Source of the DNA: Sulfolobales archaeon
GTDB lineage: Archaea > Thermoproteota > Thermoprotei_A > Sulfolobales > NBVN01
DNA length: 64,000 nt
Assembly: GCA_026413885.1 (NCBI GenBank)
Contig: JAOAKA010000002.1
Coordinates: 62,001 to 126,000 of the forward strand
Direction of reading: 5' to 3'
Part shown: positions 1 to 64,000 of the stretch, piece after piece
How positions within the stretch are numbered: position 1 is the stretch's first letter
How the letters are laid out: the number at the start of each line of letters is the position of its first letter
Notes under the pieces: model-generated
Database searches by the model: none
What the model saw: the letters and a program-made list of their open reading frames with translations, nothing else
What the model was told of the DNA's origin: nothing
Made by a program: the position numbers and the translations under genes

Positions 1-150
1 AGAAGGTGGATATGTAAGAAGTGCCGTGTCCCACTAGTTCCCGGCTTAACAGTTAGAGTAAGAATTAGAAGTACACACTCCTACTTAGTGATAGTTAAGA
101 AGTGTTTAATCTGCGGTTGGATAAATAGAACAGCTGTTAGTAGAAAGTAA
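1..150 (+). CDS. rnp4: RNase P protein component 4 (Rpp21/Rpr2-like), C-terminal part, truncated by window edge
   Basis: Frame 1 reads RRWICKKCRVPLVPGLTVRVRIRSTHSYLVIVKKCLICGWINRTAVSRK*; paired CxxC motifs (CKKC, CLIC) and LVPG..RVRIR pattern typical of archaeal Rpp21. Confidence 0.75.
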   Translation, partial: RRWICKKCRVPLVPGLTVRVRIRSTHSYLVIVKKCLICGWINRTAVSRK

Positions 151-537
151 GTCCTCTCACTCAAATAGAATACCTATGTTCACCTCACCATAGAGTTCTG
201 GCTAACACTATAGTCACTGCTCAAGATATTTACTCCACAGCTCTATGTAGTCTCGATGTTCTACATGATTCGCAGAGAAGACCTGCACTTACTGACTGGT
301 GATTGAACTTGAAGAATTCGAGACTTGCCTCATTCTCCAGTTTGCCGCGTCTACTCTTTAAAGTACAGGCTAGTGAGATTTAGACTGAGAGTACGATATG
401 CTGTTAATGACAATGGCGGTCATTCCATAGAAATCTGTGTAGAGAGCTGTGTATCTGTAACTACTTTATTAGGTGATGTAGATTATGCTTTGAGTAGAGG
501 GTTATAGCTTATCAGTTATAGCTGAGGAAGAGTTAGT

Positions 538-861
538 TTGGTGCGCAACTTGAAGACCATTACGTTAGTAGCCAGAGTTCCAGCTCTAGAGAGTGGTAAA
601 TATATCGCTAAAATTAAGCAGGTAGTCGGTAGTTTAATGGAACTCGATTTCAAGGTCCATCTCTTCATAGATCAGGGAGAGATTCCGGAACTCATAACGC
701 AGGGAGAAATAATAGACCTCAGGAAGACAAGTGTTAAAGACATCGTTAAGCGTATTCTAAGCTATATTAGCATAGATGTTTCAGATCCTGACATGTTAGA
801 GAAACTTGCTGGAGCCGGCATCAATGAGTCAGGAGAGCTCTTAGAGCCAGATTCTCTCTAG
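538..861 (+). CDS. hypothetical protein (107 aa)
   Basis: ORF with a plausible alpha/beta pattern; TTG/GTG start; no family recognised. Confidence 0.5.
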   Translation: MVRNLKTITLVARVPALESGKYIAKIKQVVGSLMELDFKVHLFIDQGEIPELITQGEIIDLRKTSVKDIVKRILSYISIDVSDPDMLEKLAGAGINESGELLEPDSL

Positions 862-971
862 TTAGGTGAGCCTAGGAACTCTACACCTTATTCTTAGTTA
901 ATATTTTCGTAAGCTGAAAGTTATTACTTTTAACTAGGAAGATCTAGTGAGACCTATCTGAGGTACGAGGA

Positions 972-1628
972 ATGCCTGAATACGCAGACCCCACTCTACT
1001 GAGTCTAGAAGATGGAGCCTTTCTGGTGAAACTTGCGAGAAGAGCTGTTGAAGAGTATTTGAAGACCGGTAGCGTTATTGAGTCTCCAGCTGTAAGCAGC
1101 ACACTGCAAGCTAGAGGCATGACTTTTACAACTATAAGAAAAGCATATAGAGAGCGGTATCTGCTGCGGGGTTGTGTTGGGTATTTATCTCCTATCGAAT
1201 CTCTAGTTAAGAATGTAATTACAACAGCTCTTGCGGCCGCTTTTGAAGACCCTAGATTCGAGCCTCTGCGAGACGACGAACTTGATCATGTAGTTTTTGA
1301 AGTCAGTGTTCTATCTACCTCTAGAGAAATAAAATCCGTGGGTAGAGAAAGATCTCGAGAAGTAGTAATAGGTAGAGATGGACTTGTAGCTGAATATAGG
1401 GTACACAGAGGAGTTCTACTACCTGAAGTACCTATTGAGTACTGCTGGGATGAAGAAACATTTCTATCAGAGACATGTGTTAAAGCCGGTATGCCTCCAG
1501 ACTGCTGGTTGAGTGAGAAAGTAAAGATTAAGAAGTTTACCGCTAGAGTCTTTAGAGAAACCTCACCTAGAGGAAGTGTTGTGGAGCTAGATCTATCGAG
1601 AGAGTATCGAGAAAAATGCCGAATATAG
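972..1628 (+). CDS. AMMECR1-domain protein (TIGR00296-like)
   Basis: LRGCVGYLSPIE motif and overall AMMECR1 layout. Confidence 0.85.
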   Translation: MPEYADPTLLSLEDGAFLVKLARRAVEEYLKTGSVIESPAVSSTLQARGMTFTTIRKAYRERYLLRGCVGYLSPIESLVKNVITTALAAAFEDPRFEPLRDDELDHVVFEVSVLSTSREIKSVGRERSREVVIGRDGLVAEYRVHRGVLLPEVPIEYCWDEETFLSETCVKAGMPPDCWLSEKVKIKKFTARVFRETSPRGSVVELDLSREYREKCRI

Positions 1629-1806
1629 TCGAATACACTAGAAATAACACATAGTTAAACTAACCACACAACTCAGAAGAGCTCGAAATACTAAAACATT
1701 ACTTCATCGCTACAATATTTTCGTGTTATGTATTTAGGTTTAACTGCCGTAAGCGGCTCACAAACTGTCTTCAACACGTTTTCAAATAAGAGAAATACTG
1801 TGAAAG

Positions 1807-1881
1807 TGCCGCGGCCGGGATTTGAACCCGGGTCACGGGCTCGAAAGGCCCGCATACTTGGCCGGGCTATACTACCGCGGC
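1807..1881 (-). tRNA. tRNA-Glu (anticodon UUC)
   Basis: Reverse complement GCCGCGGTAGTATAGCCCGGCCAAGTATGCGGGCCTTTCGAGCCCGTGACCCGGGTTCAAATCCCGGCCGCGGC+A; 7-bp acceptor stem, CGGGC/GCCCG anticodon stem with loop CTTTCGA, CCGGG/CCCGG T arm with TTCAAAT. No intron. Confidence 0.95.
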
Positions 1882-1969
1882 TCCAGATACTTATCGATAG
1901 CTCTAGTTTATAAAGGTTGTAAATAGGATCTGTGTTTCGGGTTAGCACACAGTTGCTTGGGGATCAACT

Positions 1970-3253
1970 GTGGCAGGTACAATAGAGTTCACTAAACCTA
2001 GTGATGCTCTAAAGAAACTTCTAGCTGAGGCTTCAGTTAATCTCGACGGAGAGTACGTGGATTTAGTAGATGCCGTAGGTAGATATGCTTATAGAGAGTA
2101 TGTCTCTAAGGTAGACTTACCACCGTTTAATAGATCAGCTGTAGATGGAGTTGCCGCCAGATTTGTCGATATAGCCGGGGCTTCGGAAAGCTCACCAATA
2201 TTGCTGAAACTTACCGGCAGTGTAGACGTAGATAGCACAGAAATTCCAGTGTTAAAGCAGTCAGAGGCTATATTAATATCTACTGGAGCACCCATACCTA
2301 GTGGAGCAGACGTCGTAATACCTGTAGAGTATTGTGCGATTAGCGGTGACTTAGTCTATATATATAGAACGTACCCAAAGTATGCTAATATATCTCTTCG
2401 AGGAGAAGACCTCAGAGTGGGAAGCATCATAGTCCGTAGAGGTACTAAGCTGAGGCCGTGGCATATAGCAGCACTAGCTGCTTCCGGCTATAGTCAGATT
2501 GAAGTATTTAGGAAGCCGAGAATAGCTGTAGTAAATACTGGTAATGAAATAGTGAGAGGCGTGATCCCCAATGTAACTTACTACGTAGTTACGTCATACG
2601 TAAGAGAGTTAGGTGGGGAAGTAGTCTACTCGAGAGTTGTTTCAGATGATATTGATGAAATAGCTAGAACACTGAGAGAAGCTGTTGAAGTCTCAGACGT
2701 AGTAGTAGTTACGGGAGGTACATCTGTTGGAGCTAGAGATGTAGTACCAAAAGCCCTCTTAAAGCTGGAGTATTCTCGTGAGGTTTTTCGCGGTGTTAGA
2801 ATAAGACCTGGTAGAACCGCTAGTGCTTACGTAGTGAGAGGAAAGCCGGTAATACTTGTATCCGGCCTTCCCGTCGCAGCTTATATTAGCTTAGACTTGC
2901 TTCTACCCCCTCTGTTAGGTAAGGCGTGTAGCACCCCCTTCGAATTCGAGTTAAAACCATCGATCGTAGGTAAGCTAATTAGGAAGCTACCTAATGAAGT
3001 CGGCTTTAGATCGTTCTACAGAGTTATTGCGTGTAGAGACCGTGATGAGGTGTTGATAATACCACTACGTCTTACAGGATCCGGCATACTCTCTACTCTA
3101 ATTAAAGGTAACGCTATACTCGAAATACCGGAAGACTTTGAGGGTTATGAAGAAGGAAGCATAGTTAAAGTAACTCTCATAAATCCCTTAGTCAATTGCT
3201 CAGATATCGTCAATGGAGGACATGATCTTAAGCGTGGAGACAGCACACAGTGA
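1970..3253 (+). CDS. moeA: molybdopterin molybdenumtransferase MoeA
   Basis: PPFNRSAVDGVA, GADVVIPVE, VVVVTGGTSVGARDVVPKAL, VSGLPVAAY motifs. Confidence 0.9.
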   Translation: MAGTIEFTKPSDALKKLLAEASVNLDGEYVDLVDAVGRYAYREYVSKVDLPPFNRSAVDGVAARFVDIAGASESSPILLKLTGSVDVDSTEIPVLKQSEAILISTGAPIPSGADVVIPVEYCAISGDLVYIYRTYPKYANISLRGEDLRVGSIIVRRGTKLRPWHIAALAASGYSQIEVFRKPRIAVVNTGNEIVRGVIPNVTYYVVTSYVRELGGEVVYSRVVSDDIDEIARTLREAVEVSDVVVVTGGTSVGARDVVPKALLKLEYSREVFRGVRIRPGRTASAYVVRGKPVILVSGLPVAAYISLDLLLPPLLGKACSTPFEFELKPSIVGKLIRKLPNEVGFRSFYRVIACRDRDEVLIIPLRLTGSGILSTLIKGNAILEIPEDFEGYEEGSIVKVTLINPLVNCSDIVNGGHDLKRGDSTQ

Positions 3254-3353
3254 TAGTGACCTAGTATTTGAAATAACTTCTAGTTACTGCAGCTAGTATT
3301 GTCTCTATCCTACCTATATAACTTATAGAGTAGTATAGACTTACGGTGGGGCC

Positions 3354-3806
3354 GTGAGTAACAGTGACTTAATCGAGATATTGCTTAAGGAAGAGCTTAG
3401 AATAGCGAATAAACACCTTCCACGTTCTAGAAAAACTCTTAGAGAGCTTCTGAGTGAAGACTATCCGAGTGTTCTATGTCGAGATGGGTCTCGGCACTTC
3501 TTTAGGCGGAGTGAGCTAGAAAGCATCTCCAGATTAGTCGATAGAGAGAGCTTGGATAACATCCTCTTACCCATCGTTATAACTATAGTTCCTGAGTCAG
3601 AAGGTATTGTTGGTATTGTAGAGGATAGACACTCAGTTGAGCTAGTATGTAGAGCACTAGGTTTAGAGTGTGAAGGCGAGAAAATATTTCTCTATAGACC
3701 CCAGCTCTATGAATTAAGAAAGAACTACTCTACGATTTTTCAATTAGCTCTCTCGTATGTAGTTACTTCAAGCTCGGAAGGCCCAGATGTAGAGCTGCGG
3801 ACTTAA
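3354..3806 (+). CDS. UPF0216/DUF61 family protein
   Basis: LRIANKHLPRSRKTLRELL N-terminal motif and overall pattern of DUF61. Confidence 0.65.
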   Translation: MSNSDLIEILLKEELRIANKHLPRSRKTLRELLSEDYPSVLCRDGSRHFFRRSELESISRLVDRESLDNILLPIVITIVPESEGIVGIVEDRHSVELVCRALGLECEGEKIFLYRPQLYELRKNYSTIFQLALSYVVTSSSEGPDVELRT

Positions 3807-3941
3807 GACTAGATACTACATATCTCTACTGGACCGCAGATTAATGTCTAAGTCTGCGAGCCCTGAGATAGTTTTCTAGAGTCAATACAGCTAGGATTTT
3901 AGCTTATTACTGACTGGTCTTAGTGAATGGATGGTGTCTAG

Positions 3942-4247
3942 TTGAGCGATGTCATTACAAACATCGAAGCAGAAGCTGAAGAAGTTATCGAGAACGCTAA
4001 GAAGAGAGCTCAAGCTATTGTAGCAGAAGCTAGAGCTAGAGCAGAGAGCATCTTATCTGATGATAGCTATAAGAAAGAACTAGAGGAATTCAGGCGGACT
4101 GCTGAGAGAAACCTGCAGAAAGAAATCCAGGAGATCATGCTTCAAGCTGAAAACGAAGTAGAGAGAATACGGTCTATTTCAGAGAGCTCTCTAGATAGAC
4201 TAGCTAAGAAGCTTGCTTCTAAAATTGCAGGTGTCGTTATTGAGTAA
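3942..4247 (+). CDS. ahaH: A-type ATP synthase peripheral stalk subunit H-like
   Basis: Alanine/glutamate-rich coiled coil at the head of the A-ATPase operon. Confidence 0.7.
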   Translation: MSDVITNIEAEAEEVIENAKKRAQAIVAEARARAESILSDDSYKKELEEFRRTAERNLQKEIQEIMLQAENEVERIRSISESSLDRLAKKLASKIAGVVIE

Positions 4248-6177
4248 TATAAAGCAGACCATCTTAAGTGACCCAGATGTAGCTCTCAAAATTGTTGTTG
4301 TAGTTCCTAGAGATTATGTAGGTGAAGTAACTGAATTACTTCTAAAAAGAGAAGTATTGGAGCCTGTGGTTCTAGAGCCAGGCACTCCACTACTTAGAGA
4401 ATATGAAGCATACTTCTCTTTGCTGAAGAAAGCTGGAGAGATATGTAAGTACTTGGAGTCAAATATTGAAGAGAAAATAGTGGTTCGAGTTGAAATACCT
4501 CAGGGAAGTATAAAAAGCACGGTAGAGTCTCTAGTAGCTGTCGTAGAAGACATATACGAGAAAGTTAAAAGCTTAAATACAGTGATCTCGTCTCACAAAG
4601 CAGAGCTAGAAGAATTGGAAGCTATAAAGAAGCTTACTGAAGCACTAATAGCTAGACACCCAGATGGGAGAATTTCCCTCATCAATTACTCTGGAAGACT
4701 AGTAGTCACAAAATCTCTAATAGCTACTGAAGGAACTTATGAACAGCTTAAGAGTAAGTCACTCTCAGTAATTGAAGCTGTAGAATATGGAAAAAAGATA
4801 GTGGCTTCTCTAGCTTTCAGTAGGGAAACATTCAACGAAATAGCTAGGACCGCTAGTGCGGATATGAAGTTCTTGGAAATTGAAGAAGCTCCAACTGAGA
4901 CACTAGCGAATTTCACAGCTAGATTAGACAAGAGAATAACTGAAATAGGTAAGATTATTGAGGAATTCACAGCTAGAAAGCATGATATACTTAAGTCTGC
5001 GATTAGAGACATAGCTGTACTGAAGTCTCTAGTTGAATCTGAGTATGAGAGAAACAAGATTCTTCAAAGTGCTCTAAGCTCGAAATTTGTTGTAGCTATC
5101 ACTGGGTGGATTCCGAGGTCTAAAGTCGATGGTGTAGTAAAGTCTCTCGATTCATACCCGGTATATGTAGGTCTCCTTGAAGACGAGAATCCACCGGTAG
5201 ACTTTAAGAATCTCGCTCCATTTAAGCCGTTCGAGCTACTAACAGAGCTATATGGAATACCTTCTCCTCACGAGTGGGATCCAACACCACTTCTCACTTA
5301 CTCATTCCTGCTCTTCTTCTCCTTAATGATGTCTGATGCCGGTTACGGACTGGGGGTTGTCTTAGCTACGAGGTATATTTTACCTAGATTCACGATCGAT
5401 CCTGAGTCTCCAGGCTTTCTGAGGCTTAAGAAAATCCTCTATACTGGTGGTATATTGAGCATAGTGACTGGTATATTATCTAAGAGTTTCCTAGGTTCAT
5501 TGATAGGTAGGTATATACCGATAGAGAGACCTCTCATAAATACCTTCGATATAATGAAGCTAATAGGACTGAGCCTAGCGATAGGATTTGTATTTACTTT
5601 TCTATCACATAGTATAGCTCTAGCTAAAAATGTGAAGCTCCGCAGAAGCTACGATGCAGTCTACGAAATCGGTGTAATGCTCACAATGTTGGGTGGAGTA
5701 TTTGTTGTAACTAGAGTATTTAACTTAGGGTGGATGACTGTATCGGAAGACCTCTATAGAGCTACTCTCTCTATAACCCTCATCGGAGTAGCTCTAGTAG
5801 TATTTACAAAGATCAAGACAATGGGTGGTGTTGGAGGTTTTCTCTGGCTCTTCGATATCGTAGGAATAGTGGGAGACGTCTTCTCGTATGTTAGAATAGC
5901 CGGTATTGCTGGTGGAACAGCTTTTTTAGCAGAAGCTTTCAATAGCATATTAGCCGGTGTAGTCAGCAGTCTAGTAGGTCTGAACTACACAGCCGGTATC
6001 GCGTTAGGAGTTCTCCTAGCACTAGTAATACACACTCTAAACTTAGCTCTCTCAGCAGTAAGTCCATTCGTACACTCACTGCGGCTATGTCTATTTGAGA
6101 TATCTTCTAAATTCTTTGAAGCACAGGGAAGAAGGATAAAACCCGTTAAAATGGTTATTGGAAAAATGGTGGTGTAG
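4213..6177 (+). CDS. atpI: A/V-type ATP synthase subunit I (a subunit)
   Basis: Long cytoplasmic N-terminal domain, then multiple TMs with MMSDAGYGLG and FSYVRIAGIAGGT motifs. The likely start is a TTG near 4240 (MSNIKQT), overlapping the end of the upstream ORF. Confidence 0.92.
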   Translation: MLLKLQVSLLSNIKQTILSDPDVALKIVVVVPRDYVGEVTELLLKREVLEPVVLEPGTPLLREYEAYFSLLKKAGEICKYLESNIEEKIVVRVEIPQGSIKSTVESLVAVVEDIYEKVKSLNTVISSHKAELEELEAIKKLTEALIARHPDGRISLINYSGRLVVTKSLIATEGTYEQLKSKSLSVIEAVEYGKKIVASLAFSRETFNEIARTASADMKFLEIEEAPTETLANFTARLDKRITEIGKIIEEFTARKHDILKSAIRDIAVLKSLVESEYERNKILQSALSSKFVVAITGWIPRSKVDGVVKSLDSYPVYVGLLEDENPPVDFKNLAPFKPFELLTELYGIPSPHEWDPTPLLTYSFLLFFSLMMSDAGYGLGVVLATRYILPRFTIDPESPGFLRLKKILYTGGILSIVTGILSKSFLGSLIGRYIPIERPLINTFDIMKLIGLSLAIGFVFTFLSHSIALAKNVKLRRSYDAVYEIGVMLTMLGGVFVVTRVFNLGWMTVSEDLYRATLSITLIGVALVVFTKIKTMGGVGGFLWLFDIVGIVGDVFSYVRIAGIAGGTAFLAEAFNSILAGVVSSLVGLNYTAGIALGVLLALVIHTLNLALSAVSPFVHSLRLCLFEISSKFFEAQGRRIKPVKMVIGKMVV

Positions 6178-6291
6178 CTAGAATTAGCTAGACTATTTAC
6201 ACTAGATAGTAGAACACTTATACATACTTATACTCAGCGAGATCAGTAAAATAGGTTTCATAAGTTATACTATGAAATACGTATGAAAGTG

Positions 6292-6301
6292 CTTATATAA
6301 G
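6292..6301 (+). promoter_or_regulatory. candidate TATA box (CTTATATAAG) of an internal promoter for atpK
   Basis: AT-rich box in a ~155-bp gap inside the ATPase operon, ~30 bp upstream of the atpK ATG at 6332, preceded by purine-rich GAAAG. Confidence 0.5.
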
Positions 6302-6331
6302 ATATCGGTATTTAACCTAGGAGAGCTGTTA

Positions 6332-6811
6332 ATGGATGCCGGTGTATTAGCTTATCTAGCTCCCGCACTGGCGGAAGCGCTCGCAGTAATCGGAACTACG
6401 CTGGGGATAAGGAGAGCAGCATCTGTAGGGCTCTCCATAATATCTGAAGAACCAGCTATGAGAGCACCAGTATTACTCTTAACGTTCTTTCCAGCATCTC
6501 AGACACTAATCTATGGGTTTGTCTTCGTCTACTTCATGTATGTACAGTATCTACCGACAGCTATGAGCAAGTATGGTGGTATAGTTCCTCTAACAGTAGC
6601 ATTAGCGTTTCTAGGAATCTCTCTATTTGTAGGATTCGCTCAGCTATTTTCAGCTTGGATGCAGGGTATTGTATGTGCTGACGCGATATCTCTCTTAGTA
6701 AAAACTAGGGGAGGTATATTCTCAATGGGTCTAATACTAGCTGCTTACGAAGAACTCTTCGGAATGCTCGGACTGGTCTACGGCTTCCTAATGGCTTCTC
6801 TGGTGATCTAA
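6332..6811 (+). CDS. atpK: A-type ATP synthase subunit K (rotor proteolipid, duplicated hairpin)
   Basis: Four-TM proteolipid with GTTLGIRRAASVGLSIISEEP; operon context. Confidence 0.9.
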   Translation: MDAGVLAYLAPALAEALAVIGTTLGIRRAASVGLSIISEEPAMRAPVLLLTFFPASQTLIYGFVFVYFMYVQYLPTAMSKYGGIVPLTVALAFLGISLFVGFAQLFSAWMQGIVCADAISLLVKTRGGIFSMGLILAAYEELFGMLGLVYGFLMASLVI

Positions 6812-7410
6812 TGAATTCTCTCGAATCACTGAGAGAAGCTGTTTTAAGGAAAGCGAGAGATGAGTCTGAAAAAATAATATTAAGTGCTCAAGAAAGTGCT
6901 AAGAAGATCTTGGAGGAAGCAGTAGGAAGAAAGAAAGTTATGATAGAGTCTGAGAAGAGGAAGGTCATTTCAGAATTAAACTATGAAGCTAGAGTTGCTG
7001 AAGCTAGGCTGAAAGCTAGAATATCCGTCAGTAAAGCAAAACATGAAGTAATTAATAAAGCTGTTAGTAGAGCAGTGAAGATTCTTGAAGAACTACCTCC
7101 AGAGCTTAGGTGGAAGTCTCTAAGAACACTCTTAGAGGAAGCAGTTAAAGAAGCTAGGAGTAGTTTAGGTGAGTTAAACAAGCTGATTGTGTATATCTCT
7201 GAGAGAGACCTTGAGTTATTTAAAACAATTGCTAGAGAAATACCGCTAACCTATGGAGTAGAACTGGAAGTGCGTACAGCTAGAATATCTGGGGGAGTTA
7301 TTGTTGAAGATCCTGAGGGTAAAATCAGAATAGACAACAGTTATGACTCTAGATCTACTGTTTTACTCTCTAGGTTAAGTAAGAGCCTCGTAAGAGAGGT
7401 GGGTATTTGA
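6811..7410 (+). CDS. atpE: A-type ATP synthase subunit E
   Basis: E-subunit coiled coil and C-terminal domain; operon context. Confidence 0.85.
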   Translation: MNSLESLREAVLRKARDESEKIILSAQESAKKILEEAVGRKKVMIESEKRKVISELNYEARVAEARLKARISVSKAKHEVINKAVSRAVKILEELPPELRWKSLRTLLEEAVKEARSSLGELNKLIVYISERDLELFKTIAREIPLTYGVELEVRTARISGGVIVEDPEGKIRIDNSYDSRSTVLLSRLSKSLVREVGI

Positions 7411-8258
7411 AGCCATCTAGAGAAGTATCCGTCGGCTTGATTAGAACTCTACTTAGTAGACCTCCTAGAATATCAGATATGCTTGAAGCAGCTCTAAAGG
7501 ATCTAGATGTAGGTATAGAATCAGTTTCTCAGCAGTATGGATTTAGAATATTGTTTACAAATCTACGTGATGTAAAATCGTATGAAGAACTCGATAAACA
7601 AGTACTCGCAGTTCTCAGAAACGAAGTCTGCGAAGTAGTTAAAGCTCTACCTGAGAACTACGTAGATTTCGTTAAAACCTTCTTTAAGTTGATGGATATA
7701 GAGATTCTCTGTCTAGAGACCCCACCAAGTAGAGTAATTAGTATGAGTCTAGGATCTATTGCAGAGAGTAAGTCTAGCGATTTTGAGGGTGTAGTAGCCC
7801 ACATGCACGATGTGTGTGTAGAGAGAGGTATTGACAGCGTGTATGTCGAGTATTTAAATAGGGTATTGAAATCTCTCACCACAGTTGATGAAGACTACCG
7901 GTGGGTGTATGAAGCTGTAAAATCACTAGTAGCTCTTCACTACTATAGATACCTCAAGAACTCCGAACTTCTTAGACTAGAAATTAAGAACTTCGAAAAC
8001 TTTCTTAAGATCCTCGACCTAGATCCACTAACTGAAATAACTCTCAAAAAATCTCTAGAAGCCTTAAGTAGAGTTGACGTGGCTGAACTATCTAAGTATA
8101 CTGTTTACGAAGCCTCTGAAGCTCTAGATATAGCTACTAAGCTCACATACTTCAGAGAAGGTTTAATCAACATACTAACTTTTTATTTAATCAGTAAGTA
8201 CTACGAAACAAAAGTTACGCGATACGTATTTCTTCCTAAAGTCTTGAAGAGGTGGTAG
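7407..8258 (+). CDS. atpC: A-type ATP synthase subunit C (V-ATPase d-like)
   Basis: Position between E and F; helical protein of expected length. Confidence 0.75.
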   Translation: MKPSREVSVGLIRTLLSRPPRISDMLEAALKDLDVGIESVSQQYGFRILFTNLRDVKSYEELDKQVLAVLRNEVCEVVKALPENYVDFVKTFFKLMDIEILCLETPPSRVISMSLGSIAESKSSDFEGVVAHMHDVCVERGIDSVYVEYLNRVLKSLTTVDEDYRWVYEAVKSLVALHYYRYLKNSELLRLEIKNFENFLKILDLDPLTEITLKKSLEALSRVDVAELSKYTVYEASEALDIATKLTYFREGLINILTFYLISKYYETKVTRYVFLPKVLKRW

Positions 8259-8596
8259 AATTACCTGAAACCGGAGAGCTGAAACTAGTCGCATTGGTTA
8301 AGAAAGAGTTCCTACCTCTATTCAAAACTCTAGGTTTAAGTAATGTTGTAAGTGCAGATGAAGCCTCAAGTGCTACTTTAGCTCTAGAAGAACTCGTAAA
8401 ATCAGGGGATGTTGCTGTAGTTCTAGTTCAGAAATCACTTATGAGAACCATGAAAATACCTGCTGAAGTCTACAGTAAGCTATACCCAATACTTATTGAA
8501 ATACCGGATGAACCTGCAGATATAGCTATAGAATCTCGAGAGTATTACCGAGATATCGTACGCAAGTTTATTGGATACGAGATCTACGTAGGGTGA
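8252..8596 (+). CDS. atpF: A-type ATP synthase subunit F
   Basis: Small alpha/beta protein with VAVVLVQKSL...PILIEIPD pattern; operon context. Confidence 0.85.
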   Translation: MVELPETGELKLVALVKKEFLPLFKTLGLSNVVSADEASSATLALEELVKSGDVAVVLVQKSLMRTMKIPAEVYSKLYPILIEIPDEPADIAIESREYYRDIVRKFIGYEIYVG

Positions 8597-10374
8597 GGAG
8601 TTTGAGTAGCCGTGTTGGAAGAATATACAGAATCTCAGGACCCCTCGTAGTTGCTGAAGGTCTGGCGGGAGTTATGATGTATGAAGTAGTTAGAGTAGGT
8701 GAAGAAGGATTAATAGGTGAAGTAATAGCAATACGAGGAGATAGAACCTTCATCCAGGTCTATGAAGAAACTTCTGGATTAACTGTAGGTGAGAAAGTTG
8801 TACCTACTGGTAAACCATTGTCAGCAGAACTAGGGCCGGGTTTAATAGGATCTATCTACGACGGACTCCAGAGACCAGAAAAAGAAATAGGAGTTAAAAC
8901 TGGTAGTATATTTATAGAGAGAGGAGTTAGTGTTCCACCACTAAGACGTGAAGTCAAGTGGAGTTTTGAAAAAAACAGAGAGATTAAACTCGGAGATAAG
9001 ATAGCGCCGGGGGATATAGTTGGATTTGTTAAAGAGACACCGCTCGTACTACATAAGATTATGGTGCCGCCCGAAGTAGGTGGATATGTCAAATGGATCG
9101 CTGACGACGGTGACTACACTATAGAAGATTCTGTAGCTATAGTATCACTTGGTGACAGAGAGTACGAGGTAAAGATGTATCAGCCCTGGCCTATTAGAAG
9201 GCCGAGACCACACTCTGAAAAACTCGGTCCTATAGAGCCTCTGATTACTGGTATTAGAGTTATAGACTACATGTTTCCAATAGCTAAGGGTGGTAAAGCA
9301 GCAATACCGGGAGGCTTCGGCACTGGGAAGACTGTAGCTCTCCAAGAAATAACTAAGTGGAGTCATGCAGACATAGCTATCTACGTAGGTTGTGGTGAGA
9401 GAGGTAATGAAATGTCTGACGCATTAACTAGCTTTATGAAGCTCTTAGACCCGAGGCGCGGGAGACTTATGATGGAGAGGTCTGTATTTATAGCGAATAC
9501 CAGCAACATGCCTGTAGCCGCTAGAGAGACGAGTGTATTTCTAGGTGTAACTATAGGAGAGTACTTTAGAGACATGGGTTATGACGTAGTCATGGTAGCT
9601 GACTCTACCAGTAGGTGGGCGGAAGCTATGAGAGAGATAAGTGGTAGAATGGAGGAAATGCCTGGTGAAGAGGGCTTCCCAGCATACCTATCGAGTAGGT
9701 TAGCAGAATTCTACGAGAGAGCGGGTAGAGTTAAAGTCTTGGGGAGACCTGAGAGATCCGGTAGCTTAACGATATTTGGTGCTGTATCTCCTCCAGGTGG
9801 AGACTTCAGTGAACCAGTTGTTAGGTCTACTGTTAGATATGTTCAGTGCTTTTACGCTTTAGACTACGGGTTAGCTACTCGCAGACACTTTCCAGCCATC
9901 AACTGGTTGATGAGCTATAGTCTATACATAGACTTCGTTAAAGCGTATTGGAATAAGCTGAGTAGGTGGAGTGAGTATAGAGAAACAGCTTTAAAAATAC
10001 TTCAGCGTGAAGCTGAACTCAGCGATATAGTGAGACTTGTTGGACCAGAAGCGCTTCCAGAAGAAGATAAGCTAACACTCGAAATCTCGAGAATGATACG
10101 CGAAGACTTTCTGCAGCAGAGTGCTCTAAATCCCGTCGACTCTTACTCTCCACCTGAGAAGGATGTAATGATTATGGAAGCTGTAATGGAGTTCTACAGA
10201 CTAGCTGGAAGAGCTTTAATGAAGGGAGTGACCGTAGCTAGAGTGCGGGAACTAAAGAGTAGAACTCTGATAGCTCAGATGAAGTACTACACTCTAGAGC
10301 AGTTAAAAAGCGGAGTTTTCGAGAATATAGTTAACAGCATTAGATCAGACTTCAAGGAGCTTCTAGGTGGGTAA
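8593..10374 (+). CDS. atpA: A-type ATP synthase catalytic subunit A
   Basis: [16 protein letters not shown]-loop; [34 protein letters not shown]. Confidence 0.98.
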
Positions 10375-11788
10375 AGTGACTCTCGAAAGTCTCTACGTTA
10401 AATCTACTAAGCAGATCTTCGGAGTTCGTGGATCGCTACTCTTTGTTAAAGCGATAGGGGGAATAAGATACGGTGAAATTGTAGAAGTCTCTCTGGACGG
10501 CACATCGATCTTAGGGCAGGTTATCGATGTAAGTAGAGATATAGCTGTTGTTCAAGTCTTTGGTAGTACAGCTGGGATAACTCCAGGTCTTACCACAGTA
10601 AAGTTCTATGGAGAGACGATAAAGATCCCGGCATCAATAGATATGCTAGGCCGAATACTCGATGGACTAGCTAGACCTATAGATGGAGGTCCGCAAATTA
10701 TTCCTGAAGACTATCTAGATATTCACGGAAACGCTCTTAATCCAGCTCTAAGAATCCCGCCTTCAGAGCCTATTGAAACCGGTATTTCTGTACTAGACAG
10801 TCTTCTAACTCTAGTACGTGGACAGAAGCTTCCGATATTCAGTGGTTCAGGTCTTCCACACAATAGGATAGCTATGCAGATTGTGAGACAAGCAGCTGTG
10901 AGAGGATCTGGAGAAAAATTTGTCGTTGTCTTCGGTGCTATAGGTGTTACCTACGAAGAAGCAGCGTACTTCTTAAACGAACTGAGGTCTATGGGTGCTT
11001 TAGATAGAACCATCGCCTTCATAGCTCCAGCTTCTGCATCTACTGTCGAGAAACTAGCTCTACCGAGAACAGCTCTAACAGCTGCGGAGTTTATTGCTTG
11101 GAACTATGATATGCATGTGTTAACAATACTGACAGATATGACTAACTACGCTGAATCTCTGAGAGAGATATCAGCAGCTAGAGAGGAGGTTCCTGGAAGA
11201 AGGGGTTACCCAGGATATATGTACACAGATCTAGCTACTATATATGAGAGAGCTGGTAGAGTCTCAACTAAAAAGGGAAGTATGACTATTATGCCTATAC
11301 TCACTATGCCTGATGACGATATAACTCACCCAATACCTGATTTAACAGGGTACATTACTGAAGGACAGATAGTTTTATCTAGAGATATTTGGCGTAAGGG
11401 CATATACCCACCTGTAGATGTATTTCTCTCTCTATCGAGACTTATGAAGGAGGGCATAGGTAAAGATAAAACTAGAGAAGACCATAGAGAAGTATTCTCT
11501 CAACTCATATCTGCATACGCAGAAGCACAGTATCTGCGAGAGCTATCGGCCATCGTAGGACTAGAATCTCTTACACCTAGAGATAAGAAGTACCTAGAGT
11601 TCGCAGACCTCTTCGAGAGAAAATTCATGAACCAGGGGGAGTACGAGAGAAGATCGTTTGAGCAGACACTAGATATAGGCTGGGAGATTCTATCTATATT
11701 ACCGGAGGACGAGTTAAAGCAGATAAGTCCTCAAACACTCAAAAAGTTTCACCCTAGGTATAGATTCGAAGTAGAAGGTAGGAAGTAG
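10367..11788 (+). CDS. atpB: A-type ATP synthase subunit B
   Basis: [62 protein letters not shown]. Confidence 0.98.
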
Positions 11789-12421
11789 ATGAGTTCTGGA
11801 GATATAATAAAGATCTCTAGACCTACTAAAATAGAGCTAATCAGACTTAGAAGGAGATTGATTCTAGCGAGAAGACTCCATAGAATACTTCGCGATAGAC
11901 TGACTCTACTAGTGCAAGAATTCTACATAGCGTTGAGAAAAGCCTTCGAACTAAGAAGTAGAATTAACGAAATATTCTCAGAGATATACCCATGCTACTA
12001 TAGAACACTGAGGATACACGGCTACGAGTTTCTAGAAGTGGTATCAGATTCCGTAGCTACTGACCTCAAGGTTTTTGCTGGAACTAGAAATACTGTCGGT
12101 GTTTTAGTCCCTATGTTAGAGTTGAGAGAAGTACCTAAGAGCTCACCTCTAATTCCCATAGAGTCCTATAAGATTCAGGTAAGAAGAAGAGAACTTCTAG
12201 AACTACTAGTTCTTCTAGCTGAGTACGAGAAGTCTCTAGTGCTGATAGGTGGTGAGATAGCTCGCACTAGGAGAAAGGTTATGATGCTAGAGAAAGTACT
12301 CATACCGAGGATTGTGAGAACTATAGCGTACCTAAAGATGAAGTTTGATGAGATGGAGAGAGAGGAGAAAGTGAGGATGATGAGAACTAAAACTATGCTC
12401 GAGAAAACTCGAGTTTTCTAG
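11789..12421 (+). CDS. atpD: A-type ATP synthase subunit D
   Basis: PTKIELIRLRRRLILARR N-terminus; last gene of the operon. Confidence 0.92.
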   Translation: MSSGDIIKISRPTKIELIRLRRRLILARRLHRILRDRLTLLVQEFYIALRKAFELRSRINEIFSEIYPCYYRTLRIHGYEFLEVVSDSVATDLKVFAGTRNTVGVLVPMLELREVPKSSPLIPIESYKIQVRRRELLELLVLLAEYEKSLVLIGGEIARTRRKVMMLEKVLIPRIVRTIAYLKMKFDEMEREEKVRMMRTKTMLEKTRVF

Positions 12422-13118
12422 TAGCTTTCAGCATTGCTTCAACCATATTCCTAATAGTTCTCTCTGGGTCTTGAGACTTCATTATAGCGGATGAAACTAA
12501 AATCCCACTTGTGCCGAGAAGAATAGCTGCTTCAGCATCTTCTGCTGAAGATATTCCAGCTCCAGTTAGTATTACGACATCCTTATTGTACTTCCTTATT
12601 AAAGCTATTGAATTCGTGACGACTTCCGGCTTAGCTCTAGATACAGCGAGCCCCGTACCAATTAGCTCCGGCGGCTCGACTGCTATTGCGTCAGGTTCTA
12701 GTACGGAGACTGCTGCTGCTTCTATAGGTTTGGAAGCACATACGAGTATCTTCAGATTTAACAACCTCGATTTCTCTACTAGAAAACTTATCTCGTCTAG
12801 CCTTAACCTTCTCTCACTGTGGTTAGCTATAAATCCCTCTGCTCCAGATTCCTTAACGGCTTCTGGAGGTAGAGCACCTGTATGTGGACCTAGTGCTACA
12901 GGGTCTGCGTGTTGTGCGAAAACAGGTATCTCGAGAGATTCTGAGAGAGTTCTTAATTCAGTAGCTGGTGGAGCTACAACTATAGTTGCAGAGTCTCTGA
13001 AATCTAGGTAAACTCTCTCAGCAGCTCTACCAATAGCGAGAGCTCTAAGCCCTATTGAAGCATCATACACCTTAAAGTTAACTACAAGTATAGGTACTGT
13101 AAACTCTCCTAAAACCAA
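12393..13118 (-). CDS. tpiA: triosephosphate isomerase (archaeal type)
   Basis: ILVVNFKVY, FAQHADP...GPHTGALPPEAVKESGAEGFIANHSERRL, TGAGISSAEDAEAAILLGTSGILVSSAIMK. Confidence 0.95.
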   Translation of the reverse strand: MVLGEFTVPILVVNFKVYDASIGLRALAIGRAAERVYLDFRDSATIVVAPPATELRTLSESLEIPVFAQHADPVALGPHTGALPPEAVKESGAEGFIANHSERRLRLDEISFLVEKSRLLNLKILVCASKPIEAAAVSVLEPDAIAVEPPELIGTGLAVSRAKPEVVTNSIALIRKYNKDVVILTGAGISSAEDAEAAILLGTSGILVSSAIMKSQDPERTIRNMVEAMLKATRKLEFSRA

Positions 13119-13142
13119 AAGAGAAGCACCTTAATAATCGAG

Positions 13143-14396
13143 TTAATCAGTCTCTCTAGGCTCTTCTACACCGGTCTTTGATTCAGCGGTTTTAGCTGGT
13201 TTAAAGAATCTATTTTTAAGTTTTTCAAGTATATCTGGTAGCGTTGTGTACTCCATTTCTTCTGGTCCTAGTCTATGGGGCATGAACGGTCCGTGCCTCC
13301 TTACGTATTCAGCTACTACTTGAGCTTGTCTTCTAGTTTCATCGAAAGCCGGGTCATCGAAGAGGTCGACTGGCCCTATGAGCTTTGAATTCCTGACTTG
13401 GAAACCTAGACCTACAATTCTCGGAGGTCCATCGAATCTAGTGCACTTTGAGTATCTCTGAGGTACCGGCATGAGCGGGCCGTGGTGAGACCCCCTCATC
13501 CAACCAGCTACTAGATGTGGAAATGCGAATGCTTCGAGAATCTCACCCATAGCCGGAAATCCGGCTTGAGCTCTGAGAACAGCTACAGGGTCATCTTTTC
13601 CAACATACCTACCGGCTATTAAGCTAAGTCTTTCTACACTGACTACAGCAGCTATCTCGTTGTCGAATCTCCTATAGACTTTCCTCACAATATACCTACC
13701 AGGAGTCCCAATTAGAGCCAGAATATCGTATATTTCCTCAGGAGCGTTTAGTAGTACAGACTTACCCTCATGTACATCATATACTTCAAATGTGAAGCCG
13801 GCATGAAGCTTCGGGTCTATGACGAGTCCAGCTGTATTGAACGGGTCAGCAAAGATCCTGTACATAGGGAGGTTGAATGCTCCCGGCTCTGTCTTATCGA
13901 CCATAAACACAGCTATAGGTTCTGAAGGTCTTTCGTGGAACTCCATTTCGGCGACACCAGGTCCTAGACCACGTACGTTACCTGAAAATGCGTCACTAAG
14001 TAGGTCCTGACCCGCAGCATAGAGACCTAGTTCTCTAGCTACTTTAGCTGCTTCTCTAAATGCTGTCCAAGCTACTTCATGTACTTCAGGAGAGTCTACT
14101 CCTTTTCTATGACTCATAATTAGCTCGAGGTCGTCTCCAGCATTTGCTACATAGAAATCGAATATAACTCCCTTAGCTTTAGCTTCAGCGAGGACTCTAG
14201 TAGCAGCAGCAATTGTATCTGGGTGAACAACTACGTGTCCAGCTATTGAACCAATATCAGCTTTAATTATGGAGACTGTCGTCTTAATCTTCTCCACTCT
14301 CCCACCAAGATACTGAGACCAACTAGTAATATAAGTGGTATTGCTCGAACCATAGTGAATTACTGCTGTAGCTTTTAATATCTGAGACATCTCCAC
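13143..14396 (-). CDS. fbp: fructose-1,6-bisphosphate aldolase/phosphatase; likely true start GTG at 14297
   Basis: KTTVSIIKADIGSIAGHVVVHPDT and DLLSDAFSGNVRGLGPGVAEMEF are diagnostic of archaeal bifunctional FBPA/P. The ORF-track N-terminal extension of 33 codons is probably not translated. Confidence 0.95.
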   Translation of the reverse strand: MEMSQILKATAVIHYGSSNTTYITSWSQYLGGRVEKIKTTVSIIKADIGSIAGHVVVHPDTIAAATRVLAEAKAKGVIFDFYVANAGDDLELIMSHRKGVDSPEVHEVAWTAFREAAKVARELGLYAAGQDLLSDAFSGNVRGLGPGVAEMEFHERPSEPIAVFMVDKTEPGAFNLPMYRIFADPFNTAGLVIDPKLHAGFTFEVYDVHEGKSVLLNAPEEIYDILALIGTPGRYIVRKVYRRFDNEIAAVVSVERLSLIAGRYVGKDDPVAVLRAQAGFPAMGEILEAFAFPHLVAGWMRGSHHGPLMPVPQRYSKCTRFDGPPRIVGLGFQVRNSKLIGPVDLFDDPAFDETRRQAQVVAEYVRRHGPFMPHRLGPEEMEYTTLPDILEKLKNRFFKPAKTAESKTGVEEPRETD

Positions 14397-14417
14397 TATA
14401 CGGACTAAGTGCTCTGA

Positions 14418-14466
14418 GTGATGAGTGTGGCGGTCTCAGATTGGTGAAGACTTAGGAGCCCCCTGA
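14418..14466 (+). ncRNA. candidate C/D box sRNA (A)
   Basis: GTGATGA (C) - 12 nt - CAGA (D') - ttg - GTGAAGA (C') - 12 nt (cttaggagcccc) - CTGA (D); intergenic. Confidence 0.6.
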
Positions 14467-14559
14467 TATCTTCAGTCTTTTTATATTGAAGTAAACTAAC
14501 TAAATAGAAACACAATTAAGCTGTGGATATAGAAAAGAATTTTAGCTGATTAGCTATTG

Positions 14560-17500
14560 TTAGAAGACTTCTTCAGTTGCTGCTAATCTTTCAACCAGTC
14601 TAGCTCTCAGCTTCAGTGCTATTACGATTACCGCAATAGCGACTACTGCGAGTGCTATCACGTGAACAAATCTACCAATTATAGTGACTATTGTCGGAGT
14701 CAATCGGAGCGTCATAGTTGTATCTTTATTTAGGTAGAAAATCTCGGTATATTCGTTGTAGCCGCTCTTCGTGATCTTAACTGAAGCAATCCCCGCTGGG
14801 ATAGTGATCCTAGCTTCACCATTCTCGTCTGTGAGAAGAGAAGCTAGCTCTAGCTTAGTGTTTAAGTCAATTATTTGTATACCTACACTACTCAATCTCT
14901 CTTCTAAGTCATTTACTACCGTTACTACGAGAGTATGTAGCTTTCTGTTCATTCTAGCTACATAGCTTAAATTTGAGAATACGTTGATAGCGGTCGGCTG
15001 AGGCTCTACATACAGTTTCTCAGTTTCATCTAGTGGTGTTATAGATAGTATGTATCTACCGTAGGGAACAAGTATGTTAAAGCCGTGAGATGCTGTATAT
15101 CCATCAACAACTACAGAGATAGTTGTATTCAGGTTAACTCTAAATCTTCCCTCTAAATAGCCGCGCGCACTAACATCTACTATTCTAAAAGTTAAGGTAT
15201 AATTCTGTCTAACGAGATCGATCGCGAACTTAGTGTTCGATGTAAGGCTTAAAGCACCCTCGAAGGGTATGTAGCTATTAGAATGTTCATCCACTGGTTC
15301 CACTCTGATTATATAATCAGCTGCTCCTAGAGGAAGCGAGAGTCTCGGTGATGTAACTACCGAGTGAAGAGTACCGTTAATTAATACCTTCAGCGGTACC
15401 ACAGGCCTTTCCGAATATCTGTCTCTTAGAGTTAAGTCGAGGGTGTAGACTCTTCTGAACATGAGTACATGTATATTTCTATCCGAGTCTAAGGTGAGTT
15501 CAGCTACACCCACAGAGTATACACTACTATATTCGCCGATTGGATAGACTTCAATATAGTAGTGACCGTATGGGAGATAGACTGATTCCGGTAGATAGCC
15601 TGTAAATACCTCCGTTCCGTTGGCGTATACTACAGCTCTAATTCGAGTTTCTCTTTCAGTCAGCTCATCGAGAGCCGCTATCGTGAGACCGTAAGTTTTT
15701 CTCTTGATAAACAATTCAGCAATAGTGCTCTTATTTACTAAAACTGTAGTAGAGTAGTTTCTATATATTGCTTCAACATCTTTCATAGGGGAGACTTCCA
15801 CACCCACTACCCCTGCTGGAACAGTTACCGTAAGGCTAGAGTCTGGTGAAGGTATGTAGAGTGTGCCATTGACGTACACGACGAGTCGCGGGTCTGTATG
15901 TCTTCTAGTTACCTCATCGAAAAACTTGAGAGTTAAGTTGTATCTCGCTCTCCTCAACACTACTACTAGCTCTGAATCCGCTTCAATCTTCATTCTAGTG
16001 GTACTGGTAAAGTAATAGTTATCGAGAGACTCTATGCTAATGTTGTAAAAACCGTAAAGTAATTTAACATTTAATCCTTCGGGAGCTACATAACTGTAGG
16101 TTTCACCATTTATAATCACTCTTAATCTACCGAGAAGAGAACTCTTAAATTCGTCTCTAGCGATGAGCCTTAGAGTGAACTCTCTATACTGAAGCTTAGC
16201 TGGAATAACGACGTCACGGCATCTATTCTCGCAGTACGGAATATTCACTACTGTAGAGTAGTTTAAGATGTAGTCTTTAGGCGGAATTACTTGTAGAGAA
16301 TACTTCCTACCTGGTAGTATGTTTGTAAACTTAACACTATTTCCTACAAGAATCCTAGCTATTTCTTCGACTTTACCATTTATTTCATATCTCAATATCA
16401 CCTTGGACCCGTTGATCTGCTCCTGTGGAACTGGGGGGACTACTCTAACCTCTATAGAGGGTGCTATATAGTTGTTTAAATTAATTGGAGTAGGTTTAGC
16501 TAATGCTGAACCTAGATTTACTATTAGATGTAGTTCCGAAGGCGCCGCTAATGCGATAAGTTCTGCTCTAGGTAGTGATGATGCTGAGATAAGTCCTCCC
16601 ACCGAGAACTCAGCCTGAAAACCAACTCTTAAAATAGGTAGCTGATACGGTGTTAAGGCGACTATCTGCACACCTCTGGTCGAGAAGGTAAAGTAGGAGG
16701 ACCCTAGGGATGGCTGTATTTTCACTAGAGAACCTAGAGTAACAATAGCTTGAGCGAACTCATATCTATTTCTGAGCTCATTGAATCTATAGTGTTTCAC
16801 TCTACCGTCGGAGAACCCTATTACGACATCGCTCTTAGAGTAGGCTACCACATCAACTATAGATACTGGTGTTATACCTAGGTATTCTAGTGCTACCGGT
16901 GTGGATGGTTGTAAACTGAAAGCGTAGTCGAGATTGTATAGCTCTAGATAGGTTCTATTTACTAATGCGATCAGATAGCCTCCTCCGTAATCAATAAAGT
17001 GTGGTCTAGCTACTGTCGGATAGAATTCCTTGTCTAGAGACTTCAAGGCTCTATAGTCTGTTGGAGCATTATCTAGATCGAGAAAGTCTATGTAGTACTT
17101 AGCAAAGAATGGGAGTCCGTAGACCTCTTCCGCAGGGTCTACAGAAGCTCTTTCAGGTATAACTACTTCAACTCTAAATCTCCTGAATATAGCTGAGGTA
17201 TTTACATTCTCTCTAACTAGAAACTTCCTCGTCGAGCCCAATATCGATACGTTAGCTAGATAGCCCTTAGGTATGGGAATATGTGCGACACCACCGTCAT
17301 CTGCGTTCCATCCATATACTCTACGAGCTTTAGTGACTGGGTCTATTAGAGATATTTCTACTAGTGCTCTTTTAGCCGGCTCAACTAGTGTTGCGTTAAT
17401 GTAGTGACTTATGTTTAATTCAGCAGTAATGGTGTCGAAGTAGGGTGCCCAAAATAGAGCTACTACATCTGCTCTATAGTAGTAACCACCGGGAGTGTAT

Positions 17501-18132
17501 ACCTTAGCGGGAATAGCTATTTGAGGATAGACCTTTCTATGGTAGTTAACAACCGTAGTTACTATTTGGGGAGAGATTACTAGAGATCCCAACTTATCTT
17601 CATCAAATACGTACACATAGCAATTCGTACACAAGCCTGTGGGAATACCTTCACTAACTGTAGCTATGACTTTATATCCACTAGCAGCTCTAGCTACGAA
17701 AATGTCGAAGACTCTGAAGTCGGCACCTTGAATAAGATGTAATAATTGGTATAGTCTTCCTCCATCTACTCTAAATAAATATATCTCACCTCTATCACTA
17801 CCTACAGCAAAACGTGTAGGTGGGTACCCATCTACAGCTGTAGCTGTAGCTCTTCCAGCTAGTGGATAGGTTTGTATTATTTTTGGTCCAGCTACTGAAT
17901 CCTCTATATCGAGGACGACTACAGCTGAATAATCTTCATAGCTTACTACAAGAGCTATACGCGTAGTATTTAGAGCTAGAACATCAACTATTGTGAAGTT
18001 GAAGTTATATCTCAAGATTAGTGGGTGCTGGAGATCAGTAAAGTAGGTAGAGGACGTAGGTTGAACCAACACTAGTACTAGGAGTAGAACCAACACCGCC
18101 ATCGAACGCTTTAACCACACCATACAACACAC
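14560..18132 (-). CDS. large secreted, C-terminally membrane-anchored surface protein with tandem PEGA/carboxypeptidase-regulatory-like repeats
   Basis: N-terminal signal-like hydrophobic helix, beta-propeller-like N-terminal half, about six ~80-aa repeats (YTL..xx.D......VxVNGT...), C-terminal TM (FVHVIALAVVAIAVIVIALKLRARLV). Confidence 0.75.
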   Translation of the reverse strand: MCCMVWLKRSMAVLVLLLVLVLVQPTSSTYFTDLQHPLILRYNFNFTIVDVLALNTTRIALVVSYEDYSAVVVLDIEDSVAGPKIIQTYPLAGRATATAVDGYPPTRFAVGSDRGEIYLFRVDGGRLYQLLHLIQGADFRVFDIFVARAASGYKVIATVSEGIPTGLCTNCYVYVFDEDKLGSLVISPQIVTTVVNYHRKVYPQIAIPAKVYTPGGYYYRADVVALFWAPYFDTITAELNISHYINATLVEPAKRALVEISLIDPVTKARRVYGWNADDGGVAHIPIPKGYLANVSILGSTRKFLVRENVNTSAIFRRFRVEVVIPERASVDPAEEVYGLPFFAKYYIDFLDLDNAPTDYRALKSLDKEFYPTVARPHFIDYGGGYLIALVNRTYLELYNLDYAFSLQPSTPVALEYLGITPVSIVDVVAYSKSDVVIGFSDGRVKHYRFNELRNRYEFAQAIVTLGSLVKIQPSLGSSYFTFSTRGVQIVALTPYQLPILRVGFQAEFSVGGLISASSLPRAELIALAAPSELHLIVNLGSALAKPTPINLNNYIAPSIEVRVVPPVPQEQINGSKVILRYEINGKVEEIARILVGNSVKFTNILPGRKYSLQVIPPKDYILNYSTVVNIPYCENRCRDVVIPAKLQYREFTLRLIARDEFKSSLLGRLRVIINGETYSYVAPEGLNVKLLYGFYNISIESLDNYYFTSTTRMKIEADSELVVVLRRARYNLTLKFFDEVTRRHTDPRLVVYVNGTLYIPSPDSSLTVTVPAGVVGVEVSPMKDVEAIYRNYSTTVLVNKSTIAELFIKRKTYGLTIAALDELTERETRIRAVVYANGTEVFTGYLPESVYLPYGHYYIEVYPIGEYSSVYSVGVAELTLDSDRNIHVLMFRRVYTLDLTLRDRYSERPVVPLKVLINGTLHSVVTSPRLSLPLGAADYIIRVEPVDEHSNSYIPFEGALSLTSNTKFAIDLVRQNYTLTFRIVDVSARGYLEGRFRVNLNTTISVVVDGYTASHGFNILVPYGRYILSITPLDETEKLYVEPQPTAINVFSNLSYVARMNRKLHTLVVTVVNDLEERLSSVGIQIIDLNTKLELASLLTDENGEARITIPAGIASVKITKSGYNEYTEIFYLNKDTTMTLRLTPTIVTIIGRFVHVIALAVVAIAVIVIALKLRARLVERLAATEEVF

Positions 18133-18192
18133 CCAGTGAGATCTAGTGCAAGTATTTATTGGTAAACAGTATAATATAAGGGCATTGATAAA

Positions 18193-19815
18193 GTGAAATT
18201 AAGATTTCCTATATTCATAGTGAAAAAGCGAGCTAAAGATGAAGTTCAGAAGCAAGATGCTGTGAACTCTCTAGTAGATATAGAGCCTGTTAAACCCATA
18301 GCTAGTCCGGAGAGACTTAGACTCTCAATAGTACGTGGTGATGTTAAGCTACTTGAGACATACCCTCTCTACGAGCCTTGGGCTTACGCCTATATAACTG
18401 AAGACTTGAAAGCCGGCACTATAAACTACGTTGTTTATGAAATAGGTTTAACACCTCAAGAAGAGTCTGTATACAAGAGTATAGTAGACTACATCATGTG
18501 GGAGCTCGAGCCTCCTAAGACACAAATAGAAGATGTTAGAGGCTACATCTCTAGTTTCGCTAAGAGAGCTATAAGACTCTTCCAGCTTAGGCTGGGAAGA
18601 ACGCCTGGTTTGTCATGGAGTAAGATTGGATACTATATAGAGAGGAACATTATTGGGTATAGCTTTATAGATCCTCTCATGAGAGACCCAAACATAGAGG
18701 ATATTTCGTGTAACGGTCCTAATCTACCGGTCTACGTATGGCATAGAAAGTACGAATACCTACCGACATCTGTAGTATTTAGAACATCTCAAGAACTAGA
18801 TGAGTTTGTCATTAAGTTAGCTCACCTAGCCAGTAAACATATCTCAGTTGCTTATCCTGTGCTAGACGCTATACTACCGGGAGGACACAGAATCGCAGCA
18901 ACCTTTCAAAAAGAAGTTAGCACTAAGGGCTCTACCTTCACCATTAGAAAGTTTAGAGAAGACCCTATAACTATTGTAGATTTAATAAGCTACGGCACAA
19001 TATCGCCGGAGACAGCAGCGTATTTCTGGTTAGCTATGGACTACAAGATGACCACTCTCATACTCGGTGTAACTGGTGCGGGTAAGACATCTACATTAAA
19101 TGCTCTAGCAAATCTTCTTAGACCTACCTACAAAATTGTTACTATTGAAGACACACCAGAGCTCAGACTACCGCAGGAAAACTGGGTTCAGCTAACTAGT
19201 AGACCGTCCTATCTCGTCTCAGGAGTTACGGAGATAAAGCTTTTCGACTTAGTAAAGATATCTCTAAGATATAGACCAGATGTAGTAATAGTCGGTGAGG
19301 TTAGAGGTGAAGAAGCTTACGTACTCTTTCAAGCTATTGCGACGGGACATAGCGGTATAACGACAATTCACGCAGAAGATATTGATGCTGCCGTTAAAAG
19401 ACTTACCTCTCCACCAATGAATATACCTAGTTCATATATACCTCTAGTCAATATGGCTTTAGTAATAAAGAGAGTAACTAAGATAGATGAAACAGGTAGA
19501 CCAAGACCTGTGAGAAGAATTACAGCTGTCTGGGAAGTAGAGGACTACGGTAAGTACCGAGAGTTCGCATTGTGGGACCCACTCAGAGATAGGTTTAAGG
19601 TTAATCTTAGAGAATCTGTAATTATCGAAAAAATAGCTAAAATGAAAGGTCTCGACGCAGAAGATGTGATCGAAGACGTAGTGAGAAGAAAGTCTATTCT
19701 CAACTATCTAGTAGCTACAGGAAAGAGATCGTATGAGGCGATAGCGACATATGTTTATAACTACTACTACAAACCAGCTGAGGTGCTTAAAGAAATTGGC
19801 TTTAAAGAGAAGTAG
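18193..19815 (+). CDS. type II/IV secretion system ATPase (GspE/FlaI/TadA-like)
   Basis: GVTGAGKTSTLNAL Walker A, TIEDTPELRLP, DVVIVGEVRGEEA, ATGHSGITTIHAED. Confidence 0.93.
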   Translation: MKLRFPIFIVKKRAKDEVQKQDAVNSLVDIEPVKPIASPERLRLSIVRGDVKLLETYPLYEPWAYAYITEDLKAGTINYVVYEIGLTPQEESVYKSIVDYIMWELEPPKTQIEDVRGYISSFAKRAIRLFQLRLGRTPGLSWSKIGYYIERNIIGYSFIDPLMRDPNIEDISCNGPNLPVYVWHRKYEYLPTSVVFRTSQELDEFVIKLAHLASKHISVAYPVLDAILPGGHRIAATFQKEVSTKGSTFTIRKFREDPITIVDLISYGTISPETAAYFWLAMDYKMTTLILGVTGAGKTSTLNALANLLRPTYKIVTIEDTPELRLPQENWVQLTSRPSYLVSGVTEIKLFDLVKISLRYRPDVVIVGEVRGEEAYVLFQAIATGHSGITTIHAEDIDAAVKRLTSPPMNIPSSYIPLVNMALVIKRVTKIDETGRPRPVRRITAVWEVEDYGKYREFALWDPLRDRFKVNLRESVIIEKIAKMKGLDAEDVIEDVVRRKSILNYLVATGKRSYEAIATYVYNYYYKPAEVLKEIGFKEK

Positions 19816-21571
19816 ACCTAAATATAGACTTTCTGAGACCTATACAGCTCTATCACTAATACTCTTCGAACGAGTAGCTAGAAAGATGGCGGGAACCTTC
19901 CAGCTAGATGCAGTCTTTAAGAGAGCAGCTATAAACTCGCATCCAGTGGCTTATTCTGCTAGAATAGTCCTTAATACTACCGCAGCTATAGCTATTGTTA
20001 CCGTTCCTCTCGTAGCTGCAGCTTTAACTATAAACTTACCTATGGTTGTGAAGGTTGTAATCGCTTTAGTAGCGGCTATAGTCCCACTACTTGTTCTCGC
20101 ATTCGGCTTTGCTTACCCCTACATAAAAGTGTCCTCTAGAAATACAGCTGTAGCAAACGAACTACCTTTCTTCTTAGTATATGCTGCGACATTGTTTAGA
20201 GGTGGTGTTAGCTTAGAGAGAGTTGTGGAGAGAGTTTCAGAACTTAAACTATTCACCGGTATGAGGGCTGAAGCTCAGAGAATTCTAGCTAGATATAGGT
20301 TCTTCGGCGAAGACCCAATTACAGCACTAGAAAAAATAGCGATAGACCATCCGAATAGTAGATTTAGAGATGTTATACTGGGCTATACTACGACTCTGAG
20401 AACAGGTGGCGACGTTCTTCACTATCTCCAAATTAGAACAGAGGAAATACTCAATAATAGAATGAACGATATTAGGGCCTTAGTATCTAGACTGGCTTCA
20501 TATCTAGAAGCTTATGTAGTATTTGGTGTAATAGTATCGCTAACAGTCTTCGTTCTATTTGCTTCTATGGGTGCTGTAGGTCTCGCTGCTGGTGGGTCGG
20601 CGGGAATAGTTCTTCCAGTTGGTACAACGTTAGACCCAATGCTACCGACCATCTACAACTTTGTTGTTGTTCCGGCCATAGGCACGCTTGTCTTATTTGC
20701 TATACATAGTACAATACCTAAATCGCAGATCAGTGTGAGAGAACCTCTGCTAGTTCTATTAATATCACTACCGATAGGAGCTATAATTGGAGTTATTACC
20801 GCATTAACTCTATCTCCAAGACTGCTAGGAGGTGTGAAGGGTGGAATAGATCTATTTGCTTTATTAGTAGGGTTAGCTGCCTTCACTATAGCTGCATTCA
20901 TTCCTCCAGCTGTAGATTACTATAGAATATCGAGGAAACAGAAAGGTTTAGTGAGGAATACAGCATCTTTTCTAAGAGATTTTAGTGAAACACGTAAAAC
21001 CGGTTTAAGTCCTGAGAGATGTATAATAAATCTCTCTACGAGACCTTACGGTGCTCTATCTTATGCTGTAAGAAAAGCTGCGGCAGCTCTATATTCCGGA
21101 ATACCAGTTGAGGTCGCTGTAAGAAAAGCCTTAAGAGGTGTTCTAGATTGGTTTACACTCGTAGTTTTTAGATTTCTAGTGGACTCTATATCTGTTGGAG
21201 GAGGGTCTCCAGAGATCATAGACTCTCTAGCGAGATTTACAACAGTTCTCTCAGAATCTGAGATAGAGTTAAAGAGAAGATTGAAAGCCTACGTAATTTT
21301 ACCCTACTTCGGATCGGTACTACTAGCATCTTCTCCAGTTATAATACTCTGGATGCTTACATCGTTTGCTGGAACTGTGCAGCCGGCTGGGCTGATCCCC
21401 CTCATAACCTCTCTCGCAATAGGTTCCTACATAAACTCCTTAATTATGGGTCTGATAGCTGGAGTTACCTCTGAGCAAACTATTTACGCTGGCTTTAGAC
21501 ATATAGTAGTCATGTGTTTGCTATCTATATCAGCAGTTATAGTAACACTCTACACGATAGGGGTGAGTTAA
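19751..21571 (+). CDS. archaeal type IV pilus assembly membrane protein (TadC/GspF/FlaJ-like, duplicated T2SSF domain)
   Basis: Two T2SSF-like TM modules (LPFFLVYAATLFRGGVSLERVVERV and related C-terminal half); directly follows the ATPase. Likely start is a TTG near 19796, not 19751. Confidence 0.85.
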   Translation: MFITTTTNQLRCLKKLALKRSRPKYRLSETYTALSLILFERVARKMAGTFQLDAVFKRAAINSHPVAYSARIVLNTTAAIAIVTVPLVAAALTINLPMVVKVVIALVAAIVPLLVLAFGFAYPYIKVSSRNTAVANELPFFLVYAATLFRGGVSLERVVERVSELKLFTGMRAEAQRILARYRFFGEDPITALEKIAIDHPNSRFRDVILGYTTTLRTGGDVLHYLQIRTEEILNNRMNDIRALVSRLASYLEAYVVFGVIVSLTVFVLFASMGAVGLAAGGSAGIVLPVGTTLDPMLPTIYNFVVVPAIGTLVLFAIHSTIPKSQISVREPLLVLLISLPIGAIIGVITALTLSPRLLGGVKGGIDLFALLVGLAAFTIAAFIPPAVDYYRISRKQKGLVRNTASFLRDFSETRKTGLSPERCIINLSTRPYGALSYAVRKAAAALYSGIPVEVAVRKALRGVLDWFTLVVFRFLVDSISVGGGSPEIIDSLARFTTVLSESEIELKRRLKAYVILPYFGSVLLASSPVIILWMLTSFAGTVQPAGLIPLITSLAIGSYINSLIMGLIAGVTSEQTIYAGFRHIVVMCLLSISAVIVTLYTIGVS

Positions 21572-21572
21572 G

Positions 21573-22082
21573 ATGGTCGGTAAGAATTCCTCCAGGAGGG
21601 TTAGATCCGGCATCTATCCACTAACCGTAAAACTCGTGCTAGTAGCTGTCGCCCTAGCTATATCTATAGCTATAGCTAGCTATGTATTCAGTCTGATTAT
21701 TTCAACTCGAGAGTACTTCGAACTTAAGCCGATGCTCTACGTTACTCAGGCTGGTATAGAGCCGGCACCAGTTCTCACGATATATACTTTAAATGATGGT
21801 GCTAAATCTGAAATCTTGCTTAAAGTCGAGATTATAACAGGTGCTGGTAACTATATCTGTAATGTAGAAACCCCGATAGAAGCCGGGTTTAGAGGCTACA
21901 TAATACTAATTCCAAGGTTATATCAAGGACCTCTACAAAGAAGTGAACGCGATAAAGTAGTTGAGTGTGATTGGAATGTATATGGAAGTCCCCAAATTAC
22001 AGAAGGGAATTTCTATGTAGTGAAACTCTATACGGCTCGACATGGAGTCTTAACATTAAATATTTTATGTCAGAAAACCTAG
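21573..22082 (+). CDS. type IV pilin-like/minor pilin protein
   Basis: Basic N-terminus then SRRVRSG|IYPLTVKLVLVAVALAISIAIASYVF (class III signal-like), beta-rich remainder; adjacent to pilus ATPase and platform genes. Confidence 0.6.
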   Translation: MVGKNSSRRVRSGIYPLTVKLVLVAVALAISIAIASYVFSLIISTREYFELKPMLYVTQAGIEPAPVLTIYTLNDGAKSEILLKVEIITGAGNYICNVETPIEAGFRGYIILIPRLYQGPLQRSERDKVVECDWNVYGSPQITEGNFYVVKLYTARHGVLTLNILCQKT

Positions 22083-22280
22083 AACCTACACTAGTTTGAA
22101 TCAGCTAAGAGGAGACACCTTAGAAAGCGCTTTAGCCGGCAAACAATCAATTTCAAGCACTAGATGTACATCTCACACATAAACATCTCTTCTAGCAACT
22201 TCAAACACTATGTAATTACATCAAGTAGCTCTATCAAGTGTCGACGGTATTATAAGTTTCAGCCACTAGATTAATGTGGT

Positions 22281-23306
22281 GTGTTGATGAGCTCTAGAAG
22301 CGTGTCAGTAGAGATTCTATGGGCCGAGAAGTATAGACCTAAATCTCTACGGGAAGTAGTAGATCAAGAAGACGTAGTTAAGAGACTTCAAGTATTTACT
22401 AAAGAGAGAAATATGCCTCACTTGCTCTTCGCTGGTCCTCCGGGGACAGGTAAGACTACAACTGCGCACGCACTAGCTCACGATCTCTACGGTGAAGACT
22501 ACAGATTGTATATGCTAGAACTTAATGCTTCTGATGAGCGAGGTATCGAAGTAGTGAGGACTAAAGTAAAGGAATTCGCTAGAAGTAAGCTACCGGTCGA
22601 TGTACCGTTTAAGATAGTGCTACTTGATGAAGCAGACAATATGACAGCAGACGCACAGCAAGCACTTAGAAGACTAATGGAGATGTATGTAGATGTAACT
22701 AGGTTCATACTGATAGCTAACTATCCGAGCAAGATCATAGAGCCTCTTCAATCGAGATGTGCTGTATTTAGGTTTACCTCTCTCAGAAGAGAAGATGTTA
22801 TAGCTAGGCTAAAGTGGATATGCGCTCAAGAAAGAGTAGCTTGTGACGACCGCGGTTTGGAGTCTATCCACGAAGTCTCCGGAGGAGATATGAGAAGAGC
22901 TATCAACATACTTCAAGCAGCTGCCGCTCTTGGTGAAGTAAATACATCGAATGTATATAAAGTAGTTGGACTAGCAACTCCAGCTGAAGTAAAAGCTCTA
23001 CTGAAGACAGCTCTCTTCGAAGGAGACTTCCTCAAGTCTAGAGAAGCTCTCAGAAAACTCATGATCACCTACGGACTTTCCGGTGTAGATATAGTGAAGC
23101 AGATACATAGAGAAATATTTAGCTCTGAGATCACGGTCCCGGAAGACCTAAGAGTAGAGATAGCAGACTATCTCGGAGAGATTCAATATAGACTTGTTGA
23201 AGGAGCTGATGACGAAATCCAGCTGAGTGCTCTTCTAGCTAAACTCGTTCTTTTAGGTAGGTCTCTGCGGCAGCAGCCTCAGCCCTCTAAACCAGTAAAG
23301 CGGTGA
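22281..23306 (+). CDS. rfcS: replication factor C small subunit
   Basis: WAEKYRPKSLREVVDQE, GPPGTGKTTTAHALA, VLLDEADNMTADAQQALRRLME. Confidence 0.97.
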   Translation: MLMSSRSVSVEILWAEKYRPKSLREVVDQEDVVKRLQVFTKERNMPHLLFAGPPGTGKTTTAHALAHDLYGEDYRLYMLELNASDERGIEVVRTKVKEFARSKLPVDVPFKIVLLDEADNMTADAQQALRRLMEMYVDVTRFILIANYPSKIIEPLQSRCAVFRFTSLRREDVIARLKWICAQERVACDDRGLESIHEVSGGDMRRAINILQAAAALGEVNTSNVYKVVGLATPAEVKALLKTALFEGDFLKSREALRKLMITYGLSGVDIVKQIHREIFSSEITVPEDLRVEIADYLGEIQYRLVEGADDEIQLSALLAKLVLLGRSLRQQPQPSKPVKR

Positions 23307-23310
23307 AGAA

Positions 23311-24732
23311 ATGCTGTTCTCTAGAAAGATTCCGTGGGTAGTTAAGTATAGACCGAAGAAAATTGATGAAATAGTTAACCAGGAAAAAGCTAAGAAGTTA
23401 TTTATTGAGTGGATAGATACCTGGGTAAGTAAGAAACCTGAGAAGAAGAGTGCTCTCCTCTACGGTCCTCCGGGATCTGGAAAAAACTCTCTAGTAGAAG
23501 CAGTAGCTAGAGAAAGAGGATTCGAGCTTCTAGAAATGAATGCTAGTGACTATAGGAGAGCTTCAGATATAGAGAGAATAGCTAAGACTTCATCTAGAGT
23601 GAGAAGCTTAACAAATACTCGCGGAAAGATAGTGCTCCTAGATGAAGTGGACGGTATATCGGATGCAGCTGATCTGGGTGCGCTTGAAGCTATACTAAAA
23701 TTGGTCGAGAATACTCAATATCCAGTGGTGTTGATAGCTAACAACCCTTGGAGTCCTAAACTTTGGGAGCTAAGAAATAGATGTTTGATGATAGAGTTCA
23801 GGAGGTTAACTAAAACAGACGTAAAGAAGGTTCTTCGCAGTATATGCGCAAGTGAGAAACTAGTGTGTGATGATGATGCTGTAGACTACATAGCTGAGAG
23901 GTCTGAGGGAGATCTTAGGTCTGCTATAAATGACTTAGAGGCTGTTGGTGAAGGTTTTGGTAGAGTTACTCTCTCAGCTGCTAGGGCTTTACTGAGAGCT
24001 AGAGATAGAGACTTAGAGACCTTTAATGTAGTTAGGAAGATACTGGTGTCTAGGTATGCTTGGCAGGCGAAAGAAGCTTCCACACAAACAGATTTAGCTC
24101 CGAACGAGTTGATTGGGTGGATTCATGAAAACCTACCTAAGCAGGCTCAAGATCCTGAAGACCTTTGGAGAGCTTATGAAGCTCTATCGAGAGCTGATGT
24201 ATACTTCTCTCGAATATTCAAGAGCGGCAACTGGGATCTACTAGCTTACGCGGTCGATATGATGACGGCCGGTGTCGCTCTATCTATTAAGAATGAGCAA
24301 CATAAATTCAAGTGGGTTAGCTACTCACCTCCGGAAACTAGAAGACTCGCAGCTGAAGCTAAGGAAGCTAATCGAGTGAGAGAGGACTTAGCAAAAATAG
24401 TAGCAACACACCTGAAGTGCTCTACATCAACAGTAAAATCAGATGTCATACCTCTGTTGAAGGTGATTTTCGATAATAACCCCGAGTATGCTGCTAAGCT
24501 GGCTCTAGGATTAAACTTGAGTGACTCTATGATCATCTATCTCTCTGAGAATATGGGAAGTCAAATCGTGAAGCATATCGAGAAATTGAGGCAGGAAATA
24601 AGACAAGAAGCTAGAAAAACAATGTTTGAGCAGAAGAAGTCGAGAGTTTCTAGTAGTACAGCTATAGCTAAACAGAGTGAGAAGAAAGAAGAGAAGAACT
24701 CTAAGGGATTAGAGAACTTCCTTAAGAAGTGA
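23311..24732 (+). CDS. rfcL: replication factor C large subunit
   Basis: WVVKYRPKKIDEIVNQEKAKK, GPPGSGKNSLVEAVA, IVLLDEVDGI, lysine-rich C-terminus; follows rfcS. Confidence 0.94.
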   Translation: MLFSRKIPWVVKYRPKKIDEIVNQEKAKKLFIEWIDTWVSKKPEKKSALLYGPPGSGKNSLVEAVARERGFELLEMNASDYRRASDIERIAKTSSRVRSLTNTRGKIVLLDEVDGISDAADLGALEAILKLVENTQYPVVLIANNPWSPKLWELRNRCLMIEFRRLTKTDVKKVLRSICASEKLVCDDDAVDYIAERSEGDLRSAINDLEAVGEGFGRVTLSAARALLRARDRDLETFNVVRKILVSRYAWQAKEASTQTDLAPNELIGWIHENLPKQAQDPEDLWRAYEALSRADVYFSRIFKSGNWDLLAYAVDMMTAGVALSIKNEQHKFKWVSYSPPETRRLAAEAKEANRVREDLAKIVATHLKCSTSTVKSDVIPLLKVIFDNNPEYAAKLALGLNLSDSMIIYLSENMGSQIVKHIEKLRQEIRQEARKTMFEQKKSRVSSSTAIAKQSEKKEEKNSKGLENFLKK

Positions 24733-24997
24733 ATAGATCTCTTATAGCTCTGGCCACAGGATTCGCATAGTTGAGTCTATACACTCTAATCCTCCCCAGG
24801 ACTAATTCGTAAACTACGTTTCGCTTCACAAGGTAGTCAAGGTTTTCTTTAACTATTCTGTAGTTTAACCTAGTTCCTCTCACAATCGCAGATATATTAA
24901 GAGATTCTTTCTCTACTAGCAGCTTCAGTATTTTAACCCTAACTTTACTAGATATTATTTCAGCAACTATATTCCCTATGTTACTCACCGATTTCAC
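24722..24997 (-). CDS. winged-helix DNA-binding protein (ArsR-like), 91 aa
   Basis: SSKVRVKILKLLVEKESLNISAIVRGTRLNYRIVKENLDYLVKRNVVYEL wHTH pattern. Confidence 0.7.
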   Translation of the reverse strand: MKSVSNIGNIVAEIISSKVRVKILKLLVEKESLNISAIVRGTRLNYRIVKENLDYLVKRNVVYELVLGRIRVYRLNYANPVARAIRDLFTS

Positions 24998-26267
24998 GCC
25001 TCATAGCTATAGCTCTATCTAAAGCATTCAGTAAGCTATTTAGAGGTGCCGCACCAAAGCTGACGTAGCTACTCCTCCCTCTTCTTCCCTTAAGGGTCTT
25101 TCTAGTCATAATTACACCGCGACTAGCTAGCTCAGTTACGTAGTAATAGATCTGGGTATGTTTTCTAGGTTCTAAACCTGTGTCCTGACATAGCCTCCTG
25201 TAGACTTCTTCAACACGTCCTATACTTACGTAGCTACTACCTGTTTCTTTAAGTCCTATAGCTATAGATTTAAGTATGAGCAGCTGATGGAGATTTAAGT
25301 AGTTTAGAGAGTCTAATACGTGTATGAGGTCTAGGTCTTCTCTAGCAGATACAGCTCGAACGTGATCTATGAGGACTCTCGATGCTCTACCTTCTTCAAT
25401 CTCCCTCTCCGCTAGCTTTCCAGCTGAGTAGAGTATTGCTAGAGCTTTTCTAGCGTTACCATCACCACCAGTATCGTAGCCGATTAGATTCGCTATATAC
25501 TCAAATACATCACTCCCGACGACACCTGGATAGAAAGCTTCTTCAGCTCTATAATTAAGTATATCGTAGAGTTCTCTAGATCTGTAGGGATTGAAAACTA
25601 TGGTGTTTCTCATCATGTAGCTACCGGAGATCTCGTCTAGAACTCTAACTATATCGCTGAGCCTCATTCTACTCACATATATGAAATTCAGCCTCATCAC
25701 ATCTGAGTGAAAGATATCGTAAAATCTAACCAGAGAGTACCTATCTCCACTCTCGAAATTAAGTAGAACAGAATCGAATTCATCGAGAGTAACTACAGCG
25801 TAGAGGTCCTCTATATCCATCTCCCTCAAAAGTACTTGAACGAACTCTGAAAAACCAAGTCCTCTGTCGGGTACTTTAAGACCTAGTTGATTCTTTACCT
25901 CTCTAAAAACTGAGAGTGCTGATTTAGTGCTAGCACAATTAACGTGAACATACTTGAGTTTTACGCCTCTCTCACCCGCTAATCTACTAATAACTTTACC
26001 GAACGATATAGCTGTTGCTGTTTTACCAGTCCCGAGAGAACCATATAGAACTACACGAGCTGATGACGAACCGGGTGATACGATAACGTGTTTAAACATC
26101 TTAGTTAACTGCTTAAATTGCTCTTCTCTGTGGGGTAAAACCTCTGGGACATACTCTGGATAGAGCTTCGTTTCGTCGAGGAAAACCCCCGGTTTCTTAA
26201 TAATGCTTTCAGCTATCTCTCTAAGATTAAGCATACTTTCACTTATCACTCGAATACTTACACCCAA
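24981..26267 (-). CDS. cdc6: Orc1/Cdc6 family replication initiator
   Basis: LPHREEQFKQL, GSLGTGKTATAISFGKVI, AVVTLDEFDSV, GDGNARKALAILYSAGKLAERE, C-terminal wHTH. Confidence 0.9.
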   Translation of the reverse strand: MGVSIRVISESMLNLREIAESIIKKPGVFLDETKLYPEYVPEVLPHREEQFKQLTKMFKHVIVSPGSSSARVVLYGSLGTGKTATAISFGKVISRLAGERGVKLKYVHVNCASTKSALSVFREVKNQLGLKVPDRGLGFSEFVQVLLREMDIEDLYAVVTLDEFDSVLLNFESGDRYSLVRFYDIFHSDVMRLNFIYVSRMRLSDIVRVLDEISGSYMMRNTIVFNPYRSRELYDILNYRAEEAFYPGVVGSDVFEYIANLIGYDTGGDGNARKALAILYSAGKLAEREIEEGRASRVLIDHVRAVSAREDLDLIHVLDSLNYLNLHQLLILKSIAIGLKETGSSYVSIGRVEEVYRRLCQDTGLEPRKHTQIYYYVTELASRGVIMTRKTLKGRRGRSSYVSFGAAPLNSLLNALDRAIAMRREIGE

Positions 26268-26292
26268 TTAAATAAAAACACATAAGCGGTTG

Positions 26293-27021
26293 CTATCTAG
26301 AGATTTCTTCGTACCGCCTCTTTTTTTCTTCATATTCTTCTCTCTTCATAACTGGTCTAGCTGGAACTCCCGCAACAACTACTTCAGATTCAACATCTCT
26401 CGTGACTACAGCTCCAGCAGCTACAACAGCACTTCTCCCAACTCTAACTCCCGCTACTATAGTTGAGTTAGCACCAATTACAGCGTCATCTTCTATGACT
26501 GTTTCAACTATTTTCCTACTTGGAGGGTACTTATCGTTCGTTATAACAGCTCTCGGTCCTATAAAGACTCTGCGACCTATAACGGTTGCAATAGGTATGT
26601 ACACACCTGACTGTATATTACTATCATCTCCAATAACCGTATATCCATCGATTATAGTGCTGGTTCCGATTTTAACTCCTTTACCTATTACAGTTTTCTC
26701 TCTTACGAGTACATTGTGACCGAGCTCAACACCATCTAGTAACTCTACGTCTTCGTAGACTACACAGTGAGATCTCACAATAACTCCAGAACCTAGTTTA
26801 GCACCAGAGCTAAGCCCATCTACTTTCTCTAGGTCCGGTTCTCTCAAGATTTCAATTAACTTCTTCCTCGTGGGAAACCCTACGAATACGTAGCTAAATA
26901 AGGCAGAATCAGACCCTATTGACGTGGGACCGAATACAACTACGGGGGGAACTACGAAGACGCTGGAATCAAGCGCAGCCTTCTTTGAGATGTAGCCTGT
27001 ACTTATATTCAAACTAGACAC
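26293..27021 (-). CDS. left-handed beta-helix (hexapeptide repeat) acyltransferase
   Basis: Many [LIV]GxxxxI repeats; VIEDDAVIGANSTIVAGVRVGRSAVVAAGAVVTRDV. Confidence 0.88.
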   Translation of the reverse strand: MSSLNISTGYISKKAALDSSVFVVPPVVVFGPTSIGSDSALFSYVFVGFPTRKKLIEILREPDLEKVDGLSSGAKLGSGVIVRSHCVVYEDVELLDGVELGHNVLVREKTVIGKGVKIGTSTIIDGYTVIGDDSNIQSGVYIPIATVIGRRVFIGPRAVITNDKYPPSRKIVETVIEDDAVIGANSTIVAGVRVGRSAVVAAGAVVTRDVESEVVVAGVPARPVMKREEYEEKKRRYEEISR

Positions 27022-27072
27022 CGAGGTTGCATCAGTTCGTTACGTTATTTAAACTCTTGAAAGTGTGGGTGT

Positions 27073-27342
27073 GTGTTTGTGGACTTAGTCGAACTTGTTA
27101 GAGGGATGACAATTATAGTTATGAGTGTAGCATGGTTTGTTTTTCTAGTTTCGTGGGCTATCGGTTGGGCGTTAAAAGGCTCGCCAATACCGTTTAGAAG
27201 TATGAAGAGAACTGGGCAGAGTCTGATTGAAGACTCTATTCTCGCAGCATTCTGGCTTGCTATGGGGACAACAATATTTGCTTTGATTTCCTACATAACT
27301 TCTTCGATATCTCTACCAATGCCGCCGCCGCCTACCCCCTAG
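27073..27342 (+). CDS. two-TM small membrane protein, candidate CedA1-like DNA-import pilin
   Basis: Two hydrophobic helices separated by a short basic loop (KGSPIPFRSMKRTGQSLIEDS); cassette context. The CedA1 identity is inferred. Confidence 0.5.
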   Translation: MFVDLVELVRGMTIIVMSVAWFVFLVSWAIGWALKGSPIPFRSMKRTGQSLIEDSILAAFWLAMGTTIFALISYITSSISLPMPPPPTP

Positions 27343-27355
27343 TGAGTGTTCTAAT

Positions 27356-28699
27356 ATGGAGCTTCTCTCAATAGCATACACTCTATCTCTACTAACCTAC
27401 AGTCTAGGCGCTGTACTCTACGGTTCTCCTATCCCTCTTAAGTCTGTGAAGAGGTGGGGCATTCTAATGATGTACGATAGTCTAGCGTCTGCCGTATTGA
27501 TATCTATTTATAGTTTAATACTGAAGTTAGGAGACTACCTTCTCGAAGTTCTAGGTGTTAGCTGGCCCTACTTTACGGCTTGGTTAACCGGGAGAACGGC
27601 CTCACTTGTAACATCTTATCTAGCTCTACAGTCTATAGCTACAGCATTGAGAGCTTCTGGAGCAGATGTCCTACTGGAGCTAGTAAAGCACATCAGTAGC
27701 CTTATAGCGACATCTCTCACAGCTATAAAGATGATATACATAATATCTGCTGTAGTCTACACTCTGAGAGATAAGATTCTCGCACTTGGAGTACTACTCT
27801 ACTCTACACCTCTGAGAATCGGGAAGAGTGTGGGAGCAGCAATGATAGCCATCTCTATAGTCTACTACGTAGGCCTACCTCTAATGCCTTCATTTGCGTA
27901 CATCTTTGAAACACCAACACCTTTAATGACTAATGATAAGTACGGTAGTTTAGACGGTGTTGTTACAGATATTTTGGGAAAGCCTATTCCATATCCCGTC
28001 GTAAGACTCTACAAGAACTCTAGAACTCCCGTAGCCGTAACTGTAGGGGATGAAGAAGGTAGATTCCACATAGGTCCTCCCCAAAGTCTAGTGCAGAGAG
28101 GTGAGATATTCGAGTTTGAAGTAGTGTTTATGGGGTATAAGGTCAGACCTGAACCACATCGAGTTGAAGTTCCCTGGTCTGGTGAACTGAGAGTGTACAG
28201 TATACTGTATCTAGGGGAGGGACTGGCCTTAATGCTCGTAGGAATCTTCGAGTTATCTATCTCCAGTAATACCAATATACCAGAGCAAATAGAGCTCAGC
28301 CTCAACGTAGTTGGTAGTGAAGTCACACTGAGCTTCCTCAGACTAAGCTCTGTAAATGTTAGCGAGATATCTATAAATACTGAAGGAGTTAGCTGCCGCT
28401 GGGACTCATTTAGCTGGAATGAGCTAGAGATCGAAGAGTGCCGTATGCAGTTAAATACGGGAGCGTACATAATCAGGGTCGCGTACACTGGAGCTAGCTA
28501 CCTTAGACCACATATTGACGAGAAGAACTACATTAACATATCAGACATAGCTGATTACCTTGGTTTAGTTCAGACCGTAGCTGTATCCTATCTTTACTCC
28601 TACCTCCTCCTTCCATCAACATATTTAATCGCTCTCTCTACAGCTTCCTTCGCTTTATCGAGATTTATAGGAGGTGGTCTTAGATTAAGAATAGTGTGA
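27356..28699 (+). CDS. polytopic membrane protein with extracytoplasmic beta domain, candidate CedA/VirB6-like
   Basis: N-terminal TM bundle, beta domain (GVVTDILGKPIPYPVVRLYKN..GDEEGRFHIGPP), C-terminal TM; GSPIPLKSVKRWG motif shared with the preceding small protein. Confidence 0.5.
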   Translation: MELLSIAYTLSLLTYSLGAVLYGSPIPLKSVKRWGILMMYDSLASAVLISIYSLILKLGDYLLEVLGVSWPYFTAWLTGRTASLVTSYLALQSIATALRASGADVLLELVKHISSLIATSLTAIKMIYIISAVVYTLRDKILALGVLLYSTPLRIGKSVGAAMIAISIVYYVGLPLMPSFAYIFETPTPLMTNDKYGSLDGVVTDILGKPIPYPVVRLYKNSRTPVAVTVGDEEGRFHIGPPQSLVQRGEIFEFEVVFMGYKVRPEPHRVEVPWSGELRVYSILYLGEGLALMLVGIFELSISSNTNIPEQIELSLNVVGSEVTLSFLRLSSVNVSEISINTEGVSCRWDSFSWNELEIEECRMQLNTGAYIIRVAYTGASYLRPHIDEKNYINISDIADYLGLVQTVAVSYLYSYLLLPSTYLIALSTASFALSRFIGGGLRLRIV

Positions 28700-28851
28700 G
28701 AAACTACTTAAGGTATCTAGCTGTGAGTTTTCTAATGATTCTAGGCTTTCTACTCACTCTATCTTCAGATTGGACTCTGAGAGTTCTGCAGATATTTTCA
28801 CTAGTAGTATCGGTAGCTATTCTATGGGCTCTCTCCTCTAGAGGTCTTTAA
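28696..28851 (+). CDS. 51-aa two-TM protein, candidate CedA2-like (not in supplied ORF track)
   Basis: GTG start overlapping the upstream stop (GTGTGA): VRNYLRYLAVSFLMILGFLLTLSSDWTLRVLQIFSLVVSVAILWALSSRGL*. Confidence 0.55.
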   Translation: MRNYLRYLAVSFLMILGFLLTLSSDWTLRVLQIFSLVVSVAILWALSSRGL

Positions 28852-29856
28852 ATACTTTACTACAGTATCAACGAGCTCTTCTATTCCTTCTCTCTTTAGA
28901 GCACTTATCTTCAGAATTGGAGCGTTGAGGACAACCTCACTCACAGCTCTAGACACTAAGTCTACTCTCTCAGGACTCACTCTATCTACTTTATTAATTA
29001 CTACGAAAATATCTACATTAACCCACTGTTTGAGTGATTTAAGGAGGGAGAGCTGACTCTCAAATCCATAGTAGAAGTCTTCCGATGGATCTACTAGAAA
29101 TAGAACTAGGTCTGCAACTTCTGTTACTACTATGAAAGCCTTTCTCTCAATCTCATTCATATTGTCCGGAGGTCTGTCGAGAATTCCGGGAAGATCTAGA
29201 ATCTGGAGCTCTATAAATCCATAGTTTACATGACCTAAGACTATCTCCTTAGTTGTGAACGGAAACGGCGATGACTTAGGCTTAGCTGTAGATATAGTGG
29301 AGACGAGAGTGGATTTTCCAACTTGAGGCATGCCGGCTACAGCTACTACTGGAAGCGATAGGTCTATACAAGGTGTCTTCTTGAGTTCTACTATAGCTCT
29401 GTCTAGTAGCTCGAGATACTTAGATTCCCTCCTAACTACTGAGAGAACTCTTCCAATATATTCTCTATATAGCTCCCTAGATTCAGCTACATCGAAGCTT
29501 ACAGCAATCTTAGACCTATACTCTCTCGATAGTTTCTTTACTACTTCAAGCTTTCCTAAAAGTCTGCCCACTAAGTCATCAACTACTAATCCATCGGCTA
29601 GAGCATTTGAAGCAATTCTGCTGTAGAAACTTACTTGAAGCAGTTTCTTTAGAGTTCTGAGTGGTTCTAGAAGATTCTCTGCTAGATATTCGTAGACTCT
29701 ATCTACTCTTCGACAGTATCTAACTAAAGCTCTCTTCTTAACGGACCTGGAGAGAGCTATAGGTTCTCTACTTACTCTAAGCACGTACTCTCTTACGTCA
29801 CTGTACTTTGGAAGTCTTCTCAAGACTTTGTTCAGGCACTTTGTTTTTTCCTCCAA
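28822..29856 (-). CDS. NOG1-like GTPase
   Basis: AGMPQVGKSTLVSTISTAKPKSSPFPFTTKEIVLGHV, LDLPGILDRPPDNMNEIERKAF, NKVD. Confidence 0.9.
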   Translation of the reverse strand: MEEKTKCLNKVLRRLPKYSDVREYVLRVSREPIALSRSVKKRALVRYCRRVDRVYEYLAENLLEPLRTLKKLLQVSFYSRIASNALADGLVVDDLVGRLLGKLEVVKKLSREYRSKIAVSFDVAESRELYREYIGRVLSVVRRESKYLELLDRAIVELKKTPCIDLSLPVVAVAGMPQVGKSTLVSTISTAKPKSSPFPFTTKEIVLGHVNYGFIELQILDLPGILDRPPDNMNEIERKAFIVVTEVADLVLFLVDPSEDFYYGFESQLSLLKSLKQWVNVDIFVVINKVDRVSPERVDLVSRAVSEVVLNAPILKISALKREGIEELVDTVVKYLKTSRGESP

Positions 29857-30137
29857 AGACTCTCACCACCAATTTTAATCTCTACTATGCGGTGTATGGG
29901 AATCTGTGTATTACTCTCAGATAGCACCACACGGTCTTTCATCAAGATAGAGCTGTTGGAGAGTTTAATGCTTCTCACACCACTTACCGTATTTCTATCT
30001 ACTACCACAATCTCTACTTCAGATAAAATGAGCTCTCCAACTCTAGACATCCAGAATAGTTTCTTAAGTACTTCATATGATTCTAGCCTACCCACTCTAT
30101 ACTCCACTCTCAGTAGAACAACATGTTTAATATTCAA
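29832..30137 (-). CDS. DUF504/MJ1316-like (UPF0248) protein
   Basis: C-terminal IPIHRIVEIKIGGESLWRKK signature. Confidence 0.65.
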   Translation of the reverse strand: MNIKHVVLLRVEYRVGRLESYEVLKKLFWMSRVGELILSEVEIVVVDRNTVSGVRSIKLSNSSILMKDRVVLSESNTQIPIHRIVEIKIGGESLWRKKQSA

Positions 30138-30320
30138 GCCTTAACTCAGTGGTGCTATAAAGTAGTGAAACTAGCTTATAGCTATTAGTGGTAGCTGAGC
30201 TTCTAAACAACTGTGGTAGACATTACTCAAGAGTTCACTGCTGCGTTGATTAAAGAAGTAACTACCAACTAAAACAAGTGTAGAAACTGAGTGCTCGATA
30301 TCTGGTTTTGACTCTATTCT

Positions 30321-30605
30321 CTAGGTCTGAGATTGTTCTGAAGTCTTCTTAGTCTCAACTTCTAGCTTCTTTAGTTCTTCCTCTATTTCCTTCTCTATCT
30401 CCTCTATAGGCTTAGGTGGGGGTGTTGTTGCTAGTGTATAGCCTATCCAGCCTAGAATACCGAATACTCCAGCTATAGCTATGAAACCAGTTAGCTTTAG
30501 AACTAGGAGGTAGTAGTCAGTTAAGAAGACTAACCAGCCGTAGATAGCTACTATAGCTATAGATGCTGTGAGCATCAACCCACCGACTAACTGATCTCGA
30601 GCCAT
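30321..30605 (-). CDS. small membrane protein with charged C-terminal tail
   Basis: Two to three TM helices then E/K-rich tail. Confidence 0.6.
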   Translation of the reverse strand: MARDQLVGGLMLTASIAIVAIYGWLVFLTDYYLLVLKLTGFIAIAGVFGILGWIGYTLATTPPPKPIEEIEKEIEEELKKLEVETKKTSEQSQT

Positions 30606-30671
30606 AGAGCACCCAATCTATTTAGAACCTAGGTATAAAAGTATGTAGAGCAACTCAATCTGATAAACGAC

Positions 30672-32576
30672 TTGAAACCAATCTCTAGTCTCCAAGCACT
30701 AGTTGGTACTGCGAAGAAATTGCGTAGTGTGTTTCCGACCACATACCGATGTGTTATTCACTATTTTATTGCTGGCTTCACTACTTCTCGGGTGTTGTAC
30801 ACGGTAGTAAGAAGTTTGGTGGAAGCCTCTAGAATAATTGAAGCTGTAGTCTATATTCCAAGATTTACTATTGAGGGTGTTGCTAGAAGGTGTTTAGTCT
30901 ACGGATCTACCGAGAGGGGTACCTACAGTGCTTACACTATAGATATTGAAACAGGTGTTAAGAAACTTGTGGCTTCAGATGTACATATGCTTATAGATGT
31001 TAGTGAATCCTCCTCTAAAGTCGTATTTGTAAGAGATGTCAGTAGAGGTTTCGAGCTCAGTAGAGTCTTCACCGTAGATATCGAGACAGGTGAAGAGCTC
31101 TCTATATCTAGAGGAGTTGAGCCTCAGAGAATCGCAGGACTGGCTTTCGACGGTAAAAGAGTTGCCTGGTCTGGAGCTACGAGAGAGAAAGCCGGTATAT
31201 ACCTAGCGAATCTCGCAAATGAAACTGTGGAGAGAATTGCTGAAACTAAGGGTAGAGAGTTTGTTACAGATGTTAACGAGAGTTATGTAGTTGGATTCGG
31301 TCACATAGCAGGTAATCCATTCTCAACAGAGCTACTTGCGGTCAATATTTTAACAGGAACTCAATCAGTAATAACACCTAGAGAAGGTTCAATCAACGTC
31401 TCTCCGAGACTTCACGGAAGTAGAGTTCTCTTCGCAAGCAATTTTGAAGACGGAGATACAATGGCTCTCTATACTCTAGACCTCGAAGAGAGAAGCTTTA
31501 AGAAAGCGACCTTCACCTATAGAGATATAGAGAAATTCGAACCAGTTGAATACGTAAGCTATGGATGGACTTCAGATGGGAGAATCTGGGCCGTAGGTAA
31601 AAAGCGAGGAACTTCGAGACTCTTCATCGATGGGCGGGATCTAGGTCCAGATACGGGCTTCATCTCATCAGCCACCGTACACGAGAGAAAGGCGTATATC
31701 GTACACTCAACACTTAGAACCCCCCCAAAGATACTTGAAGTAGACATAGAAAGCGGTAGCTACCGCACTATAGTAGATAATCCACTACCTCGAGATGTAG
31801 CTGAGAAACTCGGTGAAGCCAGATTTATAGAGCTAGAGTCATTCGACAAGCTAAAGATCCCGACCTACGTTCTCGAATCAAGTACGGCACCAAAGCCCGG
31901 GCCTACGGTGGTCTATCCACACGGAGGTCCTTGGTCTGAAGTAGCTAATGCTTGGACACCTATAGTAGCTACACTAGCTGCTCTAGGCTACCACGTAGTA
32001 GCTCCCAACTTTAGAGGGTCTACGGGTTATGGAGAGAAGTTCAGACTGATGGATGTGGGGGATCCGGGAGGCGCCGATATGGAGGATGTAGCAACAGCTG
32101 GTAGGTGGGCTATTGATAGTGGACTCAGTAGAGTTGGTGAAGTATCAATCGTTGGATATAGCTACGGAGGGTACACCACACTGATGCAGTTGACTACGAG
32201 ACCTAAACTCTGGAAGTGTGGTGTAGCTGGTGCTCCAGTAGCTGACTGGGAAATGATGTACGAACTCGCAGATAGATACTTCAAAACATTTCAGGAAGTT
32301 CTATTCGCAGGTAGAAAGGAGTTATTCAGAGAAAGATCTCCGATAACGTACGCCGAGAACTTAGAATCCCCTCTCTGTGTAGTTCAACCTCAAAATGATT
32401 CAAGAACACCTATACAGCCGGTACTAGAATTCATAAAGAAGCTGATAGAGAGAGGGAAAACATTTGAGTTACACGTACTACCAGACATAGGCCACACAGT
32501 ATCACTTAACAATGAAGCTCTAGCTAAGTTTCTACTATATGTAGCCGCATTTCTAGCCCGATGCTACTCTAAGTAG
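30672..32576 (+). CDS. S9 family serine peptidase (acylaminoacyl-peptidase-like); start may be internal (near 30816)
   Basis: VVYPHGGPWSE, VGYSYGGYTTLM nucleophile, QPQNDSRTPI Asp, DIGHTVS His; beta-propeller N-terminal half. Confidence 0.9.
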   Translation: MKPISSLQALVGTAKKLRSVFPTTYRCVIHYFIAGFTTSRVLYTVVRSLVEASRIIEAVVYIPRFTIEGVARRCLVYGSTERGTYSAYTIDIETGVKKLVASDVHMLIDVSESSSKVVFVRDVSRGFELSRVFTVDIETGEELSISRGVEPQRIAGLAFDGKRVAWSGATREKAGIYLANLANETVERIAETKGREFVTDVNESYVVGFGHIAGNPFSTELLAVNILTGTQSVITPREGSINVSPRLHGSRVLFASNFEDGDTMALYTLDLEERSFKKATFTYRDIEKFEPVEYVSYGWTSDGRIWAVGKKRGTSRLFIDGRDLGPDTGFISSATVHERKAYIVHSTLRTPPKILEVDIESGSYRTIVDNPLPRDVAEKLGEARFIELESFDKLKIPTYVLESSTAPKPGPTVVYPHGGPWSEVANAWTPIVATLAALGYHVVAPNFRGSTGYGEKFRLMDVGDPGGADMEDVATAGRWAIDSGLSRVGEVSIVGYSYGGYTTLMQLTTRPKLWKCGVAGAPVADWEMMYELADRYFKTFQEVLFAGRKELFRERSPITYAENLESPLCVVQPQNDSRTPIQPVLEFIKKLIERGKTFELHVLPDIGHTVSLNNEALAKFLLYVAAFLARCYSK

Positions 32577-32820
32577 ATGAGTGAAGTCGTGCTCAAACTA
32601 CGTAGTTGAGACCTTTTAGATAAAACACAAGCCCTCACTCTACCTTCAGAATAGTCTCGACTCACTAGACTTCACTTGCTTAACGATAGTACAATATGTC
32701 TCCCTACAGGGAATTAGAAGATGTGTGTAGGATTTTCTATCTTCAAAGACTCTACCCAGCTAGCACTTCTAGAAATGAAATTCACGATAATAATACTTCT
32801 AGTAAATAATTAGAGAGTAA

Positions 32821-33360
32821 CTACTCTAAGACTACTAGAGGGTCACCTACGTTAATAAAGTCTCCAGCTCTTACTTTAACTTCTTTAACTCTACCACTCT
32901 TGTCACTAAAGACTTCTACTTCCATCTTCATTGACTCTAGAGTAGCAACCAGCTTTCCTGGAGATACTGTGTCTCCGGGAGCTGTTAACACCTTCAGTAC
33001 CTTGCCAGGTATTGGTGAAGCTATGATAGCTCCACCTACTGTAACTGCTGGTGTTATCGGTGTAGTAGGTGTCGCAGTCTGTGGTGTGCTTGAGGCTACC
33101 GCTCCCGAACTACTTTCTTGTTTTCTAGTGCTATCAATAGGTCTAGATGCTGCATCACCAGCTACGGACTTTACTTCAGCTGATCTAGAGAGGCTCTCTT
33201 CAGCCGTCATTTTGACTATAGGTTGCTTAGCTTCAACAAGTACCTCCATTTCTACGCCATCTACAACTACTTTAAACTTACTCTCTCCACTAGGTTTAAC
33301 TAGCGCATTATATGTTCTATCTCCGATCTTTACTAGATAACTGTATGACTGCCCGCTCAC
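32821..33360 (-). CDS. biotin carboxyl carrier protein
   Basis: GKLVATLESMKMEVEVFSDKSGRVKEVKVRAGDFINVGDPLVVLE with biotinyl-Lys motif ESMKM; Pro/Ala/Thr-rich linker. Confidence 0.92.
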   Translation of the reverse strand: MSGQSYSYLVKIGDRTYNALVKPSGESKFKVVVDGVEMEVLVEAKQPIVKMTAEESLSRSAEVKSVAGDAASRPIDSTRKQESSSGAVASSTPQTATPTTPITPAVTVGGAIIASPIPGKVLKVLTAPGDTVSPGKLVATLESMKMEVEVFSDKSGRVKEVKVRAGDFINVGDPLVVLE

Positions 33361-33474
33361 TGATTCATTCGCCGTAAGTAATAGCTAAGCTTGGTTTTTA
33401 AGCTTAGTAGATAGACGGCCAGATACAGAGAATTCATCAACTGCGGCCGGGCTATTCAGCTAGTTCTCTAGTAG

Positions 33475-35067
33475 TTACATTAGTGGAGTACACACTATCT
33501 TTCTTTTTTCTACTTCAAGAACTACGGCATCTACTACTCTACCTCGAAGGTCTTTACTACTCTTAAGTAGAGCTACGGGACCGTGGGGGAGGGTGTACCC
33601 TATGTATATGTCCTTACTGTATGTGTCAACAACAGCTATTCTTACGGTCTTACCCAGAAGCTTCTTCTTGAACGAAGCTTCAAGAGCTTCTACAAAACTT
33701 TTAAGTGATGACACTCTTCGATTCTTTAGCGAAGGATGGGGATAGTTTTCGAAAGCAGAACCTCGAAGAGGTCTAAATCTATAGAGAATAACTCTCTCCG
33801 CACCTAGTTTAGTGGCTTTCTTTAGTACTTTGATAGTGTTTCTAATAGTCCTCCAGCTTTCACCCGGTAGTCCGTAGATAGTGTATACATATGGTCTCAA
33901 GCCATGGTCTCTCAGCAGCTTTATAGCTCTTAAAGCCTCCTCGACTGTGGATGGTCTCCCGAGTTCCACGTGATGCTCACTATCACCCGTCTCTAGACCG
34001 ATATTGACAGTAGTCCCTCTAAGGTATTTCCCTAGCACTCTAGCAACTTCTTCGGTAACTAGATTCGGCTTTATATTCTCAACCATTACGTAGACCTCTT
34101 TTTTCTCGACAGTGGGAATAGAGAATATATCAGATAGGAGTTGCTCTAGAGCACCTACATTCGCAGGTGGGTATCTCGGGTCTGTGAGCGGGCTAGGTTT
34201 AACGAGCCAGTCTCGCCCATAGTCCAGTATATCAGGAGCACTAAGCACGATCCTCGTAACACCTAGTTCAATAAGTTCAGACACTTCTCTCACAATCTGC
34301 TCTACAGGTCTAGACCTAGCTGGTCCATAGAGTCTCGGAACAAGGCAGTAACCACATCCAGGTGGGATTCCTAGAGGACAGGACACTCTTAACTCAAGTC
34401 TACCAGTTCTACAGATACCGCACCGCACGCACTTGGTTATTCCTACCTCCTTAGGTAGCTTAATTGGTAGAGTAGTTCTGTAGAAGTTACTGCAGCCTCG
34501 AACAACTTCAACATATACTCTACGAGCCCAATAGTACCTGTAGTTTCTTATAGACTCCACATCCGGTTCAAAAGACCATAGTAGAGGTTCTCTAGCGTAA
34601 CTAGGCGTTATATTTACTATAAACTCGCCGTTCTCTCTGAATATCAGGTTTGGAATATTTCGAAAATCACCAGAACCTAGAGTCTTGACTAGTACCGGTA
34701 GAGAAACCTCAGCTTCACCCCAAACAACAGCAGTAAATCCAAGTTTGAGTAAGTCTTCATAATCGACACACATAGGGCCGCCGGCAAGCGATGGACCCCT
34801 CTCCTTCCACTTCTTTAATACTATAGACACAGAGTGAATATCTGAAGACATCCCGGAAACCATCAAAACATCGAAATTTCTTAGGATATCGGTGCTATTC
34901 GATAGAACACGCTCACACTCCATTAAATACGGTTTGACACCTAGTCTCGTTAGTATTCCAACAACCAGTCTCGGTCCAGACCCTACAACATCAACACTTG
35001 ATAACCTCCTACCCGCAGACCCAGTAGCCAAACAGTCTACAACAGCAATCTTCAATGCTACTCCCAC
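33475..35067 (-). CDS. radical SAM protein with B12-binding-like N-terminal domain
   Basis: ASxGGPxC-like N-terminal Rossmann pattern, EVVRGCSNF, CPLGIPPGCGYCLVPRLYGPARSR, NIGLETGDSEHHVELGRP, YTIYGLPGES. Confidence 0.82.
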   Translation of the reverse strand: MGVALKIAVVDCLATGSAGRRLSSVDVVGSGPRLVVGILTRLGVKPYLMECERVLSNSTDILRNFDVLMVSGMSSDIHSVSIVLKKWKERGPSLAGGPMCVDYEDLLKLGFTAVVWGEAEVSLPVLVKTLGSGDFRNIPNLIFRENGEFIVNITPSYAREPLLWSFEPDVESIRNYRYYWARRVYVEVVRGCSNFYRTTLPIKLPKEVGITKCVRCGICRTGRLELRVSCPLGIPPGCGYCLVPRLYGPARSRPVEQIVREVSELIELGVTRIVLSAPDILDYGRDWLVKPSPLTDPRYPPANVGALEQLLSDIFSIPTVEKKEVYVMVENIKPNLVTEEVARVLGKYLRGTTVNIGLETGDSEHHVELGRPSTVEEALRAIKLLRDHGLRPYVYTIYGLPGESWRTIRNTIKVLKKATKLGAERVILYRFRPLRGSAFENYPHPSLKNRRVSSLKSFVEALEASFKKKLLGKTVRIAVVDTYSKDIYIGYTLPHGPVALLKSSKDLRGRVVDAVVLEVEKRKIVCTPLM

Positions 35068-35155
35068 ATAGGCCAGTAAATGCCGCTCCCAGAAATACCT
35101 TACAGCTCAGCTATTAAGCTAATACTTAATATACCGCAAACATATACTCAATTGA

Positions 35156-35206
35156 GTGATGAAGCCGCTCCAAAAGCAGATATATGACGAACTCGCGACG
35201 ATCTGA
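35156..35206 (+). ncRNA. candidate C/D box sRNA (B)
   Basis: GTGATGA (C) - 14 nt - CAGA (D') - tat - ATGACGA (C') - 12 nt (actcgcgacgat) - CTGA (D); intergenic. Confidence 0.5.
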
Positions 35207-35332
35207 CGGACTCACTCTAGTAGCTAGTAAGACTTCAGTTCCACGCTGCGGAAAAATGGTTAAAGCAATAATTAACTAGTCAGCTAGTTAAGCAGCTAAA
35301 ACAAAAGTGAAATTCAGCTCTATGTGTGAAGT

Positions 35333-36427
35333 CTAGAGGATTATCTCCCCTTCTTTCCAAACGCAGTCGCTGATCTCTTTATATGGAAGAACGCAGTTAC
35401 GCCTGTTAATGAATACTTCATCTGCTATACTTACTTGATCTCCGATGATTACTCCACTCTCAATTCTCACCCAGTTACCGATTGAGCAGTTTTCCCCGAT
35501 TATCGAGTTTCTGATGTAGGAAGAGAAACCCACTCTACTCCCCCTCATTACTATCGAACCCCTCATTGCTGAAGATTCACCTATAGTTACATTATCTAGC
35601 AGCAGTGTGTTTGGTCCTACGATGCTTCCCTTACCTACGACGACATTATTTCCTATATATACTGGTCTAACTATTTCACCTTGAATATCTGATGTCTCTT
35701 CTACATAGCCATTTGGATAGTAGGTGTTGAGAGCTACTACGTTGGCTTTAAGATAGTCTTCAGGAACACCGATATCAAACCACACTCCATTGTGTACGTA
35801 CGCATATACTTTCTCTGTTTTCAATATCTTTGGAATGAGGTCTATAGAGATCTTCTGTTTTCTACCTCCGCCGGCAATATACTTAAGTACTTCAGGTTCG
35901 AATACATATACCCCGGCATTAGCTAGATTCGACCGAGGTCTATAGGTAGGTTTCTCGATAAAGCCTATAACCCTACCTTCTTCGTTTATATCGAGTATCC
36001 CGTATCTCTCGGGATTATCTACTGAAATAGCTGTTAATGTAGCTAGAGCTCCCTTACTTTTGTGGAAATCTACCACAGCGCGAATATCTACATCTGTAAA
36101 TATGTCTCCATAGAGAACTAGAAATGTTTCACTAAGACCGACTTTCTCGTCTACAAGCTTCAGAGGTCCGGCGTCACCGAGAGGTTGATCTTCTTCTACG
36201 TACGCAATAGAGACGCCGTATTCATCTCCATTCCCTAAATAGCTCATAATCTGGTTAGATAGATACTTAACGGAAATAACTATCTCATCTACATATACCT
36301 TTCCAAGAGAATAGATCAACCAGTGAATTAAGGGTTTACTTAAGATAGGTAGAAGTGGCTTAGGTCTAGTTAGAGTTAGAGGTCTCAATCTTGTAGCATA
36401 ACCTCCAGCTAGTACTACAGCTTTCAT
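35333..36427 (-). CDS. sugar-1-phosphate nucleotidyltransferase with C-terminal beta-helix
   Basis: MKAVVLAGGYATRLRPLTLTRPKPLLPI; FIEKP; hexapeptide C-terminus. Confidence 0.93.
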   Translation of the reverse strand: MKAVVLAGGYATRLRPLTLTRPKPLLPILSKPLIHWLIYSLGKVYVDEIVISVKYLSNQIMSYLGNGDEYGVSIAYVEEDQPLGDAGPLKLVDEKVGLSETFLVLYGDIFTDVDIRAVVDFHKSKGALATLTAISVDNPERYGILDINEEGRVIGFIEKPTYRPRSNLANAGVYVFEPEVLKYIAGGGRKQKISIDLIPKILKTEKVYAYVHNGVWFDIGVPEDYLKANVVALNTYYPNGYVEETSDIQGEIVRPVYIGNNVVVGKGSIVGPNTLLLDNVTIGESSAMRGSIVMRGSRVGFSSYIRNSIIGENCSIGNWVRIESGVIIGDQVSIADEVFINRRNCVLPYKEISDCVWKEGEIIL

Positions 36428-36547
36428 ATTTCTCCATACAAAACTAGGCGCAGTTGAAATAAGTTTTGCTCTTCCTGCTAGTCTTCAAGAGAGGTCTTAC
36501 TTAATACTTATATACCTTTAAATAATTAATTTTTAGGGTGTCTTTAA

Positions 36548-36790
36548 TTGAAGAGTAAAGAAGCTATAGGCTTAGCTATTACAGCAACAGCTATCGCCTT
36601 ACTGCTATACGAACTATTCTACGTCAATCTAACCAAAGGTTCTGTAGGTGTGAAAGGCACTATATCAAGTGATTCTATCCTAATATCTGCTGGATTCTTA
36701 CTGATCTTAGTAGGTCCTTGGCTATGGCTCGGTGATGTACCGGTAGCAGTAAAGAAATTCATAGAAGCTAAAACAGGTAGAAAGCTCTAG
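36548..36790 (+). CDS. small two-TM protein upstream of cstA
   Basis: 80-aa ORF with two hydrophobic segments, 10 bp upstream of cstA. Confidence 0.6.
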   Translation: MKSKEAIGLAITATAIALLLYELFYVNLTKGSVGVKGTISSDSILISAGFLLILVGPWLWLGDVPVAVKKFIEAKTGRKL

Positions 36791-36800
36791 GTGGGAAACT

Positions 36801-38606
36801 ATGTACCCGATACTCATACTACTCGTAGTCCTCTTACTATATGGTGCAGCTTACATATTCTATGGCAAGAAGCTTCTAGAGCGGAGAGTAGTTAAAGCAG
36901 ACCCTAAGAGACTCACACCAGCATATGAAAAATTCGACGGTATAGACTACGTTCCAGCAAATAAGTATGTTCTCTACGGACACCACTTTGCCTCAATTGC
37001 TGGTGCTGGACCTATAGTGGGTCCAGCGGTAGCTCTAGCCTGGGGTTGGTTCCTCCCACTAATATGGGTTCTCTTCGGAAACATCTTCATAGGGGCGGTA
37101 CACGACTACACATCGATCATGGCTAGTGTTAGACATGGTGGAGTTTCTATAATGACTATCTCAGAGAACGTTATGGGTAGAAAAGCTAGGTACATATTCC
37201 TGGCGTACGTTTGGTTTGCTTTAATACTAGTTCTAGCAGCATTCTTTAGCGTGGCATCTGCTACCTTTGCTGATGTTCCTACAGCTGCTACTGTATCGAT
37301 AATCTACATGCCTCTAGCTCTACTATTCGGCATACTCGTATATAAACTAGGCTTTGATGTTAGGCAAGCTACTGTAATTGTGCTCATACTAGTTGTAGCC
37401 GGTATAGCCTACTCTTTCTACACACCAGTATATCTAACGTACGAAGGATGGGTTGTCGTATTAGCTCTATACTCTATTCTCGCAGCTGCTCTACCAGTGT
37501 GGTATCTGCTGCAGCCGAGAGACTACTTAAATGCTTACCTACTGTGGTCATTCGTAATACTGGCGGTAATAGCACCACTACTACTGCCGGTTGTTAGATT
37601 CACTGGACCGGCGATAATTACCTTCGTAGCTAAAGGTAGTGTAATAGGAGCTCCAGCAGGCACTCCAGCAGCAGGACTCGATATAGCTTGGTTCTGGCCG
37701 GTAGTACCACTAACAATAGCTTGTGGAGCTCTCTCCGGATTCCACTCAGTCGTAGGTTCTGGAACAACATCAAAGCAGCTATCTAGTGAACTCGATGCAC
37801 TACTAGTAGGTTACGGAGGTATGTTGACTGAGGGAGCGGTTTCATCTCTAGCAGTTATACTTCCAGCAGCTCTAGTCTGGAATTTTGCTGCTGTAGCTCA
37901 AGATGTTGGTCTAACTACAGATCTACTGCTTAAAGCTGGTTTAAACATAACAGCTACACCGAACATACTTCGGTTTGCCGGGGCTGCGAGATTCTATACG
38001 GCTTACGGATTTGCTCAAGGTATAGCGTGGAGTAGGCTTGTTGGTGTAGAACTCTTCCCACAGCTCTTCATCGGATTCAGAACATTCGCAGCGTGGGCTC
38101 TAACAGCATTCATTCTTACAACACTAGATACAGCAAACAGGCTGGCTAGATTCGCTTGGAGTGAGATGTTCGACTGGTTGAAGCCTCGCCGCCCAACGCT
38201 TCACAAACTAGTTACAAATAGGTGGGTAGCGTCAACACTAGCGGTAGTTATTGGTGCCGCTATGGCTTACCCAACAATACCGGGTGTTGGTAGAGCATAC
38301 TTAGTCGTTTGGCCTGCGTTCGCAGGAACTAACCAGTTGCTAGCAGCACTAGCACTACTTACATCTACTCTATGGGTTTACGCTATGCTGAAGGTTAGAG
38401 GAGCAATTAGCCTCCTCATGATGATTCCAGCACTATTCCTCTGGCTAACTGTGACTCTAGCACTTCTAGTATGGCTAGTATTCATAGTGCCGAATCTACC
38501 GCTGATATATATAGGCACCGGAATAATTGTTGGTGTATCTGTAGTACTCGACATACTCTTAATATACCTATTTATTAGAGGCCTTAAGTCGGCTAGAGCA
38601 CTATAA
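36801..38606 (+). CDS. cstA: carbon starvation protein A (CstA family transporter)
   Basis: GHHFASIAGAGPIVGPAVALAWGW, GAVHDYTSIMASVRHGG, CGALSGFHSVVGSGTTSKQL. Confidence 0.95.
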   Translation: MYPILILLVVLLLYGAAYIFYGKKLLERRVVKADPKRLTPAYEKFDGIDYVPANKYVLYGHHFASIAGAGPIVGPAVALAWGWFLPLIWVLFGNIFIGAVHDYTSIMASVRHGGVSIMTISENVMGRKARYIFLAYVWFALILVLAAFFSVASATFADVPTAATVSIIYMPLALLFGILVYKLGFDVRQATVIVLILVVAGIAYSFYTPVYLTYEGWVVVLALYSILAAALPVWYLLQPRDYLNAYLLWSFVILAVIAPLLLPVVRFTGPAIITFVAKGSVIGAPAGTPAAGLDIAWFWPVVPLTIACGALSGFHSVVGSGTTSKQLSSELDALLVGYGGMLTEGAVSSLAVILPAALVWNFAAVAQDVGLTTDLLLKAGLNITATPNILRFAGAARFYTAYGFAQGIAWSRLVGVELFPQLFIGFRTFAAWALTAFILTTLDTANRLARFAWSEMFDWLKPRRPTLHKLVTNRWVASTLAVVIGAAMAYPTIPGVGRAYLVVWPAFAGTNQLLAALALLTSTLWVYAMLKVRGAISLLMMIPALFLWLTVTLALLVWLVFIVPNLPLIYIGTGIIVGVSVVLDILLIYLFIRGLKSARAL

Positions 38607-38681
38607 GCTTACACAAGTTTTTACTTAACTATTTACTTCATTTAATTACTTTGTTGTATTTAAACCAGGGAGAGCTCTAAG

Positions 38682-38975
38682 GTGCTTAAAGCATTATCTA
38701 GAGTAATAAGAGAGATGAAATTTTTTGTGAGAGGAATTAGAGAAGCCATGATCGAAGAGAGTGTGAGTGTTTTAAAAGCAGAGTACATAGAGCTTGAGAA
38801 CGTCTTTCTACTCATAGTTTTAGGACCTCTAGTCGGTATTAAAACAATCACACCACTTCTGTCTTTAGAGCTACTAGAACCTCTAATCTCAGAGATAAGA
38901 ATCTTAGAGAGTAGATCAGTTAAAGGTGAGGATGTTTTAGATGAGTTAGTGTCATCACTAGGTGGAGCACCTTGA
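38682..38975 (+). CDS. hypothetical protein in Get3/ArsA operon
   Basis: 97-aa ORF whose stop overlaps the ArsA-like start. Confidence 0.5.
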   Translation: MLKALSRVIREMKFFVRGIREAMIEESVSVLKAEYIELENVFLLIVLGPLVGIKTITPLLSLELLEPLISEIRILESRSVKGEDVLDELVSSLGGAP

Positions 38976-39919
38976 CTGAATTCACAGAGCTTCTGGAGCT
39001 ACGTGAGTGCTGCCCTCACTTAGTTATGGTTGTCGGTAAGGGAGGGGTAGGTAAGACTACAGTAGCTATTCTTATAGCTATAGAGCTGAGTCGTAGAGGT
39101 AAAACACTGCTGCTGAGTTTAGACCCAGCTAAACACATAGTTAAGTACTTAGGACTAACTAGAGAAGACCTAGAGGAAATCGAGGGAGGTATTCACGTTA
39201 GATATGTCTCAATAGAGAGAGAGGTTAGTAGTATAACGTCTAGGTACGCAGACCTAGTACGGGAATTAATGCCCTCACTCTCGGTATTAAATCTAGATAG
39301 TGTAGTTGATGTAATTAAGTACTCACCTGGTGTTGAAGAAGAAGTTCTGCTGAGAAAGCTTAAAGAAGCATTAAGTAGTGACTTCAACTACGTAGTAGTA
39401 GATACACCCCCAACTGGAGTCACTCTAAGAACACTTATCCTACCTAGACTATACTCGATATGGCTGAATAAGTTAATCGAAATTAGAGAGAGAATAGTGT
39501 CTCTGCGATATGTGATAGCTAGAACGATGAAGAGAAATACCGATGTTAGAGATAGAGCACTACTCAAACTCTATGAAATGCGAGATGACTTTAAGAATAT
39601 AGACTCAGTCCTCTCCTCAGAAAGTAGGTCTTCATATGTTTTAGTAGCTACTCCAGAACCCCTGCCGATGTACGAACTCAGAGAAACATACGAATTCTTA
39701 AAGAATAAGCTAAGTGTTAAACCAAAGCTCCTCATACTCAATAAGGTAATTCCTGATGAACTAGCAGCAAAACTCGGGGTACTGGCTATTCAGCAAAACT
39801 TTCTCGAAGAGCTAAAGAGCTTTGGTGTTAGTTACGCAGTAATAGAGCATTTGGGAAGACCTACGGAAAACCTGAGCGATATTAAGGCACTTAAGGAAAA
39901 GATCAAGGTGTTTAAGTAG
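38972..39919 (+). CDS. ArsA/Get3-family ATPase
   Basis: VVGKGGVGKTTVAILIAIELSRRGKTLLLSLDPAKHI deviant Walker A; VVDTPPTGVTLR. Confidence 0.9.
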   Translation: MTEFTELLELRECCPHLVMVVGKGGVGKTTVAILIAIELSRRGKTLLLSLDPAKHIVKYLGLTREDLEEIEGGIHVRYVSIEREVSSITSRYADLVRELMPSLSVLNLDSVVDVIKYSPGVEEEVLLRKLKEALSSDFNYVVVDTPPTGVTLRTLILPRLYSIWLNKLIEIRERIVSLRYVIARTMKRNTDVRDRALLKLYEMRDDFKNIDSVLSSESRSSYVLVATPEPLPMYELRETYEFLKNKLSVKPKLLILNKVIPDELAAKLGVLAIQQNFLEELKSFGVSYAVIEHLGRPTENLSDIKALKEKIKVFK

Positions 39920-40572
39920 TGGTCTTACTCGACATCATCATAATCACCTCCATGTCTATTTTCGCGGTGGTGTCTGTAGTTTGGTATTTTAGAATGAGGA
40001 AGAAGATGATAGTCCTTATGAAGAATATTACAGAAGACCTAGAGAGAATTTTTAAACCAGTAGATAAGACTTATGTACTTCTAGGCTATCTAGTCGGCTA
40101 CAGAGCGAAATATGAGCTAGAAAACGGAGATAAAGTCTACATACTATTTACTACAGCACCTAGATACTCCATTCTCTACTACCCGATTTTGAAAATCCTC
40201 AAAAGGGTCGACAGATTAGAGATAGCTATAGCTAACTACAACCGGTACGTATCGAAAGAACTTCACGCAGTTCTAGCAAGTGATGTGAGAACACATGCAC
40301 TCCTCCTAAGAGATCTCGGGTCGAAGAAGGAAGTTATCTCCACTAGAACTATTGACACAGCTAAGGGTCAATACATAGTGTACTACGAAGATTCTGGTGA
40401 TATAGAGTTTATGAAGAAGTTTCTTGATGTGGCGAGTCTCAGAGTGTATAGAGTCTCAGCTTTCACTAAGAGCAACCTAGTGGGGCTGGTTACTGAAATA
40501 AGGGAGGGAACCATACCGGAAGCAGTCAAGCTACTAAGAGAAGTAAATAGATACGTTACTAAGACTAAGTAG
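39919..40572 (+). CDS. N-terminally membrane-anchored hypothetical protein
   Basis: N-terminal TM (LLDIIIITSMSIFAVVSVVWYFRMRKK) then soluble domain; overlaps the ATPase stop. Confidence 0.6.
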   Translation: MVLLDIIIITSMSIFAVVSVVWYFRMRKKMIVLMKNITEDLERIFKPVDKTYVLLGYLVGYRAKYELENGDKVYILFTTAPRYSILYYPILKILKRVDRLEIAIANYNRYVSKELHAVLASDVRTHALLLRDLGSKKEVISTRTIDTAKGQYIVYYEDSGDIEFMKKFLDVASLRVYRVSAFTKSNLVGLVTEIREGTIPEAVKLLREVNRYVTKTK

Positions 40573-40601
40573 ATAGCACACCTACGTACTTCTAAGAAGG
40601 G

Positions 40602-40931
40602 TTAGAACGGAGTTCTGAGACCGAGGGAGTTCATTACTTCTCTAATCCCCATTTTAAGAGCAATTACGTCAAGCTCTAATCTCATGAAGTAGTATCTCTG
40701 CTCTAAAACCTCTCTTCCATCTATGTAAACTATTATCACTGCGTCTCTTATGTCTTCACTAACTCTGTAGGAACCGTATGATATAGTCTCCTTCGAGACC
40801 TCCTCAAGCTTCCTCAGAACTCTTACTACGTAGTTGTTTAAGCTCTCATCACTCCCTAGGTAAGCTACTACAGCTACTCTATTACCATACACTAACTTTC
40901 TCACATCTTCTAGATCGCTAAGTAATTTCAC
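40602..40931 (-). CDS. hypothetical protein (109 aa)
   Basis: Alpha/beta ORF overlapping its upstream neighbour. Confidence 0.55.
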   Translation of the reverse strand: MKLLSDLEDVRKLVYGNRVAVVAYLGSDESLNNYVVRVLRKLEEVSKETISYGSYRVSEDIRDAVIIVYIDGREVLEQRYYFMRLELDVIALKMGIREVMNSLGLRTPF

Positions 40932-41775
40932 TACTTAGGCACCTCGACCGATATGCTTCCCTCACCAGCTCTCTCTCAGCTCTATTTAGATAGACTTCTA
41001 TGTCTACCGGTAATCTACTAGCCGATGGAGGCTTGATCTCGATATCATTTACTAACACGTAGTCATAATTAACTAAGTCCCTAAGCTCCGAGCAATCCAT
41101 AGAGTTCAACAACTCTCTAAGTCTATCACTAAAATCTATAGATGTCTTTAACTCTTTCTCAGTTATAGAAGCACCACAGACGAGACACGCTAGATCCGGC
41201 ATTAGAGAGTTAAAACCGCACTTAGGACAAGCAGCTGGAAGTAATGATGTCTTAGTTCTAGACCACGTAGACGCCCACTTATACCTCAGTATCTCAAGTA
41301 GGTCGCTTCTGCTAGACTTGCTAAGCCATGTGTAGATTTTCGGAGCTAGACCTAGCACTGCTTCACCAATATTTGTAACCACAAACTCTAACTGGTCTAT
41401 CGATGGACTAACTAGAATCTGAGCTAGTCTCGAAGCTAGCACTGGAAATACTCTCTCTGAGTTTCTCACCAACTTTCTCGCAACCTCATCTGCAGTTTTG
41501 TAGCTAGTAGTCGATCCGTAGAGGTCGGTAGCTATGTCTCTCAATACCTCGATCCACAGTTCTCTACTGAGACCTAGATAATCTAGTCCAGCCCTAGATA
41601 CTAGTTCATCAATATTTTTCTCAATCCAAGAATCGAGGTCTACTTCTTTCCTACTCGCAGACTTTCTGCTGAGATTCTCCTGTGATTCTTTACTCACATT
41701 TCTCTCTTCTTTTCTCTCTCTCGACTTATCGGCTTTCCTCTCTCTAGCAGCAGTCTTCCCACTCTTCTTCGGCAC
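40918..41775 (-). CDS. hypothetical protein with zinc ribbon
   Basis: CPKCGFNSLMPDLACLVCGA double CxxC; basic low-complexity N-terminus. Confidence 0.65.
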   Translation of the reverse strand: MPKKSGKTAARERKADKSRERKEERNVSKESQENLSRKSASRKEVDLDSWIEKNIDELVSRAGLDYLGLSRELWIEVLRDIATDLYGSTTSYKTADEVARKLVRNSERVFPVLASRLAQILVSPSIDQLEFVVTNIGEAVLGLAPKIYTWLSKSSRSDLLEILRYKWASTWSRTKTSLLPAACPKCGFNSLMPDLACLVCGASITEKELKTSIDFSDRLRELLNSMDCSELRDLVNYDYVLVNDIEIKPPSASRLPVDIEVYLNRAERELVREAYRSRCLSSEIT

Positions 41776-42092
41776 AAACTTCCCAAAGACATACAGCTCT
41801 AGAAATAATAAATCAAAGCAGTAACTACATATGCAGTTAGGTACTTCAGCCAGTCAACCACGTCTTGAAGCTTACGGCGGGTATGTATAATGTATATATC
41901 ATCATCTTTGACTTAAGAACACATCTAGTTCTAAACTCTACTCTAGTAGAGTGAGACCGTTTCTAAGAATAGCTAAAAACTCTTGCTTGTAGGCTTAGCC
42001 GACCGGCTGCTGAAATCAGGGACTTCCACATTTGATAGGCACACTAAGTTGACTCGATTTTATATATGTGGAAACTAGATCGTTGGAGCTAG

Positions 42093-42140
42093 ATGATGAG
42101 CGTTGCCGAGCTGATTAGTGAGGAAATGAACCTCCTCTGA
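42093..42140 (+). ncRNA. candidate C/D box sRNA (C)
   Basis: ATGATGA (C) - 11 nt (gcgttgccgag) - CTGA (D') - tta - GTGAGGA (C') - 12 nt (aatgaacctcct) - CTGA (D); just downstream of the thrS stop on the opposite strand. Confidence 0.65.
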
Positions 42141-42161
42141 GTCTTATTATTATGTAGAGTG

Positions 42162-44015
42162 TTATAGCTTGGAGAGGTAGTTTAGAGTAGGCCTCCTACT
42201 TAAATAGAATGGGGTTGACTGAGGTGCTTGAGGATATGAGCTCAGGTCTTTCTTAACGAGCTCCACTAATTCTTCTATTTTTACGACTCTCTGTGAGTTA
42301 TCTACTCTAATTCTTACGTTGACTGTCTTCGTAGCATACTCTCTTTCACCAACTACTACGGAGTACGGAATCCACTCGATACCAGCTTCTCTTATCTTCT
42401 TTGCTAGACTGATGTCTCTATCATCTAGGTCTACTCTTATACCAGCGCTTACAAGCTGTTTGAGTACCTCATTCGCGTAGTCTAGGTATTTTTGAGAGAC
42501 TGGTATGACTCTCACCTGTATTGGTGCTAGCCATGTAGGTATAGTAGGAGGCTGCCCGCGTTTCTTTCTAGCTACAGCGGTATCCATAACTGCGTACACA
42601 TATCTCTCAATAGAGCCGATGATTGCTGTATGTATTATAACTGGATAACTCTCCTTACCATCTTCTGCTGAGTATGCTATACCGAATCTTCTAGCATTAC
42701 CTACATCTATCTGGAAGGTAGCTATTTCAGCCGGCTTTCTGAGACTGTCTATTATCACGTATTCAACATTTATAACCCAGTAGTATATGCCTGAAGGAAG
42801 TATAGCTACTAGAGCAGCTCTACCATCACCTCTAACGAAGTCTAACAGGTAGTCAAAGTGCTCTCTGAAGAAGTCTTCCGTTACGTTGTATAGAGCGACG
42901 TATTTACGCTCTAGCTTCCCTATTTCTTCATGTATCTTTCTCTGCACTAATCTACCGAACTCAACAGCTTCTCTAAGGTCCTTAGTGAATATGTGGAGGT
43001 CAGGCATTAAGAACTTCCTCAATCTAAAACATATCTGAAGCTCTCCCGGCTGCTCATACCTATAGCTATCAGCTATCTCGAAGACACCGAATGGAAGATC
43101 TCGGTAGCTAATAATCCAGTCCTTAATCATTGCGAATTGCTGGTGACACGCAGCATATCTAAGTACATGGGTACCTCTATCAGTCTCGACTTCGTAGAGT
43201 CTATCTCCGAAGAGTTCTGCGTGCTCTTTAATAGGTTTGAACTTAGTGTTAAACATATTGGTACCTCGAACTCTAAATACCGGGATTCCGAGAGATCTAA
43301 CTACATCCCAAGCATAGCTTGAAACAGCTTCAATCATGACTGTTGCGTGTGGTCCGTACCTCATATGTCCAGCATCAGACATAGGCTCCCATTCGAAACC
43401 GAACTTATTGCAGGCTTCAGATACCTCGGGTTCACCACCTGGGAGTTCCACCTTAAATACCTCTTTAGATATGAGGATCTTGAGCTCCTCATCATCTCCT
43501 TTCTCTAGGTAGATCTTGGGATCAACGATCTCACCTGTAGGTAGTAACACCACGTACTTCTTTTCAATAGGTCTAGCCCTCCTCAATTCTCCAGCTTTAA
43601 ACTCTCTTGAGAGTTCTGAGAGTGGGTGTCCAAAGCACTCCAGCTTAAACTCCTTATACCAACCAAAGGGAGCTCTATGCACCTTCATACCTCGGTTTTT
43701 CAGTTCTAACTCGAGTTCTCGGAGAGCTAGGAGAGATTCCTCAGGGTCGGCTAGATTCTTCGAGAGGTGTGCGTATGGATAGAGAACAACTGATCCAGCA
43801 CCAACATTAAGTAGTACTCTAGCTACGTCGTCTGCTACATTGCTCACGATCTCATGAAGTCCTGAGCTATCACCCTTCTCGATTGTCGTAAAAACTACTA
43901 ACACATTAGAAAACTCTCCCGAGGAGTTCTCAGTCGAGATATGTTCAGCACTATCTAGAGCCTTCTCACGAGCTCTATACTCGAAATATCTAGCGTGTAT
44001 GAGTAGTATTCTCAC
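42162..44015 (-). CDS. thrS: threonyl-tRNA synthetase (archaeal type with N-terminal editing-like domain)
   Basis: MRILLIHARYFEY N-domain; MRYGPHATVMIEA, YAACHQQFAMIKDWIISYRDLPFGVFEIADSYRYEQPGEL, PTWLAPIQVRVIPVS. Confidence 0.93.
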   Translation of the reverse strand: MRILLIHARYFEYRAREKALDSAEHISTENSSGEFSNVLVVFTTIEKGDSSGLHEIVSNVADDVARVLLNVGAGSVVLYPYAHLSKNLADPEESLLALRELELELKNRGMKVHRAPFGWYKEFKLECFGHPLSELSREFKAGELRRARPIEKKYVVLLPTGEIVDPKIYLEKGDDEELKILISKEVFKVELPGGEPEVSEACNKFGFEWEPMSDAGHMRYGPHATVMIEAVSSYAWDVVRSLGIPVFRVRGTNMFNTKFKPIKEHAELFGDRLYEVETDRGTHVLRYAACHQQFAMIKDWIISYRDLPFGVFEIADSYRYEQPGELQICFRLRKFLMPDLHIFTKDLREAVEFGRLVQRKIHEEIGKLERKYVALYNVTEDFFREHFDYLLDFVRGDGRAALVAILPSGIYYWVINVEYVIIDSLRKPAEIATFQIDVGNARRFGIAYSAEDGKESYPVIIHTAIIGSIERYVYAVMDTAVARKKRGQPPTIPTWLAPIQVRVIPVSQKYLDYANEVLKQLVSAGIRVDLDDRDISLAKKIREAGIEWIPYSVVVGEREYATKTVNVRIRVDNSQRVVKIEELVELVKKDLSSYPQAPQSTPFYLSRRPTLNYLSKL

Positions 44016-44067
44016 GCCGAACCCCGAAAGAGAAGATATGTAGAAAAATAAGTCCCAAAGTAGTGAA

Positions 44068-45345
44068 CTAAGATCTCGATGCGATCATTCTCTCCGGGTC
44101 CAATAGCTTAGTGCTAATCAATATGAAAGCCACTGAGAGAAATAGTGAGTAAGCTAAATAGCCGACCGCCCTCAAAGACTCTCCTAGTGAAACTCTGATA
44201 ATAGCTGATGCTAGAGAAGCATAAGGTATAGCGAGTATAAGTGATAACGGCATTCTCAGCTCATCTAGATTTATGAAAAGTGACGCTATATACATAACAG
44301 AAGCTATCCCAATAATAGATGTAGATGAAATACTAGCTGCTCTTATAGAAGGCGACCTCAGAACAATCGGTAGAGATATGGAGAGAGAAACTAGTATCGA
44401 AGTATATGAAGAAAGAAACAGCGTCAACATGACCTCAAGAGATAAGTATCTAACTAAGTCTGACGAATATAGTAGAGTAGGTGCTATGAAGAGAAGTACG
44501 CCGCCCACAACATTACTAGCACCACCTACTAAACCAATAAAGCTAGCTACGAGGGATTTCCCAAATATGAAAGAACTTCTACTGATAGGTGTAGAGAGAA
44601 GCTTCTCCAGAGTTTTTCTCTCTTTTTCACCAATTAGTGAGTCAGCTATATAGGAAGCAGCCGGTGTAGTTACAAAAGCGAGACTGAGTGCCAGCATTCT
44701 GCTTAAGTGTAGCTTAAGTCCTTCTTCAGCTTCAGCTGGAGCTCCAGTCGGCATAAGAATAACTGTCTTTGTAGCTATAGGGCTTAAAACAGCTTCCGTC
44801 TTCAGATTTACACCAGCGATTTCACCTAAAGTCAGTACCTTAATCTCCGATACTTTCTTCGATAAGTAGTTAAGCAGTGCCTCTATATAGCTAACAGCTT
44901 GATCTACTCTCGGTGAACCAAGTTTCTTTAGTAATACTACAGACGCCTGGTTCTCATAGCTCGTGAGATTAGCTATGAAACCCGCTGGAATTCTGAGAAC
45001 TACTTGAGCTACTTCTACTTCTCCCTCGGAAGCTGTGAAACCAAAGTGCTTGAGGTAGTCCTGTATGAAGTGCGATATAAATTGGGAGCTAATGGTGAAA
45101 TTCCCTATTAACGCTTCAGATCTATCTTCATCTACTACAGATACAACTACCTCCTGAACTGTAGGTAGGTAAACAACTGCGAGCCCCATAAATGGAAGTG
45201 TTATAATCGGTGCTAAAACTACGATGAGTAGAGTCTTTCTATCTCTAAGCATTTCCCTAGTTTCTTTCCATAGAACTGTGTAGAGGTCACTCACTTCTAC
45301 CACCAGTAAGCTTAACAAAGGCTTCCTCGAGGTCTTCTGCTCCAA
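44068..45345 (-). CDS. ABC-2 type transporter permease
   Basis: WKETREMLRDRKTLLIVVLAPI; GEKERKTLEKLLSTPISRSSFIFGK; multiple TMs. Confidence 0.88.
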   Translation of the reverse strand: MEQKTSRKPLLSLLVVEVSDLYTVLWKETREMLRDRKTLLIVVLAPIITLPFMGLAVVYLPTVQEVVVSVVDEDRSEALIGNFTISSQFISHFIQDYLKHFGFTASEGEVEVAQVVLRIPAGFIANLTSYENQASVVLLKKLGSPRVDQAVSYIEALLNYLSKKVSEIKVLTLGEIAGVNLKTEAVLSPIATKTVILMPTGAPAEAEEGLKLHLSRMLALSLAFVTTPAASYIADSLIGEKERKTLEKLLSTPISRSSFIFGKSLVASFIGLVGGASNVVGGVLLFIAPTLLYSSDLVRYLSLEVMLTLFLSSYTSILVSLSISLPIVLRSPSIRAASISSTSIIGIASVMYIASLFINLDELRMPLSLILAIPYASLASAIIRVSLGESLRAVGYLAYSLFLSVAFILISTKLLDPERMIASRS

Positions 45346-46036
45346 CTTTAGACAGTATTTCGCTCACACTATCTATAGCAATAACTCTCCCAGAGTGTAT
45401 TAAGGCTATTCTATCGCATACTCTACTGACTTCAAACATATTGTGAGACGAAAATATGACTGACGTGCCGAATTCTCTAGCGTAGTGCTTAATTACATCT
45501 CTCACGTATCTCGCAGAAACTACGTCTAGGCCTGCTGTAGGTTCATCTAGTATAGCTAGCTGGGGTTTCACCATGAGAGTAGATGCGACAGCTACTCTTC
45601 TAATCATTCCCTTACTGTAGGTCTCAGCTCTTCTCTCCAGGTCTCTGGGATTTAATCCAGCTATAGAAAATCCCACCTTAACGACCTCATCAATACTTTC
45701 ATGTCCTACGTAAGCCATAGCGAACAACCTCAAGTTCTCGACGCCGGAGAGCTTAGAGTACAGATTTGCTTCTTCAGGTAGATAGCTAATGTATTTCCTA
45801 ATCTCACTGACATCATTAGGCACTCTACGGCCTAGTACCTCTACTTCACCAGATGAAGGCTTCATTAATCCAGCTATTATCCTTAAGAGAGTAGTTTTAC
45901 CAGCGCCATTAGGTCCGACAACACCGAATATCTCTCCTCTAAATACCATAAAACTAATATCGCGTAGGGCTTCTACTCTACCGAATAACTTCCTCAGATT
46001 AGAAACTCTAACAACTATATCTACCACATACATCAC
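45287..46036 (-). CDS. ABC transporter ATP-binding protein
   Basis: VVGPNGAGKTTLLRIIAGL, YSKGMIRRVAVASTLMVKPQLAILDEPTAGLD. Confidence 0.95.
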   Translation of the reverse strand: MMYVVDIVVRVSNLRKLFGRVEALRDISFMVFRGEIFGVVGPNGAGKTTLLRIIAGLMKPSSGEVEVLGRRVPNDVSEIRKYISYLPEEANLYSKLSGVENLRLFAMAYVGHESIDEVVKVGFSIAGLNPRDLERRAETYSKGMIRRVAVASTLMVKPQLAILDEPTAGLDVVSARYVRDVIKHYAREFGTSVIFSSHNMFEVSRVCDRIALIHSGRVIAIDSVSEILSKVGAEDLEEAFVKLTGGRSE

Positions 46037-46269
46037 CTAATCTTAAGAACTTCTAACACTAGGTAAGTTAACTTAGTAAGTGAGTTTAGAGCTGCTCTAA
46101 GAGCTGACTCGTCGAGAGCTTCTACAGCTATAGTTATTTCTCCATCAGACAACTCAACATTCACTTTTACATTTCTAAGTGAGACTCTGCCCTCAGGAAT
46201 TAAGGACTTAAAAACTGCTTGAGCTATCTCTCTACTATCAAACCTGATGTTCAACTCAGCTCTATGCAC
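46033..46269 (-). CDS. pcc1: KEOPS complex subunit Pcc1-like
   Basis: Small beta-alpha protein with EALDESALRAALNSLTKL signature. Confidence 0.7.
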   Translation of the reverse strand: MHRAELNIRFDSREIAQAVFKSLIPEGRVSLRNVKVNVELSDGEITIAVEALDESALRAALNSLTKLTYLVLEVLKIR

Positions 46270-46628
46270 TCCACACCCTGTGATTTATCGAAATAGAACT
46301 TTTTATTGAAGTAACTAGTACTGCTAAAGCTGAGTTCTACATGTTCATGAGCTGCCTTACTTCTAGAGAGAAGGGGGTTCGAACTACTAATTAACGCAGT
46401 GGGAGATTCTATCTAGAATAACTCTGTAGTCTAATACTACGATGTCGGGTTTTGATAGATCCAGATGTTTGACTGAGGCTTTAAATAGGTGAAAAATTGC
46501 TACTTGGTCACCTCGCGGTTTACTAGTTTTTAGAGAACTGTCTTAGATGCCTAAATTGAGGAGCTGTTCTATCGATTTACTCCTTAGTTTTATAGTCAGT
46601 AATTTGATATCTGTATGCTATAGAGTGT

Positions 46629-47096
46629 TTAACTACCTACTCTCTCTAGAATCTTCTTAACAGCTTTAAGAATATTCACATAGCCTGTACATCTACATAT
46701 GTTTCCAGCTATAGCTTTCCTTATCTCATCTACGTTTCTCACTCCTCTAGCTAGTGCGGCATATATAGTGACGAGAAATCCCGGAGTGCAGTAACCGCAT
46801 TGAATAGCTCCTTCTTCAAGCATAGAATCTACTATTACCTTACCGAGCTCTGTCTGCGCTATGTGGTCCGGTGTAGTGACTTCAGAACCATCTACCTTAG
46901 CAGCTACGACTAAGCACGATGGTACTGGTTCTCCATCGAGTAGAACTGTGCATGAGCCGCACTCTCCCACACCGCATCCATACTTCACACTCCTGACTTT
47001 CAGTCTGTCTCTGAGAACATTTAGGAGAGTTTCATGGGGTTCCACGTAGACCTCAGTAAATACCCCGTTTAGCTTAAACTTGATCTTCACTTTCAC
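46629..47096 (-). CDS. molybdenum hydroxylase [2Fe-2S] small subunit
   Basis: YGCGVGECGSCTVLLDGEPVPSC, QCGYCTPGF, GNICRCTGYVNI. Confidence 0.95.
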   Translation of the reverse strand: MKVKIKFKLNGVFTEVYVEPHETLLNVLRDRLKVRSVKYGCGVGECGSCTVLLDGEPVPSCLVVAAKVDGSEVTTPDHIAQTELGKVIVDSMLEEGAIQCGYCTPGFLVTIYAALARGVRNVDEIRKAIAGNICRCTGYVNILKAVKKILERVGS

Positions 47097-47992
47097 ACAC
47101 CTATCTTAAGTAATCTTTCGTAAGCTCTCCACACTGCGTCACTAACGAGAGTTTTCGATGCCTGAAGTCTATACCAAGCAGTAGATCTAGCGTCATCTAT
47201 TGGAGATATCTCATTCACAACTCGCTCTGAAGCCACTCTAGCAGCTTCTTCTATCTTTAGACCGACTATAGACCTCTCTACACCTCTAGCTCTTACCGGT
47301 GTAGGAGCTACAGAACCCAGAGCCACTCTAGCATCTACTATGTAACCATCTCTAGCGTCTAAGAGAACAGCTACACTAGCTTTAGCTACATCAAAAGAAG
47401 TTCTCCTAAGCTTGATGTAGCTCCAGCCGAATACGTTTCGACTCACCGGTATCCTTATAGAGCGCAGTATCTCCCCTCTCTCGAGCACAACTCTCTTTGG
47501 TCCGGTGAAGAACTTCTCAATGGGGACTGTTCTCACCCCCCTCAACGACACTAACTCCAGTTCAGCGTCGTAAACTAGTAGTGGTGGAGCTGTATCTGCT
47601 GCAGGTGAAGCAGTACATAAATTACCACCTATAGTAGCTAAATTCCTAATCTGCCAGGACCCAAGAGACTCTGCGGCTTCCACTAGTAGAGGTAACTTCT
47701 CTCTAGCTATACTGCTCTCCACTATTTCTTGAATAGTTACCGCACTACCTATCTCTACGTAGCTGTCTTCAAGCTTAATGAATCTCAACTCGTCCAACCT
47801 AGAGATATCGATTAAAGCTCTTACTTCGATACGCCTATACTTCAAATCTACAACTAAGTCGGTACCGCCAGCAACCACTTTAGCACCTTCAACTGATTCG
47901 AGGAGTTTAAGTGCTTCACGCAGATCTCTCGGTCTATAGTAATCGAATATCTGTGGAATTCTGTAGGTATTGAAAGCGTTTATAGAGAGCAT
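47093..47992 (-). CDS. molybdenum hydroxylase FAD-binding medium subunit
   Basis: VVAGGTDLVVDLK, IRNLATIGGNLCTASPAADTAPPLL. Confidence 0.95.
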   Translation of the reverse strand: MLSINAFNTYRIPQIFDYYRPRDLREALKLLESVEGAKVVAGGTDLVVDLKYRRIEVRALIDISRLDELRFIKLEDSYVEIGSAVTIQEIVESSIAREKLPLLVEAAESLGSWQIRNLATIGGNLCTASPAADTAPPLLVYDAELELVSLRGVRTVPIEKFFTGPKRVVLERGEILRSIRIPVSRNVFGWSYIKLRRTSFDVAKASVAVLLDARDGYIVDARVALGSVAPTPVRARGVERSIVGLKIEEAARVASERVVNEISPIDDARSTAWYRLQASKTLVSDAVWRAYERLLKIGV

Positions 47993-50329
47993 CTACTCAC
48001 CTTCTTTAATGGCTTTAAGTATTTTCTCCGGCGTCATAGGTATCTCGTAGAATCTGATGCCCGTAGCGTTATAGATAGCGTTAGCAACAGCAGCAATCAC
48101 CGGGTTGGAGGCTGCCTCACCTAAGCCTTTAGCTCCAAAGGGTCCAAATGGTTCATAAGTCGAAGCAAATAGCACTATAAAGTCTTCATCACTCGGTAAG
48201 TCCATAGATGTAGGTAGTTTGTAATCTGTTAAACTCATCCTGTGAGCTGGCACCCCATTCTCGAGGTAGGATACTTCATCACCAACAGTCCAACTCCATC
48301 CTATGGCGAAACCTCCGTGAATTTGACCAGCTGCTAGCTCTGGACTTATGACTGTACCTATATCGGCACCAGCAACTACTCTAATAGGCTTAATCACTCC
48401 TGTCTCCATATCTACTTCAACTTCTACAAAGTATACTGTAAAACTAGGTGGAGCTACTGTAGCTCTATAGCTAACCGACGCTGATATAGAGCCCCAATTT
48501 CTCTGCCAAGCAACTCTAGCTACTTCACTTAGTGTAATCCTCTTCTCGGGAGCACCCTCAACAAATATGACAGCGTCACTTAGCTCTCTATCGTACTCGA
48601 TTCTCAGAGCCTCCGGGCTCACCGAGTCTAGTATTCTCGAAGCATATTCTAAGACCTTCTTCTTAACCTCTAGAGCAGCTCTTCTAGCAGCTTCACCACC
48701 AGTAAAAACTCCTCTAGACGCATGTGTACATACGTCATAGACAGTCGTAGACGTACCAGACCACACAACCCTCACCTTACCAGGCGGAATCTTCAGTTCT
48801 TCAGCAATGATTTTAATGTGTGCGTCTAGAGTTCCACCACCGTGGTCCTGGAGAGCTGTGATGTAGTCAATAGATCCATCCTCATTTACCTTAACTACAG
48901 CACCTGTGTAGTCTATGATGGCTCCAGACAGAGGTCCTCCAGCCCCAGATGTGTGAAAGCCTCTTCCAACACCTACGCCCCTTCTAAACCTACCGGTCTT
49001 AACTCTAGGACTCTCTCTACGCTTCCACCCTATTATCTCGGAGCCTTTAGCAATTAGTTCCGGTACCCCGTCACTCCTGATTATAGACTTAACTGTAGGT
49101 CCCTGACCCCAGAATATCTCCCCTCTCCCTCTGTAGTTAGCTAATCTAAACTCGAGAGGGTCTATCTTCAACTCCTCCGCTAGCTCATCAACAACTGTCT
49201 CGACAGCCCACGTAATTTCTGGAGCTCCGTAACCACGTATAGCACATGAAGGAACCTTATTTGTATATACAGACCTCCCGTGGTATTTAACAGCTCTCCA
49301 CTTGTATAGTGAGACGAACCACCCTAGTGAAGTACCGAGGATAGGGTACGCCTGTATCTGGTGAGCTCCCACATCAATTAGGTTATCTAACTCTCCGAAG
49401 GTTATCGAGCCATCTCTAGTTGCTCCAGCTCTAACTTTCATATAGAATTCGAAGCTAACGTGGTCGTGGACCATGTCTTCTTCTCTAGTTAACACTAGCT
49501 TCACCGGCTTTCTAGATTTAAGACATAGACCGACGGCTATCAGAGTAACTAAGTTTGTATGGATACTGGACCCGAATCCTCCACCGAGCAATACTTTCCT
49601 AACATCAACTCTGTTCATAGGTATTCCGTAGACTTGAGAAATCAATATCTTAGTGTTGTGAATTGTTTGAGTAGTAGTCCACACTACCAGTGTTCCATCA
49701 GGCTCTAACTTGCAGACAGCTCCCTTAGGCTCTAGTTGTGTGTGATATCTTCTAGAAGCATGAAATTTCCTCTCTATGACGACGCTCGACCTCTTCTCTT
49801 CAGAGTCTAAGTCGCCTTCAGAATACCTAAGTTCAGCAGCAATGTTATTCTTAACTTCTATCCACCGACCGCCCCTCATAACCCTCTCGTGAATAGGTCT
49901 AGTGCTAGGAGACATAGCTTTGAAAGGGTCTAGAACAGGGTCATAGACTTCCTCAAAATCCACTCTGAGAGCTTCTAGTGCTCTCTGAGCAGTATCTTCA
50001 GTAGGAGCAGCGACAGCAGCTATAGGTTCACCAAAGTATCTAGGCACTTTAGTGAGGACCCTCCAGTCCTTAAACGTATCTTCCTCTATGCTAATCAATC
50101 TAGGGTTGAACAGCCTGTCTGGGACGTCATCCGGAGTTAGAACAACCGCTCCTAAAGCTTCAGCTCCAGAAGCATCTACCCTCCCAACTCTAGCAAAAGC
50201 GTGAGGACTCTTAAATATCCTTCCATAGAGCATCCCCGGGACCTCGACATCAAATGTAAACTCAGCGAGTCCAGACGCTTTAGCGAAGCCGTCGTGCCGT
50301 GGAAAACTTCTTCCTATAAAGTTAAACAC
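47993..50329 (-). CDS. molybdenum hydroxylase large (Moco) subunit, xanthine dehydrogenase/aldehyde oxidase type
   Basis: GGGFGSS, SCAIRGYGAPE, GAKGLGEAASNP; not the VAYRCSFR CO-dehydrogenase motif. Confidence 0.93.
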   Translation of the reverse strand: MFNFIGRSFPRHDGFAKASGLAEFTFDVEVPGMLYGRIFKSPHAFARVGRVDASGAEALGAVVLTPDDVPDRLFNPRLISIEEDTFKDWRVLTKVPRYFGEPIAAVAAPTEDTAQRALEALRVDFEEVYDPVLDPFKAMSPSTRPIHERVMRGGRWIEVKNNIAAELRYSEGDLDSEEKRSSVVIERKFHASRRYHTQLEPKGAVCKLEPDGTLVVWTTTQTIHNTKILISQVYGIPMNRVDVRKVLLGGGFGSSIHTNLVTLIAVGLCLKSRKPVKLVLTREEDMVHDHVSFEFYMKVRAGATRDGSITFGELDNLIDVGAHQIQAYPILGTSLGWFVSLYKWRAVKYHGRSVYTNKVPSCAIRGYGAPEITWAVETVVDELAEELKIDPLEFRLANYRGRGEIFWGQGPTVKSIIRSDGVPELIAKGSEIIGWKRRESPRVKTGRFRRGVGVGRGFHTSGAGGPLSGAIIDYTGAVVKVNEDGSIDYITALQDHGGGTLDAHIKIIAEELKIPPGKVRVVWSGTSTTVYDVCTHASRGVFTGGEAARRAALEVKKKVLEYASRILDSVSPEALRIEYDRELSDAVIFVEGAPEKRITLSEVARVAWQRNWGSISASVSYRATVAPPSFTVYFVEVEVDMETGVIKPIRVVAGADIGTVISPELAAGQIHGGFAIGWSWTVGDEVSYLENGVPAHRMSLTDYKLPTSMDLPSDEDFIVLFASTYEPFGPFGAKGLGEAASNPVIAAVANAIYNATGIRFYEIPMTPEKILKAIKEGE

Positions 50330-50412
50330 CTGACCACACCTACAAAATAAACAAGCCTGCAGTATAAAACTAAGTTAATATCTACAGTGAGACAATATTT
50401 CTCGGGAACTCT

Positions 50413-51765
50413 ATGGGTATCTTACTTCGAGGTGGAGCTCTAGTATTCAGAGATGCGGTAATTGAGGCTGACATCCTGGTCGAGAACGGAAAGATCGCTA
50501 AAGTGGGTAAATCTATAGATTCCGGCTACTCTAGAACTGTAGACCTACGCGGTAGGCTCATACTGCCTGGGGCTGTCGACCCCCATATACACGGTAGAGA
50601 GCCTGGATTAGAGTATAAAGACGACTTCTACCACACAACTAGAGCTGCTGTTCTAGGTGGTGTAACAACAGTTCTCGATATGCCGAATACAGTACCACCA
50701 GTCGATAGTCCGTCTAGACTTCTGGAGAAGAAATTCCTTCTCTCCAGAAAATCGCACACAGATTTCGCACTATACGCAGTTCTCTACGACTACAGCAGTG
50801 ACCTAGAGACAAACATCGTAGAGCTAGTTAGAAGTGGTGCTATAGGGTTTAAAGCATTTATGGCTCAAACGACTGGAAACTTACCCCCACCCAGCTTCAA
50901 AACTATTTACACCGCACTTGAACTATCTCAGAAGCTCGGCTTCACAGTTGTTTTTCACGCAGAAGATAGAGAGTGTGTAGAATTCTTCACTTCTAGAGTT
51001 TTAGCGAGTGGAGGAGATAGTTTGAGAGCACATAGTGACTCTAGACCACCGCTCTGTGAGAGACTGAGTATTGAACACATAGTGTCTATAGCTGAAGCAG
51101 TAGGAGGTAGGGCCTACATAGCTCACTTAAGCACCGCATCAGCTCTGAAAACAATTAAGAGACCTAGGAGGAGTCCCACGGAAATCTATGTAGAAGTAAC
51201 ACCAACATATCTCTTCTTCGACTACGAGAAACACGGAAATCTCGGCGCGCTGGTTAAAGTCAATCCACCTGTGAGAGACAGTAGAAATAGAATGAAACTC
51301 TGGAGAGCGATCTCTCGCGGACTCGTAGATGTGGTGGCAACAGATCACGCACCACATGCTGAACACGAGAAGAAAGTTGAGTTCTCGAAGGCTGCGGCTG
51401 GTGTGGCTTCTATACAACACCTAGTTCCACTCATGCTGACATCTGCTCTAGAGGGAGCTATACCTATAGGTAGAGTTGTCGAACTCTGTTCTGAGAATCC
51501 AGCTAAGATTTTCGGACTCTATCCTGTAAAAGGCTCGCTACTCCCAGGTTCAGATGCCGATATAATTGCTGTGGATCCATCAGCTGAATACGTAGTTTCA
51601 GAGGAGACGCTCGAATACAAGAATAAGCTTACACCGTACGTAGGGTGGAAACTGAAGGGGAAGATAGATAAGGTATTCCTCAGAGGAGAACTAGTAGTAG
51701 ATAGAGGGACTATTGTAGTAGATAGACCTTCTGGGAAGCCTCTGGGTAGGGAAGCTAAGCGATGA
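50413..51765 (+). CDS. cyclic amidohydrolase (dihydroorotase/allantoinase/hydantoinase family)
   Basis: VDPHIHGREPGLEYKDDFYHTTRAAVLGGVTTVLDMPNT, GFKAFMA, ATDHAPH. Confidence 0.88.
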   Translation: MGILLRGGALVFRDAVIEADILVENGKIAKVGKSIDSGYSRTVDLRGRLILPGAVDPHIHGREPGLEYKDDFYHTTRAAVLGGVTTVLDMPNTVPPVDSPSRLLEKKFLLSRKSHTDFALYAVLYDYSSDLETNIVELVRSGAIGFKAFMAQTTGNLPPPSFKTIYTALELSQKLGFTVVFHAEDRECVEFFTSRVLASGGDSLRAHSDSRPPLCERLSIEHIVSIAEAVGGRAYIAHLSTASALKTIKRPRRSPTEIYVEVTPTYLFFDYEKHGNLGALVKVNPPVRDSRNRMKLWRAISRGLVDVVATDHAPHAEHEKKVEFSKAAAGVASIQHLVPLMLTSALEGAIPIGRVVELCSENPAKIFGLYPVKGSLLPGSDADIIAVDPSAEYVVSEETLEYKNKLTPYVGWKLKGKIDKVFLRGELVVDRGTIVVDRPSGKPLGREAKR

Positions 51766-51846
51766 ATGCAATGAAGCTTACACTGTGTCTCCAGCAGACC
51801 TCATACGATATTTACTTGGAATCACTCCTAACGAGGGATCGAGTCT

Positions 51847-52716
51847 GTGGATGAAGTCCTTATCTCAGCTATACTCGACTACTTGAAGAATGGGATGAGG
51901 GTAGCTCTGTGTGAGATAGTCAATAAGGAAGGCTCCGCTCCAAGAGACGTTGGTGCTAAGATGGTTGTCGGTGAAGACGGCCGCAGGGTGGGAACAGTTG
52001 GCGGTGGACTATTTGAAGCAGAACTAATTTCAGACGCAGTTAAAGCTATTTCAGAAGGTAGGTCAAAGTTGGTGAAATACTCATTTACAGATAAACCAGT
52101 GGAGGGAGCTAGGGAAACCGGGCTTATATGTGGTGGGGTTCTCTGGGTATTCATAGATGTTTTTACACCAACTCCGAGAGCTATAGTCATCGGCTTGGGA
52201 AATGTGGGGAGACCTCTACTAACTATTCTAAAGCTCGTAGGCTTCGAACTGGTAGTACTAGATACAAATAGAGATCTAGAAGTTGCTAGTGAGTTAGGTG
52301 TTTCTTCAGTATTTGTAGGGGTAGTAGATGAATTAGTGAGTAAGGTGCGGGAATTAGTTAGAAAGAGAGACCACGTATTTGTTGTCTACGGCGATATAGA
52401 CGCGGACTACCTATTCGTTAGAGAGTCTCTAAAAACTGAAGCTGAAGCAGTCTGGCTTCTTGGGAGTAAGAGAAAGGTGTACGAGTTTGTTAAAAAGCTT
52501 GCATTAGAAGGCTTCAACTTAGACGACGTAGCTAGAAGACTGAGAGCACCTATAGGTCTAGATATAGGAGCAGATACCCCGGAGGAGATCGCAGTAAGTG
52601 TTGGAGCTGAGCTAGTAGCTCTAAAGAGGGGTGTGAAAGCAGAAAGCCTCAATATAGTGCCTAAGATAGTGGCGGATCTACTGAGAGACGATGCAGGTAA
52701 GTCTTTCACTAACTAG
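51847..52716 (+). CDS. XdhC/CoxI family protein
   Basis: LCEIVNKEGSAPRDVGAKMVVGEDGRRVGTVGGGLFEAE; C-terminal Rossmann part with PIGLDIGADTPEEIAVSVGAELVAL. Confidence 0.92.
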   Translation: MDEVLISAILDYLKNGMRVALCEIVNKEGSAPRDVGAKMVVGEDGRRVGTVGGGLFEAELISDAVKAISEGRSKLVKYSFTDKPVEGARETGLICGGVLWVFIDVFTPTPRAIVIGLGNVGRPLLTILKLVGFELVVLDTNRDLEVASELGVSSVFVGVVDELVSKVRELVRKRDHVFVVYGDIDADYLFVRESLKTEAEAVWLLGSKRKVYEFVKKLALEGFNLDDVARRLRAPIGLDIGADTPEEIAVSVGAELVALKRGVKAESLNIVPKIVADLLRDDAGKSFTN

Positions 52717-52780
52717 CGTCAGCACTCATATAGCGATATTAGGTAGTGTGTGGAATTCTTATTGAGTAGAGGACCTAGTT

Positions 52781-53818
52781 ATGCATGGTAGACTGATGAC
52801 GCTGATGTGTTTCTTTCTCTTAGTGCTAGCCATCTCAACTTCTTCAGCTATAGCTAGCTCCAGTCTTGAAAAACATACTCCAGACTTTCAGTTACGGTTA
52901 TCAAATTACGGTGACGTATGGACCCAACAGGAAATCACAACTTTTACAGAAATCTTGAAGAATATGAAGAAATACGGACTAGCTAGTGTTGTAGGCGCCC
53001 TTACGGAGAGCGAAAACACTCTTAACACACTGATCAATAAGCTTCGACACATCGATGAAAAACTCTCACTAGCTATAGAGGTAATCCTCGGTAGATCTAG
53101 AGATATTCCGAGAAACCTCATTGCGAAAATTGAGGCAGCCACTACATCTAGTAAAAATGTAAGCAACTTAGTTAGAGTAATAAACGAGCTCTATGTAGGT
53201 GGTGAGCTAAATAGTGTAGAGTATCTAACACTTATGGGATACGTTGCAAACAAATTTAAAGCCAGCTACATTGAAGACCCTCAAACACTCGCGAATGTGG
53301 GAAGAGCTGTAGAAGAAATAACTTCCACTTTCTCGAGCTCTCTACTCCCACTTATTCCAGAACCTAGTCCATCAATTAGGCAGGGTGTTAGAGAACTCTT
53401 CATTAAGTTCTACGAGGTCCCTAGACCTATAGTGATGTATTTAGTGGTTGCGGTGCTTCTGCCTCTCGCAGCCTACTTCACATATAGCCTCAGCTCTCGC
53501 TCTCGATATCCAGCATTCGTGAGAAAGGCGCTCCGGACCTCAGACCTCTTAATTTCAAGCCTAAGCTTCCCAGAAGACACTGTTTCCATATATTGGTTAG
53601 CGGTAGATATACTGTCTAAAGTAGTCGCAGTTAAACCCTGGGAAACTCATAGAGAGTATCTAGCTAGATTAGAAAGAGAGTTCTCAAATCAGCGTGTGCT
53701 CTCGGTATTTAGAGTTCTCACAGAGGAGTACGAGAAAGTTCGCTATGCTGGTTTAGCTAGCTCTCTAAATCGAAGAGTGTTAGTAGATCTATTGTTCTAT
53801 ATAGAGAAAGAGCTGTAG
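52781..53818 (+). CDS. secreted/membrane protein with DUF4129-like C-terminus
   Basis: Signal-like N-terminus, central TM, C-terminal WETHREYLARLE...YEKVRYAG. Confidence 0.6.
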   Translation: MHGRLMTLMCFFLLVLAISTSSAIASSSLEKHTPDFQLRLSNYGDVWTQQEITTFTEILKNMKKYGLASVVGALTESENTLNTLINKLRHIDEKLSLAIEVILGRSRDIPRNLIAKIEAATTSSKNVSNLVRVINELYVGGELNSVEYLTLMGYVANKFKASYIEDPQTLANVGRAVEEITSTFSSSLLPLIPEPSPSIRQGVRELFIKFYEVPRPIVMYLVVAVLLPLAAYFTYSLSSRSRYPAFVRKALRTSDLLISSLSFPEDTVSIYWLAVDILSKVVAVKPWETHREYLARLEREFSNQRVLSVFRVLTEEYEKVRYAGLASSLNRRVLVDLLFYIEKEL

Positions 53819-53932
53819 CAAGACAAATTACATGTAGACCCCGCGTTCTACTCTGTAAGCTAGCTGTAATAGATGTATATCGAGCATGTAGCTGATGACT
53901 ATAACAGCTTCTACATACTGTAAGTATTTAAG

Positions 53933-54325
53933 TTGAAGCTCTCATCTACTGAGGGAATAGCCCTGGCTGAGGAAGTTAAAACTGGGGGAGCTGTATCTGA
54001 AGAAGAGAGAATTTGGGGGTTAATAGCTTGGCTACTCTCAGTCGTTGGTGCGGTAATCACTCTAGCGCTGAAACCTACATATCGTTATGCTAGATATTGG
54101 GCGTATCTATCGATAGCGTTCTTTATAGCGGTGATAGTATCTGGAGTTGTAGCCACTATAGTAGGACTGATACCTCTTATAGGGTGGTTTATAAGCTTGC
54201 TGATATCTATAGCACTCCTCGTGATATACATAATCGGCATCATAAAGTCTCTAGCACCAGAATTCTGGAGACCTCCGATAATCTACGACGTAGCTCGGAT
54301 GCTGGGAATAGAGAAACTTAAATAA
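53933..54325 (+). CDS. DUF4870-like membrane protein
   Basis: EERIWGLIAWLLSVVGAVITL...YARYWAYLSI three-TM pattern. Confidence 0.6.
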   Translation: MKLSSTEGIALAEEVKTGGAVSEEERIWGLIAWLLSVVGAVITLALKPTYRYARYWAYLSIAFFIAVIVSGVVATIVGLIPLIGWFISLLISIALLVIYIIGIIKSLAPEFWRPPIIYDVARMLGIEKLK

Positions 54326-54506
54326 GTCGAGCTCTTACATCTCCACTAAATACTCTTTATTTAATTACCTAGCTCAATGAGTAAGGCAGTCACGGAGTGT
54401 TCAAGTGATAGATTGCGAACTAAACTTGTTTAAAGCTATAAGTTTAAGCCGCCTATTCCCCGTTTTAGCTCTCTGTCACATAGATTAGATACTTGACTTA
54501 TCTGCT

Positions 54507-55844
54507 CTATTTAGAGAGGTTTTCAATCTCACTTAACCTATTCTGTCTATCTCTAAACACATCACCAACTTTCTTATTGTTGCTCACAGGCTGACCTCCT
54601 CCCAGCAAACAGCCCCTAGGACACAGTTCGAAGACTGTTGCTCTCTCTATTTTTATTTTCTGAAGATCTGTCAGAGAGTTTATCTTGGGTAGCTCGATCT
54701 TTCTATATAGTACGTAGTCTGGATTCTCGTCTCTCAGAGAGTGATAGTCCAGCTTCTTAAGAGCTATCTGAATCTCTCTAGCAGTTAGAACTCTAGGAAG
54801 CACTCTCTTCCAAGAAGTACACTGTGTTATGTACGCAGTTCCCGGCGGGATGCTCACTCTGACTTCAGCAATCTCTAGGTCAGGTAGTGTTTTCTGAAGC
54901 AGTAATTTCTCAGCAGGCGATCTAGCTACTAGAACGCTCTTCTCTGCATCAATAACGCTTAGGGGGTCGTAGATTGTCACCCTCTTAAAACCTAGAGCTC
55001 TGAGGCCGCTGACGACTTGAAGTGGGGTTAGTCCTTCAGCTTCAGATATAGATGCTAGAACCTCCGGCTCTACATACGCCTCCACTACGAGTCTTTTTCT
55101 AGCTTCTGCTAACACTCTATCTACATCTAGTCTATAGGAAACAGCACCGGCGGGGCAATATGCTGCACAGAGACCACAGTAGACGCAGTTTGAATTAGCT
55201 AGAGATTCTCCAAATGGTGTAGAAACAAGGGTTTGAATACCTCTATGAACGTAACTCAGTACTTTAGCTCCCACTCTAGAGCATAACTCAATACATCTCC
55301 CACAGACGAAACACTTAGACTGATCGAACCAGATTGGGCCACCGTTAATTACTTTAGTCTCTCTCTCTACGTAGCTAAATCTCTTCCTATATGCTCTTAA
55401 TTCAAAACCTAGCGCAGTCTTCTTAACCAGCTCTAAAACCTCAGCTAGCTGTATTGGACAACCCCGCAGATAGTAATCTACTTTAACAAAGCTGCCTATA
55501 GGTTTAGAAACCCCTGCTGCTCCCTGCACTCCACCTAGATGTGCACATGAACCTAAGGCTACAAGGTATTTAGCCCTACCTCTAACTTCGTAGAGTAGTC
55601 TTACATCTCTCTCACTAACTACAGAACCTTCAACTAGAGCTACATCGACTTCCTCTAGCTCTCTCGATATGCCGGCTAGAGGCCAGTATACTATTTCTAC
55701 TCCAAGTTGTTCTAAGAGATTGAAGAAGTCTCTATTTACTAAATTGTATTCACAGCCGTCGCAGCCTGTTAGAGCTACTATTGCGAGTTTCACTCTACTC
55801 CACCCCTCTAACAATGTGTACCGCGCACGGGATGCATGGGTCAT
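54507..55844 (-). CDS. [NiFe]-hydrogenase small-subunit N-domain fused to 2x[4Fe-4S] and a degenerate [FeFe]-hydrogenase-like C-domain; likely start GTG at 55793
   Basis: LTGCDGCEYNLV, VALVEGSVVSERDV, LGSCAHLGGVQG, LRGCP; CFVCGRCIELC and CVYCGLCAAYC; C-terminal TQCTSWK, LTAREIQIALK, FELCPRGCLLGGGQP. Confidence 0.85.
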   Translation of the reverse strand: MTHASRARYTLLEGWSRVKLAIVALTGCDGCEYNLVNRDFFNLLEQLGVEIVYWPLAGISRELEEVDVALVEGSVVSERDVRLLYEVRGRAKYLVALGSCAHLGGVQGAAGVSKPIGSFVKVDYYLRGCPIQLAEVLELVKKTALGFELRAYRKRFSYVERETKVINGGPIWFDQSKCFVCGRCIELCSRVGAKVLSYVHRGIQTLVSTPFGESLANSNCVYCGLCAAYCPAGAVSYRLDVDRVLAEARKRLVVEAYVEPEVLASISEAEGLTPLQVVSGLRALGFKRVTIYDPLSVIDAEKSVLVARSPAEKLLLQKTLPDLEIAEVRVSIPPGTAYITQCTSWKRVLPRVLTAREIQIALKKLDYHSLRDENPDYVLYRKIELPKINSLTDLQKIKIERATVFELCPRGCLLGGGQPVSNNKKVGDVFRDRQNRLSEIENLSK

Positions 55845-57078
55845 ATGCTCTTACAAGAGACTCCACCAGCTTGCGGATGGCTTCCTCACTAGCACTGTCA
55901 GTGATTAGCTTTCTAACTAGTGCTGTAGCAGATAGCTCTATGTGTTCAGTATTCATAACTGTTGGAGTAACTATATCTGCTCTCGTAACTCTCCGATCTC
56001 TACTGACTTCATAGTAGTGTATCAGCAATCCTCTAGGAGCTTCAACAACACCTAGTCCAGCAGATGCTACCTTATTTGTGAGAACCGGCTCAAGCTTTAA
56101 CTCTCTATGCGATAACTCATCTATACTCTGGATTAAGGAGTCCAACACGATCCTTGATTCAAGTGCTTTAGCATAGATATTAGAGTACGGATTCTCTTTC
56201 AATACTCCCGCATATCTAACTACATATTCTCTCTCACTGCTGTCGAGACCTCCATTCTTTAAGGTGCTCAAAAGCCTCGCTCTCGAGCCGACGTGGAAAA
56301 CTTCATCTATGAAGAGACATTTCCTGCTGTTAGAGTAGTCAGTCCGACGCTCCTTGAAAACCTCTCTGTAGTTATCTGAAGTAACGTAGACATTTCCATT
56401 CGGTGTATCGAGATAGTAGGGTGGGGATCTAGGTATAGTGGTTTTAACAGATTCTGTAAGAGCTGCGTAGAAGGGTGCTGGGTCGGCAATCTCTGGGAGC
56501 TTAATGTCGAGAATCTTCGCTGTAAGGTCTTCGAGTAGAGGTTTTGAAGCTCTGAGTAACTCCACAGCTGACTTTAGCACTCTGGAGTTTATGTAGGTAA
56601 AGAATCTGCCCATAAAGTAGTTGTTTGGTGATGTAAGTCTACCACAGATAAGTCTTATAGCTTTAGTTACGTAGCTATTGATTTCTAGAGTAATCTTCGT
56701 GATGTAATCCAGCTCGTTTTTACCTATATGATCTGGTGCGGCCAATACCCCCAGATGAATTACGTGGTTTTGAACTAACCCTAACTTATTGCATATATCT
56801 CTGAGTTCTGCGATGTCTTTCGATGTCTCTACTCCAGCTATTTGTTCAGCAGCAATAGCAGCAGCCCAAAAGTGGGGGTGGCTACATACTCCACAAATTC
56901 TTGAAGCTATTAGTGGTACTTCACCAATGTCTCGCCCAATAACTAAGCTCTCGAAACCTCTCAAACTGAGTAGGGAACTATATGAGACTCTGACGAGTCC
57001 TCTATCTAGAGCTACTTCTACTTTAGATTCTCCAGCAACTCTATCTACTTCCCAGCCTAGTAGTCTACTTATCTCTAC
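55795..57078 (-). CDS. [NiFe]-hydrogenase large subunit (group 3-like); start codon unresolved, conserved coding extends past the listed 56964 TTG to at least ~57072
   Basis: RICGVCSHPH (L1), DPCIPCAVH (L2). In-frame upstream extension VEISRLLGWEVDRVAGESKVEVALDRGLVRVSYSSLLSLRGFESLVIGRDIGEVP matches the usual N-terminus. Confidence 0.85.
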   Translation of the reverse strand, partial: VEISRLLGWEVDRVAGESKVEVALDRGLVRVSYSSLLSLRGFESLVIGRDIGEVPLIASRICGVCSHPHFWAAAIAAEQIAGVETSKDIAELRDICNKLGLVQNHVIHLGVLAAPDHIGKNELDYITKITLEINSYVTKAIRLICGRLTSPNNYFMGRFFTYINSRVLKSAVELLRASKPLLEDLTAKILDIKLPEIADPAPFYAALTESVKTTIPRSPPYYLDTPNGNVYVTSDNYREVFKERRTDYSNSRKCLFIDEVFHVGSRARLLSTLKNGGLDSSEREYVVRYAGVLKENPYSNIYAKALESRIVLDSLIQSIDELSHRELKLEPVLTNKVASAGLGVVEAPRGLLIHYYEVSRDRRVTRADIVTPTVMNTEHIELSATALVRKLITDSASEEAIRKLVESLVRAYDPCIPCAVHIVRGVE

Positions 57079-57718
57079 TCACCTCAGAAATTATCTTCTT
57101 CAACTCCCCCGGGAGAAAAGACCAGAAGAACTTAGCAGCTGCTTCTAATTTCTCTCCATCTACACCGTGTTTTTCATATAGGTCCCTCATGGAGTCTCTC
57201 CAGAGCTCCGGGTCTTCTATATAGCCTCTACACCCCAAGCAGGGAACTCCATTACGTGTACACTCAGCTGAGCAGCCGGCAGCAGTTAGAGGGCCTAAAC
57301 ACGGCTCTCCCTTAGCAACTAGACAATCGTCTCCAGTGAGAGGACACTCAGAGCAGACTGGGAATTCCCCGAGATTTAACTGCTTTGAGAGATCTAGAAG
57401 AGAGCAGCTAGTCTTCCTTAAACAACTCCAACACTTAATTCTATGGGTTGAGAGGAGGAGCTGGAAGTTCATCCTCCTATATGTATCTAGCTCCCTACTC
57501 TCAGTCACTATCTTAGCTCCATCAGATACTGGGAACTTACACGCAGGCACTACTCTACCGTTTACTAAGACTACGCAGAGTCTACAGGTAGCCTCACTAA
57601 AGAAGTCATTGAGGTAGCACAGCACTGGGACTCTATATCCAGCTTTTTCAACTGCTTCTATTATAGGGACACCGGGAGGTACTTCGACTTCTACTCCATT
57701 AACGTATACTTTAACCAT
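57065..57718 (-). CDS. HoxU/NuoG-like [2Fe-2S]/His-[4Fe-4S] subunit fused to the C-terminal Fe-S domain of a group 3 [NiFe] small subunit
   Basis: N: VPVLCYLNDFFSEATCRLC...C, HRIKCWSCLRKTSC. C: FPVCSECPLTGDDCLVAKGEPCLGPLTAAGCSAECTRNGVPCLGCRGYI. Confidence 0.88.
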   Translation of the reverse strand: MVKVYVNGVEVEVPPGVPIIEAVEKAGYRVPVLCYLNDFFSEATCRLCVVLVNGRVVPACKFPVSDGAKIVTESRELDTYRRMNFQLLLSTHRIKCWSCLRKTSCSLLDLSKQLNLGEFPVCSECPLTGDDCLVAKGEPCLGPLTAAGCSAECTRNGVPCLGCRGYIEDPELWRDSMRDLYEKHGVDGEKLEAAAKFFWSFLPGELKKIISEVSRDK

Positions 57719-57721
57719 ATC

Positions 57722-59542
57722 CTACACCTTCTTAATTGCTCCGAAGGGACATGCGATTAGACATTGACCACACTTAATGCAGATGTCGTAGTTTATTCTA
57801 TGGACTTCTCCCGGAGAGCCGGATATAGCTCCTACCTGGCAGACTCTAGCACACTGTGTACATCCTCTACATAGAGCTGGATCTACTGAATACTTAACGA
57901 GTTTAGCACAGACTTTTGCTGGACATCTTCGGTTAACTACGTGTTCTACATACTCATCTTTGAAGTACCTCAACGTCGAGAGTATCGGATTGGGAGCAGT
58001 TCCACCTAGCGCGCAGAGACTCGATCTAGCTATACTTTCACCTAGTTCTTGAGCTACCTCTATATCTTCTAGAGAAGCTTCTCCACTAGTGAGTCTCTCT
58101 AGTAGGTCACTTAAGTGTCTCATACCGACTCTGCAGGGCAGGCACTTACCGCATGATTCAGCGAGAGTGAAGCTTGTGAAGAATTTAGCTACATCCACCA
58201 TGCAGTTGCTGTCGTCTATCACTACCAGACCTCCAGAACCCATAATAGCTCCATAGCTCTGCAGGCTCTCGTAATCCATCTCGAGGTCCATTAACTCAGC
58301 TGGAATGCAGCCCCCGCTTGGTCCACCTATTTGAACAGCTTTAACTTTCCTTCCCTCTATAGATCCTCCAGCTAGATCGAAAACTAACGTCTTTATCTTT
58401 GTTCCAATAGGTACCTCGTAGACTCCAGTCCTCTTTACAGCACCTGTAACACAGAACATCTTAGTTCCTCGAGACTTCTCAGTTCCGTGCTTTACGAATT
58501 CTTCAACACCAGTCTGAAATATAGTAGCTACATGTGCTAAAGTCTCTACATTGTTGATGACGGTAGGCCTGCCCCAGAGTCCGTGAGTAGCTGGGTAGGG
58601 AGGTCTCTGTCTAGGTCTAGATCTACCTTCGATAGCAGCTATTAGAGCTGTTTCCTCACCACATACGAAAGCACCAGCACTTCTATAGACTTCTACATCG
58701 AAGTTGAAGTTGGAGCTGAGAATGTTCTTCCCTAGAAAACCGAGCTTTCTGGCGTCTTCAACAGCTTTCTCAAGTCTATCGGCCATGAGTGGTTTTTCAG
58801 CTCTTACGAAAATTATCCCTCTAGTAGCTCCAACTGCGTAGCCAGCTATTATAAGTCCTTCTAGAACTCTATGTGGGTCTGATTCCGCTAGAAGTCTATT
58901 CATAAATGCTCCAGGATCTCCTTCATCACCGTTACATATGACATATTTAACGTCGTTCTTCTGCTCGTACGCTATCTTCCACTTTAGCCAGGTTGGGAAT
59001 CCAGCACCTCCTCTACCTCTTAACCCAGAGGTCTTAATGACCTCTATGACTTCTTCCTGCTTCATGTAGAGGGCTTTCTTAAGTCCTAAGTAACCGCCTG
59101 TCTCTATGTAGTCGTAGATCGACTCAGGGTCTACTAGTCCGCAGTTTCTCGATACATATCTAACTTGATATCTCCAGAAATCTACTTCTTCTAGTGCCGG
59201 CGGTCCCCCGGACCCTGTTTTAAATCTAACTGCGGTAGCTTCTGAGAGATCTCCCTCGGAGTAATTCTTAATTATGTGCTCGATCTGCTCAGTCTTCACG
59301 TTTCCATATATAGCTGGCGGCAGGCCTTCTCTAGCTAACTCTATCCACGGATCCATGAAGCACAGACCTGTGCATCCTACTCTATATACCTCGGCATCCA
59401 CTCCGTGTTCTTCAACGACTTTAATGACTTTCCTGTATACCTCTCCCGCTCCAGCTGCTAGAGTGCAGCTCGATATAGGTACTCTAATTCTAAAGCCTCT
59501 ACTGCCGTACAGAATTCTATTTAGAGAAGTTTGTGTGAGCAT
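57722..59542 (-). CDS. NuoF/HoxF/HydB-like flavoprotein with thioredoxin-like N-domain and C-terminal 2x[4Fe-4S]
   Basis: GLRGRGGAGFPTWLKW, CNGDEGDPGAFMNR, AGAFVCGEETALIAAIEGRSRPRQRPPYPA, ESCGKCLPCRVG, CRGCTQCARVC, CIKCGQCLIACP. Confidence 0.96.
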   Translation of the reverse strand: MLTQTSLNRILYGSRGFRIRVPISSCTLAAGAGEVYRKVIKVVEEHGVDAEVYRVGCTGLCFMDPWIELAREGLPPAIYGNVKTEQIEHIIKNYSEGDLSEATAVRFKTGSGGPPALEEVDFWRYQVRYVSRNCGLVDPESIYDYIETGGYLGLKKALYMKQEEVIEVIKTSGLRGRGGAGFPTWLKWKIAYEQKNDVKYVICNGDEGDPGAFMNRLLAESDPHRVLEGLIIAGYAVGATRGIIFVRAEKPLMADRLEKAVEDARKLGFLGKNILSSNFNFDVEVYRSAGAFVCGEETALIAAIEGRSRPRQRPPYPATHGLWGRPTVINNVETLAHVATIFQTGVEEFVKHGTEKSRGTKMFCVTGAVKRTGVYEVPIGTKIKTLVFDLAGGSIEGRKVKAVQIGGPSGGCIPAELMDLEMDYESLQSYGAIMGSGGLVVIDDSNCMVDVAKFFTSFTLAESCGKCLPCRVGMRHLSDLLERLTSGEASLEDIEVAQELGESIARSSLCALGGTAPNPILSTLRYFKDEYVEHVVNRRCPAKVCAKLVKYSVDPALCRGCTQCARVCQVGAISGSPGEVHRINYDICIKCGQCLIACPFGAIKKV

Positions 59543-59561
59543 ATCTCAGTCCTCACAACAC

Positions 59562-60068
59562 CTACTCTCTAGCTTTAGATCTATAGTTGAAAACCAGTCT
59601 TCTACCTGCTTGTGGTGTGAGTTTTCCATGTACGTATCTCTCAGAGCCGTCTGAAGATAGAACCATAGCTACTGGAGCTAGACTGCAGCAACCAAAACAT
59701 CTAGCTTTCTCAACTGTAAGCAAGCCATCTTCTGTAGTCGATCTTCCATTTGAGAGTCCAGCACTTCTTCTTATAGCTTCATATACTTCAGAAGCACCGC
59801 GGAGATAGCAAGCAGTACCGAAGCAGACGTAGATGATGTACCTACCTACAGGCTCTAATCTAAATTGGTGGTAGAATGTAGCTACATTGAGAACTTCGGA
59901 GAGGGATACCCCCAACTTCTCTGAGACTTCCTCGAGACTCTCTCTCGGTAGGTATCTAAAGGTCTTCTGAATTTCTTGAAGTATCTGCACCAGCCTGCCT
60001 CTATCGCAGCCGTACTTAGAGACTACTTCACCAACTACTTCTCTCGGGTTCAGGCGCCCCCTATACAT
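59562..60068 (-). CDS. NuoE/HoxE/HydC-like [2Fe-2S] subunit
   Basis: ATFYHQFRLEPVGRYIIYVCFGTACYLRGA, CFGCCSLAPV. Confidence 0.93.
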   Translation of the reverse strand: MYRGRLNPREVVGEVVSKYGCDRGRLVQILQEIQKTFRYLPRESLEEVSEKLGVSLSEVLNVATFYHQFRLEPVGRYIIYVCFGTACYLRGASEVYEAIRRSAGLSNGRSTTEDGLLTVEKARCFGCCSLAPVAMVLSSDGSERYVHGKLTPQAGRRLVFNYRSKARE

Positions 60069-60134
60069 ATATCTCCTGAATATGATTAAAGTAGTAGTTA
60101 ATTTAGAGTAATTAAGTTTAATTCAGTTTAGCAA

Positions 60135-61025
60135 TCAGACCTTCGGGAAGAAGTATTTACACCTACAAGCTCTATTTCTAACACATCTACCGAGTACTAG
60201 CTCAGATATTCTCGTAGCTAAGTACTTCACACTTCTACAGATTTCTGACGCACAGTTTACTTCCTCTAGTAGGTTGAGGATCTTAATCACATTATTTACA
60301 GCTACTTCAACATCTTGTAGTAGTGTGGCACTTATCGCAGCTCTCGCTATCTCCAATATCCTCAGTAGATTTGAGTCACTACTCAACTTACTCTGGTCTG
60401 CTGTTATTAAGAGGTCGAAGATCTCTTTAACGTACTCTATAGATACAGCTAGATCTAGAGCTTCATAGGAGTCTAGAGAGCCGTCAGCAACACTCTGCTT
60501 TAAGCTTCTGAGAAAGTATAGGTACTTCCTATAGAACTCTCTATATGTTACTAGTGCTGAAGGATCTCGCTCCTCTATATTCTCAACTAGCTTACTTGAA
60601 GTCGCCTCCATAGTCTTCAGCAGGGAGACTAAGTCTGTTTTAACATCTGAGAAAGCTAGTTCATGTGTGTCTAAATCTGGATTCGCTATTAAGATAAAGC
60701 TAGTAACGTAGTTCTTTAGCTCCTCAGACAGTTTTAAAACATGTTCGTATTCTGCTTTTAACTTAACTCTAGTTACTCCCTCTACATATGACGCTACCAG
60801 CTTTCTAATAGCTATACTAGAGCTATCTAACTCTACTAATACGTTAACTTCCTCATTTTGCTCACTACTTGCTGTAGGTGATACAGTTATCTTAGACCCA
60901 TCGAAGTGTAGCAGCACTCTGTCTCCAGGTTTGATGCCTAAAGCGTCAGCCCATCTTTTTGGAACCACTATCGATAGCGAGCCTCTACCGACAATATTTG
61001 CTTTCTTAACTAAGCGCTCAGACAT
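60135..61025 (-). CDS. PhoU-like regulator with N-terminal SpoVT/AbrB domain
   Basis: GRGSLSIVVPKRWADALGIKPGDRVLLHFDGSKITVSP AbrB motif, then helical PhoU-like repeats. Confidence 0.8.
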   Translation of the reverse strand: MSERLVKKANIVGRGSLSIVVPKRWADALGIKPGDRVLLHFDGSKITVSPTASSEQNEEVNVLVELDSSSIAIRKLVASYVEGVTRVKLKAEYEHVLKLSEELKNYVTSFILIANPDLDTHELAFSDVKTDLVSLLKTMEATSSKLVENIEERDPSALVTYREFYRKYLYFLRSLKQSVADGSLDSYEALDLAVSIEYVKEIFDLLITADQSKLSSDSNLLRILEIARAAISATLLQDVEVAVNNVIKILNLLEEVNCASEICRSVKYLATRISELVLGRCVRNRACRCKYFFPKV

Positions 61026-62020
61026 CTATACCCAAGTTAAAACACCTACAATACTTATAAACAACTTATTAAATATCTACGTGTTGATGGGGTGAGTCTG
61101 GAAGACAGATCTTCGCGGCAGCAGCTCTCACACTCTTCTCGAAGACATCTCGAAGACTCTGCGATATATAGGTAAGTATTTAGAAGATTCTCACCGAATG
61201 TCTCACCAGCATTAAGGCAGACTACCTAGCTCGAGAGAGATAGAGCTACAGAAAGACCTATAAATTAATTCATAAACTAAGCGGCTAACTCAGTAACTAA
61301 ATTCGGAACTCAAACACCTTAAAGAACCAGTAGCTTCAGCTATCCAACTAAGCCGGCAGAGAATATAGTCTAGCTACACAAGTAGGTAAGCTAGTACACT
61401 ACCTACACTACCAACCTATAAATAGATACACTAACAACCGCCCTAGAGAACCACAGCAGACACATAGTTCGAAATCAGAACAATATCGAATTTCGAGACC
61501 GGTAGCAGGCAAATCTCAGTGGTTACAGCCTCACTGTAGTTGATACAGCTATGAAACCGCCACGTGGACTCAGGTGTTTTAGCTGTAGGTAAGTGAACTA
61601 CGACTTCAATACATCCTGGAGGAGTTGCTTCCCTGCTCCACTGGTGTCCGCAGTAGCTACTAGGTGATGTGAATCTCTCTACGGGGCCGTGCAGACTGTC
61701 TCTACCATATATCACTACTATATGCTAGAGCAGTTTTCTATACATATAGCTCCTGCTCTGCTACTCTATGTGTTAGTATTGTGTTGAGAGCATGTAGAAC
61801 TACGTGGTTTCTATGAGTTTACTACGTTCTTTGAAGTTGGGTTAACTTTACCGGGGTGTAGTTAAGCGGAGGTTAACTACACCATTGGACACGTGGGGTA
61901 GTAGAAAGTCTGAAACCACTCACGGTGGGAATGATGTAGTCATCGCCTGATGTAGCTCTGCGAGTTCTATACCTAGCAGTTTTCTCAAGCTGTTGGTTTC
62001 CTATAGCTGTTTTACTTGCT
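61026..62020. other. ~1 kb region without a convincing ORF, containing several inverted repeats
   Basis: Only a doubtful minus-strand ORF (61443..61715); inverted repeats at 61382-61406, 61727-61759 and 61855-61883. Confidence 0.5.
61855..61883. repeat. perfect 11-bp inverted repeat with 7-nt loop
   Basis: GGTGTAGTTAA-gcggagg-TTAACTACACC. Confidence 0.9.
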
Positions 62021-62545
62021 TCACATACTCACTCTCGTAGCTGCTTCCCCGGGATAGACCACCGGACCGAAGCATAGAGTACTACCGAAAACTTCGAGAG
62101 ATAGAGTGCCGGAGCACTCTCTCGATACACATCCGGAGAGTCCGGCTCTAACACCACTGATAAACTCTCGACCTAGAGAGCCGGTTCTAGGGGTTCTGAT
62201 CTTGTTGAAGCACCTATCTCGGCAGGCGAGATCGATTATGTAGCTAACTACCTCACTGAGTTCGACACTGTAGCAGCTAATACATGAGACTACGTATGTA
62301 ACGTACTCAACAGCTGATAGACTGTACTCTGAGAGTAGCTTAGCGAGAGAATCTGAGGGGAGAGATGTCTCGAGAACTAAGACACCTCCGATATCCGGAA
62401 TAAATACTTCAACAGAACTATCGTGTAGATACACAGTATCGCCTAACTCTAGAGAGGCTCTCACTTCTTTAGAGTAGCGAGTAGTTGCGATATATGTATG
62501 TCGAACCGGTAATTGAGGAAAACCTGCTGTAAGCAGTGAAGCCAA
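62021..62545 (-). CDS. cysteine-rich hypothetical protein
   Basis: ORF with CISC, CRDRC and CVSREC motifs; no family recognised. Confidence 0.5.
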   Translation of the reverse strand: MASLLTAGFPQLPVRHTYIATTRYSKEVRASLELGDTVYLHDSSVEVFIPDIGGVLVLETSLPSDSLAKLLSEYSLSAVEYVTYVVSCISCYSVELSEVVSYIIDLACRDRCFNKIRTPRTGSLGREFISGVRAGLSGCVSRECSGTLSLEVFGSTLCFGPVVYPGEAATRVSM

Positions 62546-62547
62546 CT

Positions 62548-62793
62548 TCAGCTACTAGAACAAAGTTTCTTAAGAACTACTCTCTCGTAGTATGTCGGCT
62601 GAATCCACATAATCCACGCCGGTACCTTCTTAATGAACTCGTAGGCTTCACTCCAGTCTTCAACACCTAGATCAGCAGCTAGCTTCTCAAGACTATACTC
62701 CGAGTGTACGTATCTATTCAGTAGAGCTACTACTTCCTTAGTTAGAGTTATCTCCCTACCACTACCGAGTCTGACTACCGGGACACAGTCCAC
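62548..62793 (-). CDS. hypothetical protein (81 aa)
   Basis: Helical ORF 2 bp upstream of the Cys-rich ORF. Confidence 0.55.
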   Translation of the reverse strand: MDCVPVVRLGSGREITLTKEVVALLNRYVHSEYSLEKLAADLGVEDWSEAYEFIKKVPAWIMWIQPTYYERVVLKKLCSSS

Positions 62794-62923
62794 TGTAGAG
62801 TCTCCTCCGAATTGAAGTAAGAAAATACTTAAATACTTTTTACCTTCAGTAGGAGCTGCGAGTTGGAGACCTCGTAAAACAGCACATTGAGATTTATAAC
62901 ATCTAGAGAGACAGTAGTATTGA

Positions 62924-63946
62924 GTGGAGATTATGAAGCCGAAACTCTACATAACGAGAGAACTCTTCGACGATATAGTTGCTAAACTATCGGAGTACTA
63001 CGAAGTCGAAGTATGGGATAAATACCATCACCCCCCACACGACGTACTCTTAAGTAAAGCTAGAGAGGCAGATGCCTTGGTTACACTACTAACTGATAGA
63101 GTTGACTGCAATCTACTTCAAAACTCACCTAAGCTGAGAATAGTAGCGCAATACGCAGTTGGTTTCGATAACGTCGACATAGAGTGTGCTACAAGACTCG
63201 GGATATATGTTACAAATACTCCAGATGTCATCAGTGATACTGTCGCAGAGCTGACTTGGGCTCTAATACTGGCGGTAACTAAGAGAATACTGGAGTCCGA
63301 CGCATTCGTTAGGCGGGGAGAGTGGCGTGGGACGGGAACCCCCTGGCACCCAAAGATGATGCTGGGCGCGGAGCTGAAGGGAAAGGTGCTCGGAATAATT
63401 GGTCTCGGGAGAATAGGTACAAGAGTAGCTAAAATAGGTGTACTAGGCTTCGGCATGAAGGTAGTGTACTACGACATAGTTAGATACAAAGAGAAAGAGG
63501 GAATTCTAGGAGTAGAATACAGAAGTAGCTTAGAAGACCTACTCAGAGAAGCAGATATTGTGAGTCTACACGTACCTCTAACTCCTCAGACTAAACACAT
63601 GATCAACGAGAACACTCTGAGGTTGATGAAGAAGACGGCTATTTTAGTGAATACTGCTAGAGGTGCTGTAGTAGATACAAACGCACTAGTGAAAGCCCTC
63701 AGAGAGGGCTGGATAGCTGGAGCAGGAATAGACGTATTCGAAGGAGAACCTATACCGGCAGACCACCCGCTGACACAATTCAAAAACGTAGTACTTGCAC
63801 CACATGTGGGAAGTGCCACATTCGAGGGGAGATATAGAATGGCTCAAGTAGTTCTCGAAAATCTAGTGGCGTTCTATGAGGGAAGGAGACCGCCAACACT
63901 AGTTAATGAAGACGTATTAAAAGTGCGTCCACCAGGATTCAAGTGA
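62924..63946 (+). CDS. gyaR: D-isomer 2-hydroxyacid dehydrogenase (glyoxylate/hydroxypyruvate reductase-like)
   Basis: YAVGFDNVDIECATRLGIYVTNTPDVISDTVAELTWALIL, GIIGLGRIGTRVAKIG, VNTARGAVVDTNALVKAL, GAGIDVFEGEP, LAPHVGSAT. Confidence 0.93.
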   Translation: MEIMKPKLYITRELFDDIVAKLSEYYEVEVWDKYHHPPHDVLLSKAREADALVTLLTDRVDCNLLQNSPKLRIVAQYAVGFDNVDIECATRLGIYVTNTPDVISDTVAELTWALILAVTKRILESDAFVRRGEWRGTGTPWHPKMMLGAELKGKVLGIIGLGRIGTRVAKIGVLGFGMKVVYYDIVRYKEKEGILGVEYRSSLEDLLREADIVSLHVPLTPQTKHMINENTLRLMKKTAILVNTARGAVVDTNALVKALREGWIAGAGIDVFEGEPIPADHPLTQFKNVVLAPHVGSATFEGRYRMAQVVLENLVAFYEGRRPPTLVNEDVLKVRPPGFK

Positions 63947-64000
63947 TTCCGAGAGCTCCGGTACAGTAAGTCTTTTTTTATATAGAGAAACTATTTTAGA

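Follow-up and report, generated by a model that had tools for sequence, protein, structure and literature searches.

The window, a stretch of 64,000 nucleotides from a Sulfolobales archaeon, holds a hydrogenase operon on its minus strand in the order hydC, hydB, U, the [NiFe] large-subunit gene and S. The first gene, hydC (59562-60068), encodes a HydC/NuoE-like [2Fe-2S] subunit with a thioredoxin fold, and hydB (57722-59542) encodes a HydB/NuoF-like protein with an FMN/NADH domain, cluster B1, the residues of the B2 site and a C-terminus with two [4Fe-4S] clusters. U (57065-57718) and S (54507-55844) are both fusion genes, and the large-subunit gene (55795-57072) lies between them. The large subunit carries both NiFe-binding CxxC motifs, RICGVC (motif L1) and DPCIPCAVH (motif L2), and matches PF00374 as a group 3 large subunit, with the sulfhydrogenase subunit ShyA as its best match. 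Its gene has an apparent ATA start (57070-57072, minus strand) with a Shine-Dalgarno sequence, GAGGTGA, at 57079-57085; the start column holds ATG, GTG or TTG in 16 relatives and ATA in one other (L025). Two further PF00374 matches in the same genome, of 560 and 387 aa, have ferredoxin- and NuoB-like genes as neighbours and seem to be membrane group 4 hydrogenases or complex I relatives, which would make this operon the sole soluble [NiFe] hydrogenase of the assembly (89% complete).

The U protein is a HydA N-terminal half that carries the C-terminal domain of a group 3 [NiFe] small subunit. An earlier note on this DNA had described the 217 aa reading frame and quoted its C-terminal sequence, and both are as it gave them. 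The HydA-type half comprises residues 1-118 (57365-57718) and matches HydA1 (PDB 8a6t) residues 3-122; a phmmer search of PDB sequences aligned residues 5-124 with HydA1 of bifurcating hydrogenases at an E-value of 1.5e-21, and residues 2-119 correspond to positions 1-120 of the NCBIfam family FeFe_hydrog_A6. Residues 119-217 and the stop codon (57065-57364) form the medial/distal [4Fe-4S] domain, as the note had proposed: residues 118-198 match the delta subunit of Pyrococcus sulfhydrogenase I (9nez residues 160-241) with an E-value of 2.9e-19 in the same search, and residues 118-210 correspond to positions 163-255 of the 261 in the NCBIfam family sulfhyd_HydD, so that both families give the same cut at 118-119. 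Among 26 aligned homologues, every ligand of the A1 [2Fe-2S] and the A2 His-Cys [4Fe-4S] cluster is invariant, as are all eight cysteines of the C-terminal domain (122, 125, 132, 140, 149, 153, 160 and 163); an FW motif in the tail is also conserved. The group 1 small-subunit C-terminal domain PF14720 was tried for the moved domain and gave no match, being the wrong family. The AlphaFold model of the single chain has a mean pLDDT of 79.7 and a pTM of 0.64. A fold search with it placed complex I 75-kDa/NuoG-type subunits and HydA on top, with no match from the small-subunit side among the 50 matches listed, probably because each match spans one domain.

S is the counterpart of U, as it joins the N-terminal half of the small subunit to the C-terminal half of HydA. 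Residues 18-150 (55395-55793) hold the proximal cluster cysteines 28, 31, 100 and 129. They are followed by a HydA-type ferredoxin domain with two [4Fe-4S] clusters equivalent to A3 and A4 (55122-55352; cysteines 178, 181, 184, 188, 220, 223, 226 and 230) and by a degenerate [FeFe]-hydrogenase H-domain (54510-55109). This is where the earlier note, which gave S the proximal-cluster half only, has to be corrected, since beyond residue ~157 the chain continues with these two clusters and an [FeFe]-like H-domain. In a profile of 22 proteins, positions 6-153 align to delta 2-156 and positions 157-294 to HydA 121-265; the H-domain gives additional matches at its L3 motif. All 15 cysteines of S are invariant among 22 homologues, and 12 of them sit in standard [4Fe-4S] ligand motifs. 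The single-chain AlphaFold model (mean pLDDT 79.0, pTM 0.66) has full-length HydA and CpI as its top Foldseek matches, while delta matches its N-terminal half. The note was right that the medial/distal domain is missing from S, and no second copy was found there or elsewhere in the 89%-complete genome. The ligands of a group 3 small subunit, which in groups 3b and 3c include medial and distal ones besides the proximal set, are thus all present, but they are split across two chains, with the proximal ones on S and the medial and distal ones on U.

Taken together, U (residues 1-120 align to HydA 3-122, residues 120-213 to delta 161-255) and S make up one HydA plus one small subunit, each covered once and without overlap, which implies a reciprocal exchange of C-terminal halves. 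The suggestion that the small subunit had been cut and its cluster domain moved is therefore correct as to the cut, which falls between the proximal and the medial/distal domains, but the transfer went both ways. Likewise, the fusion partner is a HydA/HoxU-type subunit, as had been suspected in calling it HoxU/NuoG-like, but since the C-terminal half of HydA is now found on the N-terminal half of the small subunit, the parent was of the HydA (BfuA) type rather than a plain HoxU. We propose, with a probability of roughly 0.7, that the product of the operon is a soluble [NiFe] hydrogenase of the HydABC+SL (NiFe-Bfu) type, linked to NAD(H) and probably to ferredoxin, with the C-terminal halves of two subunits exchanged.

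The same split, which the earlier note had suggested looking for in other genomes, recurs across a group of heat-loving archaea. Fused U was collected as 38 distinct sequences from independent assemblies of Thermoproteota and Caldarchaeales MAGs. A full-length copy occurs in 23 of the 216 genomes examined for the order and in 25 loci of named MAGs, whose titles include Desulfurococcales, Sulfolobales, Ignisphaera, Pyrodictiaceae, Thermofilales and Wolframiiraptor. Of 400 genomes taken from the phylum, about 21 contain S, and in one of them (G229) the copy is degraded; there the operon (locus L136, 7775-11868) is fragmented by in-frame stops and frame changes, as in a decaying copy. Wherever the flanking DNA suffices, nearly all loci keep the order hydC-hydB-U-L-S and the strand, in MAGs of Desulfurococcales/Sulfolobales, Thermofilales and Wolframiiraptor (Caldarchaeales). 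Loci L125 and L126 (the latter identical with L057) have U adjoining S with no large-subunit gene between them, and in L126 U and S are followed by an HdrA-like gene and by a separate, complete pair of small- and large-subunit genes.

Relatives in which the halves have not been exchanged also exist. At three loci (L121, L122 and L123), an undivided HydA of 548-562 aa is followed by an undivided small subunit of 238-251 aa and then by a large subunit, and in L123 these are preceded by hydC and hydB. A dedicated search of 400 genomes gave full-length unexchanged matches in these three only; in 36 other genomes the match is confined to the N-terminal part and falls mostly in HoxU-sized proteins. 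In phylogenetic trees, each exchanged domain forms one group, with support of 100/98 for the HydA N-terminal half, 98/100 for the ferredoxin domain and 99/91 for the small-subunit C-terminal domain; the small-subunit N-terminal half is weakly grouped (84/20; 82% of bootstraps). The unexchanged genes stand beside the exchanged ones in the ferredoxin tree (84/98) and in the large-subunit tree (SH-aLRT 83). The small-subunit trees, however, do not place them as specific sisters of the exchanged genes, which implies that the three loci may be cousins and not the direct parental state; it is plausible that the exchanged operon descends directly from the unexchanged one. A 'HOX' label on the short loci L003-L016 and L076 in the large-subunit tree was discarded as a mislabel, because these loci truncate S.

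The unexchanged gene order suggests how the exchange could have come about. Recombination between the adjacent hydA and small-subunit genes would excise the HydA C-terminal half together with the small-subunit N-terminal half as a circle, which would then re-insert behind the large-subunit gene. Starting from the order HydA, small subunit, large subunit, this would yield the exchanged order, i.e. HydA N-half with small-subunit C-half, large subunit, small-subunit N-half with HydA C-half. We give about even odds to a history in which one such event became fixed and was passed on throughout an archaeal phylum, the two chains must complement each other crosswise, and the ancestral order survives in a few lineages. 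Since the exchanged operons can be set against unexchanged ones, the exchange is an event that can be traced and tested.

The Bfu B2-site signature has been published as C438/C476 or Thr/H525/C531/C536 (PMC9304861), and the window HydB has Cys447/Thr485/His534/Cys540/Cys545 with the same spacing; Cys447, His534, Cys540 and Cys545 occur in 15 of 15 homologues. Pfam domains and B2 residues together give HydB the make-up of a BfuB subunit, with FMN/NADH domain, B1 and a B2 site that includes the conserved histidine. The B3/B4 cysteines of the C-terminal pair of [4Fe-4S] clusters are present in the window and in 12 of 15 homologues, and the N-terminal [2Fe-2S] site (B5) of the window protein has three of the usual four cysteines. 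HydB of loci L034, L035 and L036 has neither the C-terminal B3/B4 clusters nor several other cysteines, a sequence feature which suggests a non-bifurcating offshoot. About half of the homologues (L027, L028, L030, L031 and L033-L036) have an extra Cys-rich N-terminal extension, CCxxCWH..PC....C..GPLCH, which the window HydB lacks.

In Acetomicrobium mobile, the NiFe-Bfu enzyme links H2 to NAD(H) and ferredoxin. Given the Bfu B2 signature in HydB, the same reaction is proposed by analogy for the operon in the window, and the chains would assemble into one complex. H2 would be activated at the NiFe site of the large subunit, and electrons would leave through the proximal cluster, pass the HydA-type and/or the moved small-subunit clusters to A2 and A1 and reach the FMN of HydB, which would couple NAD(H) with ferredoxin; the direction of this flow is, like bifurcation itself, a proposal.

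Two electron routes between the proximal cluster and A2 are possible, because S carries HydA-type clusters and a route S1-A3-A2-A1 has been proposed for NiFe-HydABCSL (PMC9304861). By analogy with these enzymes (PMC8880783, PMC9304861), the proximal cluster may pass its electrons to the HydA-type ferredoxin clusters that S also carries and from there by A2 and A1 to FMN, which would leave the moved domain as a branch, that is, a side exit or docking site for a partner such as ferredoxin. The homology of S to the A3/A4 region of HydA, the published route and the conservation of the cysteines and the tail FW motif in the moved domain speak for this reading. Against this stand the lack of a candidate partner and the direct fusion of the moved domain to the A2 domain, which fits an in-line role as well, and the branched wire can be held only tentatively. 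The simple split that the earlier note had in mind is somewhat less probable still. Here the two halves would dock like a canonical small subunit to give one wire running proximal-medial-distal-A2-A1-FMN, with the HydA C-terminal half on S as a bystander. This agrees with the complete ligand sets on both chains and with the full three-cluster small subunits of the unexchanged relatives, but two intact HydA-type clusters right behind the proximal domain, which offer the second route, speak against it. Since HydA, a group 3 small subunit and the bifurcating FMN core would be joined in one complex, the route from NiFe to FMN, in-line or branched, becomes testable.

A further question is whether the H-domain of S could hold a second active site, working next to the NiFe site. 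The L2 cysteine (Cys342) and the L3 cysteines (Cys408 and Cys412) are invariant in a 22-sequence alignment, the unexchanged HydA of L121-L123 keeps one L1 cysteine along with those of L2 and L3, and an exchanged S in L124 (8987-10525) retains an L1-like PCC motif. This copy is a possible intermediate, and L124 (the same gene as L106) branches first among the exchanged copies in the large-subunit tree. Going by the title of Greening 2024, minimal and hybrid hydrogenases of archaea are reportedly active, which was counted in favour of such a dual-site enzyme. However, a serine (Ser309) stands in place of the L1 cluster cysteine in the window, as it does in the remaining aligned copies of the exchanged type except L124, so that S lacks the full set of L1-L3 H-cluster ligands of an [FeFe] hydrogenase; the placement of this invariant serine against L1 rests on the MAFFT alignment. 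A deletion of L1 had been considered and was rejected when a wider alignment with unexchanged HydA showed a shortened region with the cysteine changed to serine. HydG, the only one of the HydEFG maturases that was searched for, was found in none of 25 hybrid-bearing genomes, while one control genome scored above the cut-off; HypD is present in 12 of 13 operon-bearing genomes. The absence of HydG and the loss of the cluster cysteine together imply that H2 chemistry probably takes place at the NiFe site. A functional H-cluster in S is unlikely, and two working sites in one enzyme are very improbable. By analogy with NiFe-HydA, which has the Fe-S cluster A5 in place of the H-cluster (PMC8880783), the H-domain probably no longer handles H2 and would hold at most a [4Fe-4S] cluster with three cysteines, possibly with the serine. 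The exchange may account for the retention of the FeFe-hydrogenase fold in archaea without HydG.

An assembly chimera or annotation artefact, for which the odd architecture alone might speak, was rejected, as identical junctions recur in many independent assemblies from several orders.

Hybrid FeFe/NiFe hydrogenases of archaea and NiFe-Bfu have been reported before; Greening et al. 2024 (Cell) reportedly describes archaeal complexes that fuse parts of [FeFe] and [NiFe] hydrogenases. No description of the reciprocal exchange was found in the open literature, a scope that does not include this article. To our knowledge, a half-for-half reciprocal exchange between two subunits of one enzyme is a rare route in protein evolution.

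Among known systems, the group 3b sulfhydrogenase SHI of Pyrococcus furiosus (PDB 9nez) provides with its delta subunit one of the best matches for both small-subunit halves. Delta is one chain, whereas the small subunit in the window is split over U and S, and we know of no HydABC-type subunits among the partners of delta. Hox hydrogenases (HoxEFUYH, group 3d) resemble the operon in combining NuoE-, NuoF- and NuoG-like with NiFe subunits. However, HoxU ends in its own ferredoxin domain and HoxY is without a medial/distal domain, as seen in L143 and L145, and Hox is without the Bfu B2-B5 set (PMC8880783). NiFe-HydABCSL/NiFe-Bfu of A. mobile (PDB 7t2r, PMC8880783) likewise unites hydABC homologues with NiFe small and large subunits, and shares an FeFe-related HydA C-terminal domain, with A5 for the H-cluster, and a HydB with the Bfu B2 site. 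In that enzyme, HydA and HydS are each an undivided chain of their own, and the 179 aa HydS is without a medial/distal domain, whereas the operon in the window has exchanged the C-terminal halves and kept that domain.
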